Shown piece by piece: positions 1 to 64,000 of a stretch of DNA of 64,000 bases (position 1 is its first letter; each line of letters begins with the position of its first letter). The notes beneath the pieces were generated by a model, which was given only the letters and a program-made list of their open reading frames with translations, was not told the DNA's origin and made no database searches. The translations under genes and the position numbers were made by a program. This DNA comes from Rhizobium sp. AC27/96 (GTDB lineage Bacteria; Pseudomonadota; Alphaproteobacteria; Rhizobiales; Rhizobiaceae): positions 868,001 to 932,000 of the forward strand of contig NZ_LXKN01000001.1 of assembly GCF_001692325.1 (NCBI RefSeq), in the 5' to 3' direction.

Positions 1-516
1 GGGTCGATGGAGGGGCAGGGCGAAAATCAGCTCCAGGCGGCCATGCGATTCCTGTTCAATCCGGATGAGACCGGCAAGGTATTGGCGCAATGGACCCCGG
101 CCGATCGCATCATGGTCATTCCCTTCGACGCCAATGTGCGCGGCACCTTCGAGGGTACGGGAAATCCGGCTCAGCAGAAGAACCTTGTCGACAAGGTATC
201 GCGCCAGCGCGCCGGCGGCGGTACGGATATGTATGCCTGCGCGAGCAGGGCGCTTGACTGGATGAAGAGCACGCGGGATCTGTCGTCCTACCTGCCGGCG
301 ATCGTCATCATGACCGATGGAAAATCCGACGATGCCAATCGCGATTTCATGAGCCGATGGGCATCGGTCAGTCCGCATGTCCCGGTGTTCGGCATCACCT
401 TCGGCGATGCGGACAAGCGGCAATTGGATGCCCTGGCGCAGGAAACCTCGGCACGCGTCTTCGATGGTCGCGGCGATCTGGTCAGCGCGTTCCGGGCAGT
501 GCGCGGCTATAATTAG
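1..516 (+). CDS. von Willebrand factor type A domain protein (5' end missing)
   Basis: The reading frame is open from the first base, so the gene starts upstream of the window. The first residues read GSMEGQGE, which fits the tail of a MIDAS metal-binding motif (DxSGSM) whose first part is cut off. Further VWA features follow: GGGTDMYACASRAL, supplying the second MIDAS threonine, and the strand-turn AIVIMTDGKSDD with its conserved Asp. VWA domains bind partner proteins through a divalent metal. The stop lies 7 bases before the XpaC-like gene, and the next gene overlaps that one, so the three probably form one operon. The VWA fold is clear, but the partner and role are unknown. Confidence 0.8.
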   Translation, partial: GSMEGQGENQLQAAMRFLFNPDETGKVLAQWTPADRIMVIPFDANVRGTFEGTGNPAQQKNLVDKVSRQRAGGGTDMYACASRALDWMKSTRDLSSYLPAIVIMTDGKSDDANRDFMSRWASVSPHVPVFGITFGDADKRQLDALAQETSARVFDGRGDLVSAFRAVRGYN

Positions 517-523
517 GACGAGA

Positions 524-1141
524 ATGCGCAATTGGTTCGGCAATGACTGGAATTGGATCGTGGCAGGCCTTGCCGCCGCGATCGTCATTCCCGTGCTGAG
601 CTTCTTTGCCGGCATGCCGATATGGATCGCGGCCGCCATTGGCCTGCTCGTCTTTGTCGGCCTCATCTTCGTGCTGGCGCCACGCGGCCTTTTCGAAGGA
701 TTGGATGCCAGGGTCATCGGCCGGGGACGGCTTGAATTCGCCCGTGATCTGCTGAACTCGGCGGCACCGGCCGCGCGCAGGCTGGAGGCTTCGGCTGCCG
801 GGATTACCAGCAAGGACACGGCAAGGCGCGTGCGCCATCTGGCGGAGATTGCCGCCGACGTCTTTGCCAAGGTCGAGGCCAATCCGGAAAGCGCCGCCAC
901 TGTGAGGCGGTTCTTGAGTTATTACCTCCCGCGCGCCGCCGAAGTGGCGGAAGGCTTCGCCGTGATCGAGGCGAAGCGCCAGCCCGATGCGGCGCGCTTG
1001 CAGGAGATCGGCCTGGTCCTGACCAAGCTGGAGGATGCCTTCGTCCACTATTCGGACAGCCTGGTCGATGACAGGCTCGATACGCTTGATACGGAGCTGC
1101 GGCTGATACAGGCCTCGCTCAAAGAGGATATAGGACGCTGA
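524..1141 (+). CDS. XpaC-like (5-bromo-4-chloroindolyl phosphate hydrolysis family) membrane protein
   Basis: The protein has 205 residues. Two hydrophobic segments (about residues 10-27 and 30-48) are joined by a short turn and followed by a long charged helical region, the layout of the XpaC family. Members often sit beside VWA and TelA-like toxic-anion-resistance genes; the biochemical role is not established despite the family name. The start is the ATG after the VWA stop. The stop overlaps the next start by one base (TGATG), indicating translational coupling. The family assignment rests on remembered pattern and context rather than a catalytic motif. Confidence 0.6.
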   Translation: MRNWFGNDWNWIVAGLAAAIVIPVLSFFAGMPIWIAAAIGLLVFVGLIFVLAPRGLFEGLDARVIGRGRLEFARDLLNSAAPAARRLEASAAGITSKDTARRVRHLAEIAADVFAKVEANPESAATVRRFLSYYLPRAAEVAEGFAVIEAKRQPDAARLQEIGLVLTKLEDAFVHYSDSLVDDRLDTLDTELRLIQASLKEDIGR

Positions 1142-2247
1142 TGGCCATTTCCCGCCGCGCTTTTGGAGTAGGGCTGCTCGCTGCCGGGGTTGCAGGCACC
1201 GGCGGCTATTTCGCCGTCAAGGATCGGCCGGAGCTGCAGGGGCTGCTCGGCAACAGCACAAAGCTTTTCGGCTTTATCGGCGGCGAAAAGGAAGCATTCC
1301 TGGCCGACAGGGATGTGATCGGCGCGCTGCACAGCCATGGGCTCGAGATCAACAGCCGCGTCGCGGGCTCGGTCGAGATGGTGCGCGAACAGGCTCTGCT
1401 GTCGCAGAACCCGGCATTTCTCTGGCCGTCCTCCTCGATCATGGTCGATATCGCCCGGCAAAACGGCATCAAGATCCGTAATGACCGCGTCATCCTCAAC
1501 ACGCCTGTCATCGTCTATTCCTGGCAACCTGTCGTCGATGGGTTGATTAAGGCCGGGCTTGTCACCACGACATCGGAAGGCCAGCATCAGCTCGATCTGA
1601 AGGCGCTGCTCGATGCCGTGCTTGCAGGAACGACGTGGTCCAAGCTCGGCGTCAGCTCGCTCTATGGACAGTCCCGGATCGTTTCCACGGATCCGAACCG
1701 TTCCAATTCCGGCTTCATGTTCGCCGGCCTGGTGCTGAGCCTCTTGAGCGGCAACGTCGCGAATGCCGACGGTCTCGCGCAGTTTGGTGACAAGGCGCAG
1801 GCCATCTTCCGCAACATGGGCTTCAAGTCCTCATCATCGGGCAAGCTGTTCGAGCAGTATCTTGCCGGCGGCATTGGCGGTGAACCGATGATTGTCGGCT
1901 ATGAGAATCAGCTGGTGGAATGGATCCTCGCCGACCCGCAGCGTTGGAAAAGGGTCCAGGCCAGCAACGGCGCAAAGCCCGTGGTGCTCTATCCGCATCC
2001 GACCGTTTATTCCGCCCATCCCCTGATCGCCATCGACGAACAGGCCGATCGCGTGATCGAGGCGTTGATCAGCCCGCGATTGCAGGAGCTCGCCTGGACA
2101 AAGCATGGATTCCGCGGGCCGCTGGGTACGGCGACGGGTGATGCCGACAGCGCCATTGCCGGCCTGCTGCCGGCGGAAATCGATGCCGTCTTGCCTATGC
2201 CGGACGCCAATGTCATGCTGGCCCTGCTCGATAAACTGGCCGCCTGA
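1141..2247 (+). CDS. Signal-anchored solute/substrate-binding-type protein
   Basis: The 368-residue protein begins with SRRAFGVG followed by an Ala/Gly-rich hydrophobic stretch to about residue 26, so it is probably exported or anchored; the twin arginine hints at Tat export, but the motif is incomplete. The rest looks like a periplasmic binding-protein fold of the extracellular solute-binding type, with SIMVDIARQNG and TDPNRSNSGFMFAG segments resembling phosphate or molybdate binders. It overlaps the XpaC-like gene by one base and closes the operon. No permease or ATPase gene is adjacent, so a role in assembling a complex with the VWA and XpaC proteins is as likely as transport. Confidence 0.55.
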   Translation: MAISRRAFGVGLLAAGVAGTGGYFAVKDRPELQGLLGNSTKLFGFIGGEKEAFLADRDVIGALHSHGLEINSRVAGSVEMVREQALLSQNPAFLWPSSSIMVDIARQNGIKIRNDRVILNTPVIVYSWQPVVDGLIKAGLVTTTSEGQHQLDLKALLDAVLAGTTWSKLGVSSLYGQSRIVSTDPNRSNSGFMFAGLVLSLLSGNVANADGLAQFGDKAQAIFRNMGFKSSSSGKLFEQYLAGGIGGEPMIVGYENQLVEWILADPQRWKRVQASNGAKPVVLYPHPTVYSAHPLIAIDEQADRVIEALISPRLQELAWTKHGFRGPLGTATGDADSAIAGLLPAEIDAVLPMPDANVMLALLDKLAA

Positions 2248-2269
2248 GGGCAGGCTGGGGCTCTTTTTT
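2242..2269 (+). terminator. Possible terminator after the VWA operon
   Basis: A 5-bp stem (GCCTG/CAGGC, 4-base loop) spans the stop codon of the binding-protein gene and is followed a few bases later by a run of six T. The stem is short, so this is weak evidence. Confidence 0.35.
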
Positions 2270-2434
2270 AGACGAAAGCCTTGCATTCCCGGCAAATCGA
2301 ATGTATGGGCAGCCGCATTCCACACGTAAGGCATGGGATTGTCCGGGAGAAATCCGGATCGTTCCGCCCGGTGGCATTCTCGAAGAGGATGCTGTTCGCC
2401 TTGCGGAGGTTCAACCGGAAAAGGATACAAAGGC

Positions 2435-3202
2435 ATGGCATTGCCCGATTTTTCTATGCGCCAGCTTCTCGAAGCAGGTGTTCACTTCGGCCACCAGACG
2501 CACCGCTGGAACCCGAAGATGAAGCCGTACATTTTCGGCGATCGTAACAACATCCACATCATCGACCTCGCACAGACGGTTCCGTTGCTGAGCCGCGCCC
2601 TGCAGGTTGTCAGCGACACCGTTGCCCGTGGCGGCCGCGTTCTGTTCGTCGGCACCAAGCGTCAGGCGTCTGAACTGATCGCCGACAGCGCTAAGCGCTC
2701 GGCTCAGTACTACGTCAACGCCCGCTGGCTCGGCGGCATGATGACCAACTGGAAGACGATCTCCAACTCGATCCAGCGTCTGCGCAAGCTCGACGAAATC
2801 CTCTCCGGCGACGCCCAGGGCTTCACCAAGAAGGAACGTCTGAACCTTGAGCGCGAGCGCGAAAAGCTCGACAAGGCCCTCGGTGGTATCAAGGACATGG
2901 GCGGCACGCCAGACCTGATGTTCATCATCGACACCAACAAGGAAAAGATCGCGATCGACGAAGCCAAGCGCCTCGGCATCCCGGTCGTCGCCATCATCGA
3001 CTCGAACTGCGATCCGGACCTGATCGACTACCCGATCCCGGGCAACGACGACGCTTCGCGCGCCATCGCTCTTTACTGCGATCTGATCGCGCGCGCTGCC
3101 ATCGACGGCATTGCTCGCCAGCAGAGCGCATCGGGCCGTGACCTCGGTGCTGCCGAGGAAACTCCGGTCGAGCCGACCCTGGCGGACGGCGCCGAAGCCT
3201 GA
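2435..3202 (+). CDS. rpsB: 30S ribosomal protein S2
   Basis: The protein has 255 residues and starts [20 protein letters not shown], the characteristic S2 N-terminus. HFGHQ, RWNPKMK and GGMMTNWKT are family signatures. S2 sits on the small-subunit platform near S1 and is needed for initiation on leadered mRNAs. An upstream in-frame ATG at 2333 exists, but the start at 2435 matches the family N-terminus. tsf follows after about 270 bases that contain a hairpin, the arrangement usual in bacteria for balancing S2 and EF-Ts synthesis. Confidence 0.97.
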
Positions 3203-3254
3203 TCGCGCCGCGAGGCGGGCAGTAAATCGCCCGCCCAAGCGCATTGACATCCGG

Positions 3255-3306
3255 GATAAGGCCGTTTGCGACTTCAAGAAGTTCGAGCGGCCTTATCGCG
3301 TTTTAG
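3255..3306 (+). terminator. Hairpin between rpsB and tsf (attenuator or terminator candidate)
   Basis: Perfect 10-bp arms (GATAAGGCCG at 3255-3264, CGGCCTTATC at 3288-3297) enclose a 23-base loop that itself contains ACTTC/GAAGT. A TTTT follows at 3301-3304. It may act as a partial terminator adjusting tsf expression relative to rpsB. Confidence 0.5.
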
Positions 3307-3476
3307 GTAACGCCTCGCCTGGGCGGAAAAATCCAGGCATGTTCCAATTACGAATTCCACAGTATGACGCAGCTTCATAACGCTGTCATACTTACGGGTA
3401 CATTTCGTCCCTCAAATCGGTGCCGCTTCGGATCGAAACCGCATGCCGCACCGTATGAACCGACAAGAGGAAGCTT

Positions 3477-4403
3477 ATGACCGAGATTACGGCTGCACTG
3501 GTGAAGGAACTGCGCGAAAAGTCTGGCGCAGGCATGATGGACTGCAAGAAGGCGCTGACCGAAACCAACGGCGATATCGAAGCAGCGATCGACTGGCTGC
3601 GCGCCAAGGGCATCTCCAAGGCCGACAAGAAGTCTGGCCGCACCGCCGCTGAAGGCCTGGTTGCCATCGCCGGCGCCGGCCACAAGGCTGTTGTCGTCGA
3701 GCTCAACTCCGAAACCGACTTCGTTGCCCGTAACGATGCCTTCCAGGATCTCGCTCGCGGTATCGCCGAAGTTGCGCTGTCCACCGACGGCACGGTTGAA
3801 GCCATTTCGGCTGCCACCTATCCGGCATCCGGCAAGCCGGTCGCCGACACCATCAAGGACGCGATCGCCACCATCGGCGAAAACATGACCCTTCGTCGTT
3901 CGGCCAAGCTGGAAGTCGAGCACGGCGTTGTCGCGACCTACATCCACAACGCTGCCGGCGACGGCATCGGCAAGCTCGGCGTTCTGGTCGCCCTGAAGTC
4001 GGTCGGCGACAAGGCCGTTCTGACGTCGATCGGCCGTCAGGTTGCCATGCACATTGCTGCCACCAACCCGCTGGCTATCCGCGCAGAAGAAGTCGATGCA
4101 GCAGTCGCCGAACGCGAACGCAACGTCTTCATCGAGCAGTCCCGCGAATCCGGCAAGCCGGAAGCCATCATCGAAAAGATGGTCGAAGGCCGCATGCGCA
4201 AGTTCTTCGAGGAAGTCGCTCTTCTCTCGCAGGCTTTCGTTATCAATCCGGACCTGACGGTCGGCGCTGCCATCAAGGAAGCTGAAAAGACCGCTGGCGC
4301 CGCGATCGAAGTCGTCGGCATGGCCCGTCTGCTGCTCGGCGAAGGCGTCGAAAAGGAAGAAACCGACTTCGCTGCTGAAGTCGCGGCTGTCGCCAAGGGC
4401 TGA
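3477..4403 (+). CDS. tsf: Elongation factor Ts
   Basis: EF-Ts is the nucleotide exchange factor that regenerates EF-Tu-GTP in the cytoplasm. The 308-residue protein has the N-terminal UBA-like module (about residues 1-55, including [16 protein letters not shown]) and the TDFVARN motif of the core, both diagnostic. Length matches alphaproteobacterial EF-Ts. The start has an AGAGGAAG ribosome site just upstream. It lies between rpsB and pyrH in the conserved order. Confidence 0.97.
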
Positions 4404-4458
4404 TCAGCGAAAAGAAATCATATCCCGGTTTGGTGAAACCATATCAGGGAAAACCTCA

Positions 4459-4500
4459 GGGCATCGCGTGACAACGCGGTGCCCTTCGTGTATCCGGCTT
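4459..4500 (+). terminator. Terminator-like hairpin after tsf
   Basis: GGGCATCGCG (4459-4468) pairs with CGCGGTGCCC (4475-4484) with one G-U and a 6-base loop. Only a T-poor tail follows, so termination may be partial and pyrH may be read through. Confidence 0.5.
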
Positions 4501-4537
4501 TCACAATCATCCCCCGCGATCACCTCAAGGAGCCACG

Positions 4538-5257
4538 ATGTCTCAGCCGATCTACAAGCGCGTACTGCTAAAGGCCTCAGGTGAAGCCCTTATGGGCAGC
4601 CAAGGCTTCGGTATCGACGTTACCGTCTCCGACCGGATTGCCTCCGATATCGCCGAAGCGCGCGCAATGGGCGTCGAAGTCGGCGTCGTCGTCGGCGGCG
4701 GCAATATCTTCCGCGGCGTCGCAGTGGCCTCCAAGGGCGGCGACCGCGTCACCGGCGACCATATGGGCATGCTGGGAACCGTTATAAACGCGCTGGCGCT
4801 GGCGACGTCGCTGCGCAAGCTCGACATCGAGACCGTGGTGTTATCAGCCATTTCCATGCCGGAGATCTGCGAGAGCTTCTCGCAGCGCGCTACGCTCTAT
4901 CACCTCTCGCTTGGCCGCGTGGTGATCTTTGCCGGCGGCACCGGCAATCCGTTCTTCACGACTGATTCCGCGGCGGCCCTGCGCGCTGCCGAAATGGGCG
5001 CACAGGCGATCTTCAAGGGCACGCAGGTCGACGGCATCTATTCCGCCGATCCGAAGAAGTTCCCAGATGCCGAGCGTTTCGATCACCTGACGCACAGCCA
5101 GGTGCTGGAAAAGGGATTGGCGGTCATGGATGTGGCAGCCGTGGCGCTTGCGCGGGAAAACTCCATTCCGATCATTGTTTTCTCTATTCATGAGAAGGGC
5201 GGCTTCGGGGAAATCTTGACCGGCGGCGGCCGCAAGACCATCGTATCAGACAATTGA
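4538..5257 (+). CDS. pyrH: UMP kinase
   Basis: UMP kinase phosphorylates UMP to UDP in pyrimidine nucleotide synthesis. The 239-residue protein belongs to the amino-acid kinase fold: [12 protein letters not shown] at the N-terminus, [11 protein letters not shown] (phosphate-binding loop), [13 protein letters not shown], and [15 protein letters not shown], all hallmarks of bacterial PyrH. A ribosome site (AAGGAG) lies about 6 bases before the ATG. frr follows 55 bases downstream in the conserved translation/UMP kinase cluster. Confidence 0.97.
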
Positions 5258-5312
5258 CGTTCCTGTGGCGCCGGGTCGCCCCGGCGTCGCCTTATTACAG
5301 GGGAGTATAGAC

Positions 5313-5873
5313 ATGAGTGACGGCACAGACCTCAAGGAATTGAAGCGGCGCATGGATGGCGCCATCGCGGCATTCAAGAGCGATATCGCCTCGCTGCGCA
5401 CCGGCCGTGCATCCGCAAACATTCTGGACCCGGTCACGATCGAAGCTTACGGCTCTCGCATGCCGCTGAACCAGGTATCGAATATCAGCGTTCCGGAAGC
5501 CCGCATGCTGATGGTATCGGTATGGGACAAGTCGATGGTCGGCGCCGTTGAGCGTGCCATTCGCGAATCCAATCTTGGTCTCAATCCCATCATCGATGGA
5601 CAGAACCTGCGCATTCCGCTGCCGGAACTCAACGAAGAGCGCCGCCGGTCGCTGGTCAAGGTTGCGCACGAATATGCCGAAAAGGCGAAGGTCGCGATTC
5701 GCCACGTCCGCCGTGATGGCATGGATGGTCTCAAAAAGGCCGAAAAGGACGGGGTAATCGGTCAAGACGAGAGCCGATCGCTCTCCGAGCGTGTGCAGAA
5801 GATGACTGATGAGACGATTTCGGATGTCGACCGCTTGCTAGCCGACAAAGAAAAGGAAATCATGCAGGTCTGA
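5313..5873 (+). CDS. frr: Ribosome recycling factor
   Basis: With EF-G, this factor splits post-termination ribosomes. The 186-residue length is exactly typical. Family features include [15 protein letters not shown] near the N-terminus and the C-terminal three-helix-bundle segment with [20 protein letters not shown]. The open frame extends upstream to 5265, but the ATG at 5313 follows a GGGGAG ribosome site and matches the family N-terminus. Confidence 0.97.
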
Positions 5874-5979
5874 TCGCACGCTGGGGACGTCGCGCTTTCG
5901 ATTTGGAAACATTGAAAGCCGTGATTGTGCCCTAGATTACGAGGCCAGGGCATCTTCTGCCGAACGAAACCGGATCCAT

Positions 5980-6726
5980 ATGTCAGCTCCTACGTTCTCT
6001 GTCGTACCCGAACACGTCGCCATCATCATGGATGGCAACGGGCGTTGGGCCAACGCGCGCGGCCTGCCGCGCACCATGGGCCACCGCAAGGGCGTGGAGG
6101 CCGTTCGGGAAACGGTACGGGCGGCCGGCGATATCGGCATAAAATATCTGACGCTCTTTGCGTTCTCCTCCGAGAATTGGCGCCGCCCGGAGACGGAGGT
6201 CAGCGACCTCCTCGGTCTTCTCAAGGCCTTCATCCGGCGAGATCTTGCCGAGCTTCACCGACAGAACGTGCGGATCCGCGTCATCGGCGATCGCAGCAAC
6301 CTGCGTGGCGATATTCTGCCGCTGCTGATCGAGGCCGAAGAGACCACCAGGAACAACACGGCCCTGACGCTGGTCATTGCATTCAATTATGGCTCGCGCG
6401 ACGAGATTGTGCGGGCTTTTGCGAGCCTGGCCAGGGACGTTGAGGCGGGACGCCTGCGTCCGCAGGACATAAGTCCGGATTTGGTCGGCGCCCGCCTGGA
6501 TACAGCCGGAATCCCCGATCCGGACCTCATCATCCGCACGAGCGGCGAGGAGCGGCTGTCGAACTTCCTGCTTTGGCAGGCGGCCTATTCGGAATTCATG
6601 TTCATGCCCGAATACTGGCCCGACTTTAGCCGCGATCTCTTCTTTGCAGCGCTGGAGAAATATGCCGCGCGCGACCGGCGATTTGGCGGTCTTTCCGCCA
6701 AGCCGGCGGCGGCCGTGGGGTCCTGA
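5980..6726 (+). CDS. uppS: Isoprenyl transferase (undecaprenyl diphosphate synthase)
   Basis: This cis-prenyltransferase extends farnesyl diphosphate to undecaprenyl diphosphate, the lipid carrier for peptidoglycan and O-antigen. The protein has 248 residues. The catalytic region [10 protein letters not shown] places the key Asp at residue 18. [11 protein letters not shown] and the C-terminal [12 protein letters not shown] and MPEYWPDF segments are diagnostic. Its stop overlaps the cdsA start by one base (TGATG), so the two are probably translationally coupled. Confidence 0.97.
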
Positions 6727-7559
6727 TGAGCCGCGAACTCAGGCTGCGTATCATTTCCGGCATCATCCTTGCCGTCATCGTTCTCGCGGCCACCTGGTAT
6801 GGCGGCCTGGGCTTTCGTGTTCTCGCGGCGGCCATAGGCCTGCTCGTCTATTATGAGTGGTCGACGATAACGGACCTGCATGGCCGCGATCCGCAGGGAA
6901 ATGCGCTCGGTTGGCTCGGCCTTGTCTTGATCGCCGGTGCAACCCTGATGGGCGAATCGGTGTACTCCGTCGAGGTCCTGGCTGCTTTTGTTGCCGCGAC
7001 TGCGGTCATGGCCGGTGTCCGGCGAAAAAGCTGGTGGCTGCCCGGCGGCGTTTTCTATTCCGGATTGACCGCGATTGCCCTTGCCGAGATTCGCGATGAC
7101 GATCTGCGCGGCTTCGTGTTGATGCTGTTCATCTTCGCCACCGTCTGGGCAACCGATATCTTTGCCTATTTCGTCGGCCGTGCGATCGGCGGGGCGAAGC
7201 TCGCGCCGAGCATCTCGCCGGGCAAGACCTGGTCAGGCGCGATCGGCGGTGCCATTGCCGCCGTTATTGCGGGGACCGCTGTCGTCTGGAGCTATTTTTC
7301 CGCCGATGATCTGAGGGTGCCGATCCTGGCGCTGGTACTGTCCATATGCAGCCAGATCGGCGATTTATTCGAGTCTTTCATCAAGCGCCGTTTCGGCGTG
7401 AAGGATTCAAGCCACCTGATTCCTGGCCATGGCGGCGTCATGGATCGGGTCGATGGACTAATTTTTGCTTGTTTTGCGGCGTTTTTGTTGGCTATCGTAA
7501 TATCGCTGACAATGAGCGGCGAGACCTTGTCATTGGGCGGCGTTCTGCTCGGTGTCTGA
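6726..7559 (+). CDS. cdsA: Phosphatidate cytidylyltransferase
   Basis: CdsA makes CDP-diacylglycerol from phosphatidate and CTP in the inner membrane, the precursor of all phospholipids including the phosphatidylcholine made by the pcs gene at the end of this window. The 277-residue protein is strongly hydrophobic with multiple membrane segments. The family signature runs about residues 217-243 (SFIKRRFGVKD, then HGGVMDRVD). The start overlaps the uppS stop, and rseP begins 24 bases after its stop. Confidence 0.97.
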   Translation: MSRELRLRIISGIILAVIVLAATWYGGLGFRVLAAAIGLLVYYEWSTITDLHGRDPQGNALGWLGLVLIAGATLMGESVYSVEVLAAFVAATAVMAGVRRKSWWLPGGVFYSGLTAIALAEIRDDDLRGFVLMLFIFATVWATDIFAYFVGRAIGGAKLAPSISPGKTWSGAIGGAIAAVIAGTAVVWSYFSADDLRVPILALVLSICSQIGDLFESFIKRRFGVKDSSHLIPGHGGVMDRVDGLIFACFAAFLLAIVISLTMSGETLSLGGVLLGV

Positions 7560-7583
7560 AACTAACACGAACAGGATCGTTGC

Positions 7584-9257
7584 ATGGGTGCCGCTGCTGG
7601 CTTCATCGGGTTTTTAACGAACAACGTCATCACGTTTGTTTTTGTCCTGTCGCTGCTCGTTTTTGTGCATGAGATGGGCCACTATCTGGTCGGCCGCTGG
7701 TCCGGTATCCGCATCATGGCCTTTTCGATCGGTTTCGGTCCGGAGATTGCCGGCTTTACCGATCGCCATGGTACACGCTGGAAACTCTCGCTTATTCCGC
7801 TTGGCGGCTATGTGCGCTTCTTCGGCGACGAGGATGCCTCGAGCAAGACCGATGTCGATCAACTGTCGGCAATGACGGAGGAGGAGCGGGCCCAATCCTT
7901 CGCTGGTGCCAAGCTCTGGAAGCGGGCCGCGACGGTTGCAGCCGGTCCGATTGCAAATTTCATTCTCGCCATCGCCATCTTTGCCGTGCTCTTCAGCATT
8001 TACGGTCGCACCGCGGCCGATCCCGTGGTTGCCATGGTAACGCGTGACGGCGCCGCTGCCGAGGCCGGTATCGAGCCTGGCGACCGGCTGGTTGCCATCG
8101 ACGGTGTCAAGATCACCACTTTCGACGAGGTGCAGCGCTATGTCGGGCTGCGCCCGGGCCGCACCATCACGCTGAGCGTCGAACGCGATGGTCAGAAGCG
8201 CGACTTCAAGATTATTCCGAAACTGGTTGAGGACACCGATCAGTTCGGCAACAAGATGGAGATGGGCCGCATCGGCATCGCATTGGTCGATCCGCTGGTT
8301 ACTGCCATCGAGCCGGCCGGCCCCGCGGCAAAGGCTGGTATATTGGCTGGAGATCGGCTGGTTGCCGTCGATGGCAACAATGTCGCCACCTATTACGATA
8401 TCGGTCGCTACGTCAGTGATCGCCCCGGCAAGAGCATTGTCCTGACTGTGCAGCGTAATGGCCAGATACGCGATTTTCCGGTGGTTCCCGAGAAGCTGAC
8501 CGACACCGACGCCTCCGGCAACAAAAAGGATGTGGGCAGCATCGGTATCGCTCCGATCGATCCGCTGGTCGGGTCGATCGCTCCCGATAGCCCCGCGGAA
8601 GCGGCGGGCCTCGAGCTCGGCGATCGCATTCTTTCTGTGGATGGACGTGCCGTCAGCTCTATCGGTGAAGTGCAGCGTTATGCCGCCGCGCATGCCGACA
8701 AGCCGGTGACCCTGTCGGTCGAACGCAATGGCCAGGCGCGTGACCTGCCTGTGACGCCGAAGAAGTCGGAGGAGGCGGATGCCTTCGGCACCCAGACGGA
8801 GATCGCCACTATCGGCATCACGGACGGACAGAAGCCGATCAAGCTGCGCTACGAGGCCTATGGGCCGCTACAGGCCGTGGGCGAGGGCGTGAAGCAGACC
8901 GGGAGCATCATCTCGGGAACCTTCGAATATCTCGCCAACGTCATCGGCGGCTACATGAAGGCCGATCAGCTGGGTGGCCCCATCAGGGTTGCACAGCTTT
9001 CGGGGCAAATGGCAACCCTGGGTTTTGCTGCGGTGCTTCAGTTCGCCGCCATACTTTCTGTTTCAATAGGGTTATTAAATTTGATGCCGGTGCCGGTACT
9101 TGATGGCGGGCATCTGATGTTCTATGCGATTGAAGCCGTAAGGGGAAAACCGTTGGGTGCACGGGCACAGGATATCGCTTTCCGGATTGGATTTGCGATG
9201 GTGTTGTCACTCATGGTGTTTGCGACATGGAACGATATTAGTTCCAGATTAGGCTAG
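7584..9257 (+). CDS. rseP: RseP-type site-2 zinc metalloprotease with three tandem PDZ domains
   Basis: This is a membrane-embedded site-2 protease; family members cleave anti-sigma factors or signal-peptide remnants within the membrane. The zinc motif HEMGH is at residues 29-33 and the second metal motif LDGG at 506-509, each in a hydrophobic segment. Between them lie three PDZ-like repeats at an exact 90-residue period: AGIEPGDRLVAIDG at 161, AGILAGDRLVAVDG at 251 and AGLELGDRILSVDG at 341. At 557 residues it is about 180 longer than the single-PDZ rhizobial form I remember, which corresponds to two extra units. It sits between cdsA and bamA, as in other Gram-negative bacteria. Confidence 0.93.
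   Translation: MGAAAGFIGFLTNNVITFVFVLSLLVFVHEMGHYLVGRWSGIRIMAFSIGFGPEIAGFTDRHGTRWKLSLIPLGGYVRFFGDEDASSKTDVDQLSAMTEEERAQSFAGAKLWKRAATVAAGPIANFILAIAIFAVLFSIYGRTAADPVVAMVTRDGAAAEAGIEPGDRLVAIDGVKITTFDEVQRYVGLRPGRTITLSVERDGQKRDFKIIPKLVEDTDQFGNKMEMGRIGIALVDPLVTAIEPAGPAAKAGILAGDRLVAVDGNNVATYYDIGRYVSDRPGKSIVLTVQRNGQIRDFPVVPEKLTDTDASGNKKDVGSIGIAPIDPLVGSIAPDSPAEAAGLELGDRILSVDGRAVSSIGEVQRYAAAHADKPVTLSVERNGQARDLPVTPKKSEEADAFGTQTEIATIGITDGQKPIKLRYEAYGPLQAVGEGVKQTGSIISGTFEYLANVIGGYMKADQLGGPIRVAQLSGQMATLGFAAVLQFAAILSVSIGLLNLMPVPVLDGGHLMFYAIEAVRGKPLGARAQDIAFRIGFAMVLSLMVFATWNDISSRLG
8025..8834 (+). repeat. Three tandem 270-bp units encoding PDZ domains inside rseP
   Basis: Residues 148-417 of the RseP protein form three consecutive 90-residue units with the same internal landmarks: AGxxxGDR, VQRY or GRY, RxGQxRDxxxxP, and an acidic linker before a GxIGI segment in the first two units. 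The last unit is the most divergent at its end. The exact period indicates in-frame tandem duplication of 270 bases, diverged but still in register. Confidence 0.85.
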
Positions 9258-9451
9258 CGGAGCGAGACGAGAGGAAATTACGATTTATTTACGATGTTTC
9301 AAAGCTGTAGTGGCGAATGGGTCACGCTTTGAAATGAAGTAAACGGAAATTAACTTGCTCCCTTGCTTGTATGTCAAAAGCGGGTAAAACGACACACGTG
9401 GCCGGAATCGGGTTCGCTCGGGGCTGGGGACGACTGAAAAAAAGGTAAGAA

Positions 9452-11800
9452 GTGAAAATGAAGGCTGGTTCAAGATTATTGAACGCAGTGTCGGCGGTAG
9501 CGCTGTCTGCTGGTGTTGTTGCGTCGGGCGCTGGTGTTATCACCCTTGCCTCTGCCTCAGTTGCGGAAGCCGCTGTTATTCAGCGGGTCGATGTCCAGGG
9601 TGCCGAGCGCATCGGGGCAACGGCTGTTCGTGATAATATCACGATCAAGCCCGGCAAGAGCTTCTCTCCCGCCGATATCGATTCATCGGTGAAGCAGCTT
9701 TATGCGACCGGATACTTCTCCGATGTGCATATCAGCGTTTCGGGCAGCGCGCTTGTCGTCTCCGTCAAGGAAAACCAGCTGATCAACGCTGTGGTTTTCA
9801 ACGGCAACCACAAGATCAAGGACGACAAGCTTCAGGGCATCGTGCAGACGCATGCTGCCGGTCCCTACAACGAAGCCAGCGTCCAAGCCGATATCAAGAC
9901 CATCAAGGACGCCTACGCTTCGATTGGCCGTAACGACGTCCAGGTGACGACGCAGACCGCAGAGGTCGCGCAGGGCCGCCTCAACGTGGCCTTCGTCATC
10001 AATGAAGGCGACCGTACCAAGATCGACAAGATCAACTTCTCGGGCAACCAGGCTTACGGCAGCGGCCGTCTTGCTTCGGTCATCAGCACCAAGAAGAGCA
10101 ACTTCCTTTCCTTCCTGACGCGTAAGGACGTGTATAGCCCGGAACGCCAGCAGGCCGACCAGGACACGCTGCGCCAGTTCTACTACAATCACGGTTATGC
10201 CGACTTCCGAATCGTCAGCGCCGATGCGACGCTGAATGAGCAGAACAACGAATATACCCTGAACTTCAACGTCGACGAAGGTCCGCGCTACAATTACGGC
10301 GATATCAACGTCGTCTCGACGGTCGATGGCGTCAACGCCGAGGAACTGAAGGGTCTCGTTATCACGCATAAGGGCGATGTTTACAGCGCCAAGGATATCC
10401 AGACCTCGATCGAGAACATTTCCAAGCGCGTCGCTGCCGCCGGCTACCCGTTCGCGCGCATCACGCCACGCGGGAACCGCGATCTGACCGGTCACACGAT
10501 CGGTATCGAATATCTGGTTGACCAGGGTGAGCGCGCTTATGTTGAGCGCATCGAAATCCGCGGCAACACCCGCACGCGCGATTACGTCATCCGCCGCGAA
10601 TTCGACCTGAACGAAGGCGACGCCTTCAACCAGGAAATGATCACGCGCGCCAAGCGTCGTCTTGATGCCCTCGGCTACTTCACCAAGGTTGACATCACCA
10701 CGGCGCAGGGCAGTGCCGCTGACCGTGTTGTCGTTATCGTCAATGTCGAAGACCAGCCGACCGGCTCGTTCGGTATCGGTGCTGGCTACGCTGTCGGCAA
10801 CAACGGCGGTCTGCTTCTGGAAGCCTCTGTGGAAGAAAAGAACTTCCTCGGCCGTGGTCAGTATATCCGCATCGCAGCGGGTGCCGGCACGGAAGGCAAT
10901 CGTACCTATAACGTCTCGTTCACCGAGCCCTACTTCCTCGGTTATCGTCTGGCCGCCGGTTTCGATATCTTCAAGAACCAGACGTCGAGCGCCGACTACT
11001 ATGATTATTCGGAAGAAGGCTTCTCGCTGCGCGTCACCGCGCCGATCACCGAGAACCTGGCGACGACCCTGCGTTATAACTACAAGAAGCTGACATACGA
11101 CGGCACGAACGATTGGCAGGACAATCTTTCGCGCGCATATGTCAATCTGATTGATAACGGTCCCTGGACCCAGTCAACGATTTCGCAGACCTTTACCTAC
11201 AACACGCTGGACGATCAGAATCTGCCGCGTGAAGGCTTCATCGCCAAGTTCACGCATGAATTTGCAGGCCTCGGCGGCGACTCCAACTTCTACAAGCTGA
11301 GCGGCAAGGCCCGTTACTACCAGATGATCAGCGACGAAGCCGATATCATCGGCTCGCTGACGGTTGGTGCCGGTTACGTGATGCCGACGGATGGCAGCAA
11401 GCTGAACGTGTTCGACCAGTTCACGCTCGGTGGCCGTGAAATCCGCGGCTTCCAGAATGCTGGTATCGGTCCTCGTGTCGGCAATAACGATAACAACCCG
11501 CTCGGTGGCACGACTTACTTCACCGCTTCGGCTGAAGCGAGCATGCCGATGCCGGGCGTACCGCAGGACATCGGTCTGCGTCTCGCAGCATTCGCGGACG
11601 CGGGTACGCTCTACGGTAACAAGGCGAATTCCTTCGGCGATTCGGTTTACAACGATAGTTCGATCCGAGCTTCGCTCGGTGCAGGCCTGATCTGGTCGTC
11701 GCCGTTCGGTGTCATCCGTGTTGACTATGCTGTTCCGGTTCTCAAGCAGGATTACGACCAAGTTGAGAATTTCCGGTTTGGCATCGCCAACCAGTTCTGA
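9452..11800 (+). CDS. bamA: Outer membrane protein assembly factor BamA
   Basis: BamA is the core of the machinery that folds beta-barrel proteins into the outer membrane. The 782-residue protein has a signal peptide with probable cleavage after SVAEA near residue 40, five POTRA repeats over roughly residues 41-440, then an Omp85 barrel ending in phenylalanine (NQF). GGREIRGFQ is the conserved lid-loop VRGF-like motif. Start: GTG at 9452 has an AAGG site 7-8 bases upstream; the ATG at 9458 two codons later is the alternative. The context between rseP and the lpx genes is conserved. Confidence 0.96.
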   Translation: MKMKAGSRLLNAVSAVALSAGVVASGAGVITLASASVAEAAVIQRVDVQGAERIGATAVRDNITIKPGKSFSPADIDSSVKQLYATGYFSDVHISVSGSALVVSVKENQLINAVVFNGNHKIKDDKLQGIVQTHAAGPYNEASVQADIKTIKDAYASIGRNDVQVTTQTAEVAQGRLNVAFVINEGDRTKIDKINFSGNQAYGSGRLASVISTKKSNFLSFLTRKDVYSPERQQADQDTLRQFYYNHGYADFRIVSADATLNEQNNEYTLNFNVDEGPRYNYGDINVVSTVDGVNAEELKGLVITHKGDVYSAKDIQTSIENISKRVAAAGYPFARITPRGNRDLTGHTIGIEYLVDQGERAYVERIEIRGNTRTRDYVIRREFDLNEGDAFNQEMITRAKRRLDALGYFTKVDITTAQGSAADRVVVIVNVEDQPTGSFGIGAGYAVGNNGGLLLEASVEEKNFLGRGQYIRIAAGAGTEGNRTYNVSFTEPYFLGYRLAAGFDIFKNQTSSADYYDYSEEGFSLRVTAPITENLATTLRYNYKKLTYDGTNDWQDNLSRAYVNLIDNGPWTQSTISQTFTYNTLDDQNLPREGFIAKFTHEFAGLGGDSNFYKLSGKARYYQMISDEADIIGSLTVGAGYVMPTDGSKLNVFDQFTLGGREIRGFQNAGIGPRVGNNDNNPLGGTTYFTASAEASMPMPGVPQDIGLRLAAFADAGTLYGNKANSFGDSVYNDSSIRASLGAGLIWSSPFGVIRVDYAVPVLKQDYDQVENFRFGIANQF

Positions 11801-11851
11801 TATCGGCAGTCCAGAACTGCGGGCTTGAACACCGTTCTGGAGCTGGTGCTT

Positions 11852-12919
11852 ATGGAACATACAGGTTTTTTCCCGCTCCACGGTGGAGTCAGCTTAGCTA
11901 AGCTGGCTCTCCATCTTGGGGCGGAACTTGCTGATGCGGCCTCTTCGGAGGTCGTCATCAGATCTATCGCTCCCGTCTACCGGGCAGGCGAAGGCGATAT
12001 TTGCTATATTCTTTCCCGGAAAAATCGTGGCGAGCTGGAAACCTGCAAGGCTTCGGCAATCATTTGCCTGCCGGCACTGCGATCCTTTGTGCCCGCACAT
12101 ATTCCGCTAATTCTGTCCAAGAAGCCGCATACGGATTTCGCACTTGTGGGCGGATTGCTGCATCCGGAAGCGCTGCAGCCGGTTGCGTTCACCTCTAGCC
12201 CCGGAACTATTTCGCCCGGTGCCTTCATCGATGCGACGGCCAGGCTGGAAGCCAATATCGGCGTGGAGCCGGGAGCGGTCATCGGGCCAGGCGCCGAGAT
12301 CGGCGAGGGAACCCGCATCGGTGCCAACGCGCTGATCGGACCTGGCGTCAAGATCGGGCGAAATTGCAATATTGGCGGCGGAGCGAGCGTGCTCTGCGCC
12401 TATATCGGCAATGGTGTCATTATCCACAACGGCACGCGCATCGGCCAGGACGGTTTCGGTTATGCGCCGGGGCCGCGCGGCATGGTGAAAATCGTGCAGA
12501 TCGGCCGTGTGATCATTCAAGACAATGTCGAGATCGGCGCCAATACGACGATCGATCGCGGCACGATGGATGACACCGTGATCGGCGAAGGCACCAAGAT
12601 CGACAATCAAGTTCAGATCGGACATAACGTTCGCATCGGCCGCCATTGCGCGATCGTCAGCCAGGTCGGCATCGCCGGCAGCACGGTGATTGGTGACGGT
12701 GTGCAGATCGGTGGTCAGGCTGGGCTGAACGGCCATATTCACATTGGCGACGGTGTACAGATCGGCGCCAAAAGCGGTGTGATGAACAGCATTCCGGCGG
12801 GCGAGCGTTATGCTGGTCTTCCAGCTCGACCCCTGTGGGATTTTCTGAGGGAATCGGCGGAGATCGCAAAGCGGTCAGGAGCCAGAGAAAAGAAGGACGG
12901 GAGTGCGGAGCATGACTGA
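11852..12919 (+). CDS. lpxD: UDP-3-O-(3-hydroxyacyl)glucosamine N-acyltransferase
   Basis: LpxD adds the second 3-hydroxyacyl chain in lipid A synthesis. The 355-residue protein has an N-terminal uridine-binding domain (to about residue 110) and a left-handed beta helix of hexapeptide repeats, such as [20 protein letters not shown]. The catalytic region holds [19 protein letters not shown]. The frame opens earlier at a TTG (11825), but the ATG at 11852 has a GGAG site and fits the family N-terminus. It overlaps fabZ by 8 bases. Confidence 0.96.
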
Positions 12920-13385
12920 AGAAGCCAAGGCGTCGTTGTCGTCGGCCGACGTTCTGGAAATTATGAAGCTTTTGCCGCATCGCTATCCTTTCTTGATGGT
13001 CGACAAGATCATCGAGATCGACAGCGATAATTCCGCGATCGGCATCAAGAACGTAACGGCGAACGAGCCGCAATTCACCGGGCATTTTCCGGGCTCCCCG
13101 ATTATGCCGGGCGTGCTGCTCATCGAAGGCATGGCGCAGACGGCAGGCGCAATCTGTGCCCGCAAGGACGGCATCGGCGGCAACCTCGTCTATTTCATGA
13201 CGATCGATAATGCGCGTTTCCGCAGGCCGGTCGTTCCGGGTGATCGCGTCGAGTTTCATGTCGTCAAGCTGAAGCAGCGTGGCACGATCTGGAAATTCCA
13301 TTGCGACGCCAAGGTCGATGGCTCGCTGGTTGCCGAAGCCGATATCGGCGCGATGATTGTGAGGAAGGATCAAGACCAGGCATGA
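12912..13385 (+). CDS. fabZ: 3-hydroxyacyl-[acyl-carrier-protein] dehydratase FabZ
   Basis: FabZ dehydrates 3-hydroxyacyl-ACP in type II fatty acid synthesis and competes with LpxA and LpxD for the same acyl-ACP, which explains its place among the lpx genes. The 157-residue protein has the hot-dog fold: [14 protein letters not shown], then [20 protein letters not shown] with catalytic His and Glu. The ATG at 12912 is preferred over the GTG at 12903. It overlaps lpxD by 8 bases and lpxA by 4. Confidence 0.97.
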
Positions 13386-14197
13386 GCAGCATCGCAAAAA
13401 GCGCGAGCATTCATAAGTTCGCGGTCGTTGAGGATGGTGCCATCGTCGGCGAAAACGTCGTGGTCGGCCCTTTCTGCCATGTCGGCCCCAAGGTCGTGCT
13501 TCATGACAACGTGCAGTTGCTGACGCATGCCGTGGTCACCGGACGTACGACGATCGGCAAGGCAACGAAGATATTTCCGATGGCCATCGTCGGTGGCGAC
13601 CCGCAGAGCGTTCATCACGGCGGCGAAGAGACGACACTGGATGTCGGCGAGAATTGCACGATCCGCGAAGGCGTGACGATCAACACCGGCACCGCCGATT
13701 ACGGCGGCAAGACGATTGTCGGCAACAACAATCTCTTCCTTGCCAATTCGCACGTGGCGCATGATTGCCGCATCGGCAACAACGTCATCATGTCGAACAA
13801 CGTCATGCTGGCAGGGCATGTGACTGTGGAAGATCGGGCCATTCTCGGCGGCGGTTGCGCTGTGCATCAGTTCACGCGCATCGGCCGGCAGGCCTTCATC
13901 GGCGGCCTTTCGGCCGCAAGTTACGATGTCATTCCCTACGGCATGCTGAACGGCAATCCTGGTGTGCTTTCCGGCCTCAATATTGTCGGCATGTCTCGCG
14001 CCGGCATTGACCGCGCGGTCATTCACAGGGTCCGGCGCGCCTATAAGAGCATCTTCGAAGGCGGCGGTTCTATCCGTGACAACGCCGGTGCGATCCGCGA
14101 GGAATATGCCGATTGCAAGGAAGTGATTGAGATCCTCGATTTCATCGCGGCCGATAGCGATCGCGCACTGTCGTCGCCCAATCGCGGCAAGAGCTGA
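13382..14197 (+). CDS. lpxA: Acyl-ACP--UDP-N-acetylglucosamine O-acyltransferase
   Basis: LpxA catalyses the first step of lipid A synthesis in the cytoplasm. The 271-residue protein is a hexapeptide-repeat beta helix with the catalytic [11 protein letters not shown] region, [14 protein letters not shown], and a C-terminal helical domain (RRAYKSIF). The start ATG overlaps the fabZ stop (ATGA), so an earlier in-frame codon at 13301 inside fabZ is not used here. Confidence 0.97.
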
Positions 14198-14198
14198 C

Positions 14199-15080
14199 GT
14201 GGTTTCGGCCGGCCTCAAGGGCGAGGGCAGGTTGGCGATCATCGCGGGCAGTGGCTTTTTGCCCGCCTATGTCGCCGATGCCGCCCGGCAGGCCGGCGAA
14301 AATCCCGTTGTTATCGCCCTTACGGATGAAGCGGACCGAGATTGGTCCGCTTTCGATCACGCCAATCTCGGGGTTGGCAATTTTGCTGGCCTGGAAGCAA
14401 CATTCCGCCGCTATGGCGTTGACCGGGTCGTGATGTCCGGCGGCGTCGCCCGCCGTCCGCCCTGGCGCGAGATCCACCCGACTTGGCGCGTAATCAGGGA
14501 ATTGCCCCTAACCATTCGCACGCTTCTTTCCGGTGGCGACAATGCCGTGCTGCAGATGGTCATCCGTTTGATCGAGGCCGGTGGCGTACGCGTCGTCGGC
14601 GCGCATGAAATCGCGCCGGATCTGTTGGCAACCACCGGGCCGCTCGGCCGCCATGCACCATCCGCGGAAGATCTGCGCGATATCGCGCAAGGTGCCAAGG
14701 CTGCCGATGCGCTGGGGCTGCTGGATGTCGGCCAGGGCGCGGTCAGCGTCGGTGGGCGTGTCGTCGCGCTGGAAGGCGCCGAGGGCACGGACAGAATGAT
14801 CGAGCGCGTGGCCGGCTTGCGCGCCGAAGGGCGCATATCGCAGCGCCGTCGCGGCGTGCTGGTCAAGCTCTGCAAACCGCAGCAGGATGTGCGTGCCGAT
14901 CTGCCCTCCATCGGCGTTTCCACGGTGCTTAACGCCAAAAAGGCAGGGCTTGCCGGCGTAGCGGTGGAGGCGGGCAGGGCACTGGTTCTCGAGCGCGAGG
15001 CGGTGATTGCGGCGGCGGACGAAGCCGGCATTTTCGTCTGCGGCATCGATCGCGGCCTGAGCGCGGAGGGATTCATGTGA
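14199..15080 (+). CDS. lpxI: UDP-2,3-diacylglucosamine diphosphatase LpxI
   Basis: LpxI hydrolyses UDP-2,3-diacylglucosamine to lipid X; it is the alphaproteobacterial replacement for LpxH. The 293-residue protein (DUF1009 family) starts with GTG directly after the lpxA stop and opens with RLAIIAGSGFLP. VVMSGGVARRP, GDNAVLQMVIRLIE and KLCKPQQDVRADLPSIG are family-typical. It overlaps lpxB by 4 bases. The position between lpxA and lpxB supports the assignment. Confidence 0.94.
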   Translation: MVSAGLKGEGRLAIIAGSGFLPAYVADAARQAGENPVVIALTDEADRDWSAFDHANLGVGNFAGLEATFRRYGVDRVVMSGGVARRPPWREIHPTWRVIRELPLTIRTLLSGGDNAVLQMVIRLIEAGGVRVVGAHEIAPDLLATTGPLGRHAPSAEDLRDIAQGAKAADALGLLDVGQGAVSVGGRVVALEGAEGTDRMIERVAGLRAEGRISQRRRGVLVKLCKPQQDVRADLPSIGVSTVLNAKKAGLAGVAVEAGRALVLEREAVIAAADEAGIFVCGIDRGLSAEGFM

Positions 15081-16261
15081 GCGGTGCGGCACCACTGAAG
15101 CTTGCTGTGGTCGCGGGCGAAGTCTCGGGCGATCTGTTAGGTGGTGACCTCGTCGCGGCCCTGAAGCGGCGCTATGACGGCCCGGTGGAACTGGTTGGTG
15201 TCGGCGGCGAGGCGCTGGAAGCCCAGGGGCTGCATTCGCTGTTCGATTATTCCGAGCTCTCGATCATGGGTTTCATCCAGGTGATCAAGCAACTGCCGAA
15301 GCTGCTCGCCCGCATCCGCCAGACGGCCGACGCCATTATCGCTGCCAGGCCCGACGTACTTCTTATCATCGACAGCCCGGATTTCACGCACCGCGTTGCA
15401 AAGCGGGTGCGCAAGGCCTTGCCCGGCGTTCCGATCGTCAACTACGTCTGCCCCAGCGTCTGGGCGTGGAAGGAGTATCGGGCGCAGAAGATGCTTGCCT
15501 ATGTCGATCATGTGCTGGCCGTGCTGCCATTCGAGCCGGAAGCCATGCAGCGCCTAGGCGGTCCGGCAACCACCTATGTCGGCCATCGCCTGACGGTGGA
15601 TGCCAATCTGCTGGAGACACGCCGGCAGCGTGCCTTGCGCAGCACCAATACCGCTGGCGGCCAGATGACGGTTCTTCTCCTCCCTGGTTCGCGCGGTTCG
15701 GAGATCCGCCAGCTGCTTCCAGTCTTTGAGCGGGCTACCGAAGAACTTAGTCGGCGAAATGATAAGGTTCGCTACCTGCTGCCGACCGTGCCGAAGCAGG
15801 AAGCCCTCGTGCGCTCGCTTCTGGAAAGCTGGAGCGTAAAACCTGAAATCCTCGTCGGTCAGGATGCAAAATGGGCGGCTTTCGCGCAGGCGGATGCCGC
15901 CATGGCTGCATCCGGCACGGTGGTCCTTGAACTGGGCCTAGCCAGCGTTCCGGTGGTTTCGACCTACAAGACGGAGTGGCTGGCGAGATTCGTGATGTCG
16001 CGCATCAAGGTGTGGTCGGCAGCCCTGCCGAACCTGATTGCCGACTACGCAGTCGTGCCGGAACTCATCAACGATGTCCTGCGTCCCGGTCTGCTGGCGC
16101 GTTACATGGAGCGCCTATCGAATGATACGCGTGAGCGCGGGGCGATGCTCGCGGGCTACGATCTGGTCTGGCAGCGAATGCAGACGGAAGAGCCACCAGG
16201 CGACAAGGCTGCGGCGATCATTTTGGACGTTTTGTCCCATAAAAAAACCGGTCATCTCTGA
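15077..16261 (+). CDS. lpxB: Lipid-A-disaccharide synthase
   Basis: LpxB condenses lipid X with UDP-diacylglucosamine at the inner membrane, the glycosyltransferase step of lipid A synthesis. The 394-residue protein starts at a GTG overlapping the lpxI stop and opens with LKLAVVAGEVSGDLLGGDLV. Further signatures are ELSIMGFIQV, LIIDSPDFTHRVAKRVR, YVCPSVWAWK, LLLPGSRGSEI and ASGTVVLELGLA. Its stop codon lies inside the hairpin loop of the terminator that follows. Confidence 0.97.
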   Translation: MSGAAPLKLAVVAGEVSGDLLGGDLVAALKRRYDGPVELVGVGGEALEAQGLHSLFDYSELSIMGFIQVIKQLPKLLARIRQTADAIIAARPDVLLIIDSPDFTHRVAKRVRKALPGVPIVNYVCPSVWAWKEYRAQKMLAYVDHVLAVLPFEPEAMQRLGGPATTYVGHRLTVDANLLETRRQRALRSTNTAGGQMTVLLLPGSRGSEIRQLLPVFERATEELSRRNDKVRYLLPTVPKQEALVRSLLESWSVKPEILVGQDAKWAAFAQADAAMAASGTVVLELGLASVPVVSTYKTEWLARFVMSRIKVWSAALPNLIADYAVVPELINDVLRPGLLARYMERLSNDTRERGAMLAGYDLVWQRMQTEEPPGDKAAAIILDVLSHKKTGHL

Positions 16262-16272
16262 CCGGTTTTTTT
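16241..16272. terminator. Bidirectional terminator between lpxB and gltA
   Basis: Seven A, an ACCGGTCA/TGACCGGT stem with a TCTC loop, then seven T. Because A and T tracts flank both sides, it can terminate lpxB on the plus strand and gltA on the minus strand. The lpxB stop codon (TGA) lies at the start of the 3' arm. Confidence 0.9.
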
Positions 16273-16288
16273 GTTTCAATTCGAAAGC

Positions 16289-17578
16289 TTAGCGCTTGGA
16301 GACCGGGACATACTCGCGCAGCGGTGCGCCGGTATAGAGCTGGCGCGGACGGCCGATACGCTGATGCGGATCCTCGATCATCTCGTTCCACTGTGCGATC
16401 CAGCCGACGGTACGGGCCAGAGCGAACAGAACGGTGAACATGGTCGTGGGGAAGCCCAGGGCCTTCAGCGTGATGCCGGAGTAGAAGTCGACGTTCGGAT
16501 AGAGCTTCTTCTCGATGAAGTATTCATCGGTGAGCGCGATGCGCTCAAGCTCGATCGCGATGTCGAGCAACGGATCGTCCTTGATGCCGAGTTCGCCGAG
16601 CACTTCGTGCGCCGTCTTCTGCATGATCTTGGCGCGCGGATCGTAGTTCTTGTAGACGCGATGACCGAAGCCCATGAGGCGGAACGGATCGTTCTTGTCC
16701 TTGGCGCGGGCGATATATTCTGGAATACGGTCAACGGAGCCGATTTCGCTGAGCATGTTCAGCGCTGCTTCGTTGGCGCCGCCATGCGCGGGGCCCCAGA
16801 GGCAGGCAATGCCCGCAGCGATACAGGCAAACGGATTGGCGCCCGAAGAGCCGGCGAGACGAACCGTCGAGGTCGATGCGTTCTGCTCGTGATCGGCATG
16901 CAGAATGAAGATGCGGTCCATGGCGCGTGCGAGCACCGGATTGACCACATATTCCTCGCAGGGAACGGCAAAGCACATGCGCAGGAAGTTCGATGCGTAG
17001 TCGAGATCATTCTTCGGATAAACGAAGGGCTGGCCGATATGGTACTTGTAGGCCATGGCGGCAAGCGTCGGCATCTTGGCGATCATGCGAAGGCTCGCGA
17101 CCATGCGCTGATGCGGATCGGTGATGTCGGTCGAGTCGTGATAGAAGGCGGACAGAGCGCCAACGCAGCCGCACATGACGGCCATCGGATGCGCATCACG
17201 GCGGAAGCCGGTGAAGAAGCGCGACATCTGCTCATGTACCATGGTGTGGTGCACGACGCGATGGTCGAAGTCCTTCTTCTGTGCTGTCGTCGGCAATTCG
17301 CCGTAAAGGAGCAGATAGCAAACTTCGAGGAAATCGCCGTGTTCGGCCAGCTGATCGATCGGATAGCCGCGGTGCAGCAGAACGCCTTCGTCGCCATCAA
17401 TATAGGTGATGGCGGACTCGCAAGACGCCGTCGAGGTGAAGCCAGGATCGTAGGTGAAAGTGGAGGTGTTCTTATAAAGGGCACCAATATCAATGACACT
17501 TGGGCCGATGGTTCCGGTTTTGACCGGCAGGTCCACCGTCTTCTCACCCCAAGTTAGTTTCGCGCTTTGTTCCGTCAT
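16289..17578 (-). CDS. gltA: Citrate synthase
   Basis: Citrate synthase condenses oxaloacetate and acetyl-CoA, the entry step of the TCA cycle. The 429-residue protein is the hexameric bacterial type I form. Active-site regions seen are [24 protein letters not shown] and [14 protein letters not shown]. The start has a GGAGG site 6 bases upstream on the minus strand. It is convergent with lpxB, sharing its terminator, and divergent from comEC across about 280 bases. Confidence 0.97.
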
Positions 17579-17858
17579 GCTGATCCTCCAAGATTTGGCG
17601 GGATTGACGCCATAAAAAGCGCCAAAAGGTTAAGCGACTAACGACTAGCTATATGATCCAGAGCCTAATGCCAAGTTATCCTAATGCCGAATTGTGCATT
17701 GCGGTATCAACTTTTGGGCACTGCGATAGCCTCTTTGACCATGCTGTTTCGGTAAATAGCGCAAATCAGTGACAGATTTGTCGATTTTGGTTGAAATCAC
17801 CTGATGGTGACGGCAAAAATCGCGCTAAAGCTGTAGTTTTGCGTGGGGCAGGCGTTAA

Positions 17859-20318
17859 ATGCCTAATTTAGAGGCACAGGAACGGCAGGAGTATGGCCGG
17901 GACTTAGCTCCGCCTTCACAGCATCGCCGCGCTATTGCCCCAATCGCGCCCCGCGCCGAGGCTGAACGGCGTCAGCGAACCCAGGACCAGGCATCTCTGT
18001 TCGCGCGGCTCTATCTGACCCTCGGTCACGGTCGCGCTGCGATCGGAAGACTGATCGAAGAAGAGGCGGCACATGGTCGTGCCATCCTGTTCGCGCCGAT
18101 CTATATGGGGCTTGGCGCGATCTTCTGGTTCAAGGTTGATAGCGATCCACCTCCACAGGCGGTGCTGGTGGCGCTGCTGCTTCTGGCGGGCGGCTTTCTG
18201 TTCAAGCGTGATGCGGGCCGTGTGTTCCGGCATGTTCTCTTCGCCGGCATGCTGGTGAGTCTGGGCATGGCCCTGGCGCAATGGGAAAGCTGGCGGGCAT
18301 CGACGGTGATGCTCGATTCGGCAGTGACGACGACGTTTACGGGTCGGATCGAAAGACGTGAATCCTATGACAACGGCCGTTGGAGATATGTCGTCAAAGT
18401 CGATGCAACGGAAAAGCCGGCCATTCGAAGAGCGCCGGGACGCGTCACCATCTTCGTTCGAAAACAGGCAGAGCCATTCAACCTTGGTGATCGGATCCAG
18501 GGCAGGGCGCGGCTGACACCACCGGCCGGCCCGGCCTTGCCGCACCTCAACGATTTTGCATTCAGCTCTTATTTCAATGGGATTGGAGCGAACGGCTTCG
18601 CCTACGGCACCCCCGAACTATTGTCTCCGGATGGTGATGTCACAAAAGAGCCGTTGCTGGATCAGGCGGATATCTGGCTTGCCGGCCTGCGCAACAGCAT
18701 AGGCGACAGGATCAGGAGAACCTTGCCAGGCGACACCGGTGCCTTTGCAGCCGCACTTGTCACCGATGAGAGACGGGCGATTTCAGATGAGACGACAGAG
18801 GCGCTGCGAACCGCAGGCCTGACGCATATCATCGCCATCTCGGGCCTGAACATGGCGCTGTCGGCCGGCATTTTCTATATCGGCCTGCGTTACCTGTTCA
18901 GCCTGTTTCCAGGTGTCGCGCAGGCTTGGCCAACCAAGAAAGTGGCTGCGTTCGGTGCGCTGGTCACCGTGACGGCCTATTACCTCATTTCCGGTTTCGG
19001 CGTGTCTGCCGAACGCGCCTTCATCATGATGGCGATCGTGCTGGTTGCCGTACTTTTCGACCGGCCGTCAATCAGCCTTCGAAATGTAGCGCTGTCGGCA
19101 ATTGTCATTCTCATTCTGTCGCCATCGCAGGTGCTGGGGCCGAGCTTCCAGATGTCCTATGCCGCCACGCTGGCGCTGGTGTCGGGCTATACGCTGTGGA
19201 AGCGGCGGCAGCATCGCGAAAGCATCTTTTCGCGCTCCAGGCTGCTCAGTCCGCTGTTGTTCGTCTCCCGTTTCTTCGGCGGCGTGTTGTCGACATCCTT
19301 CGTCGGCGGTGCTTCGACGGCAATTTTCTCGATCGAGCATTTTCACCGGTTGGCGACATACGGGCTTGCCGCAAATCTCGCCGCCATGCCGATCGTCTCG
19401 TTCATTGTCATGCCGTTCGGCATGATGGCCATGTTGCTGATGCCGCTTGGCCTCGATGCGCCATTCTGGAAAGTCACCGGCGAGGGACTGGAGCTTGTCA
19501 TCCTGATCGCCAAGACCGTGGCCGGCTGGGGAGGCGATATCACCTTTGGCCGTCAAGCGGGCTGGCTCTTGCCGACTTTCATAGCCGGCTTCCTTATCAT
19601 GACCATGCTGCGGACCCACCTGCGCCATGTCGGGCTGCTGTTGTTGCTCTCGGCGATTGGCGCTGCTGCATTCAGCTCCGGCATGCCGAAGCCCGATCTG
19701 ATGATTTCCGAAGATGGCGTTCTCGTCGCGTTGCGACAGGACGATATCCTGGCAACGAACCGCGAGAGACCACAGGCCTTTATTTTCGAGCAATGGCAGA
19801 AGGCGCTGATGGCAGCCGAACACCAACCTCCAACCATTCTTCCAGCCGACAGTCGGCTTCCTCATGTCAGCAAAGCAGATCGCCGCCGGCGGTTAAGCAC
19901 GGAGGAACAGAACGCCGTGCGCAAGGCAATGGACGAAGCGCTAGATCAGGTGATGCAGGGGAGTTTTGCCTGCCAGAAGGGCGCGTGGTGCGTCGCGATG
20001 CTTGAGAATGGCGCTATGCTCGTCACCATTGAGGACGCAGCCTATCTGCCGCCCGCTTGCGATACGGCAAATATCGTCATCACGCCGATAAAATTGCGCC
20101 TCGATCGCTGCCGCTCCGGAGCAATGCTTTTCACCGACGCCACATTGCGGCAAACCGGCTCCGTCGAGATGAATTTCAACGCAGATATGCCAATCATCTC
20201 CACAGCCTTCGACAATCCGCAGCGCCCATGGATGCGGCACCGAACCTATGATTGGCGCACCGGAACCTTTGGTGCACCAATCCGCTCCGCGTCACCAGTT
20301 AGTGATAGCGGCGAATGA
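17859..20318 (+). CDS. comEC: ComEC/Rec2-family membrane protein without an evident nuclease domain
   Basis: ComEC proteins form the inner-membrane channel for DNA uptake. The 819-residue protein has an N-terminal DUF4131-type region, a soluble OB-like part (about 140-230), and a competence domain of many membrane helices from about 310 to 600, starting with [16 protein letters not shown]. The C-terminal 200 residues are soluble but lack the HxHxDH metallo-beta-lactamase motif present in full-length ComEC of Gram-positive bacteria. The start ATG at 17859 is the first in frame, with no strong ribosome site. The last 20 bases overlap the lexA 3' end on the other strand. Confidence 0.85.
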
Positions 20319-21021
20319 GGCCGACAAGCTTGCCCTGGACCTTGACGCGATCCGGCCCGAAGATGCGTGTTTCATAGGCTGGATTGGCGGCTTCGAGAGC
20401 AATGGAGGCGCCCTTGCGGCGGAACCGCTTCAACGTCGCTTCTTCGTCATCCACGAGTGCAACGACAATGTCACCGGGATTGGCGGTCGTCGAATTGCGG
20501 ATGATGACGGTATCACCGTCGAAAATGCCGGCATCGATCATCGAATCGCCCCGCACTTCCAAGGCATAATGTTCGCCCGAGCCGAGCATATCGGCGGGAA
20601 CGGTTATTTCATGCGTATTGTTCTGGATGGCCGAGATCGGAACGCCGGCTGCGATGCGGCCCATGACGGGCACCGACACCGAACTGTTCTGGTCGTCATT
20701 CGCAACCTTTGGCGGCGCAGGCGGCGCGACCGGCTGCGGCTTGCCAAGACTGCCCTCGATGACGCTCGGCGAAAAGCCGCGACGCGGCTGCAGGCTGGGA
20801 TTATAGGCATCTGGCAACTTGATGACTTCGAGCGCTCTCGCCCGGTTCGGCAGGCGGCGGATGAAGCCTCGCTCTTCCAGAGCCGTGATCAAACGGTGAA
20901 TGCCGGACTTGGATGCAAGATCCAATGCGTCCTTCATTTCATCGAAAGATGGTGGAACGCCGGACTCCTTCATCCGTTCGTGAATGAAGAGAAGCAGTTC
21001 CTGCTGCTTGCGCGTCAACAT
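20299..21021 (-). CDS. lexA: LexA repressor
   Basis: LexA represses SOS genes and cleaves itself when RecA filaments form. The 240-residue protein has an N-terminal winged helix (about 1-65), an Ala/Pro-rich linker (about 90-110) and a peptidase domain. The cleavage bond is Ala125-Gly126 (GRIAAGVPI), with catalytic Ser160 (RGDSMIDAG) and Lys198 (ATLKRF). The linker is longer than in E. coli LexA, as in alphaproteobacteria. A GTTC-N7-GTTC operator lies in its promoter, so it is autoregulated. It converges on comEC. Confidence 0.97.
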
Positions 21022-21075
21022 CGTCTTGGAACCCCAGAATCAAGAGAAACGTCGTGAAACAAATCCAGAACGGAC

Positions 21076-21103
21076 ACTATATGTTCCATATGTGTTCCGC
21101 AAG
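21076..21103 (-). promoter_or_regulatory. lexA promoter with alphaproteobacterial SOS box
   Basis: GTTC (21083-21086), 7 bases, GTTC (21094-21097) form the direct-repeat LexA box known from Rhizobium and other alphaproteobacteria. On the lexA strand the box lies between a possible -35 (CTTGCG, 21103-21098) and -10 (TATAGT, 21081-21076) with a 16-base spacer, so bound LexA would block its own promoter. Confidence 0.8.
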
Positions 21104-21416
21104 TACTTAAATTTCGGTAAAGCCTTGCCCCATCAGTTAGATATTTAAAATTATCGAATGGATCATGATATGGCGGCGTGCGGTCATGTCTGCGCTAACC
21201 TAACGATAAATATGGGAAAACGCCGCTGGATGCCCGGTGGGAATGGTTTTCAGCTTACGTCATCTCTCTGACACATGGCTGAAGTCCGGTTCGTGCCGGG
21301 AAGGTTCGGCTGCGGTCGAGAATCAGTCATCGTCCCGCATCACCGCGGCGTTGCTTTGGCCTTGAATTGGACCATGGATCGGCGCAAACCTGCAGCAGCA
21401 GAAAATCGGAGACGCC
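21104..21416. other. Intergenic region between lexA and the VOC gene
   Basis: No supported gene or RNA was seen here. A short open frame from 21275 has no ribosome site. The region probably carries the promoter of the VOC-kdsA pair, but no clear -35/-10 was picked out. Confidence 0.5.
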
Positions 21417-22304
21417 ATGACTTCGTTGCCGCATCCTCTGGATCATCTTGTGCTGCCGACGGTCAATATCGCATCGGCGCGTGAACGCCTTGGCAGGCTT
21501 GGCTTTACGGTGGCTCCGGATGCGCGCCATCCCTTTGGCACCGACAACGCATGCGTCTTCTTTGCCGACAAGACCTATCTGGAGCCCCTCGGGGTCACCT
21601 CCCTGGAGCAGTGTGAAAAGAGCATCGAGGACGGTAATGTCTTCGTCGCTCGCGATCAGGCCTATCGGTTTCGGGTGGGTGAGGACGGGTTTTCCGGCGT
21701 GGCGTTCGGCACGGATGACGCTGTCGCTGATGACAAGCGCTTCAAGGCCGGTGTGATCTCCGCCGGACGGATGCTGGATTTTTCGCGGCCGATGAAGATG
21801 CCGGATGGCGCGGAAACCCAGGCGGGTTTTCGTCTTGCCTTTGCCGCCGATCTGCGTGCGCCCGATTTCCTGGCCTTCTGCGTCCAGCGCATCAATCCGT
21901 TGCCCGCCGATCGCAGTGTGCTGGAGCGCCATGAAAACGGTGTTACCGGCATTGCGCGGGTGGCGATATCGACGACCAAACCCACAGCATTCCGCTCCTT
22001 TTTCGAGGAGATCATCGGTGACCCCAAGATATCCGAGCATTCCTTCGGGCTGACGATCCGGGCTGCCAATGCCGACATCGATCTCCTGACGCCGGAAGGC
22101 ATGGAGGCGTTTTACGATTTGCGGGTCGGCAGGGACGATCCGGGGCTTCGAGCCCGCGCAATCCTTTTCAAAACACGCGATCTTTCCGTGACATCGTCGC
22201 ATTTCGCTGCTAACGGCGTCACCTACACGCGTAAGAACAACCGTATATTGGCAAGGCTGGCGCCCGCAGCGGGCGCTCTTTTCGCCTTTGAGGAGATAGC
22301 ATGA
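21417..22304 (+). CDS. VOC-fold (glyoxalase-like) protein
   Basis: The 295-residue protein has a vicinal-oxygen-chelate type layout: [25 protein letters not shown] at the N-terminus is a typical first betaalphabetabeta module, with another module after about residue 170 ([13 protein letters not shown]). The fold usually binds a metal and small metabolites; the substrate is not predictable from sequence. A GGAG site precedes the ATG by 4-5 bases. Its stop overlaps kdsA by 4 bases, so the two genes are co-translated. Confidence 0.75.
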
Positions 22305-23140
22305 GCACGAATTCGGAAGTGATCGTCGGCGAGGGAACCTCCAAGGTTCTGTTTTCCAACACTGCCAAGCTGTCGCTGATCGCCGGCCCCTGCCAGATGG
22401 AAAGCCGTGAGCACGCCTTCATGGTGGCCGGCGTGCTGAAGGAACTCTGCGACAAGCTCGGCATCGGCCTTGTCTATAAATCCTCCTATGACAAGGCGAA
22501 CCGCACCTCGCTCTCCGGCAAGCGCGGTATCGGCATCGAGAAGGGATTGGAAATTTTTGCCGATCTCAAGAAGGAATATGGCTTTCCGGTGCTGACCGAT
22601 ATTCACACCGAAGAACAATGCGCCATCGTCGCCAAGACGGTTGATATCCTGCAGATCCCGGCCTTCCTTTCGCGCCAGACCGACCTGCTGGTCGCCGCCG
22701 CCAAGACCGGCCGCGTCGTCAACGTCAAGAAGGGCCAGTTCCTGGCGCCCTGGGACATGAAGAACGTCCTTGCCAAGCTGAATGAAAGCGGCAACCCGAA
22801 TATCCTCCTCTGCGAGCGTGGCGCCTCCTTCGGCTACAACACGCTCGTCTCGGACATGCGCTCGCTGCCGATCATGGCGGCAATGGGTGCGCCTGTCATT
22901 TTCGATGCCACCCATTCCGTGCAGCAGCCGGGCGGGCAGGGCGGCTCGACTGGCGGTGACCGCCGATTCGTCGAGACGCTGGCGCGCGCCGCCGTTGCCG
23001 TTGGTGTAGCCGGCGTCTTCGTCGAGACGCACGAAGATCCGGACAATGCGCCCTCGGATGGCCCGAACATGGTCTATCTGAAGGATATGCCACGGCTTCT
23101 GGAGAAACTTCTGGCCTTCGACGCCATCGCCAAGGCCTGA
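22301..23140 (+). CDS. kdsA: 3-deoxy-D-manno-octulosonate 8-phosphate synthase
   Basis: KdsA condenses phosphoenolpyruvate with arabinose 5-phosphate to make Kdo 8-phosphate for the LPS inner core. The 279-residue protein shows [53 protein letters not shown] and [12 protein letters not shown], all diagnostic. It overlaps the VOC gene by 4 bases. eno follows after about 150 bases, and its enzyme makes the phosphoenolpyruvate KdsA uses. Confidence 0.97.
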
Positions 23141-23268
23141 GAAATCACGGGCATTCAACAGGCTGACATGATTTTGCGTTACGGGGCCTGAAGGAGTGTC
23201 AAATCGGGAGGCGGAGCGGCATTGTAATTTCCGCGTCTTCGATTAAGACCATTTCAATCGATTTATAA

Positions 23269-24564
<1,296 letters not shown>

Positions 24565-24617
24565 TACTCGGGCAGCGTGATCCCCGGGGATCTACGCCTT
24601 CGTCATCCAGGAGATCG

Positions 24618-24643
24618 AACCGCGCCTTCGGGCGCGGTTTTTT
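24618..24643 (+). terminator. Rho-independent terminator after eno
   Basis: An ACCGCGCC/GGCGCGGT stem with a TTCG tetraloop is followed by TTTTTT. Confidence 0.92.
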
Positions 24644-24798
24644 GTTGTGCGCGCAGTTAGAGTCAACGGACGGTTAATCTCTCGCGGCTAGAGTCGCTCT
24701 AGGTGTTTGATTTGACGTGATCTTATCCGCAGCCACAATGCTATCGTCGCATGGGTCTGAGGCTAGCGATCTCCAGCGATAGAGCGTTTCGAGCGAGT

Positions 24799-25110
24799 AT
24801 GTGGACAAAGTATCATAAGAAGAGAAAGTTCGGCCGTTTCGTTCTTCCCGCTGTTACTGTGGCCTTCGTCAGCTATTTCGGCTATCATTGTGTTCATGGT
24901 GACTACGGCCTGAAGGCCACGGAGGTTTTCGAGCAGCGCCGTATCGATCGCAGCAAGGAACTTGCTGATCTCGTCGCCAAGCGTGAGCACCTTGAAAAGG
25001 AAGTCGCTCTGCTGAGCGATGGCTCCCTGGACAAGGATATGCTGGACCAATATGCGCGCTATCAGCTGACCTATTCCAAGGCGAACGAGATCGTCATCTT
25101 CAATAAATAG
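24799..25110 (+). CDS. ftsB: Septum formation initiator family protein (FtsB/DivIC-like)
   Basis: The 103-residue bitopic protein has a short basic cytoplasmic tail (WTKYHKKRKFGR), one membrane helix at about residues 13-30, then a periplasmic coiled coil (ELADLVAKREHLEKEVALL). This is the FtsB/DivIC layout; these proteins join FtsL and FtsQ in the divisome. The frame opens at 24751, but the ATG at 24799 gives the expected N-terminus. The position between eno and pdhA is typical of rhizobia and other bacteria. Confidence 0.85.
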   Translation: MWTKYHKKRKFGRFVLPAVTVAFVSYFGYHCVHGDYGLKATEVFEQRRIDRSKELADLVAKREHLEKEVALLSDGSLDKDMLDQYARYQLTYSKANEIVIFNK

Positions 25111-25113
25111 CCA

Positions 25114-25145
25114 CAATTAACCGAATTTCGGTTAATTGAATTTTT
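25114..25145 (+). terminator. Terminator after ftsB
   Basis: Perfect 11-bp arms (CAATTAACCGA at 25114-25124, TCGGTTAATTG at 25128-25138) with a 3-base loop are followed by AATTTTT. The stem is A+T-rich but long. Confidence 0.7.
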
Positions 25146-25267
25146 GCAAATAATATCAGATACTTGCAAAGAATATGAGCCATGCAATTATAGCATTGCT
25201 GTGGCGAACAATCTTGCCTATGTTACGCCTCACCACAAAACGAGGCTACTCACACAGGGAGGGTTGA

Positions 25268-26311
25268 ATGGCGCCGCGAAAGAACGCGACCGTTTCCAGC
25301 CGTAAAACAGCATCCAGGCCTGCCAAGGAAACCAATGGCGGTCCGATCGCGGAATTCGACCGTGATGCGGAGCTCAAGGCTTATCGTGAGATGCTTCTGA
25401 TCCGCCGCTTTGAAGAGAAGGCCGGCCAGCTTTACGGCATGGGCTTCATCGGCGGCTTCTGTCACCTCTACATTGGCCAGGAAGCTGTCGTCGTCGGCAT
25501 GCAGATGGTTTTGAAGGATGGCGACCAGGTCATCACCGGTTATCGCGATCACGGGCACATGCTGGCAACCGGCATGGAAGCACGCGGCGTCATGGCCGAG
25601 CTTACCGGACGTCAGGGCGGCTATTCCCGAGGGAAGGGCGGCTCCATGCATATGTTCTCCAAGGAAAAGAATTTCTACGGCGGCCACGGCATCGTCGGCG
25701 CCCAGGTCTCGCTCGGCACCGGTCTGGCTTTTGCCAACCGCTATCGCGGCAATGACAATGTCAGCGTCGCCTATTTCGGCGATGGTGCTGCCAACCAGGG
25801 CCAGGTCTACGAAAGCTTCAACATGGCGCAGCTCTGGAAGCTGCCTGTTATCTTCGTGATCGAGAACAACCGTTACGCCATGGGCACTTCGACTGCCCGC
25901 GCCACCGCGCAGGCTGATTTCTCCAAGCGCGGCGCCTCGTTCGGCATCCCCGGCATCCAGGTCGACGGCATGGACGTTCGCGCCGTCAAGGCAGCGGCCG
26001 ACGAGGCCATAGCTTACTGCCGTTCCGGCAAGGGCCCGATCATCCTGGAAATGCTGACCTACCGTTATCGCGGTCACTCCATGTCGGACCCGGCTAAGTA
26101 TCGTTCCAAGGACGAAGTGCAGAAGATGCGCTCCGAGCATGATCCGATCGAACAGGTTCGCGTTCGCCTTCTCGAAAAGGGCTGGGCGACCGAGGATGAT
26201 CTGAAGGATATCGACAAGGATGTCCGCGAAATCGTCGCCGATAGCGCCGATTTTGCCCAGAGCAATCCGGAGCCGGATGCATCCGAGCTCTACACCGACA
26301 TTCTGCTGTAA
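25268..26311 (+). CDS. pdhA: Pyruvate dehydrogenase E1 component, alpha subunit
   Basis: E1 alpha binds thiamine diphosphate and, with E1 beta, decarboxylates pyruvate and reductively acetylates the E2 lipoyl groups. The 347-residue protein carries the thiamine diphosphate motif GDGAANQG ending at ENN, plus the conserved YRYRGHSMSDPAKYR phosphorylation-loop region. The N-terminal 30 residues are Lys/Arg/Ala-rich and variable. pdhB follows after 18 bases. Confidence 0.97.
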   Translation: MAPRKNATVSSRKTASRPAKETNGGPIAEFDRDAELKAYREMLLIRRFEEKAGQLYGMGFIGGFCHLYIGQEAVVVGMQMVLKDGDQVITGYRDHGHMLATGMEARGVMAELTGRQGGYSRGKGGSMHMFSKEKNFYGGHGIVGAQVSLGTGLAFANRYRGNDNVSVAYFGDGAANQGQVYESFNMAQLWKLPVIFVIENNRYAMGTSTARATAQADFSKRGASFGIPGIQVDGMDVRAVKAAADEAIAYCRSGKGPIILEMLTYRYRGHSMSDPAKYRSKDEVQKMRSEHDPIEQVRVRLLEKGWATEDDLKDIDKDVREIVADSADFAQSNPEPDASELYTDILL

Positions 26312-26329
26312 ATCGGGGAGGGACGATCA

Positions 26330-27706
26330 ATGCCCATCGATATTCTTATGCCCGCCCTTTCTCCGACGATGGAAGAAGGCACTCTTTCGAAATGGCTCAA
26401 GAAGGAAGGCGACAAAGTCACTTCCGGTGACGTCATTGCCGAAATCGAAACCGACAAGGCCACCATGGAAGTGGAAGCCGTCGACGAAGGCGTCATCGGC
26501 AAGCTGCTGGTTGAAGCCGGCACCGAAGGCGTGAAGGTCAACGCCAAGATCGCCATCCTGCTGCAGGACGGCGAATCTGCTGCCGACATTTCGTCCGCCA
26601 AGGCTGCTCCCGCTGCCGAACCGGCCAAGACCGAAGCACCTGCCGCCGCTGCCGCGCCGGCCCCCGTTCCGGCTCAGCCGAAGGCTGCCGCTCCTGTCGA
26701 TCCGGAAATCCCGGCCGGCACCGAGATGGTCTCGACGACCGTGCGCGAAGCGCTGCGCGATGCGATGGCCGAAGAAATGCGCGCCAATCCCGACGTTTTC
26801 GTCATGGGCGAAGAAGTCGCCGAATACCAGGGTGCCTACAAGGTCACCCAGGGCCTGCTGCAGGAGTTTGGAGCCCGCCGCGTTGTCGACACCCCGATCA
26901 CCGAGCACGGTTTTGCCGGTATCGGCGTCGGTGCCGCCATGGCTGGCCTCCGCCCGATCGTCGAGTTCATGACCTTCAACTTCGCCATGCAGGCGATCGA
27001 CCAGATCATCAACTCCGCCGCCAAGACGCTCTATATGTCCGGCGGCCAGATGGGTGCTCCGATCGTCTTCCGCGGTCCGAATGGCGCTGCTGCCCGCGTC
27101 GGCGCTCAGCACAGCCAGGATTACGCCGCCTGGTACAGCCAGATCCCCGGCCTCAAGGTCGTCATGCCCTACACGGCAGCCGACGCCAAGGGTCTGCTGA
27201 AGTCGGCTATCCGCGATCCGAACCCGGTCATCTTCCTCGAGAACGAAATTCTCTATGGCCAGCACTTCGATGTGCCGAAGCTCGATGATTTCACCGTGCC
27301 GATCGGCAAGGCCCGCATCCATCGTCCGGGCAAAGACGTAACGGTCGTCTCCTTCGGCATCGGCATGACCTATGCCACCAAGGCGGTTGCCGAGCTGGAA
27401 GCCCAGGGCATCGATGTCGAACTGATCGACCTGCGCACCATCCGTCCGATGGATCTGCCGGCGATCATCGAATCGGTCAAGAAGACCGGCCGCCTGGTGA
27501 CCGTCGAAGAGGGTTATCCGCAGTCGTCCGTCGGCACCGAAATCGCCACCCGCGTCATGCAGCAGGCCTTCGACTATCTCGATGCGCCGATCCTGACGAT
27601 TGCTGGCAAGGACGTACCCATGCCTTACGCCGCCAACCTCGAAAAGCTGGCGCTCCCGAGCGTCGCCGAAGTGGTCGATGCGGTGAAGGCCGTTTGCTAC
27701 AAATAA
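26330..27706 (+). CDS. pdhB: Pyruvate dehydrogenase E1 component, beta subunit with N-terminal lipoyl domain
   Basis: The 458-residue protein has a lipoyl domain (residues 1-80, lipoyl-lysine K43 in [10 protein letters not shown]), an Ala/Pro linker to about residue 125, then the E1 beta transketolase domain ([34 protein letters not shown]). The extra lipoyl domain is known from Sinorhizobium and Zymomonas and is nearly identical at its start to that of the following E2. It lies 18 bases after pdhA and 15 before the E2 gene. Confidence 0.97.
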
Positions 27707-27721
27707 GGGGAGGGCCCATCG

Positions 27722-29086
27722 ATGCCTATCAACATCACCATGCCTGCCCTCTCGCCGACCATGGAAGAGGGCAACCTCGCCAAGTGGCTGGTCAAGGAAG
27801 GCGACAAGATCAAGTCCGGCGATGTCATCGCCGAGATCGAGACCGACAAGGCAACGATGGAAGTCGAAGCTGTCGATGAAGGCACCGTTGCCAAGATCGT
27901 TGTTCCGGCTGGTACCGAAGGCGTCAAGGTCAATGCCTTGATTGCCGTGCTTGCTGCGGATGGCGAGGATGTTGCGGCTGCTGCTTCCGGTGCTGGTGGC
28001 GGCGCTGCCCCGGCTCCCAAGGAAGCACCGAAGGCGGAAGCTGCTCCTGCAGCCGCCCCGGCTGCAGCGCCTGCTCCGGCAAGCGTTGCGGCTCCCGTTG
28101 CATCCGCTCCGGCTCCGGCCGCAGCGGACGGTCATCGCACCTTCGCTTCGCCGCTCGCCCGCCGCCTTGCCAAGGAAGCCGGCGTCGATGTCGCTGCAGT
28201 TGCAGGCTCCGGCCCACACGGCCGCGTCGTCAAGAAGGATATCGAATCTGCTATAGCAGGCGGTACAGGCAAAGCTGCTTCTGCCGCTACACCGGCTGCA
28301 CAGCCTGCAGCAGCAGCTTCCGCTCCTGCCGCCGCGCCCAAGGGCATGTCGGAAGATGCGGTCCTCAAGCTGTTCGAGCAGGGCTCCTACGAGCTCGTGC
28401 CACATGACGGCATGCGCAAGACCATCGCCAAGCGCCTGCAGGAATCCAAGCAGACGATCCCGCACTTCTACGTCTCTGTCGATTGCGAACTCGACGCGCT
28501 GCTGGCTCTCCGCACGCAGCTCAACGATTCCGCTCCGAAGTCGAAGGACGGCGTTCCGGCCTACAAGCTCTCGGTCAACGACATGGTCATCAAGGCCTTG
28601 GCTCTCGCACTGCGCGATGTGCCGGATGCCAACGTGTCCTGGACCGACAGCAACATGGTCAAGCACAAGCATGCCGATGTCGGCGTTGCCGTCTCCATTC
28701 CGGGCGGCCTGATCACGCCGATCATCCGCAGCGCCGAACAGAAGACGCTCTCCACCATCTCCAATGAGATGAAGGACTACGGCAAGCGCGCCAAGGAGCG
28801 CAAGCTGAAGCCCGAGGAGTATCAGGGTGGTACGACTGCCGTGTCGAACATGGGCATGATGGGCGTCAAGAACTTCGCCGCCGTCGTCAACCCGCCGCAT
28901 GCGACCATTCTGGCCGTCGGCGCGGGCGAGCAGCGTGTGATCGTCAAGAAGGGCGAAATGGTGATTGCCAACGTGATGACCGTCACGCTGTCGACCGACC
29001 ATCGCGCCGTCGACGGTGCGCTTGGTGCCGAGCTCCTGGCAGCCTTCAAGGGCTACATCGAAAATCCGATGGGGATGCTCGTCTGA
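27722..29086 (+). CDS. pdhC: Dihydrolipoamide acetyltransferase (pyruvate dehydrogenase E2)
   Basis: E2 transfers the acetyl group from lipoamide to CoA and forms the core of the complex. The 454-residue protein has one lipoyl domain (K43 in [10 protein letters not shown]), an Ala/Pro linker, a peripheral-subunit-binding domain ([15 protein letters not shown] to GRVVKKDIE, about 140-175), a second Ala-rich linker, and the catalytic domain ending with the active-site [20 protein letters not shown] site precedes the ATG. Confidence 0.97.
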
Positions 29087-29111
29087 GCCTTGTCGCGACA
29101 CGGAGGCATGA

Positions 29112-29753
29112 ATGGCCAAGACTGTTCTGTGTTACGGCGACTCGCTGACATGGGGCTACAGCGCCGAGACGATCGGCCGTCATGCCTATGAAGATCGGTG
29201 GCCGAGCGTGCTGCAAAAGGCGCTCGGCGATCAGGTCCGCGTCATTCCGGAAGGATTGAACGGCCGCACCACCGCGTTCGACGATCATCTCGCCGATTGC
29301 GATCGCAACGGCGCGAGGATTTTGCCGACGATCCTGCAGACCCACAACCCGCTGGATCTCGTCATCATCATGCTGGGCACGAATGACATGAAGCCGGTCG
29401 TGGCCGGTTCGGCCTTTGCTGCTCTTCAGGGCATCAGCCGGTTGGTGCAGCTGGTTCGCAATCACGCCTGGGGGTTCGATTACGAGGTGCCTGACATCCT
29501 CATCGTCGCCCCACCAGCGATTACCGAGACGGCGAATGCGGCGTTTGCGGCAAGCTTTCTGGGCGCGGTCCACGAATCGAACAAGCTGCCGACGCTCTAT
29601 AGCGATCTGGCCGACGAACTGGGCTGTGGTTTCTTCGATGCCAATACGGCCGCCATTACCACGCCGCTCGATGGCGTGCATCTCGATGCGGAAAACACCC
29701 GGGCGCTCGGTCGCGGCCTCGAGCCGATCGTGCGGATGATGCTCGGTCTCTGA
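29112..29753 (+). CDS. SGNH/GDSL-family hydrolase
   Basis: The 213-residue protein has the four SGNH blocks: GDSLTWGY with nucleophile Ser11, GRTT with the block II glycine, GTND at 89-92, and DGVHL with catalytic Asp187 and His190. There is no signal peptide, so it is probably cytoplasmic. Family members include arylesterases, thioesterases and carbohydrate deacetylases; the substrate is unknown. It lies 25 bases after pdhC and 53 before lpdA, inside the pyruvate dehydrogenase gene run, so it is probably co-transcribed. Confidence 0.88.
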   Translation: MAKTVLCYGDSLTWGYSAETIGRHAYEDRWPSVLQKALGDQVRVIPEGLNGRTTAFDDHLADCDRNGARILPTILQTHNPLDLVIIMLGTNDMKPVVAGSAFAALQGISRLVQLVRNHAWGFDYEVPDILIVAPPAITETANAAFAASFLGAVHESNKLPTLYSDLADELGCGFFDANTAAITTPLDGVHLDAENTRALGRGLEPIVRMMLGL

Positions 29754-29806
29754 TAAATTCAAGGCGCCAGCTTGCGATGCGCCGCCACCAATAAGGCAGG
29801 AAACAC

Positions 29807-31270
29807 ATGGCTGAGAATTACGACGTCATCATCATCGGCTCCGGTCCGGGCGGTTATGTCGCCGCTGTGCGCGCCGGCCAGCTTGGCCTGAAGACCGCAA
29901 TCGTCGAGCGCGAGCATTTGGGCGGCATCTGCCTCAACTGGGGCTGCATACCCACGAAGGCGCTGCTTCGCTCGGCCGAAATTCTTGATCATTCTAATCA
30001 TCTGAAAGATTACGGTCTCGTTCTCGAAGGCAAGGTGAGCGCGGATGTGAAGGCAGTGGTCGCCCGTTCGCGCGGCGTCTCCGCCCGGCTGAACACCGGC
30101 GTCGGCTTCCTGATGAAGAAGAACAAGGTCGACGTCATCTGGGGCGAAGCCAAGATCACCAAGGCTTCGACAGGCGCTCAGCCGGGCGAAATCGTCGTCG
30201 GCAAGTCGACCAAGCCCGTCGTCGAGCCGCAGCATCCGCTGCCGAAGAACGTCAAGGGCGAAGGCACCTACACCGCCAAGCACATCATCATCGCCACCGG
30301 TGCCCGTCCGCGCGCGCTGCCAGGCATCGAGCCGGATGGCAAGCTGATCTGGACCTATTTCGAAGCGCTGAAGCCGGATTTCCTGCCGAAATCGCTGCTC
30401 GTCATGGGCTCGGGCGCCATCGGCATCGAATTCGCAAGCTTCTATCGCTCGATGGGCGTTGATGTGACGGTCGTCGAAGTCATGCCGACCATTATGCCGG
30501 TCGAGGATGCTGAAATTTCCGGCATCGCCCGCAAGCAGCTCGAAAAGCGCGGCCTGAAGATTCTGACCAAGGCGAAGGTCACGAAGGTCGAAAAGGCTGC
30601 CAACAGCATCACCGCTCATGTCGAGACGGAAGACGGCAAGGTGCAGCAGATCGTCGCCGACCGCATGATCTCCGCCGTTGGCGTACAGGGGAACATCGAA
30701 AACCTCGGACTTGAAGCGCTTGGCGTGAAGACCGACCGCGGTTGCGTCGTTATCGACGGTTACGGCAAGACCAACGTAGCAGGCATCTACGCGATCGGCG
30801 ACGTCGCCGGCCCACCGATGCTCGCCCACAAGGCCGAACACGAAGGCGTTGTCTGCATCGAAAAGATCGCCGGCCTGCCGAATGTTCATCCGACCGACAA
30901 GGGTAAGGTTCCGGGCTGCACCTATTGCCAGCCGCAGGTCGCTTCCGTTGGCCTCACCGAAGCCAAGGCCAAGGAACTCGGCCGCGATATCCGCGTCGGT
31001 CGCTTCTCCTTCGCATATAACGGCAAGGCCATCGCGCTCGGCGAGGATCAGGGCCTCTGCAAGGTCATCTTCGACAAGAAGACCGGCGAGCTGCTCGGCG
31101 CGCACATGGTCGGCGCTGAAGTGACCGAACTGATCCAGGGCTTCGTCGTTGCGATGAACCTGGAGACGACCGAAGAAGAGCTGATGCACACGATCTTCCC
31201 GCATCCCACCGTTTCGGAATCGATGAAGGAAGCGGTGCTCGACGCCTACGGCCGGGTGCTGAACGCTTGA
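29807..31270 (+). CDS. lpdA: Dihydrolipoamide dehydrogenase (E3)
   Basis: E3 reoxidises dihydrolipoamide with NAD+. The 487-residue flavoprotein has an N-terminal FAD-binding GSGPGGYVAA, the redox-active pair C42/C47 (GGICLNWGCIPTKA), an NAD-binding GSGAIGIEFA, and the C-terminal HPTVSE with the active-site His and Glu. An insertion near residues 125-155 (GAQPGEIVVGKST) is not in E. coli Lpd. The location after pdhC supports assignment to the pyruvate complex. Confidence 0.97.
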   Translation: MAENYDVIIIGSGPGGYVAAVRAGQLGLKTAIVEREHLGGICLNWGCIPTKALLRSAEILDHSNHLKDYGLVLEGKVSADVKAVVARSRGVSARLNTGVGFLMKKNKVDVIWGEAKITKASTGAQPGEIVVGKSTKPVVEPQHPLPKNVKGEGTYTAKHIIIATGARPRALPGIEPDGKLIWTYFEALKPDFLPKSLLVMGSGAIGIEFASFYRSMGVDVTVVEVMPTIMPVEDAEISGIARKQLEKRGLKILTKAKVTKVEKAANSITAHVETEDGKVQQIVADRMISAVGVQGNIENLGLEALGVKTDRGCVVIDGYGKTNVAGIYAIGDVAGPPMLAHKAEHEGVVCIEKIAGLPNVHPTDKGKVPGCTYCQPQVASVGLTEAKAKELGRDIRVGRFSFAYNGKAIALGEDQGLCKVIFDKKTGELLGAHMVGAEVTELIQGFVVAMNLETTEEELMHTIFPHPTVSESMKEAVLDAYGRVLNA

Positions 31271-31325
31271 TAAATTCCTGCCTCGCCCTTTATCCAGGGG
31301 GTGGAAAACAGGAAAGGAAATCAAC

Positions 31326-31580
31326 ATGTCTATAGCTGCGCAAGGTTGGGTCGTCTTTCTTCTCATCGGGCTGGTTGCGGGTTTTCTAGCGAGCCTGATC
31401 GTGGGAGGCGGTGGGCTCATCGGTTGCCTGGTGAGCGGCGTGATCGGCGCTTTCGTGGGCGGTTTCCTGTTTCATTATTTCGGGATATCGCTCGGGATTG
31501 AAAATGCGCTTGTGGTGGAGATCATCCATGCCACCGTTGGCGCAATCATCGTGGTGCTGCTGGCGAGGCTGATCGTCTAG
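31326..31580 (+). CDS. GlsB/YeaQ/YmgE family small membrane protein
   Basis: The 84-residue protein is almost entirely hydrophobic with three membrane segments and repeated glycine motifs (LVAGFLASLIVGGGG, GVIGAFVGGFLF), typical of the transglycosylase-associated family. The biochemical function is unknown; family members are often stress-induced. An AAGGAAA site precedes the ATG. A second family member follows 33 bases downstream. Confidence 0.82.
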   Translation: MSIAAQGWVVFLLIGLVAGFLASLIVGGGGLIGCLVSGVIGAFVGGFLFHYFGISLGIENALVVEIIHATVGAIIVVLLARLIV

Positions 31581-31613
31581 GCACCTTTGCACTAGGCCTG
31601 AAACGAGGGTTTG

Positions 31614-31862
31614 ATGGAAAGCGTGGGTTGGTTGGGTCTGATCATCATCGGCGGTCTTGCGGGTTGGCTCGCGGGCAAGCTGATGGATGCGCGCTATGGG
31701 GTCATCCTCAACATCATCCTCGGTATTGCCGGCTCGGTCGTGGCTGCAGCGCTGTTGGTGGCGCTGCATGTCGGTGTGCCCGGCGGCCGACTCGGCTTTT
31801 TCGTCACCGGTTTCATTGGTGCATGCATTCTGATATTCCTCGCCAAATTCGCGCGGCGATGA
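31614..31862 (+). CDS. GlsB/YeaQ/YmgE family small membrane protein, second copy
   Basis: The 82-residue protein has three hydrophobic segments, with [15 protein letters not shown] and [15 protein letters not shown]. It resembles the copy at 55447-55704 more than its direct neighbour: both share IIIGGLAGW and [11 protein letters not shown]. The ATG at 31614 is preferred to the adjacent TTG at 31611 because the CGAGGG site is then 2-7 bases upstream. lipA starts 34 bases downstream. Confidence 0.8.
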
Positions 31863-31896
31863 AGGGCCGCAGGTAGCGGCGGAAAGTAGACGTTTC

Positions 31897-32868
31897 ATGG
31901 TCACGATTCTCGACACGATCAACCCGGATGCAAAGCGCGTTCGACACCCGGAGAAGGCGCATCGGCCCGATACGGAAGTCTTGCGCAAGCCGGATTGGAT
32001 CCGCGTGAAGGCGCCGACATCGAAGGGCTATGCCGAAACACGCTCGATCGTGAAGGAGCATAAGCTCGTCACAGTCTGCGAGGAAGCCGGCTGCCCGAAC
32101 ATCGGCGAATGTTGGGACAAGAAGCACGCCACCTTCATGATCATGGGCGAGATCTGCACGCGCGCCTGCGCCTTCTGCAATGTCGCCACCGGCAAGCCGA
32201 ATGCGCTCGACATGGCCGAGCCGGAAAACGTCGCCAAGGCTGTCAAGCAGATGGGCCTCAGCCACGTCGTCATCACCTCGGTCGATCGTGACGACCTGGC
32301 GGATGGTGGCGCCGAGCATTTCGAAAAGGTGATCTGGGCAATCCGCGCCGCTTCGCCGAACACCACCATCGAGATCCTGACGCCGGACTTCCTGAAGAAG
32401 CCGGGCGCTCTCGAGCGTGTCGTTGCTGCCAAACCCGACGTTTTCAACCACAACATGGAAACGGTGCCCGGCAATTACCTCAAGGTTCGCCCCGGTGCTC
32501 GCTACTTCCACTCCGTTCGCCTGCTGCAGCGGGTCAAGGAATTGGACCCCACCATGTTCACCAAGTCGGGGATCATGGTCGGCCTCGGCGAGGAGCGGAA
32601 CGAAGTCCTGCAGCTGATGGACGACCTGCGCACCGCCGATGTCGACTTCCTGACGATCGGCCAGTATCTGCAGCCGACGCGCAAGCATCATCAGGTCATG
32701 AGCTTCGTCACGCCCGAAGAGTTCAAGTCCTACGAGACGGTCGCCTATACCAAGGGCTTCCTGATGGTCGCCTCCAGCCCGCTCACCCGCTCGTCGCATC
32801 ATGCCGGCGATGATTTCGAGCGCCTTCGCGCGGCTCGCGAAAAGAAGCTGTTGCTGGCAGCCGAATAA
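31897..32868 (+). CDS. lipA: Lipoyl synthase
   Basis: LipA is a radical-SAM enzyme that inserts two sulfurs into protein-bound octanoyl groups, making the lipoyl cofactor used by PdhB and PdhC of this window. In the 323-residue protein the auxiliary cluster ligands are C61, C66 and C72, and the radical-SAM cluster ligands are C87, C91 and C94. The C-terminal [11 protein letters not shown] carries the conserved serine. The position downstream of lpdA fits its supply role. Confidence 0.97.
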
Positions 32869-32900
32869 ACCCGGCAAAATTCAGTATTGCCTTTTGAACG

Positions 32901-32926
32901 AACCGCGGCGATTTTGCCGCGGTTTT
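32901..32926 (+). terminator. Rho-independent terminator after lipA
   Basis: AACCGCGGC/GCCGCGGTT arms of 9 bp with a 6-base loop are followed by TTT. It separates lipA from the kinase-like genes. Confidence 0.88.
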
Positions 32927-33025
32927 TGTTTGCGCCGTCATTTGCCTGTCATCCGAGCGGCCTAGGGAACACGCCGCCGTTTGTGACCGGTATCGGCGCT
33001 TTAGATTCGACTATGGAGCTGAACC

Positions 33026-33619
33026 GTGGAGCAGATCGTCGCGCCGCTGGCGCTGCCGCATGCCGTCGATATCGACGAGGCAGCCTTTATCCTGCAAAAG
33101 GCAGACCGAATCCTTGTCATAGGCTGCTCCGGCACCGGCAAGAGTACACTGGCGCAGGCGATCGCCTCGTTGCGCGGGCTGACTTACGTATCGATGGACC
33201 GCGATATCTTCTGGCTGCCGGGTTGGAAATGGCGGCCACGTCCGGAGGCGATTGCGTTGATCGAGCAGGCGGTCGCCGGACCGCGCTGGATCATGGACGG
33301 CAACAGCCCGGGCACCTTGCCGTTGAGGTTGCCGCGCGCTGAGATCGTCATATGGCTCCGACCACCGCGGCGCGTGGCATTGCGCGGCGTCTTTTCACGC
33401 TGGCTGCGTTACAGGGGCCGATCGCGGCCGGAGATGGCGGAAGGTTGCCCCGAGCGGTTGGACTGGAAATTCCTGCACTACATCTGGACGTTCGAGCGCA
33501 ACGAAGTGCCGCAGTTTCAGGAAATGCTGGTGAAGCATGGCCCGCATGTCCCTGTTTTGACGCTGAAATCCCATCGCGATGGCGCGAAATTACTGGCTCC
33601 CCTGCAAGCCAGTGTTTGA
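33026..33619 (+). CDS. P-loop NTPase, adenylate kinase-like (paralogue 1 of 3)
   Basis: The 197-residue protein has a Walker A motif VIGCSGTGKSTL (about residues 33-44), followed by YVSMDRDIFWLPGW and RWIMDGN, the pattern of small nucleoside/nucleotide-kinase-like ATPases sometimes annotated as DNA topology modulation (FlaR-like) proteins. The real substrate is unknown. The start is GTG with a GGAG site 7 bases upstream. It is the first of three tandem paralogues and lies 12 bases before the next. Confidence 0.75.
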   Translation: MEQIVAPLALPHAVDIDEAAFILQKADRILVIGCSGTGKSTLAQAIASLRGLTYVSMDRDIFWLPGWKWRPRPEAIALIEQAVAGPRWIMDGNSPGTLPLRLPRAEIVIWLRPPRRVALRGVFSRWLRYRGRSRPEMAEGCPERLDWKFLHYIWTFERNEVPQFQEMLVKHGPHVPVLTLKSHRDGAKLLAPLQASV

Positions 33620-33631
33620 AACGGAGCTACC

Positions 33632-34225
33632 ATGGATCAAATGACGATGCCTGCGCTGCGCCGGGAAATACACGATCTCGCCGAGGCAGCCGATCATATC
33701 CGCCGGGCGAACCGTATCCTGGTCATGGGCTGCTCCGGCGGCGGCAAGTCGACGCTGTCGCTCAAAATCGCCAGCCGCTTCGGCCTTGACTATGTTTCGA
33801 TCGACCGCGACATCTTGTGGCTGCCGGGCTGGAAGGAGCGCGGCAAGGAAGAGCAACGGGCCATCATCGTCTCGAAGGTTAAAGGCGAGCGCTGGATCAT
33901 GGATGGCACGAACCCTTCCACCTTCGACATACGTCTGCCGCGAACAGATCTCGTCATCTGGGTGCGGATGCCGCGATTGCTTTGCATCTGGGGTGCCGTC
34001 TCGCGCTGGGTCAAGTGGATCGGCCGCACACGTCCGGAAATGGCGCCCGGCTGCAAAGAGAAAATTGATTGGGAATTCCTGCGCTTCATATGGACATTCG
34101 AAGAGAAATTTAGCCCGCGTGTCGTCGCCGGCCTTGTCGAACATGGCTCCGAGGTGCCGGTCTTCCAACTGACCAGCCGCCGTCAGATGCGCGAGTTGCT
34201 TGATCTGCTTGCAGTGCCGGGCTGA
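33632..34225 (+). CDS. P-loop NTPase, adenylate kinase-like (paralogue 2 of 3)
   Basis: The 197-residue protein has Walker A VMGCSGGGKSTL, then YVSIDRDILWLPGW, RWIMDGT, RLPRTDLVIWVRMPR and a conserved RPEMAPGC segment shared by all three paralogues. It differs from paralogue 1 in the lid region. A CGGAG-type site precedes the ATG. The three proteins keep the same length and order of motifs, so all probably remain functional. Confidence 0.75.
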   Translation: MDQMTMPALRREIHDLAEAADHIRRANRILVMGCSGGGKSTLSLKIASRFGLDYVSIDRDILWLPGWKERGKEEQRAIIVSKVKGERWIMDGTNPSTFDIRLPRTDLVIWVRMPRLLCIWGAVSRWVKWIGRTRPEMAPGCKEKIDWEFLRFIWTFEEKFSPRVVAGLVEHGSEVPVFQLTSRRQMRELLDLLAVPG

Positions 34226-34256
34226 CCACGGTCCCTTAATTCTGGGAGATGAGAAT

Positions 34257-34823
34257 ATGAAGGTGCTGAGTGGCGTCCCCGAAGCTGCTGCATGGGTCCA
34301 TGCGGCCGATCGGATTCTCGTCATCGGTTGTTCCGGCGGCGGCAAATCGACCTTGTCGCAAGCCATCTGCGCGCGCCTTGATCTGCCTTACGTCTCGATG
34401 GATCGTGAGTTCTATTGGCTGCCGGGATGGGTCAAGCGTTCGAGGGACGAGGAACGAGGCTTGATCGCCGCCAAAGTTGCGGAACAACGCTGGCTGATGG
34501 ATGGCAGCGGGCAATCGTCGTTCGATTTGCGATTGCCGCGCACCGATTTGATCCTGTGGGTTCGCATGCCGCGATGGCTCTGTCTTTGGGGCGCGATATC
34601 CCGGGCTGTTATGGGCTACGGGAAAACGCGGCCGGAAATGGCAGCGGGTTGTCCGGAACGGATCGATGCAGAATTCCTGCGCTATATCTGGAATTTCGAG
34701 AGGCGGACGGTTCCGAAAATTCTCGCAGGCCTCGCCCAGCACGGCCCCGATGTGCCTGTTTTGCAGTTAAAATCCCGCGGCGAAATGCGCCAGCTTCTTG
34801 ATCTTCTTGGCCGTCCTGCTTAA
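34257..34823 (+). CDS. P-loop NTPase, adenylate kinase-like (paralogue 3 of 3)
   Basis: The 188-residue protein has Walker A VIGCSGGGKSTL, YVSMDREFYWLPGW, RWLMDGS and RLPRTDLILWVRMPR. It is closest to paralogue 2. The frame opens at a TTG (34200) inside the previous gene, but the ATG at 34257 has a GGGAG site and gives the right length. It ends 9 bases before ratA, so the kinase-like genes and ratA are probably one transcript. Confidence 0.75.
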   Translation: MKVLSGVPEAAAWVHAADRILVIGCSGGGKSTLSQAICARLDLPYVSMDREFYWLPGWVKRSRDEERGLIAAKVAEQRWLMDGSGQSSFDLRLPRTDLILWVRMPRWLCLWGAISRAVMGYGKTRPEMAAGCPERIDAEFLRYIWNFERRTVPKILAGLAQHGPDVPVLQLKSRGEMRQLLDLLGRPA

Positions 34824-34832
34824 TTGCGGCTC

Positions 34833-35279
34833 ATGCCTCAGTTCGAAACTCATCGCCCCGTTCCGCATTCGCCTGACCAGATGTTCGACCTCGTCGCCGA
34901 CGTCGAACGCTATCCGGAATTCCTGCCGCTTTGTGACGGTCTTGTCGTTCGCAGCCGCAAGGAGCGCGACGGCAAGGTGTTGCTGGTGGCCGACATGACC
35001 GTTGGCTACAAGGCAATCCGTGAGACCTTCACCACGCAGGTACTACTCCACAAGGCCGAGCGCGCCATCGATGTCAAATATATCGACGGTCCCTTCAAAT
35101 ATCTCGATAATCGCTGGCGTTTTGCGCCGCTGGAAAATGGCGGCTGTAGCGTCGATTTCTTCATCGACTACGAGTTCAAGAGCCGCATTCTCGGCGCCCT
35201 GATGGGGTCGATGTTCGATCGTGCTTTCCGCATGTTCACGGATGCCTTCGAGACGCGCGCGAACAAGATCTACGCTTGA
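34833..35279 (+). CDS. ratA: RatA/Coq10-like START-domain protein
   Basis: The 148-residue protein belongs to the polyketide cyclase/START group: HSPDQMFDLVADVERYPEFLPLC at the N-terminus and FKYLDNRWRFAPL mid-way are typical of the RatA/Coq10 branch. Bacterial RatA was described as an anti-association factor for ribosomal subunits; mitochondrial Coq10 binds ubiquinone. Which role applies here is not decided by sequence. The ATG at 34833 fits the family N-terminus (MPQFET) better than an upstream TTG. Confidence 0.85.
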   Translation: MPQFETHRPVPHSPDQMFDLVADVERYPEFLPLCDGLVVRSRKERDGKVLLVADMTVGYKAIRETFTTQVLLHKAERAIDVKYIDGPFKYLDNRWRFAPLENGGCSVDFFIDYEFKSRILGALMGSMFDRAFRMFTDAFETRANKIYA

Positions 35280-35286
35280 GCCTGAC

Positions 35287-35781
35287 TTACTTGGCGAGCG
35301 CGATCAGCATTTCCAGCGCTGTCTTCACGGTGGCAAGCCGAACCTTATCGCGGCCGATATCGCTATAGCGCATTTCATGATGGATGAGCCCGCCATTGCG
35401 CGTCTTGGCGGCAAGGTGGACGAGGCCGACCGGTTTTTCCACGGAGCCGCCGCCAGGACCGGCCACTCCCGTGACCGCGACTGAGAGGTCGGCATGGGAG
35501 CGGAAGAGGGCGCCATGCACCATCTGCAGGGCCGTTTCCTTGGAAACGGCGCCGAATTGCGCAAGCGTCCGTTCCTGAACGCCAAGCATCTCCATCTTCG
35601 CCGAATTCGTATAGGTGACGAAGCCGCGGTCGACGACGGCCGACGAGCCGGGGATTTCCGTCAGCGCGCCGGCGATCAGCCCGCCGGTGCAGGATTCCGC
35701 CGTCGAGACCATCAGGCCCTTTGCGGTGAAATCCGTGACGATGGTTTGCGCGAGTGCCAGAATTTCATCCGGGAAATGCAT
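35287..35781 (-). CDS. CinA C-terminal domain protein (nicotinamide mononucleotide deamidase type)
   Basis: The 164-residue protein consists only of the PncC/CinA C-terminal domain: STAESCTGGLIAGALTEIPG with the conserved Ser-Cys-Thr, GFVTYTNSAKMEMLGV and VTGVAGPGGG. The domain deamidates nicotinamide mononucleotide in NAD recycling. The N-terminal molybdopterin-binding half of full CinA is absent, as is common. Its start overlaps the ispDF stop by one base (TGATG). Confidence 0.9.
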   Translation of the reverse strand: MHFPDEILALAQTIVTDFTAKGLMVSTAESCTGGLIAGALTEIPGSSAVVDRGFVTYTNSAKMEMLGVQERTLAQFGAVSKETALQMVHGALFRSHADLSVAVTGVAGPGGGSVEKPVGLVHLAAKTRNGGLIHHEMRYSDIGRDKVRLATVKTALEMLIALAK

Positions 35782-37001
35782 CAGACCCTTCCTCCGCGAT
35801 AGACGACGGTTGCGGTTGCGATAGCGGCAATGCCTTCGCGCCGCCCGACAAAGCCGATCTGCTCGTTGGTCGTTGCCTTCACGGAGCAACGATCCAGGCT
35901 GATGTTCAGAAATTCCGAGAGCCTAGCGCGCATGACATCGCGATGAGGCCCGATCTTCGGTGCTTCCGCAATCAAGGATACGTCCGCATTCATGATGGTG
36001 CCGCCGCGCTCGCGGACGATCTTGGCCGCATGCTCAATGAAGATCCGCGAAGGCGCGCCTTTCCATTGCGGATCGGAAGGGGGGAAGTGATCGCCGATGT
36101 CACCGGCACCGCAAGTTGCGAGCAGGGCATCCGTCAAGGCGTGCAGCGCGACGTCGGCGTCGGAATGTCCCTTCAGCTTCTGATCATGCGGGATGAACAC
36201 GCCGCAAAGCGTCACGCCGTCGCCCGGCTCCAGCTGGTGCACATCATAGCCATTGCCGGTGCGCACATCGGGCAAAAGGCCGGCGGTCAGTTTTTCGTCG
36301 GCCATGGTAATATCCCTTTTGATGGTCAGCTTGACGTTGTCGGCACTCCCGGTCACCAAAGTCACCGGCAGGCGACCCCATTCGGCGATGGCGGCATCGT
36401 CGGTGAAATCCGTCCTGCCGTCGGCGGCGACCTTTTCATGCGCCGCCAGAATATCGGCAAGGCGGAAGGATTGGGGTGTCTGCGCGGCATGAAGCCCGGC
36501 GCGGGGCACGGTTTCGACGACCAGCCCGTTGCCGTCGCCCCGCTTCAGCGTATCTGTGACGGGCATGGCGGGCAGTACCGCCGGTGCGCCCGCCGCAAGG
36601 GCTGCCGCGATGCGATCCAGCAGATCGTGATCGAAGAAGGGGCGTACGGCGTCATGGATCATCACATGCGTCGCTTCGCTTTTAGCCAATTGCCGGAGCC
36701 CGGCCAGTACGGATTGCTGGCGCGTTGCGCCGCCAAAGGCAATCTCGATATCCGGAAGCCCCGCGACCTGCGTCAGTGCCGAGCGGAGCAGAGCCTCATC
36801 GTCGCGATGGATGACGATAACGATCTTCGCGGTTTGCGGCCATGTCACGAATCTTTCAAGCGTATGCGCAATAACCGGTCTGCCGCCGATCGCGCGATAC
36901 TGTTTTGGGCCTTCTTCCGGCGATCCCGCCCGTTCGCCGCGCCCGGCGGCAACGATCACAATTCCCACCGACAGCGGTTGCGTTGAATGCATTTGCGTCA
37001 T
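35781..37001 (-). CDS. ispDF: Bifunctional IspD/IspF isoprenoid enzyme
   Basis: This fusion carries MEP cytidylyltransferase (IspD) and MECDP synthase (IspF), steps 3 and 5 of the MEP isoprenoid pathway. The IspD half has [20 protein letters not shown] and [12 protein letters not shown]; the IspF half, from about residue 245, has [15 protein letters not shown] and [18 protein letters not shown] with metal ligands. The fusion is typical of alphaproteobacteria. The start at 37001 (406 residues) has a GGGGG site 3-4 bases upstream and is preferred to 37037. Confidence 0.95.
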
Positions 37002-37223
37002 AAACCCCCGAAGAATAAAAGGCTCCGTCTCCGGCATGGCTTTGAAAAGCGCAGAGCTTTCTTTTGAACAAGCACATGCTAAATAGATCGCCAGAACGGG
37101 ATCCCGCTCCAGCAGGGTCTATCGCCTCAACTGAGTATTTTCCAGCATTTGCCCAAAAAATATCGGGGTTCTTCAAAACCTCTTGGCAAACTTCTCAAGC
37201 GTGTCTAAAAATAGTGCAGATGT

Positions 37224-38252
37224 ATGGTGTGCCCGAAAGATAATCACTTGCTTTCCTCCGAGCTTGCAGCCTCGTTTTCCATTGGTCCGGTATCTATCCG
37301 CAATCGCGTCATCCTGGCGCCGATGTCGGGCGTCACCGATCTGCCGTTTCGGCAGCTGGCATTGCGTCATGGCGCCGGTCTGGTCGTCACCGAAATGGTG
37401 GCAAGCCGCGAGCTTGTGCAGGACACGGCCGAATCCTGGGCACGCCTGAAGAGCGCCGGGCTGAAGCCGCATATGGTGCAGCTCGCCGGCCGCGAGGCAT
37501 ATTGGATGGCCGAGGCTGCGAAGATCGCAGCCGACAATGGCGCCGACATCATCGATATCAACATGGGCTGCCCGGCCAAGAAGGTCATCGGCGGCTATTC
37601 CGGTTCGGCGCTGATGCGTGACCCGGATCACGCTTTGAGCCTGATCGAGGCGACGGTCGGCGCGGTCGATATCCCCGTTACATTGAAGATGCGGCTCGGC
37701 TGGGATGAAAACTCCATCAACGCGCCGGATATTGCGCGCCGCGCCGAAGAGGCCGGCATTCAGCTCGTCACCATCCATGGCCGTACGCGCATGCAATTTT
37801 ACGAGGGCAGGGCGGATTGGGATGCCATCCGTGCTGTGCGCGATGTCATCTCCATTCCGCTGGTCGCCAACGGCGATGTCGAGACACCGGACGATGCCCG
37901 CGAAATCCTGCGCCGCTCCGGCGCCGATGCCGTGATGATCGGCCGCGGTTGCCAGGGCCGCCCCTGGCATGCCGGCGTTCTGGCTGGTCATCGCCAACCG
38001 GAACGTGCGGAAATCGTCGAGATCGCCGTCGGGCATTATCTCTCCATGCTGGAATTCTATGGTGAGGCTGTCGGCATTCGCCACGCCCGCAAGCATCTCG
38101 CCTGGTATCTGGATCGCCATGCGCCGGCGACGACGGGTGCCGACAAGGCCAAAATCATGACTTCGAAAGATAGCCGCGAGGTGACTGCAGCGTTCCAGGC
38201 GGCGCTGCAGGCCGGCGCCGATCTCCCCCAACGCGTCCAGGAGGCGGCATGA
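37224..38252 (+). CDS. dusB: tRNA-dihydrouridine synthase (NifR3 type)
   Basis: DusB reduces uridines in the tRNA D-loop with FMN and NADPH. The 342-residue TIM-barrel protein has [21 protein letters not shown] with catalytic Cys116, and [12 protein letters not shown] with [12 protein letters not shown] at the phosphate-binding end. In rhizobia and Rhodobacter this gene (nifR3, formerly orf1) heads the ntrBC operon, as here. It overlaps ntrB by 4 bases. The chosen ATG has no strong ribosome site, so the N-terminus may be a few residues shorter. Confidence 0.95.
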
Positions 38253-39402
38253 CTTCAAAATCCAACTCCGGAGCCGGAGACAATGCCGGCAATTCGGTGG
38301 CGATGGCTGTTCTCAACGCGATCCAGAATCCGGTTGTCATGGTCGACGAGGCCGGTCTCATCGCCTTCGCCAATTGGGAGGCCGAAGCCTTTTTTGGCGC
38401 CAGCGCCTCGCATCTGTCGCGCTACAAGATTTCGACCTTCATCCCGTTCGGCAGCCCCCTGCTGGCGCTGATCGATCAGGTGCGCGAGCGCCGCGCGCCG
38501 GTCAACGAATATCGCGTCGATCTCAGCTCGCCGCGTCTCGGACAGGACAAGCTGGTGGACCTCTACGTCGCGCCGATTTCCAGCGAGCCAGGCTCCGTGG
38601 TCGTCGTGTTCCAGGAACGCTCGATGGCGGACAAGATCGACCGGCAGCTGACCCATCGCGCTGCCGCCCGTTCCGTCACCGGCCTTGCATCAATGCTGGC
38701 GCATGAGATCAAGAACCCGCTCTCGGGCATTCGCGGCGCCGCACAGCTGCTCGAACAGTCCGTCGAGGACGACGATCGCGCGCTGACGCGGCTTATCTGC
38801 GACGAAACTGACCGCATCGTATCGCTTGTCGACCGCATGGAGGTTTTCTCGGACGAGCGGCCTGTCGATCGTGTGCCGGTCAACATCCACTCGGTACTCG
38901 ATCATGTGAAGGCGGTCGCCCGGGCCGGCTTTGCCCGCAACATCAAACTCTCCGAGAATTACGACCCGTCACTCCCGGCTGTTTTTGCCAACAGGGACCA
39001 GCTCGTACAGGTCTTTCTCAATCTGGTGAAGAATGCCGCCGAAGCAGTGGGCGACCGGCCGGATGGCGAGATCATGCTGACGACGGCCTATCGTCCCGGT
39101 ATCCGCCTTTCGGTCGCCGGCACGCGCGAGAAGATCTCGCTGCCGCTCGAATTCTGCGTGATCGACAATGGTCCCGGTGTTCCATCCGACCTCGTACCGC
39201 ATCTTTTTGATCCGTTCATCACGACGAAGACGAACGGAACCGGTCTTGGCCTGGCGCTCGTTGCCAAGATCATCGGCGATCACGGCGGTATCGTCGAATG
39301 CGACAGCCAGAACCACCGCACCACTTTCCGCGTTTTGATGCCGGCTTCCAAGGGCATCACGCTTGAAGACGCCCCCTTTCCAAACTCTACAGGGACTACT
39401 CG

Positions 39403-39406
<4 letters not shown>
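38249..39406 (+). CDS. ntrB: Nitrogen regulation sensor histidine kinase NtrB
   Basis: NtrB is a soluble kinase/phosphatase that controls NtrC in response to the PII protein. The 385-residue protein has an N-terminal PAS domain (about 20-130), the dimerisation/H-box [10 protein letters not shown] with phospho-acceptor His152, and a HATPase domain with NLVKNAAEA and DNGPGV boxes. There are no membrane segments. It overlaps dusB and ntrC by 4 bases each. Confidence 0.96.
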
Positions 39407-40854
<1,448 letters not shown>

Positions 40855-40896
40855 CAACGCAATCGGATGCGTTGCATTTTCGCCACAATGCGTTGC
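40855..40896 (+). repeat. Inverted and direct repeats after ntrC
   Basis: CAACGCA (40855-40861) and TGCGTTG (40868-40874) form a 7-bp hairpin followed by CATTTT. ATGCGTTGC also occurs twice as a direct repeat, at 40867-40875 and 40888-40896, 21 bases apart. It may be a weak terminator of ntrC or binding sites controlling ntrYX. Confidence 0.5.
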
Positions 40897-41129
40897 TTAA
40901 AGGTCACGCAGGAGATTCGTCGTTTTTGCGATGGCGATTCGTCTGACGCGTTTCCATTGTGATGGAATTTCGTCCGATTTTTCAGTCAATTGCGAAAATG
41001 ATTTAAAATAAAGGTTTCGCTTCCGGCGAAATCGAACGACAGTTCCCGCCTTTGCCTGTCGCTCGTGCTGGTGCCGAAATGGTGGCAGCACGGTTTGATC
41101 AGGGGGCCGACCGTCGCTCGGGCGTGGAG

Positions 41130-43415
41130 ATGATGGGAATGATACAGGACGCGGTGTCGCCGGCGGCGAGCGACGAGGCGGTTGTTGTCAAAGTGACGGA
41201 CCGTCGTGCTTCCTTTGCCTTGCCTGGCCTCATTCTGGCTGGCGGCGCGCTGTTATGCGCTATCGCTACTCTTCTGATGCTGCTTGGGCTGACACCCGTG
41301 GCGCCGACGTCGTCGGTCGTCTTCACTTCCGTCGTGATCAACGGCCTGTTCGTTCTGGGGTTGATTGCCCTGATTGCTCGGGAAGTCGCGAGGCTCATGA
41401 AGGCGCGCAGCCGTGGCCGCGCGGCGGCCCGCCTGCATATCCGCATCGTTGCCCTGTTTTCGATCGTGGCGATCACACCGGCCATTCTCGTCGCCATCGT
41501 TGCCAGCCTGACGCTCAATGTCGGCCTGGACCGCTGGTTTGGCGTACGCACCCAGCAGATCATCAGTTCCTCGCAGAATGTCGCGCAAGCCTATCTCATG
41601 GAAAATGCGAGCTATCTGCAGGGGCAGACGGTTTCCATGGCGAACGACCTGGAGCGCAATCGCTCGCTCTATAGCCTTGACCGTACCGGCTTTTCCGATC
41701 TGATGACCCGTCAGGCCCGCGGCCGCGGCCTGCTCGGCGCCTTCCTGGTTCGCCGCGACGGCAGCGCCATCGTTCAGGCTGATATCAAGACGGAGCGTCC
41801 CTTGCCGGCGATCCCCAAGGATGCGCTGGATTCGTCGGCCAATGGCCAGCCGACGCTCATTCCGCCCGGGGTGACAAACCTCGTCGGTGCGGTCATCAAG
41901 CTGGATGAGATTCCCGGCTCGTTTCTTTACACGGTACGGGCCGTCGATCCGCGCGTCATGAACGCGATGCGGATGGTGGAAGACAACACCGTCGAATACA
42001 AGGCGATGGAAGAAGGGCGCATGTCCCTGCAGATAGCCTTTGCCGTTCTCTATATCGGTTTTGCTCTGATCGTGCTGCTGGCTGCCATCTGGACCGCAAT
42101 CGCGATTGCCGACCGTATCGTGCGGCCGATCCGTCTTCTCATCAGCGCCGCAGACAATGTCGCCTCCGGCAATATGAACGTGCTGGTGCCAGTACGCTCG
42201 GCCGACGGCGACGTCGGCAGCCTGTCGCGCACCTTCAACAAGATGATTTCCGAAATCCGCACCCAACGCGACGAGATTCTTGAGGCGAAGGATGAGGTGG
42301 ATGATCGTCGCCGCTTCATCGAGGCTGTTTTGTCTGGCGTGACCGCAGCCGTCATCGGCGTCGAGCACGATCGCCGCATCGCCATCGTCAACACCTCGGC
42401 CGAAGAACTGCTAGCGCTGACGAGCGACGAGCTTGTCGGCAGGAGCCTGGTGGAAATCGCCCCCGAAGTTGATCAGGTAGTGACCGAGGCGACGACCCGC
42501 CATCGCAATGATTTTCGCAAGCAGATCAGCCTCGTGCGCGGCGGGACGGTGCGCACATTGAGTGTGCAGGTGACGCGGGAGGAATCGCGCGATGCCAATG
42601 AATCCTATGTCATTACGCTCGACGACATTACCGATCTGGTCATAGCGCAGCGCTCGACGGCCTGGGCCGATGTTGCACGCCGCATCGCCCATGAAATCAA
42701 GAACCCGCTGACGCCGATCCAGCTTTCCGCCGAGCGCATTCGCCGCCGCTTCGGCAAGAACATCGCCGATGTCGATCGTCCGGTATTCGATCAGTGCACG
42801 GATACGATCATCCGGCAGGTCGGCGATATCGGCCGCATGGTCGACGAATTCTCCTCCTTTGCCCGCATGCCCAAGCCGACGATGGAGCCGAGCGACCTGC
42901 GCGACATCCTGCGCGACTCCGTATTCCTGCGCGAAATGGGCAACAATCACGTGAAATTCCAGCGAGACCTGGGCGACGAGCGACTGGAAGGCATGTTCGA
43001 TGCGCGAATGCTGGGACAAGCCTTCGGCAATCTCATCAAGAATGCCGTGGAATCGATCGAAGGAGTGCCGAGCGAGGAGGCACGCGAGCAGCCGAAGGTC
43101 CTGGTGCGCGCTTCGCTGGATCAGGACCGTGATCGCTTTACCGTTGACGTCATCGACAACGGCCGCGGCTTGCCGGTGGAGAACCGGCACAGCATTCTCG
43201 AGCCTTACATGACGATGCGTGAGAAGGGCACGGGCCTGGGCCTCGCGATCGTCAAGAAGATCATTGAAGACCATGGCGGGCAGATCGAACTTCACGACGC
43301 TCCCGCCGATTTCGACCAGGGTAGGGGGGCCATGATCCGCGTGCATCTGCCGCGCCGTGAGCAGGCTACCGTCGCCCACACAGAAAGTGACAAGGAAAGC
43401 GTTTATGGCCTCTGA
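41130..43415 (+). CDS. ntrY: Sensor histidine kinase NtrY
   Basis: NtrY is the membrane kinase partner of NtrX, linked to nitrogen and redox or envelope control. The 761-residue protein from this start has two or three N-terminal membrane segments, a periplasmic-type region, another membrane segment near residue 310, a HAMP linker, a PAS domain (ISGVTAAVIGVEHDRRIAIVN-like), H-box [10 protein letters not shown], and a HATPase domain. Several in-frame starts exist (TTG 41052, ATG 41079, 41130, 41133, 41139); those near 41130 sit closest to a GGAG and fit the N-terminus I remember for the family. It overlaps ntrX by 11 bases. Confidence 0.93.
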   Translation: MMGMIQDAVSPAASDEAVVVKVTDRRASFALPGLILAGGALLCAIATLLMLLGLTPVAPTSSVVFTSVVINGLFVLGLIALIAREVARLMKARSRGRAAARLHIRIVALFSIVAITPAILVAIVASLTLNVGLDRWFGVRTQQIISSSQNVAQAYLMENASYLQGQTVSMANDLERNRSLYSLDRTGFSDLMTRQARGRGLLGAFLVRRDGSAIVQADIKTERPLPAIPKDALDSSANGQPTLIPPGVTNLVGAVIKLDEIPGSFLYTVRAVDPRVMNAMRMVEDNTVEYKAMEEGRMSLQIAFAVLYIGFALIVLLAAIWTAIAIADRIVRPIRLLISAADNVASGNMNVLVPVRSADGDVGSLSRTFNKMISEIRTQRDEILEAKDEVDDRRRFIEAVLSGVTAAVIGVEHDRRIAIVNTSAEELLALTSDELVGRSLVEIAPEVDQVVTEATTRHRNDFRKQISLVRGGTVRTLSVQVTREESRDANESYVITLDDITDLVIAQRSTAWADVARRIAHEIKNPLTPIQLSAERIRRRFGKNIADVDRPVFDQCTDTIIRQVGDIGRMVDEFSSFARMPKPTMEPSDLRDILRDSVFLREMGNNHVKFQRDLGDERLEGMFDARMLGQAFGNLIKNAVESIEGVPSEEAREQPKVLVRASLDQDRDRFTVDVIDNGRGLPVENRHSILEPYMTMREKGTGLGLAIVKKIIEDHGGQIELHDAPADFDQGRGAMIRVHLPRREQATVAHTESDKESVYGL

Positions 43416-44769
43416 TATTCTCGTAGTCGACGACGAGGAAGACATTCGCGAAATCGTTTCGGGAATTCTTTCGGATGAAGGACACGAAACCCGCACGGCG
43501 CATGATAGTGACAGTGCGCTGGCCGCGATTTCCGATCGCGCGCCGCGACTGATCTTTCTCGATATCTGGATGCAGGGCAGCAAGCTCGATGGCCTCGCAT
43601 TGCTGGATGAAATCAAGGCACGGCATCCGGAATTGCCTGTTGTCATGATCTCGGGTCACGGTAATATTGAAACGGCTGTATCGGCCATCAAGCGCGGCGC
43701 CTTCGATTTCATCGAAAAGCCGTTCAAGGCCGATCGCCTGATCCTGATCGCCGAACGCGCCCTGGAAAACTCCAAGCTTAAAAGAGAAGTGTCGGAACTG
43801 AAGCGCCGCACCGGCGATGCCGTCGAGCTCATCGGCACGTCGGTTGCCGTCTCGCAGCTTCGCCAGACCATCGACAAGGTCTCGCCGACCAATAGCCGCG
43901 TGATGATCTTCGGCCCTTCCGGTTCCGGCAAGGAGCTTGTGGCGCGGATGATGCACAAGAAGTCGACGCGCGGCACCGGCCCTTTCGTGGCGCTGAACGC
44001 CGCGACGATCACGCCCGAGCGCATGGAAATAGCCCTCTTCGGCACTGAAGGCTCTCCGGGGCAGGCGCGCAAGATCGGCGCATTGGAAGAAGCGCATCGC
44101 GGCATTCTCTATCTCGATGAGGTCGGCGAAATGCCGCGCGAGACGCAGAACAAGATCCTGCGCGTGCTGGTCGATCAGCAGTTCGAGCGCGTCGGCGGTT
44201 CGAAGCGGGTCAAAGTGGACGTTCGCATCATCTCGTCCACGGCTTACAATCTCGAAAGCAGGATCGCCGAGGGTCTGTTCCGCGAAGATCTCTATCACCG
44301 TCTGGCCGTTGTGCCCGTGCGCGTGCCGGCACTGGCCGAACGGCGTGAGGACATACCTTTCCTCGTCGACCAGCTGATGCGGCAGATTTCCGAGCAGGCC
44401 GGCATTCGGCCACGCCGGATCGGCGATGACGCCATGGCTGTGTTGCAGGCGCATGATTGGCCGGGCAACATCCGCCAGCTGCGCAACAATATCGAGCGTC
44501 TGATGATTTTGGCGCGCACCGATGGGGCCGATACGCCGATCACGGCCGAAATGCTGCCGACCGATCTCGGCGACATGCTGCCGAAGGTCTCCGCCAAGAA
44601 TGATTATCACATCATGACGCTGCCCCTGCGCGAGGCACGTGAGATGTTCGAGCGTGATTATTTGATCGCTCAGATCAATCGCTTCGGCGGCAATATCTCG
44701 CGAACGGCAGAATTCGTCGGCATGGAACGCTCGGCTTTGCATCGCAAGCTGAAATCGCTGGGCGTCTGA
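43405..44769 (+). CDS. ntrX: Response regulator NtrX, lacking the GAFTGA loop
   Basis: NtrX is the NtrC-family regulator paired with NtrY. The 454-residue protein has a receiver domain with Asp53, an AAA+ domain with GPSGSGKE, and a Fis-type C-terminal helix-turn-helix (VGMERSALHRKLKSLGV). Where NtrC has GAFTGA, this protein reads FGTEGSPGQARKIGALEEA, so the sigma-54 contact loop is missing, as described for alphaproteobacterial NtrX. The start at 43405 gives the receiver domain its normal N-terminus. Confidence 0.95.
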   Translation: MASDILVVDDEEDIREIVSGILSDEGHETRTAHDSDSALAAISDRAPRLIFLDIWMQGSKLDGLALLDEIKARHPELPVVMISGHGNIETAVSAIKRGAFDFIEKPFKADRLILIAERALENSKLKREVSELKRRTGDAVELIGTSVAVSQLRQTIDKVSPTNSRVMIFGPSGSGKELVARMMHKKSTRGTGPFVALNAATITPERMEIALFGTEGSPGQARKIGALEEAHRGILYLDEVGEMPRETQNKILRVLVDQQFERVGGSKRVKVDVRIISSTAYNLESRIAEGLFREDLYHRLAVVPVRVPALAERREDIPFLVDQLMRQISEQAGIRPRRIGDDAMAVLQAHDWPGNIRQLRNNIERLMILARTDGADTPITAEMLPTDLGDMLPKVSAKNDYHIMTLPLREAREMFERDYLIAQINRFGGNISRTAEFVGMERSALHRKLKSLGV

Positions 44770-44817
44770 TCCGTCTTGCGGCGCACTGGCATCTTGGAAT
44801 TTTGATCAGGGGCTTTC

Positions 44818-45681
44818 ATGCCGAGAATAGCTTATGTGAATGGCCGTTATGTCCAGCACGGCGACGCCATGGTACATATCGAGGACCGCGGTTATCAGCT
44901 CGCTGATGGCGTCTATGAGGTTTGCGAGGTGCGTCACGGCGTGATCGTCGATCTGACACGCCATCTCGACCGCCTCAATCGCTCGCTGAGCGAGCTTCGC
45001 ATCGCCTGGCCAATGGCGCGCGCGGCGCTCGTTGTCGTGATTCGGGAGACGCTGCGCCGCAACCACGTCCGCAATGGCATGTTCTATCTGCAGGTCACGC
45101 GTGGTGTTGCCCGTCGTGATCATGTCTTTCCGGCCGATGGCACACCGTCTTCGATCGTCGTCACCGCCAAGAGCACCGATCAGTCTCTGATTGCCAGGAA
45201 GAATGCCAACGGCATCAAGGCGATCACCGTGCGTGACAATCGTTGGGACCGGGTCGACATCAAGTCGGTGGGGCTGTTGCCGAATGTGATGGCCCGCCAG
45301 CAGGCGAAGGAAGCCGGTGCGCAGGAAGCGATCTACATCGATCACAACGGCATGGTGAAGGAAGGTGCCGCCACCAACGTCTGGATTGTCGATCATGACG
45401 GGAATCTTGTCACGCGTCCGGCTGAGCACGGCATTCTGCGCGGCATCACGCGCACGACGCTGATGGATGTGGCAGCCAGGCTCGGGGTGACGATCGTCGA
45501 GCGCTACTTCTCGGTGGAGGAGATGATGGCGGCCCGCGAAGTCTTCATCACGGCGGCGACAAGCATCTGTTTTCCGGTCGTTTCCATCGATGGGGAAACG
45601 ATTGCCAACGGTCATCCGGGCAGCATGTCACAGAAAATTCGTGAAGCCTTTTTCGACGTTGCGGAAAAGACCGTGATTTGA
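44818..45681 (+). CDS. dat: D-amino-acid aminotransferase (class IV)
   Basis: The 287-residue protein is a fold-type IV pyridoxal-phosphate enzyme. Signs are IAYVNGRYVQHGDAMVHIEDRG, LPNVMARQQAKEAGAQEA and DHNGMVKEGAATNVWIV, with ITRTTLMDVAARLG at the phosphate-binding end. D-alanine transaminases of this class supply D-Glu or D-Ala for the cell wall; branched-chain aminotransferase activity is the main alternative. It lies 48 bases after ntrX and about 107 before hfq. Confidence 0.85.
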   Translation: MPRIAYVNGRYVQHGDAMVHIEDRGYQLADGVYEVCEVRHGVIVDLTRHLDRLNRSLSELRIAWPMARAALVVVIRETLRRNHVRNGMFYLQVTRGVARRDHVFPADGTPSSIVVTAKSTDQSLIARKNANGIKAITVRDNRWDRVDIKSVGLLPNVMARQQAKEAGAQEAIYIDHNGMVKEGAATNVWIVDHDGNLVTRPAEHGILRGITRTTLMDVAARLGVTIVERYFSVEEMMAAREVFITAATSICFPVVSIDGETIANGHPGSMSQKIREAFFDVAEKTVI

Positions 45682-45788
45682 TACCAACATTCGCTGGGGG
45701 GAGAGAATGAGGGTATCTCCCGTCCGGGACCTCTGTATATCATGATATTTCACCGACTTAGGTCGGCAAAAAAGAAAGAAGCGGCGCG

Positions 45789-46031
45789 ATGGCGGAACGT
45801 TCTCAAAACTTGCAGGACTTGTTTCTCAATACTGTTCGCAAGCAAAAGATTTCACTGACAATTTTCTTGATCAACGGCGTAAAGCTCACGGGTGTCGTAA
45901 CATCGTTCGACAACTTCTGCGTTCTGCTTCGCCGCGATGGCCATTCGCAGCTCGTTTACAAGCACGCAATCTCGACGATCATGCCGGGTCAGCCGATGCA
46001 GATGTTCGAGAGCGAAGAAGCCGCATCCTAA
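45789..46031 (+). CDS. hfq: RNA-binding protein Hfq
   Basis: Hfq is the hexameric Sm-like chaperone for small RNAs and mRNAs. The 80-residue protein has the Sm1 core ([37 protein letters not shown]) and the Sm2 motif YKHAIST. The short C-terminal tail is typical of alphaproteobacteria. It is followed by hflX in the same reading phase; hfq-hflX is a widely conserved pair. Confidence 0.98.
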
Positions 46032-46109
46032 CTGGGATTTGCCACTATCACGACACGCGATACGAAAAACGATTCCCTCATTCCGGAGTCCGTAAAGCAC
46101 CGGGATGAC

Positions 46110-47444
46110 ATGCGCGCTGTCGTGGTCGTTCCTGTTCTGAAACAGGGACGCACGTCGCGCTCCGCCCAGGCTGACAGTGCCATTTCCGTGTCACGCCTGC
46201 CTGAAAGCAGGTTGGAAGAGGCCAAGGGTCTTGCTCTGGCGATCGATCTCGAAGTGGTCAGCGGTTCCGTCGTTCCGATCAATGATCCGAGGCCCGCGAC
46301 CCTGCTTGGCACCGGCAAGATCGAGGAAATCCTCGCCCTGCTGGATGAGTTCAACGCCGGACTTGTGATCGTCGATCATCCGTTGACGCCGGTGCAGCAG
46401 CGCAATCTCGAGAAGGCATGGAACGCCAAGGTCATCGATCGTACCGGCCTCATCCTCGAAATCTTCGGCCGCCGCGCCTCCACCAAGGAAGGCACGCTGC
46501 AGGTTGAGCTTGCGCATCTGAACTATCAGAAGGGCCGGTTGGTTCGAAGCTGGACCCACCTTGAACGCCAGCGCGGTGGCGCCGGTTTCATGGGTGGCCC
46601 TGGCGAAACCCAGATCGAAGCGGACCGTCGCCAATTGCAGGAGCGTATCATCCGGCTCGAGCGCGAGTTGGAGCAGGTGGTGCGCACCCGCCAGCTTCAT
46701 CGCGCCAAGCGCCGCAAGGTGCCGCATCCGATCGTCGCATTGGTCGGCTACACCAATGCCGGCAAGTCGACGCTGTTCAATCGCATTACCGGTGCTGGCG
46801 TGCTGGCCGAGGACATGCTGTTCGCGACGCTAGATCCGACGCTGCGCCGCATGAAGCTGCCGCACGGCCGTACCGTCATTCTCTCCGATACCGTCGGCTT
46901 CATCTCGGACCTGCCGACTCACCTTGTGGCAGCTTTCCGCGCCACGCTGGAAGAGGTGCTGGAAGCCGATCTGATTCTGCATGTGCGCGATCTCTCGGAT
47001 GACGACAATCAGGTCCAGAGCGCCGATGTCATGCGCATTCTCGGTGATCTCGGTATCGGCGAAGCCGAAGGCGCCGAGCGCATCGTTGAGGTCTGGAACA
47101 AGATAGATCGCTTGGAGCCGGAGGCGCATGACGCCATCGTGCAGAAGGCGTCGACCACCGAAAATGTTATCGCCGTCTCCGCAAGAAACGGCGAGGGCGT
47201 CGATCGACTGATGGATGAAATCAGCCGGCGTCTTTCCGGTGTGCTGACGGAAACCACGATCACGCTTCCGGTCGAAAAGCTGACGCTGCTGCCTTGGCTC
47301 TACAATCATGCCATCGTCGACAACCGCGAGGACAATGAGGACGGCACGGTGACGCTCGATGTCCGGCTGACTGAGACCGAGGCGGTTGAACTGGAACGGC
47401 GCATGGGCAATGGCCCGAAGGCGCCGCGTGAGAATTGGGAATAG
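46110..47444 (+). CDS. hflX: GTPase HflX
   Basis: HflX is a translation-factor-class GTPase that rescues stalled ribosomes. The 444-residue protein has an N-terminal HflX domain (RPATLLGTGKIEEI, FMGGPGETQIEADRR) and a G domain with GYTNAGKSTLFN (G1), DTVGFISDLP (G3) and NKIDRL (G4). The first ATG is at 46110, but the same frame is open back to the hfq stop (46031) and reads TRDTKND..PESVKHRDD, so a non-ATG start may give a longer N-terminus. Confidence 0.95.
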   Translation: MRAVVVVPVLKQGRTSRSAQADSAISVSRLPESRLEEAKGLALAIDLEVVSGSVVPINDPRPATLLGTGKIEEILALLDEFNAGLVIVDHPLTPVQQRNLEKAWNAKVIDRTGLILEIFGRRASTKEGTLQVELAHLNYQKGRLVRSWTHLERQRGGAGFMGGPGETQIEADRRQLQERIIRLERELEQVVRTRQLHRAKRRKVPHPIVALVGYTNAGKSTLFNRITGAGVLAEDMLFATLDPTLRRMKLPHGRTVILSDTVGFISDLPTHLVAAFRATLEEVLEADLILHVRDLSDDDNQVQSADVMRILGDLGIGEAEGAERIVEVWNKIDRLEPEAHDAIVQKASTTENVIAVSARNGEGVDRLMDEISRRLSGVLTETTITLPVEKLTLLPWLYNHAIVDNREDNEDGTVTLDVRLTETEAVELERRMGNGPKAPRENWE

Positions 47445-47451
47445 GCGGCTT

Positions 47452-48303
47452 CTAGGCGGTCTTTGCGTCGCCAAGCTGCCGTTCGATCGCCTTTGCCGCT
47501 TGCCAGATTTCTTCCATTCGCTCCAGTGAGGCGCCTTGCAGCGTCTCGCCTTCCGCCTCTAGCGTCGTCTCAATGTGATGGAACCGGCGGCGGAACTTCG
47601 TGTTCGTGCCACGCAGGGCCTGTTCCGGGTCGGTTTTCACGTGCCGGCCGATATTGACGACGGCAAAGATCAGGTCGCCAAGCTCGTCGCTCACCTTCGC
47701 TTTGTCACCGCTCGCAAGCGCCACTCGCAACTCGGCGATCTCTTCCTCGATCTTGTCGAGGATGGGCTCAGGGGCAGACCAGTCGAAGCCAACCCTGGCC
47801 GCCTGCTCCTGTAATTTCAATGCTTCCGTCAGGGCAGGGAAGGACCGCTGCACCGAGCCGAGGAAACCTGCCTTGAAATCCTCGGTCACGCCGCTTCGGG
47901 CACGGCGCTCTGCGCGCTCGCGCTTCTCCTCGGCCTTGATCCGATCCCATTGCAGCGTCACCGCGTCCTCGGTTTTGGCGTCCGAGACGGCAAAAACATG
48001 CGGATGGCGGCGGATCATCTTGCGGGTGATGGCATGCACCACGTCGCCAAAGGAAAAGGCGCCGCTTTCCTCGGCGATCCGCGCATGGAAGACGACCTGC
48101 AGCAGCAGGTCACCGAGCTCGTCGCAAAGATCGTCCGTGTCCTTTCGCTCGATCGCGTCGGCCACTTCATAGGCCTCTTCGATCGTGTAGGGCTTGATGG
48201 TCTCAAAGGTCTGGACAATGTCCCAGGGGCAACCGGTTTCAGGGTTTCGCAGCGCCGCCATGATGTCGATCAAGCCGGAAATGTCTCGCGATGCTTCCAT
48301 CAT
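47452..48303 (-). CDS. mazG: Nucleoside triphosphate pyrophosphohydrolase MazG
   Basis: MazG hydrolyses NTPs and dNTPs to monophosphates, acting as a house-cleaning enzyme. The 283-residue protein contains two MazG-type helical domains: the first with CPWDIVQTFETIKPYTIEEAYEV and DELGDLLLQVVFHA, the second with KIEEEIAELRVAL and DELGDLIFAVVNIGRH. The EExxE and DELGD metal ligands are intact in both. Two adjacent ATG codons (48303, 48300) are possible starts. It converges on hflX with only 7 bases between the stops. Confidence 0.95.
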   Translation of the reverse strand: MMEASRDISGLIDIMAALRNPETGCPWDIVQTFETIKPYTIEEAYEVADAIERKDTDDLCDELGDLLLQVVFHARIAEESGAFSFGDVVHAITRKMIRRHPHVFAVSDAKTEDAVTLQWDRIKAEEKRERAERRARSGVTEDFKAGFLGSVQRSFPALTEALKLQEQAARVGFDWSAPEPILDKIEEEIAELRVALASGDKAKVSDELGDLIFAVVNIGRHVKTDPEQALRGTNTKFRRRFHHIETTLEAEGETLQGASLERMEEIWQAAKAIERQLGDAKTA

Positions 48304-48322
48304 TGCCTCGGGTCTTGCTTTG

Positions 48323-48910
48323 TCAATTCAAAGGGATCTCGTTGCTGCCCTTCGACGCCTGGTAGTTCTCGGAGAGACCAGCATAGGCCTGCTTAATACG
48401 CGCGGTCTGTTCCTTCAACTCACCTTTGCGCGGATCTTCTTCTGTTTCCACGAGATCGGAGATGGCAAAGCTCTTCCAGAATGCGTTTTGGCGACGATAG
48501 CCGCCCGGCTCCAGGCCGAAGACCTCCTTCAGGATCTTGAGATCATGCGGGATAGCGAAGGCATCCCGGGAATCCTCATGGCTGAAGAAATAATAATAAT
48601 TGTCGAAGCCGGCCCAGGTAATCGCCGACATGCACATGGTGCAGGGTTCATGGGTCGAGAGGAAAATCAGATCCTTGGTGACCGGTTTCTCGCCCAGCTC
48701 ATAGAAGCGCTTGAGGGCATGGACCTCGCCGTGCCAGAGCGGATTCTCCAACTCGTTGTTGGTTTCCGCGACGACGAGCGAAAGGTCGGATTTCCGCAGT
48801 ATGGCGGCGCCGAAGACCTTGTTGCCGGTGGCGACGCCCTTGCGGGTCAAGGGCAGGATGTCGTGCTCGACGACGTTGAGAAGGCGTGCAGCGATGCTAT
48901 TGTCAGACAA
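48323..48910 (-). CDS. Nucleoside/cytidine deaminase-like zinc enzyme, TTG start
   Basis: The 195-residue protein belongs to the CDA/TadA deaminase fold. The zinc and proton-shuttle motif HGEVHAL is at His60-Glu62 and the second motif EPCTMCM gives Cys90 and Cys93. The C-terminal half is longer than TadA and has a YYYFFSHED segment unlike tRNA deaminases, so the substrate is uncertain. The start is a TTG at 48910 with a strong GGAGG site 6 bases upstream; the longer frame to 49003 has no comparable signal. It lies 19 bases upstream of mazG in the same direction. Confidence 0.75.
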   Translation of the reverse strand: MSDNSIAARLLNVVEHDILPLTRKGVATGNKVFGAAILRKSDLSLVVAETNNELENPLWHGEVHALKRFYELGEKPVTKDLIFLSTHEPCTMCMSAITWAGFDNYYYFFSHEDSRDAFAIPHDLKILKEVFGLEPGGYRRQNAFWKSFAISDLVETEEDPRKGELKEQTARIKQAYAGLSENYQASKGSNEIPLN

Positions 48911-49205
48911 GGGTTTCCTCCAACGGTTTTCGCTGCAGCCTATCGGGATTGGAAATGCGGCGGTATGTGCAAATAAGTTAAAGACTATGTTCGCCACAGG
49001 CAATAAAGCAATCCGCCGATACCGCTGAATCGTAAAAATCTATAGATTTTATGCATTTAATGCAATCTGCTTGCCTAGTGAGTTTTGCTCAAATCCTTGG
49101 TATGTCGAGCATAGGAATACGGACTTGCGTGGGCATTAGAATTTCTGTTTCTTCAATCTCTTGGCCACAAAGGCGATATTCGGCACATCTCGAATTGGAA
49201 TGACG

Positions 49206-50642
49206 ATGCCTCCCAGGACTGAACAGCTTTCGGTGTTTCCCGCCTTCTTCCGCGTGGACGGAAGGACTGCGGCTGTCTTCGGCAATGGCGACGAAGCGTT
49301 CGCAAAGGTGCGGCTGCTGATGAACACCCAGGCGAAGATCGTCGCCTATACGCAGTCACCCGAGGCCGACTATCATTCCTTCCTGATTGCCAACCGGATC
49401 GCGACCGTGCGCGGCGAATTTTCACCCGAGCAGGTGAAGCACGCCACGTTGGTCTTCGCCGCGACTGGTGATGCGGAGGCCGATCGGTCCATCGTCGACG
49501 CTGCCCGTGCCGAAAGAATCCCCGCAAACGCTGTCGATCAGCCCGACTATTGCGATTTCTATACGCCGGCGCTGGTCAATCGCGCGCCTGTGGCCGTTGC
49601 CATCGGCACGGAAGGTGCTGGCCCAGTGTTGGCGCAGATGATCCGGGCTCAGATCGATCAGATGCTGTCGCCCTCGCTCGGCAAGCTGGCGGAACTGGCG
49701 ACGCGTTACCGCAAGCCGGTCGATCGCCTTGTGCCGCGCGGTGTCGCGCGCCGCGTGTTCTGGCACCGCTTCTTCTCCGGCCCCGTTGCCGATGCCGTCA
49801 ACGCCGGTCACCTGCTGCAGGCCGAACAGGCTGCGGATGAACTGCTGCAGTCCTCGCGAGAGGTCGAGGGTCGCGTATGGCTGGTTGGTGCCGGTCCCGG
49901 TGCGGAAGACCTGCTGACGCTGCGTGCCCAGCGGGTGATGATGGAAGCCGATGTCATCGTCTATGACGCTCTCGTGCCGCAGGCGATCGTCGATATGGGC
50001 CGCCGCGATGCCGAGCGGCTGTCCGTCGGCAAGCGCAAGGGCTGCCACACCAAATCGCAGGAAGAGATCAACGATCTGCTGGTGCAGCTTGGCCGTGATG
50101 GCAAGCGCGTCGTGCGGTTGAAATCCGGCGATCCGCTGGTTTATGGCCGTGCAGGCGAGGAAATGGCTGCGCTGCGCGCCGCCGGAATCGGCTACGAGAT
50201 CGTCCCCGGCATCACCTCCGCCTTTGCAGCGGCTGCAGATTTCGAACTGCCGCTGACATTGCGCGGTGTCGCCTCGTCGCTGGTCTTTACAACAGGCCAT
50301 GATCTGACGGGCGATGTCCTGCCCGATTGGGCAAGTCTTGCCGTGTCAGGCGCAACCATTGCCGTCTATATGGGCCGCACGGTTGCGGCCTCCGTCGCGG
50401 GCCGTTTGATGGAAGCCGGGCTTCCACCGGAAACCACCGTCGCCGTCATCGAGAATGCGAGCCGCCGCGATCGTCGCCTGATGCACGGCATTTTGCGGGA
50501 TCTGCCTGACCTTGAGCATCGCGACGAGTTGAGCGGGCCGGTCATGGTCATTATCGGCGAAGCTGTCGCCGGTGCGAATTTCGAACAATCCGAGCCGCTG
50601 GTCCGACGCGAGACCGTTGCTCAAGACTATGCAAGGAGCTGA
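49206..50642 (+). CDS. cysG: Siroheme synthase (multifunctional CysG)
   Basis: CysG converts uroporphyrinogen III to siroheme for sulfite/nitrite reductase. The 478-residue protein has an N-terminal dehydrogenase/ferrochelatase part (SVFPAFFRVDGRTAAVFGNGDEA) and a C-terminal uroporphyrinogen-III methyltransferase from about residue 215 (VWLVGAGPGAEDLLTLRA, DALVPQAIVD, RLKSGDPLVYGRAGEE). The start at 49206 fits the family N-terminus; 49200 and TTG 49161 are possible. The DUF2849 gene follows directly. Confidence 0.95.
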   Translation: MPPRTEQLSVFPAFFRVDGRTAAVFGNGDEAFAKVRLLMNTQAKIVAYTQSPEADYHSFLIANRIATVRGEFSPEQVKHATLVFAATGDAEADRSIVDAARAERIPANAVDQPDYCDFYTPALVNRAPVAVAIGTEGAGPVLAQMIRAQIDQMLSPSLGKLAELATRYRKPVDRLVPRGVARRVFWHRFFSGPVADAVNAGHLLQAEQAADELLQSSREVEGRVWLVGAGPGAEDLLTLRAQRVMMEADVIVYDALVPQAIVDMGRRDAERLSVGKRKGCHTKSQEEINDLLVQLGRDGKRVVRLKSGDPLVYGRAGEEMAALRAAGIGYEIVPGITSAFAAAADFELPLTLRGVASSLVFTTGHDLTGDVLPDWASLAVSGATIAVYMGRTVAASVAGRLMEAGLPPETTVAVIENASRRDRRLMHGILRDLPDLEHRDELSGPVMVIIGEAVAGANFEQSEPLVRRETVAQDYARS

Positions 50643-50646
50643 CCCC

Positions 50647-50961
50647 ATGGTCGACAAGGTTCTGACCGCAAACCGGCTCACCGATGGCGTCGCCGTTTGG
50701 CTGAACGCCAATGGTGAGTGGGTAACATCGCTGCAGGAATCGCTGGTCGCGCGCCATGCCGAGGCGGAAGCCGCGCTGGAAGCCGTCGGCAAGCAAGCCT
50801 ATGCCGACAACAAGGTTGTCGACGTCAACCTGATCGATGTTCAGGAAACCGGCGGCAAGCTCTGGCCGCTACGCCTGCGTGAGCGCATTCGTGCCGAAGG
50901 CCCCACCATGGAATACGCGCCCGGCTATGCCGCGGCCGATCCGGAATTCATTGCAGTCTGA
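50647..50961 (+). CDS. DUF2849 protein of the sulfite-reduction cluster
   Basis: The 104-residue protein starts MVDKVLTANRLTDGVAVWLN with a GGAGCTG site 6-9 bases upstream, 4 bases after the cysG stop. It is acidic and soluble, with no known catalytic motif. Genes of this family are repeatedly found between cysG and cysI in alphaproteobacteria, which suggests a helper role in siroheme insertion or sulfite reduction; this is inference from position. Confidence 0.8.
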   Translation: MVDKVLTANRLTDGVAVWLNANGEWVTSLQESLVARHAEAEAALEAVGKQAYADNKVVDVNLIDVQETGGKLWPLRLRERIRAEGPTMEYAPGYAAADPEFIAV

Positions 50962-50979
50962 GGAAGTCCCGAGGAAATC

Positions 50980-52656
50980 ATGTATCGTTACGACGAATTT
51001 GACCACGCCTTTGTTGCGGAACGCGTTGCACAGTTCCGCGATCAGGTGGAGCGGCGCCTTGCGGGCGAGCTCTCGGAGGATGCCTTCAAGCCGCTGCGTC
51101 TGATGAACGGCGTCTATCTGCAGCTGCATGCCTATATGCTGCGCATCGCCATTCCCTACGGCACGCTGAGCTCGCGCCAGATGCGCATGCTGGCCCATAT
51201 CGGCCGCACCTATGACCGTGGCTACGGCCACTTCACGACACGGCAGAACCTTCAGTTCAACTGGCCGAAGCTGTCTGACATGCCCGATGTGCTGGCCGAA
51301 CTGGCCGCCGTCGAGATGCACGCTATCCAGACCTCAGGCAACTGTATCCGCAATGTCACGGCCGATCATTTCGCCGGCGCCGCCGCCGACGAAGTCGCCG
51401 ACCCGCGTCCTTACGCGGAAATCCTGCGCCAGTGGTCTTCCGTGCATCCGGAATTCTCGTTCCTGCCGCGCAAGTTCAAGATCGCTGTCACCGGCGCCGA
51501 ACGCGACCGCGCCGCGATCCAGGTGCATGATATCGGTCTGCACCTGAAGAAGAACGATAAGGGTGAGATCGGTTTTGCCGTCTATGTCGGCGGCGGGCAG
51601 GGTCGCACGCCGATGGTTGCCAAGCTGATCCGCGACTTCCTGCCGGAAGAGGATCTGCTGTCCTATACGACCGCCGTCATGCGCGTTTACAATCTGCATG
51701 GCCGCCGCGACAACAAGTACAAGGCTCGCATCAAGATCCTCGTTCATGAAACCGGCGCCGAGGAATTGGCACGCCAGGTCGAGATCGAGTTCGATAAGCT
51801 TAAGGATACCGAGCTGAAGCTGCCGGAAGCCGACGTTCAGGCAATTTCCGCCTATTTCGCGCCGCCGGCCCTGCCGCAACGTGCCGAGGGTTGGGAAAGC
51901 CTTGCGCGCTGGAAGAATGCCGATCCGGCCTTTGCCCGCTGGGTGCAGCAGAACGTGCAGCCGCACAAGAACCCCGACTATGGCATGGTGACGATCTCGT
52001 TGAAGCCCATCGGCGGCATTCCCGGTGATGCTTCGGATGCGCAGATGGATGCAGTGGCTGATATCGCCGAGGAATATGCTTTCGACGAAATCCGTGTCAG
52101 CCATGAGCAGAACCTAATCCTGCCGCATGTGGCATTGGCCGATCTTGAAGCCGTTTATCGCGGTCTGGTCACCGTCGGCCTGGAAACGGCGAATGCCGGC
52201 CTGATCACTGACATCATTGCCTGTCCCGGCCTCGACTATTGCGCGCTCGCCAATGCCCGCTCGATCCCGGTCGCGCAGGAGATTTCGACACGTTTCGGCT
52301 CAGCAGAACGCCAGGCCGAGATCGGCGAGTTGAAGATCAAGATTTCCGGCTGCATCAACGCCTGCGGCCATCACCATGTCGGCCATATCGGCCTGCTCGG
52401 TGTCGAGAAGAAGGGTGCGGAACTCTATCAGATCACGCTCGGCGGCTCCGGTGACGAACACACGTCGATTGGCGAGATCATCGGTCGCGGCTTTGAGCCC
52501 GAAAAGGTCACCGACGCCATCGAGACCATCGTCGATACCTATATCGGCCTGCGCCTTGATCCCTCCGAGATTTTCCTCGACGCCTATCGACGCGTTGGAC
52601 CGCAGCCCTTCAAGGATGCGCTCTATGGCTCGTCTTCATCAGCCGAAGCGGCGTAA
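50980..52656 (+). CDS. cysI: Sulfite/nitrite reductase siroheme subunit (CysI-like)
   Basis: This enzyme performs six-electron reduction of sulfite (or nitrite) in assimilation. The 558-residue protein has two ferredoxin-like repeats (FTTRQNLQFNWPKL, RVSHEQNLILPHV) and the cluster/siroheme cysteines C-x5-C (CPGLDYC) and C-x3-C (CINAC). Neighbouring DUF2849 and DUF934 genes point to sulfite rather than nitrite as substrate. No CysJ flavoprotein gene is present; fpr downstream may supply electrons. Confidence 0.93.
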   Translation: MYRYDEFDHAFVAERVAQFRDQVERRLAGELSEDAFKPLRLMNGVYLQLHAYMLRIAIPYGTLSSRQMRMLAHIGRTYDRGYGHFTTRQNLQFNWPKLSDMPDVLAELAAVEMHAIQTSGNCIRNVTADHFAGAAADEVADPRPYAEILRQWSSVHPEFSFLPRKFKIAVTGAERDRAAIQVHDIGLHLKKNDKGEIGFAVYVGGGQGRTPMVAKLIRDFLPEEDLLSYTTAVMRVYNLHGRRDNKYKARIKILVHETGAEELARQVEIEFDKLKDTELKLPEADVQAISAYFAPPALPQRAEGWESLARWKNADPAFARWVQQNVQPHKNPDYGMVTISLKPIGGIPGDASDAQMDAVADIAEEYAFDEIRVSHEQNLILPHVALADLEAVYRGLVTVGLETANAGLITDIIACPGLDYCALANARSIPVAQEISTRFGSAERQAEIGELKIKISGCINACGHHHVGHIGLLGVEKKGAELYQITLGGSGDEHTSIGEIIGRGFEPEKVTDAIETIVDTYIGLRLDPSEIFLDAYRRVGPQPFKDALYGSSSSAEAA

Positions 52657-52662
52657 GGGGAT

Positions 52663-53181
52663 ATGGCCATGACGAAGATTTGGCGGGAAACCGGTTTTGT
52701 CGAAAGTGACGCGTGGGTCATCGAGACCGATGAGGTCAGGGTGACTGAGGGACAGAAGCCGCTGCTCGCTCTCGATGCGCTGATAGCCAGGGCAGAGGAA
52801 AGCAACGAAGTTGGCCTCGGCGTGGTGATAAAGCCGGCCGACGACGTGACGAAGCTGCAGCCCTATCTTGATCGCCTCGCGATTGTCGCAGTCGCCTTTC
52901 CGGCGTTCAATGATGGCCGCGCGTTCAGCCATGCCGCGCTGCTTCGCGAGCGCCTCGGCTATACCAACGAGTTGCGCGCTGTCGGCGATGTGCTGATCGA
53001 CCAGATTCCGCTGATGCTGCGCGTCGGCATCGACAGCTTCGCGGTCACCAACGAAACCGCGTTGAAGCGCCTGTCGGAAGATCGGCTGCCGGGTATTCCG
53101 CATTACTATCAGCCGACCGCTCGTCCCGCCGAAGCCGGGCAGGCCTATAGCTGGCGGCGGTTGCCGGCAAAGTCGGCCTGA
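52663..53181 (+). CDS. DUF934 protein of the sulfite-reduction cluster
   Basis: The 172-residue protein matches the DUF934 pattern with FPAFNDGRAFSHAALLRERLGY and GDVLIDQIPLMLRVGIDSFAV. This family almost always follows a CysI-type sulfite reductase in proteobacteria and is predicted to help the reductase; no enzymatic function is proven to my knowledge. It starts 6 bases after the cysI stop. A second in-frame ATG lies at 52669. Confidence 0.88.
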   Translation: MAMTKIWRETGFVESDAWVIETDEVRVTEGQKPLLALDALIARAEESNEVGLGVVIKPADDVTKLQPYLDRLAIVAVAFPAFNDGRAFSHAALLRERLGYTNELRAVGDVLIDQIPLMLRVGIDSFAVTNETALKRLSEDRLPGIPHYYQPTARPAEAGQAYSWRRLPAKSA

Positions 53182-53413
53182 CTATTGCGGGGCTGGAGAG
53201 GGCGGCGATTTGACAGCGTCGAGTTGCCGCATTCATGCCGATCATTATGTGTATCGTCGGCACTATGAAATCTTGACTGAAACGCACATATTTCAGTCCT
53301 GCGGCTCCGGATGGAATGGAAAGCCTTTCAATCCGGGCTATATTATAATATCAGCCTTCCGCAATGAGCCTGCCAGGAATGACGTTTGAGACGAATACGG
53401 GATTAGAGACAGA

Positions 53414-54226
53414 ATGAACGCCCCCGCCAAGACAGATGATTTTGCTTCCGCAGTACCCGCCGGCGTTTTCGCCGAGAAGGTGCTGAGCGTTACGCATTAT
53501 ACCGACCGGCTCTTTCGCTTTACGATGACGCGGCCGCAAGGCTTCCGTTTCCGCTCCGGCGAGTTCGCGATGATCGGCCTGATGATCGACGGCAAACCGC
53601 TTTACCGCGCCTATTCGATCGCGAGCCCGGCCTGGGCCGATGAGCTCGAATTCTTTTCGATCAAGGTGCCTGAGGGACCGCTGACATCGCACCTGCAGAA
53701 TATCAAGCCGGGCGACGAAGTGCTGATGCGCAAGAAGCCGACAGGCACGCTTGTTCTCGATGCGCTGACGCCGGGCAGGCGGCTCTATATGTTCTCGACC
53801 GGCACCGGCATCGCGCCTTTCGCAAGCCTGATCCGCGATCCCGAGACCTACGAGAAGTTTGAAGAAGTCATCCTTACCCATACGACGCGCGATGTCGCCG
53901 AGCTGAAATATGGCTTTGATCTGGTCGAGGAAATCCGCAACGACGAGCTCCTGAGCGAGGTCGTCGGCGACAAGCTGCGTCACTACGCGACCGTTACCCG
54001 TGAGGAATTCCCCTTTACCGGCCGCATCACCGACCTCATCAAGAGCGGCAAGCTTTTCCGTGATCTGGGCGTGCCTGCCTTCGATATCGGCATTGACCGT
54101 GGCATGATCTGCGGCTCGTCAGCAATGCTGAAGGATACTAAGGATTTGCTGGAGCAGGCCGGCCTTACCGAAGGTGCCAACAACAAGCCTGCCGAATTCG
54201 TAATCGAACGCGCCTTCGTCGGCTAG
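53414..54226 (+). CDS. fpr: Ferredoxin--NADP+ reductase
   Basis: The 270-residue flavoprotein belongs to the bacterial subclass with FAD-binding RAYSIAS and NADPH-binding STGTGIAPFASL, and a C-terminus ending in the Phe-Val-Gly-type extension (ERAFVG). It moves electrons between NADPH and ferredoxin or flavodoxin. It has its own upstream region of 230 bases, so it is probably transcribed separately, but it is the nearest plausible electron source for CysI. A terminator follows. Confidence 0.95.
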   Translation: MNAPAKTDDFASAVPAGVFAEKVLSVTHYTDRLFRFTMTRPQGFRFRSGEFAMIGLMIDGKPLYRAYSIASPAWADELEFFSIKVPEGPLTSHLQNIKPGDEVLMRKKPTGTLVLDALTPGRRLYMFSTGTGIAPFASLIRDPETYEKFEEVILTHTTRDVAELKYGFDLVEEIRNDELLSEVVGDKLRHYATVTREEFPFTGRITDLIKSGKLFRDLGVPAFDIGIDRGMICGSSAMLKDTKDLLEQAGLTEGANNKPAEFVIERAFVG

Positions 54227-54248
54227 GCGAAGCTCCATGGATGAATCA

Positions 54249-54281
54249 AAGGCGGCTTCGGCAACGGAGCCGCCTTTTTTA
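54249..54281 (+). terminator. Terminator after fpr
   Basis: AAGGCGGCT (54249-54257) pairs with AGCCGCCTT (54268-54276), followed by TTTT. It also lies at the 3' end of the convergent GntR gene and may serve both. Confidence 0.88.
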
Positions 54282-54893
54282 TGGGTTGGTGAGATAATCG
54301 ATCAGTGCCGCCATGGCGGTTCGCGCATTCTCCGCATCGCCGCCATGGATAGCCTTGATAGCCTGAATATGCATCGCGATTGCGCGATCCATACGACCGG
54401 GTGAACCGGTCGAGTACCACAGCCGGCGCGCATGCGTTTGAACCGGTCCCAGGGCCGCGATGATGAACCTGTTCGGGCAGGCCTCCTCGAGGATCTCATC
54501 AAATGTCTTGTCGGCCGCAAAGAAGCCGGGAAGATCCCCGGTCGAGGCGCATTCCGTCATCAAGCGTGCGCACTCGTCCAGCTGATCGCGTTGTTGCCTG
54601 TCGGCATGTACGGCGGCAAGCGCGGCCGCGATCGGCTCCAGCTCGCGTCTGACCTGCATGACATCTCGATGATCCTCGGGACCGATCTCGGCGATCTGCA
54701 GGCCGACGCGCGGCCGCACATGGATCAATCCCTGCCAAGCAAGCTTCTGAATTGCCTCGCGCACCGGCGTACGGCCGTGCCCGGCCATTTCGATCAACTG
54801 CTTCTCGGTGACGAGAGCGCCGGGTTTTAGCTCGAGGGTAACGATCAGATACTCGAGCGCGAGATAGGCGAGGTGGCTAAGTGAATTCTGCAT
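54279..54893 (-). CDS. GntR-family (FadR/FCD subgroup) transcriptional regulator
   Basis: The 204-residue protein has an N-terminal winged helix (LVTEKQLIEMAGHGRTPVREA, about 30-55) and a C-terminal all-helical FCD ligand-binding domain (RRELEPIAAALAAVHAD, then the ADKTFDEILEEACPN helix). FCD regulators usually sense organic acids. The effector is unknown, and no operon partner is adjacent. The frame is open to a GTG at 54935; the ATG at 54893 gives the usual short arm before the helix-turn-helix. Confidence 0.88.
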   Translation of the reverse strand: MQNSLSHLAYLALEYLIVTLELKPGALVTEKQLIEMAGHGRTPVREAIQKLAWQGLIHVRPRVGLQIAEIGPEDHRDVMQVRRELEPIAAALAAVHADRQQRDQLDECARLMTECASTGDLPGFFAADKTFDEILEEACPNRFIIAALGPVQTHARRLWYSTGSPGRMDRAIAMHIQAIKAIHGGDAENARTAMAALIDYLTNP

Positions 54894-55075
54894 TCTGGCG
54901 ACGTCCGACCGAGCTTGGAGAGCACACAGTGTCACCTGGCATCATCGGAGGCAACGGCTTGTGATATATCAATACGGCTATGCGATCGCCATCCCGGTCT
55001 GCGTCACCTGGCAATCGCACAGTGATTCCGATTGATGTCAGGAGGCCGCAACGCATGCGCGGCCAGGGAGCCGCA

Positions 55076-55282
55076 TCAGTGGCCGATAATAGAAGAAAGC
55101 GTTGATTGCTTCCGTTTCGCAGCCATCAGCAGATCAAGTTCCGTCGATGACGGGCCGAATTTGTAGAAGATGCGCTTCGCTTCAGTCTCGTCGAGACGAT
55201 ACTTTCGCGCGAACTCGGCAATACTGTATGGCCGGCCTCGCATGACCTTGCGAGCTGGTGTCCGATTGGTGTTTTCCGTCAT
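55076..55282 (-). CDS. Small hypothetical protein, possible helix-turn-helix
   Basis: The 68-residue basic protein contains YSIAEFARKYRLDETEAKRI, which looks like a helix-turn-helix, and ends with a Lys-rich tail. An AAAGGA site lies 7 bases before the ATG. A longer frame reaches to 55813 but overlaps the GlsB gene, and the family-like part begins here. Function not recognised. Confidence 0.65.
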   Translation of the reverse strand: MTENTNRTPARKVMRGRPYSIAEFARKYRLDETEAKRIFYKFGPSSTELDLLMAAKRKQSTLSSIIGH

Positions 55283-55446
55283 GTTGCATCCTTTCGGTTC
55301 CATTTTCGTACATAGCGCCGCAAAGATGGTTGGAAAGGCCTGTGCCTGCATTATGCCGTATGAATGCAACAAAAAAGGGAAGGCGAGATATCCCGTCTTC
55401 CCTTTCTCCTCTTCCCGATTGGGGCGTCTTCCGCCCCGTCGTATCG

Positions 55447-55704
55447 CTATCGCCTGATCAAACGGCCGATGAAGATCAGGATGCAGGCGCCGATAAAGCC
55501 CGTGATCAGGTAGTTCAGCCATACATGGAAAGGCAACGCGATCCCGAGCACGCCAAACAGCCAGCTGGCAACCAGCGCGCCAACAATGCCGAGGACAATG
55601 TTCATGATAATGCCAGTGTTGCTTTTCATGATCATCTCGGCGAACCAGCCTGCCAGGCCGCCAATGATAATTGCTGCGATCCAACCGACGTGTGCGTCTT
55701 CCAT
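55447..55704 (-). CDS. GlsB/YeaQ/YmgE family small membrane protein, third copy
   Basis: The 85-residue protein has three hydrophobic segments with [15 protein letters not shown] and [17 protein letters not shown], close to the copy at 31614-31862. An AGGAGG site lies 7 bases upstream of the ATG. It reads toward the small hypothetical gene about 165 bases downstream on the same strand. The family is linked to stress responses but lacks a proven activity. Confidence 0.85.
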   Translation of the reverse strand: MEDAHVGWIAAIIIGGLAGWFAEMIMKSNTGIIMNIVLGIVGALVASWLFGVLGIALPFHVWLNYLITGFIGACILIFIGRLIRR

Positions 55705-56009
55705 AAAAGAACCTCCTGAGGACCCGACGGGTTGTTAACATTAACTGATATACACCAAAAACGATTCGCACCCCAATACTTGCGGGGCGATGCAATGAAG
55801 CCGTGCATTGCAACCCTGATTATTGAGGGAAATTGTTACGATTGTTCCGGCGAACGGAACCGTAATGCCTTTACCCGCAGCTTTTTCGCCAACCGCGATT
55901 CTCCAGCCTGGGCCAGTATTCGGTTGATCCAGACGGTAAGCGCGGCGATTCCATAGGCTGGAGGTGAGGAAAACCGTCCAGAGACAGGTACAACCTCGAT
56001 TTTATGGGT
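55705..56009. other. Intergenic region upstream of tRNA-Lys
   Basis: It holds the GlsB promoter side and a short inverted repeat (GTTCCG 55844-55849, CGGAAC 55855-55860). Short open frames on both strands have no ribosome sites and were not accepted. No other feature is seen. Confidence 0.5.
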
Positions 56010-56038
56010 TGACCGCAATAGGGCGTCTGCATATGTTC
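56010..56038 (+). promoter_or_regulatory. Probable promoter of tRNA-Lys
   Basis: TTGACC (56010-56015), a 17-base spacer and TATGTT (56033-56038) lie about 40 bases before the mature tRNA 5' end. Confidence 0.6.
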
Positions 56039-56077
56039 CGCGCACTTCCAGCCGGGGCGGAAACGCCCGCGGAAAGG

Positions 56078-56153
56078 GAGAGCGTAGCTCAGCTGGTAGA
56101 GCAACTGACTTTTAATCAGTAGGTCATGGGTTCGAGCCCCATCGCTCTCACCA
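56078..56153 (+). tRNA. tRNA-Lys (anticodon TTT)
   Basis: Acceptor stem GAGAGCG pairs with CGCTCTC, discriminator A, and CCA is encoded. The anticodon stem ACTGA/TCAGT holds loop CTTTTAA with anticodon TTT (56111-56113). The T arm is ATGGG-TTCGAGC-CCCAT. All cloverleaf elements are intact. Its 3' half is repeated in degenerate form at 57127-57179. Confidence 0.97.
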
Positions 56154-56163
56154 CATTAAGTGG

Positions 56164-56415
56164 CTAATACACCTCCACAACATCAATATTATCGCCCACT
56201 AATTGTATGTGGTCGTTTGCAAATCTCACACTCAGTTTGCAAGAATCCGTTCTTAACTCGTTCCGTCGCTCCAAGCCTTCATCCGCTTCCGCCTGCTTAT
56301 TGGCTTCTTGAAATGCCTCAAGCTTAGCGATCGCCTGCTCGGCCAATTGGACTTTACCCCCGGTAATGAGCGTCGAGAATCGCCTCGGAATTTGAGAAAA
56401 CACCATTCTCACCAT
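56164..56415 (-). CDS. Hypothetical small protein within the putative island remnant
   Basis: The 83-residue frame has a helical, Ala/Glu/Lys-rich middle (LAEQAIAKLEAFQEANKQAE). There is no strong ribosome site and no recognised family. The surrounding DNA is visibly richer in A+T than the flanking genes. It could be a relic of the integrated element or simply non-coding. Confidence 0.3.
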   Translation of the reverse strand: MVRMVFSQIPRRFSTLITGGKVQLAEQAIAKLEAFQEANKQAEADEGLERRNELRTDSCKLSVRFANDHIQLVGDNIDVVEVY

Positions 56416-56643
56416 TACTGGCTTGAGAATTCATAGGCCGACCGCGACTTTGACGCAGGCTTCAAAAAGCGAGTGCGGACCTGTCTTCAAGATCGGAACG
56501 ACAGAATACCATCTTTAAGATTGGTTGGATCGAATCTATTCAACCGTCGGCATCGCGCGGCCCGTTTTTCGTCGGATAAACAACGACATTAAGCGTCGTT
56601 TAAGTTTCGAATGCGACTCTGCTGTCGGGGGCCAGGGGAGTTA

Positions 56644-56784
56644 ATGTCACCACCAAATTCGCGCTGGGTCACGCTGACCCTGAACGAACGCAAGAAGCTG
56701 TTTCGTCTAATAATGAAAATACTACTGCCAATTTTTGGGGTGTTGACTGTGGTCGGGATCATCCTGCTGGTCTTAGTTAACTAG
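56644..56784 (+). CDS. Very small single-span membrane protein (46 aa), paralogue A
   Basis: The 46-residue protein has a basic N-terminus (NERKKLFR) and a C-terminal hydrophobic helix with IMKILLPIFG and LTVVGIILLVLV. An AGGGGAG ribosome site lies 3-4 bases upstream of the ATG, and a terminator lies 24 bases after the stop, so it looks like a real single-gene unit. The core resembles the 36-residue protein at 58121-58231. Function unknown; membrane-acting small protein or a type I toxin-like peptide are possibilities. Confidence 0.65.
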   Translation: MSPPNSRWVTLTLNERKKLFRLIMKILLPIFGVLTVVGIILLVLVN

Positions 56785-56807
56785 GTTCTGATCTCTTGCA
56801 AAATGCC

Positions 56808-56833
56808 AAAGGCGCTCTTCGGGGCGCCTTTTT
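56808..56833 (+). terminator. Rho-independent terminator after the 46-aa gene
   Basis: AAGGCGC (56809-56815) pairs with GCGCCTT (56824-56830), with an 8-base loop, followed by TTT to give TTTTT in all. Confidence 0.85.
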
Positions 56834-57126
56834 ACTGGCACGCATGCTATGACGGGTCTGTCTAGGCAGGCCGCTGATAAAGATGGTTGGTGACTACGGA
56901 TCGTGCTCAATATTGCTTAGTATTCGAGACCTCGATCAAGATGCTTTCGACAACTGCTGATGACTTGATTTCTACCATGAGGTCCATTCATCACCATTGG
57001 CCGCAGTGTCAGAACTTGTTGTCATTGTAGAAAATAGCAGTTTGCAGACGTTTCATAAGTCGTTGATTCGGCATGATCGATATCGAACGCAGTCTATTTT
57101 TACGCGGTAGAAAAACATTACGTAAA
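56834..57126. other. A+T-richer stretch without genes
   Basis: No open frame with a ribosome site and no RNA fold was recognised. Base composition is visibly lower in G+C than the core regions, which fits the interior of a decayed element ending at the tRNA fragment. Confidence 0.5.
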
Positions 57127-57179
57127 GCACCTGTTTCTAATTAGTAGGTCATGGGTTTGAGCCCCATCGCTCTCACCAC
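57127..57179 (+). repeat. Degenerate 3' copy of tRNA-Lys (putative attachment-site duplicate)
   Basis: From 57139 to 57179 the sequence matches the tRNA-Lys 3' part and the base after its CCA (56114-56154) at 39 of 41 positions by eye, including the T arm, acceptor strand and CCA. The upstream part (57127-57138) is similar only with gaps. It cannot form a tRNA because the 5' half is absent. This is the pattern left when an integrase inserts at a tRNA 3' end. Confidence 0.8.
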
Positions 57180-57534
57180 CGAATTCCAGGCGCGTTGGTG
57201 ATCCCCTCCAATTACTCACATTGTTCTCGCAGGCCCGCCTGCGGTCACTCTGTTGATCGGCATCAGGCGCTTTTCTATGTCGCGATTTCTAGTGACCGGC
57301 AACAATCATGCTGACAATTGGGCGGTTGGCGGATCTGGTGATTGCCTGGCGGCGGGCCGGGGAGGTATACGCGGGAGGATGGAGCCGCGAGCTTCCTGGG
57401 AGCACCCGCTCTCACATTGATGTTCTACTTTCAAACCATGCTGAGCGCGCTGAAAAGTGACTGGCGGAAAGTGGTAATCCGGCGCTAAAATAGTCTGTGC
57501 CGATGAGACGACCGATAAAGACGATGGACGCATA
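57180..57534. other. Intergenic region between the tRNA fragment and the 158-aa gene
   Basis: No convincing gene, RNA or repeat was seen. A minus-strand open frame (57306-57533) has no ribosome site. Confidence 0.5.
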
Positions 57535-58011
57535 ATGGAATTCTTGGCTGAACTATCCTCATGGGAAATCTACGCAATCGTTTGCGGCTTGTTTGGTGGC
57601 CTGGGGATTTTATTCGGCGTGATCGCCAGGAAGAGGGTGGCGATACCGTTGAGCGTGCTGCCCTTGTTGGGGGTAGCCATGACAACGCCGGTGACCGAGC
57701 AGTTTGTCATTCCGCAGCTTGCCAACCGGTATCCGGTGGTGTTCGCCAACAAGGATCTGCCCAAGAAAATCGATCAGCAAACCACGCTGAAGAAAATAGA
57801 TCTGACCGATAGCATCTACAGCTATTTCTATGATCTGGACCTCGATGACGACTGGTTCGACGCGCCTCTGGTCAAATCCGCCCAGCTTTCCGATTTATGC
57901 AATTCCTTGTTGCCGAAGTTCGTGTCCGGCGAAGCTTCCCTCGCCAATTACATCTATCAGCTCAAGGGCAAGGATTACTCCTTTTCGGTCGACAGCTCCG
58001 ATTGCTTGTAA
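57535..58011 (+). CDS. Hypothetical membrane protein (158 aa)
   Basis: The protein has two N-terminal membrane segments (about residues 12-28 and 34-50) and a soluble C-terminal domain of about 100 residues containing an acidic DLDLDDDWFD segment and a conserved-looking cysteine pair (Cys121, Cys157). It resembles no family I know. The ATG follows only a weak GATGGACG site. It lies just downstream of the tRNA fragment, so it may belong to acquired DNA. Confidence 0.6.
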   Translation: MEFLAELSSWEIYAIVCGLFGGLGILFGVIARKRVAIPLSVLPLLGVAMTTPVTEQFVIPQLANRYPVVFANKDLPKKIDQQTTLKKIDLTDSIYSYFYDLDLDDDWFDAPLVKSAQLSDLCNSLLPKFVSGEASLANYIYQLKGKDYSFSVDSSDCL

Positions 58012-58120
58012 GGGCGTCTGTCGCGTCAATGCGATGTAACGCGCTCCGCGCGACCTCAGGTGCAGACAGGTTTTCGGATTTGATCGGCCGCGCCAAGCCT
58101 TTCACAAGTCGCCGTCCAGC

Positions 58121-58231
58121 CTATGCCATCGCTGAAAGCGCAACGATCCCGACGACGGTAAGGCCACCGAAGACCGGTAGCAATATGAGCATTATGCGCC
58201 GGGCAAGCTTCGTCTTCTCGATTGAAGTCAT
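58121..58231 (-). CDS. Very small single-span membrane protein (36 aa), paralogue B
   Basis: The 36-residue protein reads MTSIEKTKLARRIM, then ILLPVFGGLTVVGI and a short tail, on the minus strand. A GAGG site lies 9 bases upstream of the ATG. Residues KL-x-R-x-IM-x-ILLP-x-FG-x-LTVVGI are shared with the 46-residue protein at 56644-56784, so the two are paralogues despite opposite strands. Function unknown. Confidence 0.6.
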   Translation of the reverse strand: MTSIEKTKLARRIMLILLPVFGGLTVVGIVALSAMA

Positions 58232-58400
58232 GATCAGATTCCTCACATGCCAGTGAAACTGAGAGGTTTAGATTCATGATGAATCGCATCAATCGTCGCA
58301 TTATAATCTTAGGTGTCGCTAAAAGTACACTATCTAATGTAACGATGCATATCCTTCGGCATTGCCGCAATGTTCTCCGGATTGATGAGGCTGAAAATGT

Positions 58401-58502
58401 GCGTCCGACGAAGGGTTGCGATGCCGCTTCGTCGGACGCTGCGGCATCGGCGCGGAGGCACCGGTGCCGCCGTCTCCGGTGCAGTGCGGGCACCGGGGAC
58501 GG
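58401..58502. other. Strongly structured non-coding block (three long hairpins)
   Basis: Three stems occur within about 100 bases. Hairpin 1: 58401-58413 with 58427-58439 (13 bp, perfect). Hairpin 2: 58419-58427 with 58441-58449 (9 bp, perfect), whose loop contains the 3' arm of hairpin 1, so the two exclude each other. Hairpin 3: 58470-58482 with 58490-58502 (13 bp, one G-U). A 12-base palindrome (GGCACCGGTGCC) lies at 58457-58468. It may be a structured RNA, a switch, or a palindromic repeat element; the strand is unknown. Confidence 0.6.
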
Positions 58503-58647
58503 GTGGAAGCTGCCGGTTATCCTGGAGACACCGGTCGATCATTGTTGAGATATACGTGCCATCCTCGTGGTTAGTTTCAGTGTCGCTCGCTATTCGGCAG
58601 TTGGGGCCGATGGTCGCGTTGCGCACGGCTTCAGAAGTGTTTTCCGC

Positions 58648-58672
58648 GGAACCTAATCGAATCCGCCGTGTT
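58648..58672 (+). promoter_or_regulatory. Candidate EcfG (general stress sigma factor) promoter
   Basis: GGAAC (58648-58652), 16 bases, TGTT (58669-58672) resembles the GGAAC-N16/17-CGTT consensus of sigma EcfG in rhizobia, with one mismatch in the -10. It lies 27 bases before the TTG start of the 67-aa protein. Confidence 0.55.
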
Positions 58673-58699
58673 TCCCTTGAGATCAAAAGGAGAAACACA

Positions 58700-58903
58700 T
58701 TGGCAGAAGATCAGTCCCGCAATCCGCATGGCGGAAGAGAGAATGAACAGTCGCTGGCAAAAATTCAGCACAGCAAGGCTCATGATGTGAAGCAGGCCGC
58801 AGACACCGATGACAAGGGTGCGCTCGTCGCGGATCCTCGCAACAGATTGGTGGATGGCAAGATCGACCCGGTGACAAAGGAGCTCAAGCCGAAAGGCAAA
58901 TAA
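58700..58903 (+). CDS. Small hydrophilic hypothetical protein (67 aa), TTG start
   Basis: The 67-residue protein is very hydrophilic with many Lys, Asp, Asn and Gln and no hydrophobic core, so it may be disordered. It ends with DPVTKELKPKGK. The TTG has an AAAGGAG site 8 bases upstream, and a candidate EcfG promoter lies just before it. The frame is open further upstream to 58370, but that part overlaps the hairpin block. Function not recognised; a stress-related role is inference. Confidence 0.6.
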   Translation: MAEDQSRNPHGGRENEQSLAKIQHSKAHDVKQAADTDDKGALVADPRNRLVDGKIDPVTKELKPKGK

Positions 58904-58924
58904 AAGCAAGGTCGATTGGCTCGT

Positions 58925-58954
58925 GAACTCGCCTGTGAGTTCCGTCATATTTTT
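58925..58954 (+). terminator. Possible terminator after the 67-aa gene
   Basis: GAACTC (58925-58930) pairs with GAGTTC (58937-58942), followed after 7 bases by TTTTT. The stem is short. Confidence 0.4.
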
Positions 58955-59065
58955 CCCACGAGATATGCTGGTGAAGGCGGCTTTAGATAAACGCAGGCGA
59001 GATCAAAACATGTTGACCACTATCGTCTTGCGTGCATAACTCCCATCATTGTGGGGGATTGCTTA

Positions 59066-59434
59066 ATGAGAATCGCAGGCTTCGCCATCATCGCTGCTTC
59101 GGCGATGTCTGTTACATCATGCGCCATGACGGTGCCTGTCGCGGTGATTTCCGGCAAGGGTGAGGTCATGCGGGGGACATCCACCGCAGCGATGTCCGGT
59201 GGCAGTTTTCAGGTGTCCGGCAAGCTGAATGGCAAGCCGGCCAGATGTGCCGGCACGTATGATCCTTTCGATACATCCGTGACGATTTCCATGCCGGTTC
59301 AATGTTCTGACGGTCGAAAGGGGTTTGTGATCGCGACGCGTCAGGCCAATGGCGTAGACGGTTCCGGTCGCGTCCGGCTGACGGATGGCACGGAAGCCGA
59401 TTTCGTGTTCGGTCGAGCCGCTGCCGGGTTTTGA
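59066..59434 (+). CDS. Small lipoprotein, function unknown
   Basis: The 122-residue protein has a lipoprotein signal peptide with lipobox VTSC (acylated Cys about residue 19), followed by a beta-rich region (GSFQVSGKLNGKPARCAGTYD). The ATG at 59066 has a GGGGGAT site; a GTG at 59051 is possible. I recognise no named family. The protein is predicted to be anchored in a cell-envelope membrane. Confidence 0.7.
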   Translation: MRIAGFAIIAASAMSVTSCAMTVPVAVISGKGEVMRGTSTAAMSGGSFQVSGKLNGKPARCAGTYDPFDTSVTISMPVQCSDGRKGFVIATRQANGVDGSGRVRLTDGTEADFVFGRAAAGF

Positions 59435-59525
59435 TCCGCCCTAAGGGTTATTCCAGGCCATCCAACTACTTGCCGTAGCGATCATCAATCAACAGCATCA
59501 GCTGTTGGAGGCGCCACTCATGGTA

Positions 59526-59560
59526 ATCAACTTTACCGCCGTTTTAGCGGTAAAGTTGAT
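59526..59560. repeat. Perfect 14-bp inverted repeat downstream of psiF
   Basis: ATCAACTTTACCGC (59526-59539) and GCGGTAAAGTTGAT (59547-59560) with a 7-base loop. It lies 25 bases after the psiF-like stop codon on the minus strand. No T run follows on either strand, so it may be an mRNA 3' stabiliser or a factor-dependent terminator. Confidence 0.7.
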
Positions 59561-59585
59561 CATTGAGCAAAGGCAATCCTGGATT

Positions 59586-59891
59586 TTAGGACTTGCCGCC
59601 GTTCTTCTTGCAATCGCTTCTAAACTTGGCGCGAGCTTTTCCGTGCAGACCTTTGGCATCGGCCTGGGCCGAACATGCCTTGGAAACGGCCGTTTGAGCC
59701 GGCTTTGCAGCCTTTGGCTTGGTGGTGGTGGTTTCCGATTTCGCTGCGGGTGCTGTCGTTGTAGCACTTGGCGTTGTCGTTGTGGCGCTCGGTGTTGTCG
59801 TCGTGGTGCTGGGGGTCGCCGTTTGCGCCATGGCGCTTACGCTGAAGAGCGCGACAAAGGCTGCAGTCGTGAACATGGTAACGCTACGCAT
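59586..59891 (-). CDS. PsiF-repeat-like exported protein
   Basis: The 101-residue protein has a signal peptide (MRSVTMFTTAAFVALFSVSA, cleavage after AMA near residue 22), a Thr/Pro/Ala-rich low-complexity stretch (about 24-70) and a C-terminal PsiF-like unit with ACSAQADAKGLHGKARAKF and a second Cys. PsiF was named as phosphate-starvation inducible in E. coli; the function is unknown. A GGAGG site lies 8 bases upstream. The opposite-strand frame here is a shadow. Confidence 0.8.
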   Translation of the reverse strand: MRSVTMFTTAAFVALFSVSAMAQTATPSTTTTTPSATTTTPSATTTAPAAKSETTTTKPKAAKPAQTAVSKACSAQADAKGLHGKARAKFRSDCKKNGGKS

Positions 59892-60161
59892 GGGGGTTTT
59901 CCTCCGCTAAGTACTTGGGTGGAATGCACGTTGTTCAACGAACCGCCTCAGCTTGAACCAATATTTTTGCAAAAGCAATTCGTTCGTTGGGCTGTTCTGC
60001 GACCGTTGGTCGCGCCCTATATCCACCGCTTCCGGCTATTGGGTCGGCACTCCTTTTATCTCGCGCAGGCGTCTCTCGAGCATGCTCCCTCGAAAAGGTG
60101 ATTGGCTTTCCGGCATTCGCGACGGTAGGAAGAGGGCGAAATGACATAGCCGGAGTCCATC

Positions 60162-60914
60162 GTGTCGCTTGCCGATATCTCGCTTCTCAGCGCCCTGATT
60201 GCCGGGGCGCTTTCGTTCCTTTCCCCTTGCGTGCTGCCGCTGGTGCCGCCCTATCTCTGCTACATGGCCGGAATTTCCGTCGAGCAGTTTCGTGGCGGTG
60301 GCGCTGCCGTGGCGACAGGGCCAAGCGTTCGCGGCAATGTGCTGATGTCGGCGCTGTTCTTCACCTTGGGGTTTGCCACCGTATTTGTCGCGCTCGGCGC
60401 CGGCGCTTCGTCGATCGGTCTGTTGTTGCGCCAGCATCTCGATATTCTCTCGAAAATCGGCGGCCTCATCATCGTCGTTATGGGATTAAATTTCCTCGGT
60501 GTTTTCCGCATCGGCCTGTTCGCCCGCGAAGCGCGTTTTCAGGGCAACGGCAAACCGGCGACCTTGACGGGCGCCTATATTATGGGTCTCGCCTTCGCCT
60601 TTGGCTGGACACCCTGCATCGGCCCGGTTCTCGGCGCTATCCTCGGTGTTGCAGCCTCTCGCGAGACCGTCGGTGCCGGTGCCGGTTTGCTGGCGGTTTA
60701 TTCGCTGGGCCTTGCCATACCGTTCTGGATCGCAGCCGGCTTTTCCGGCGCCTTCATGAATTTCCTGTCCCGCTTCCGCCGCCATCTCGGCACGGTGGAG
60801 AAAGTCATGGGTGGGCTGCTGGTGCTGACGGGTCTGGCCTTCATCTTCGGCTATGTCAGTGACATGGCGATCTGGTTTCAGCAGACCTTTCCAATCTTGA
60901 TGAAAATCGGCTAA
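60162..60914 (+). CDS. ccdA: Cytochrome c biogenesis protein CcdA (DsbD family)
   Basis: CcdA passes reducing power from cytoplasmic thioredoxin across the inner membrane for cytochrome c maturation. The 250-residue protein has six hydrophobic segments and the pair of redox cysteines in symmetrical contexts (SPCVLPLVPP, Cys23; GWTPCIGPVLG). The start is GTG. No thioredoxin-like partner is adjacent. Confidence 0.92.
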   Translation: MSLADISLLSALIAGALSFLSPCVLPLVPPYLCYMAGISVEQFRGGGAAVATGPSVRGNVLMSALFFTLGFATVFVALGAGASSIGLLLRQHLDILSKIGGLIIVVMGLNFLGVFRIGLFAREARFQGNGKPATLTGAYIMGLAFAFGWTPCIGPVLGAILGVAASRETVGAGAGLLAVYSLGLAIPFWIAAGFSGAFMNFLSRFRRHLGTVEKVMGGLLVLTGLAFIFGYVSDMAIWFQQTFPILMKIG

Positions 60915-60965
60915 GTCCGGCGATACCGTTCGCCTTCATTTCCTCGGCAAAATGGAACATGCCCG

Positions 60966-61928
60966 ATGGCTGACATTGTCGGTCTGCTGCTGCCGTTCTT
61001 CGGCCTGATACTGATCGGCTATGCCGCCGCGCGCATTACCAAGCAGCCGGCGGAAGCGTTAGGCTGGCTCAATACCTTCATCATCTATGCGGCCCTGCCG
61101 GCGCTGTTCTTCAAGCTCGTCTCGCAGACACCGATCGAGCAACTGACACGCATCGATTTCATCGCCACCGATATCGCCGCGACCTATTCGATTTTTCTGC
61201 TGCTATTTCTGATCGGGCGCTTCCTGCGGCGCAATTCGCTCGCCGACAGCACCATCCAGGCATTTGCCGGAGCCTATGGCAATATCGGCTATATGGGACC
61301 GGGCCTGGCACTTCTGGCCCTTGGAGAGAAGGCGGCCGTTCCCGTTGCCCTGATTGTCTGCTTCGAAAACGCGCTGCATTTCATCGTCGCGCCGGCCCTG
61401 ATGGCTTTGGAAGGTGGTGATAAGCGCTCCATCCGGCGCCTTTCTGCGGATATCGCCCGCAAGGTGCTCTTGCACCCCTTCATTCTGTCGACCGCTTTGG
61501 GCTTTGCCGTGGCCGCGCTCTCAATTCCTCAACCCACTGCCTTCGAGCGATTTGTCAACTATCTGGCGCAAGCGGCTGCCCCCTGTGCTCTATTTGCAAT
61601 GGGGGTAACGCTCGCCCTGCGTCCGTTGAAGCGGGTGCCGGTCGAGATCGGCTATATCGTGCCGGCAAAACTTATCCTGCATCCACTCATCGTTTATATC
61701 GTGCTGCAGGCGGTCGGCGGCTTCGATCCGATCTGGATCGAAGCGGCAATGCTGCTGGCCGCCTTGCCGACGGCCACGAACGTCTTCGTCATCGGCCAGC
61801 AGTATGGCGTCTGGCAGGAGCGGGCCTCCGCCACAATCCTGATCACCACGGCCTGTTCCGTGGTGACGGTTTCGCTGTTGCTCTATCTGATAAAATCGGG
61901 CGCGCTACCGGCGCAGCTTTTCTCTTAG
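60966..61928 (+). CDS. AEC-family (auxin efflux carrier-like) transporter
   Basis: The 320-residue protein has about ten membrane segments with the AEC pattern: LPALFFKLVSQTPI near residue 45, GNIGYMGPGLALLALGE, and LPTATNVFVIGQQYGVW near the C-terminus. Bacterial members transport organic acids such as malate or malonate; the substrate is unknown. It starts 51 bases after ccdA and its end overlaps the convergent UbiH gene by 24 bases. Confidence 0.9.
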   Translation: MADIVGLLLPFFGLILIGYAAARITKQPAEALGWLNTFIIYAALPALFFKLVSQTPIEQLTRIDFIATDIAATYSIFLLLFLIGRFLRRNSLADSTIQAFAGAYGNIGYMGPGLALLALGEKAAVPVALIVCFENALHFIVAPALMALEGGDKRSIRRLSADIARKVLLHPFILSTALGFAVAALSIPQPTAFERFVNYLAQAAAPCALFAMGVTLALRPLKRVPVEIGYIVPAKLILHPLIVYIVLQAVGGFDPIWIEAAMLLAALPTATNVFVIGQQYGVWQERASATILITTACSVVTVSLLLYLIKSGALPAQLFS

Positions 61929-63107
61929 CATCGAAGGGAGGTTCCGCAGGCTGCCACCGGGTTCGATGCCTTCGCGCATGACGATATTCCGGAGCGGTGC
62001 GATGGCGGAGAGCACATGCAGCCCCGCGGCGCGCAACATCTGCACCGGCAGGAAATCCGAAAGAAGCGAGCGATTGAGCAAGTCGACGCTCGTCGTGCGG
62101 CTGATAATGTCGGCGCGCCGCTTGCTGTCGAACCGGTCACCGGCGGAAGCTGAGATGGGTTGATCCGTCGTGCCACTGAGAATGTCGGACAGCGCCAATA
62201 TATCGCGCAGGCTCAGATTGAGGCCCTGCGCCCCGATCGGCGGAAAGACATGGGCGGCCTCACCGATCAGGGCGGCGCGGCCCTTGCCGAAGTGGCGGGC
62301 CGTCATGCCGGAAAGCGGCCAGACCTGAACATTATCCTCGATCGTCACCTGGCCGAGCATCGATTGCATGCGCTCTTCGACCAGCCTGCCGAGCTCTTCC
62401 AGCGACTTTTCGGCAATGGCCGCGGCTTCCGCCGGCTTCTGCACCCAGACGAGGCTGGAGCGATTGCCGGGCAGGGGCACCTGCGTGAACGGGCCACTTT
62501 CGGTGTGGAATTCGGTGGAGATGTTCTGATGCGGCAGAGTGTGTGCGAAATTCAGCACCATGGCCGATTGCGGATAGGACCAGCCCTTGACCTTGATGCC
62601 CAGGGCCTCGCGTACCATCGAGTTCCGGCCATCGGAGCCGACAACGAAAGCGGCTTCGATCTGTTCGCCATTGTCGATCGCAATCGTCACGCCATCATCG
62701 CGAAAGCTGATTTCGGAAGCGGTGGCTTCGATGCGGGCGATATTGCCTTCCGCTTCGATGGCCTTGCCGAGCGTGTCGAGCAGCACGGCATTCGGAATAT
62801 TGTAGCCGAAAGCGTCGAGACCGATTTCCGAGCATCGGAACGAGACGGTCGGCGCACGCAGCAGCCTCGATGTGCCGTCTATGATCCGCATCGTTGTCAG
62901 CGGCGTCGCCGAAGGCGCGATCTTTTCCCACAACGTCAGTCGCTCGAGAAAGCGGATCGATTGGTCCATCAGCGCCGTCGTCCGCTTGTCGGCCTTGTTG
63001 TGTGGCGCTGCCACCAGGGCGACGGATCTTCCGCCGCGCGCAAGCGCGAATGCGGTGATCATACCGGCCAGGCCGCCGCCGATGACGGCCACTTCAATCT
63101 GCTTCAT
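61905..63107 (-). CDS. UbiH/UbiF/COQ6-family FAD-dependent monooxygenase
   Basis: The 400-residue flavoprotein hydroxylates the ubiquinone ring in related systems. It has the FAD-binding VIGGGLAGMITAFALARGG at the N-terminus, a VVGSDGRNSMVREALG motif, and LIGEAAHVFPPIGAQGLNLS for the flavin ribityl contact. One or two UbiH-type enzymes serve several ring positions in alphaproteobacteria (UbiL/UbiM included), so the exact position is open. It is divergent from pcs. Confidence 0.88.
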   Translation of the reverse strand: MKQIEVAVIGGGLAGMITAFALARGGRSVALVAAPHNKADKRTTALMDQSIRFLERLTLWEKIAPSATPLTTMRIIDGTSRLLRAPTVSFRCSEIGLDAFGYNIPNAVLLDTLGKAIEAEGNIARIEATASEISFRDDGVTIAIDNGEQIEAAFVVGSDGRNSMVREALGIKVKGWSYPQSAMVLNFAHTLPHQNISTEFHTESGPFTQVPLPGNRSSLVWVQKPAEAAAIAEKSLEELGRLVEERMQSMLGQVTIEDNVQVWPLSGMTARHFGKGRAALIGEAAHVFPPIGAQGLNLSLRDILALSDILSGTTDQPISASAGDRFDSKRRADIISRTTSVDLLNRSLLSDFLPVQMLRAAGLHVLSAIAPLRNIVMREGIEPGGSLRNLPSMLREKLRR

Positions 63108-63320
63108 ATCGATGCCTCAATTGCTTCTCGCTCTGAAAATAGGCGCTTAGCCTGTTGAAATCCATGGGATGAAACATCGCAGCGGGTGAAAATGACAGGA
63201 ACACGCGCTAGCGTGTCGGGGACGAGCGCTTTTGCGCTGGCGGTGAAGACCAAAGGATGCATATTAGCAAGAAAAACCGTCTGCCGGGGCAGGCGCATAA
63301 ACCGACGAGTCATGGGGCGG

Positions 63321-64000
63321 ATGAAAATCTTCAAATATAAACGGGTGCCATATGCGGAGATTCGTGCCTTCTCCGTACATATATTGACGGCATCTGGGTC
63401 TTTTCTCGCCTTTCTCGGCGTCGTCGCGGCCTCGGAGCATCGCTTTGTCGATATGTTCTGGTGGCTCGGTCTGGCGCTGCTGGTGGATGGCATCGATGGG
63501 CCGATCGCCCGCAAGGTCCGCGTCAAGGAAGTCCTGCCCAACTGGTCCGGCGATACGCTTGATAATATTATCGATTATGTGACCTATGTGCTGCTGCCGG
63601 CCTTCGCGCTCTATGAAAGCGGCATGATCGGCGAGCCCTGGTCCTTTGTCGCAGCCGGCATGATCGTGGTTTCCAGTGCCATCTATTACGCCGATACCGG
63701 CATGAAGACTGAGGAGTATTTCTTCTCTGGCTTCCCGGTGGTCTGGAACATGGTGATCTTCACGCTCTTCGTGATCGATGCGAGCGCCACGACAGCCATG
63801 ATCGTGGTCGGCGTTTCCGTCGTCCTCACATTCCTGCCAATAAACTTCCTGCACCCGGTACGCGTCAAACGCTTGCGGCCGCTCAATCTCGGCATATTCC
63901 TGTTCTGGTCGGCGTTGGGCGTCTATTCGCTGCTGATGCATTTCGTCATGCCGCAATGGGCCGTTGTCCTGTTTATCATCAGCGGTATCTATCTCTATTG
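63321..64000 (+). CDS. pcs: Phosphatidylcholine synthase (3' end missing)
   Basis: Pcs condenses choline with CDP-diacylglycerol to phosphatidylcholine in the inner membrane, a pathway known from Sinorhizobium and Brucella. The visible 226 residues are strongly hydrophobic and show the CDP-alcohol motif DG-x2-AR-x12-G-x3-D-x3-D (from DGIDGPIARK to LDNIID), with the 12-residue spacer typical of Pcs. The gene runs off the window. The ATG at 63321 (MKIFKYKRV) fits the family; in-frame ATGs at 63312 and 63192 are possible. It draws CDP-diacylglycerol from CdsA. Confidence 0.95.
   Translation, partial: MKIFKYKRVPYAEIRAFSVHILTASGSFLAFLGVVAASEHRFVDMFWWLGLALLVDGIDGPIARKVRVKEVLPNWSGDTLDNIIDYVTYVLLPAFALYESGMIGEPWSFVAAGMIVVSSAIYYADTGMKTEEYFFSGFPVVWNMVIFTLFVIDASATTAMIVVGVSVVLTFLPINFLHPVRVKRLRPLNLGIFLFWSALGVYSLLMHFVMPQWAVVLFIISGIYLY

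Follow-up and report, generated by a model that had tools for sequence, protein, structure and literature searches.

The window (the whole stretch of 64,000 nucleotides analysed, from Rhizobium sp. AC27/96) contains the gene block pyrH-frr-uppS-cdsA-rseP-bamA-lpxD, with cdsA, bamA and the remaining names assigned presumptively. The features that bear on the analysis are the following.

6726..7559, + strand: cdsA, 5' neighbour, separated from rseP by a gap of 24 nt (open reading frame; used in the neighbour tree)
7584..9257, + strand: rseP, site-2 protease (RIP metalloprotease) of 557 aa with three PDZ units (open reading frame, TIGR00054, Peptidase_M50)
7668..7682, + strand: HEMGH zinc/active-site motif, residues 29-33, in TM1 (sequence)
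7713..7823, + strand: predicted beta hairpin, residues 44-80 (model strands 44-59 and 65-79)
8016..8285, + strand: PDZ unit 1 (U1), residues 145-234, read as the orthologue of the single PDZ in other Rhizobium (identity, HMM, trees)
8286..8555, + strand: PDZ unit 2 (U2), residues 235-324, read as an added copy (HMM, trees)
8556..8825, + strand: PDZ unit 3 (U3), residues 325-414, read as an added copy, the least conserved (HMM, pN/pS)
8826..8951, + strand: region after the PDZs with a predicted H1-like helix, residues 415-456 (model, diagnostic sites)
9099..9113, + strand: LDGGH motif, residues 506-510 (sequence; invariant in 71 aligned proteins)
9452..11800, + strand: bamA, 3' neighbour of rseP (open reading frame; used in the neighbour tree)

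The rseP product scored above the cut-off of the curated RIP metalloprotease RseP model TIGR00054 (357.7 bits over two stretches, cut-off 147.55) and matched Peptidase_M50 (PF02163; 8.6e-71, 238.2 bits, cut-off 27.2). It also has the other marks of a Group I site-2 protease (M50, TIGR00054), namely HExxH in TM1, an LDG motif near TM3 and at least one PDZ domain between TM2 and TM3, here three. Residues H29, E30, G32 and H33 are unchanged across the 71 aligned proteins (RseP alignment A1, with ten of 80 named loci left out). These characters point to a membrane-embedded zinc protease of the site-2 type, for which intramembrane proteolysis is predicted. In the structure model, a helix at residues 111-140 precedes the PDZs and another at 480-500 comes after them, and the hairpin at 44-80 can be likened, by position alone, to the membrane-reentrant beta loop of E. 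coli RseP. Residues 415-456 are similarly likened by position to the PCT/H1 region of the E. coli enzyme as set out in PMC7728848. A search of the window's genome for a second RseP found none, the next matches reaching at most 22.5 bits. The gene names of the block agree with the rseP neighbourhood described in PMC6411480, which places dxr among the frequent neighbours of rseP; dxr is absent from the gap between cdsA and rseP in the window (7559-7584).

The original prediction held that three PDZ units lie in register between HEMGH and LDGG at an exact 90-residue period, and both points were borne out. AGxxxGDR starts at residues 161, 251 and 341, and self-comparison of residues 145-414 gave 46% identity at a shift of 90, whereas the runner-up shift reached 11.8% and the median over shifts 20-179 was 6.6%; Pfam PDZ_6 (3e-43) and PDZ_2 (5.3e-38) each matched three stretches. 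Protein identity between the units of the window is 50% for U1/U2 and 42% for both U1/U3 and U2/U3; the corresponding DNA identities are 63, 58.5 and 55.6%, and the longest direct repeats reported within rseP measure 13 nt. An assembly error at 270-base repeats had been named as a possible source of the pattern, and a misassembled repeat is excluded because the units share only 56-63% of their DNA; the form moreover recurs in 41 of 148 Rhizobium genomes. The diverged unit DNA, the shortness of the direct repeats and this recurrence likewise rule out a recent copy, and the PDZ duplication is, judged from the sequences, an old one. Large contigs (3.8 to 4.6 Mb) bear the triple rseP in genomes G109, G124, G166, G017 and G083.

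Those 41 genomes comprise 39 with an intact three-PDZ gene and two in which it is incomplete: in G083 (locus L122, a four-contig assembly) there is a frameshift near residue 520, real or an error, and in G003 the gene is split across two contigs. The other 107 carry RseP with one PDZ, and none of the 148 carries RseP with two. Single-PDZ orthologues in near relatives had been expected if the form is unusual, and they are indeed present, as a form of about 377 aa: 105 of the 107 measure 375, 377 or 384 aa when trimmed by alignment to the start of the window RseP. PDZ counts accordingly do not make the three-PDZ form that of most Rhizobium. The single-PDZ protein has the same catalytic motifs and lies between the same flanking genes in the 106 single-PDZ genomes fetched, but it lacks two of the 90-residue units. 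In the two remaining single-PDZ cases the gene is disrupted. In genome G079 (C1:1193040-1194160) the reading frame is interrupted around residue 51-55, through either a true mutation or a sequencing error. In G090 (locus L163, 5858..3803, - strand) an insertion splits the gene between the PDZ and TM3 and contains, on the opposite strand, an ORF (4458-5042) that resembles a transposase by eye; this strain possibly does without a complete RseP.

A scan of named genomes returned 12 triples (one partial) among the best 80 loci, including R. rhizogenes 17-2069-2c, R. tropici SARCC-755, R. freirei PRF 81, R. mayense and R. calliandrae, together with several Rhizobium sp., isolates and one MAG. Matches of single-PDZ length among the same 80 came from R. 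anhuiense, R. esperanzae, R. sophoriradicis, R. mongolense, Agrobacterium, Neorhizobium, Shinella and Ensifer. We presumptively label the group with three units the tropici/rhizogenes clade. Outside the genus, no RseP with three units was found among the matches listed for samples of 394 genomes of the family, 397 of the order, 142 of the class and 150 of the phylum, screened as frames read from stop to stop and with the long frames of G688, G781 and G716 left out; the 569-aa frame of G1086 has two PDZ units on inspection.

The descent of the three-unit form was examined with a tree of the six flanking genes (pyrH, frr, uppS, cdsA, bamA and lpxD; 6276 nt) from 146 genomes of the genus, that is all except the split G003 and the unfetched G079, and 13 from other genera. 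All 40 triples for which both flanks were present fall within one clade (FastTree support 1.0), which includes no single-PDZ genome. The next branches are the singles G034 and G029 (42-row node 0.987; the pair itself 0.69), followed by the singles G036, G110 and G169 (45-row node 1.0). Trees of the units themselves were built from 12 of the 39 triples with 24 of 117 singles (the single-unit set kept after leaving out L163 and L220), and from 4 triples, 9 singles and 8 two-unit proteins. U1, U2 and U3 are each one clade in the former; in the latter the three together form a clade at 98/95 and join the singles G036 and G034 at 97/89, the same split reaching 100/96 in the 12-triple tree. U2 and U3 group at 93/85 in the 12-triple tree, so which of the two duplications came first is not established with confidence. 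On average, identity to the nearest five singles is highest for U1 (65.5%) and lower for U2 (49%) and U3 (36%), and an HMM of the 117 single units gave mean scores of 134, 95 and 79 bits, respectively; U1 has a mean identity of 57-66% to single units. U1 is, by these comparisons, the orthologue of the single-PDZ Rhizobium unit, and because of the unit trees, identities and HMM scores the added copies are taken as made from RseP's own PDZ, an event placed on the clade stem. Other PDZ proteins of the genome were considered as donors and rejected, since the PDZs of L031/L032, L033 and L034 score at most 36.5 bits with the single-unit HMM (L035 lay outside the scoring). The two units were added in place on the stem of the triple clade, apparently once, and then kept.

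Whether such units are merely carried along bears on one alternative, a constructive-neutral growth in which the duplication was tolerated and the core then adjusted, so that removal of the extra units would now misfold or destabilise the protein. Across the 39 triples, pN/pS is 0.06 for residues 1-144, 0.10 for U1, 0.25 for U2, 0.30 for U3 and 0.07 for residues 415-557; the values for 88 single-PDZ genes are 0.16 ahead of the PDZ, 0.22 within it and 0.18 behind it, all to be read with pS near 0.4-0.5 and partly saturated. U2 and U3 are the most variable units, and their looser values relative to U1 fit neutral growth. The same figures nevertheless indicate purifying selection on every unit, with U2 and U3 under much the same constraint as the PDZ of single-PDZ Rhizobium (0.22), which neutral growth would not lead one to expect. 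Nor would it predict a clade of 40 from which no genome has returned to a single PDZ, or the complete lack of gaps in the 557 columns of the 39 intact copies; yet cdsA and pyrH are equally free of gaps in the same clade, whereas lpxD has 12, frr 14, bamA 5 and uppS 1. We regard neutral growth as unlikely, although two further observations given below, the excess change on the stem and the recurrence of tandems, are in its favour.

Change along the stem of the triple clade is unevenly distributed over the protein. With the neighbour topology fixed (155 rows), the length of the triple stem relative to the tree outside the clade reaches 0.060 in U1 and 0.061 in residues 415-557, compared with 0.019 for the N part (residues 15-144) and 0.006-0.026 for the six neighbours, while rates within the triple clade are ordinary. 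Positions fixed in the triples and rare in the singles were compared between 39 triples and 104 of the 117 singles, the outgroup L229 and 12 singles with a C part of 141 residues being left out. This gave 32 clade-diagnostic core positions: five among the 144 residues of the N part, 13 among the 90 of U1 and 14 among the 143 that follow the PDZs; nine of the 42 residues at 415-456 are among them, and some lie at unit junctions (233, 234, 415 and 418). A Fisher test of U1 plus the C part against the N part gave p = 0.007, which is indicative only, the sites sharing one branch. Nineteen control clades (10-51 members, partly overlapping) had 0-9 diagnostic positions in all, and those with the longest stems (0.0645-0.089) had 0-3, the triple stem being longer at 0.101; under a stricter rule six core positions were left, mostly mild changes. 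U1 and the part after the PDZs thus carry excess stem change, but the N-terminal catalytic part evolves at an ordinary pace. This excess may be co-adaptation, or relaxed constraint instead, and it would fit the compensation that neutral growth calls for.

The uneven divergence also raises the possibility that a long PDZ and C-terminal part was imported by recombination from a distant multi-PDZ RseP. Such an import would make divergence on the stem unusually high in U1 and the C part but not in the N part, as observed, and the N and C parts of the triples do rank different singles first. Against this, in a ranking of 176 non-triples by similarity, in which some named loci duplicate other genomes of the set, the five nearest singles stand at 2, 3, 6, 7 and 8 for the C part and at 3, 5, 6, 10 and 42 for U1, and the units nest beside them in the unit tree. 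The same five rank only 96-151 for the N part, and their own N parts are divergent. Import is therefore highly improbable, and our reading of the divergence pattern is that it reflects change in place.

Duplication of PDZ units in RseP has taken place elsewhere in the order as well. When 397 genomes of the order were screened with U2+U3, RseP proteins with two in-register units came to light. Of 12 loci examined, seven (L330-L335 and L342, Hyphomicrobiales) have both catalytic motifs and, between HExxH and LDG, two units at a spacing of about 91 residues. One unit is present in L338, L339 and L340, and L341 lacks both motifs together. L336 (genome G478, C162:7055-7567) has two PDZ units in a 460-aa RseP-like frame in which the pattern used found no HExGH; this second frame, possibly contamination, stands alongside an RseP of 386 aa on another contig of G478. 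In the tree with the eight two-unit proteins, the unit pairs are mutual closest relatives in L332 (99/97) and L335 (97/94). In L330/L331 the D1 units group at 100/96, the D2 units at 99/93 and all four at 91/70, so that a third duplication was probably shared in this lineage; L333, L334, L336 and L342 received no resolved placement. Setting aside gene conversion, which could mimic separate duplications, two-unit tandems arose separately from the Rhizobium event, at least twice. This recurrence in the order adds to the case for neutral growth, because it implies that the duplication event is an easy one.

Structure modelling, which had been proposed as a check, indicated that the three PDZ units each fold confidently, with their mutual orientation not fixed by the models. 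AlphaFold2 gave a mean pLDDT of 74.6 and a pTM of 0.62 for the whole protein (71 sequences; 64-93 per ten-residue block in the PDZ stretch) and 82.3 and 0.69 for the PDZ module alone (12 sequences), and because of these pTM values the orientation of the units is not trustworthy. E. coli RseP 7w6x is the best solved match of the whole model (Foldseek 1.2e-34; VIA Z 28.5, rmsd 10.0 over 427 residues). It and Aquifex aeolicus RseP (9j82, 9j83) are both near the top of the solved structures matched by sequence and by fold. Both of these proteins also have their PDZs between TM2 and TM3, but two of them where the window protein has three, and the U1-U2 pair superposes poorly on the Aquifex tandem (5.8-10.3 A over 164-167 residues). 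A unit of the module model aligns with MucP PDZ2 (Z 16.1, rmsd 1.4 over 86), E. coli PDZ2 (Z 15.1, rmsd 1.7 over 90) and E. coli PDZ domain A (Z 12.1, rmsd 2.2 over 84), and single units are predicted to fit RseP PDZ-C-type domains. The PDZ-N/PDZ-C pair of the E. coli type is absent, the units of the window protein all descending from one single PDZ, and the E. coli-type model NF008046 scored 333.3 bits, below its cut-off of 477.

The PDZ tandem of E. coli RseP is described, in PMC7728848, as a size-exclusion filter that is affected by the helix H1 behind it, and the region after the PDZs is said there to join the tandem to the protease domain. It is on account of this filter model, for which we draw on the review PMC10202637, and of work on Sinorhizobium fredii RseP (PMC8822346) that we infer a gate function for the added units. 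An ordinary site-2 protease went from one PDZ to three in place on the tropici/rhizogenes stem, and on balance we consider it moderately probable that it acquired a taller, more selective gate in this way. The original prediction had also proposed a longer gate that could alter substrate access; the excess stem change behind the PDZs and the three confidently modelled units bear on that proposal. In this likeliest reading, whose clients and geometry are putative and drawn by analogy, three PDZ units would form a taller or more selective periplasmic filter above the active site. The PDZ gate would be re-docked to the membrane domain via the helix that follows the units, in the region with excess change along that stem. 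A client membrane protein would then need further trimming, or a suitable new C-terminus, before its TM segment could be cleaved. The variability of U2 and U3, the loosely fixed geometry and a possible relaxation of constraint on the stem speak against this reading, as do the groove columns discussed below.

A broader and more tentative proposal is that the number of PDZ units in alphaproteobacterial RseP serves as an evolvable ruler, a unit of about 90 residues being repeatedly duplicated in place, with each step resetting the length of periplasmic stub that permits cleavage and the helix after the PDZs being re-tuned. This would take in both the step from one unit to three in the R. tropici/rhizogenes clade and the steps from one to two, at least twice, elsewhere. 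PDZ number is already known to vary in this protease group, and the three-PDZ form is a further variant. The open-licence literature searched yielded no description of a three-PDZ RseP or of RseP in Rhizobium tropici, although the 111 homologues of PMC7728848 may include three-PDZ forms. The papers cited here base their case for PDZ gating of intramembrane proteolysis largely on mutants of the E. coli enzyme with its two PDZs. Orthologues with one and three units at the same locus in one genus, with a single placed origin and close relatives that lack the added units, provide a natural experiment on the role of the gate, accompanied by mapped core changes and by separate two-unit duplications in the order. 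A swap of the gate between close one- and three-unit orthologues would be a direct test of the size-filter model.

The gate reading has to be weighed against a role for U2 and U3 as extra docking sites that bind the C-termini of particular substrates or of a periplasmic partner, rather than as a size filter. The units are modelled confidently as RseP PDZ-C-like domains, U2 and U3 diverge faster than U1, as partner-changing modules might, and, according to structure record titles, structures with peptides have been determined for the PDZ-C domains of both RseP and MucP. If docking were the role, the ligand groove might be expected to stand out. The columns that we take to form it, by our own definition based on the PDZ fold, show no significant excess of conservation over the other columns in U2 (p 0.73) or U3 (p 0.27), and groove conservation was dropped as evidence of ligand binding. 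A candidate partner is suggested by S. fredii, in which RseP activates FecI via FecR and rseP deletion mutants have been made, according to PMC8822346. FecR-domain matches (E 1e-8) do not support FecI/FecR as a constant partner: 23 of the 41 triple genomes have one or none, against 7 of the 107 singles, and all five near singles also have at most one. Four triple genomes have no FecR-domain match, two of these being incomplete assemblies. FecR is therefore unlikely as the client that explains the triple form, and docking as a whole seems to us rather doubtful. In many single-PDZ Rhizobium the FecR domain, often as the best match, lies in an open frame of about 1220-1500 aa; among the matches listed, G168 is the only triple genome with FecR in a frame of that size.
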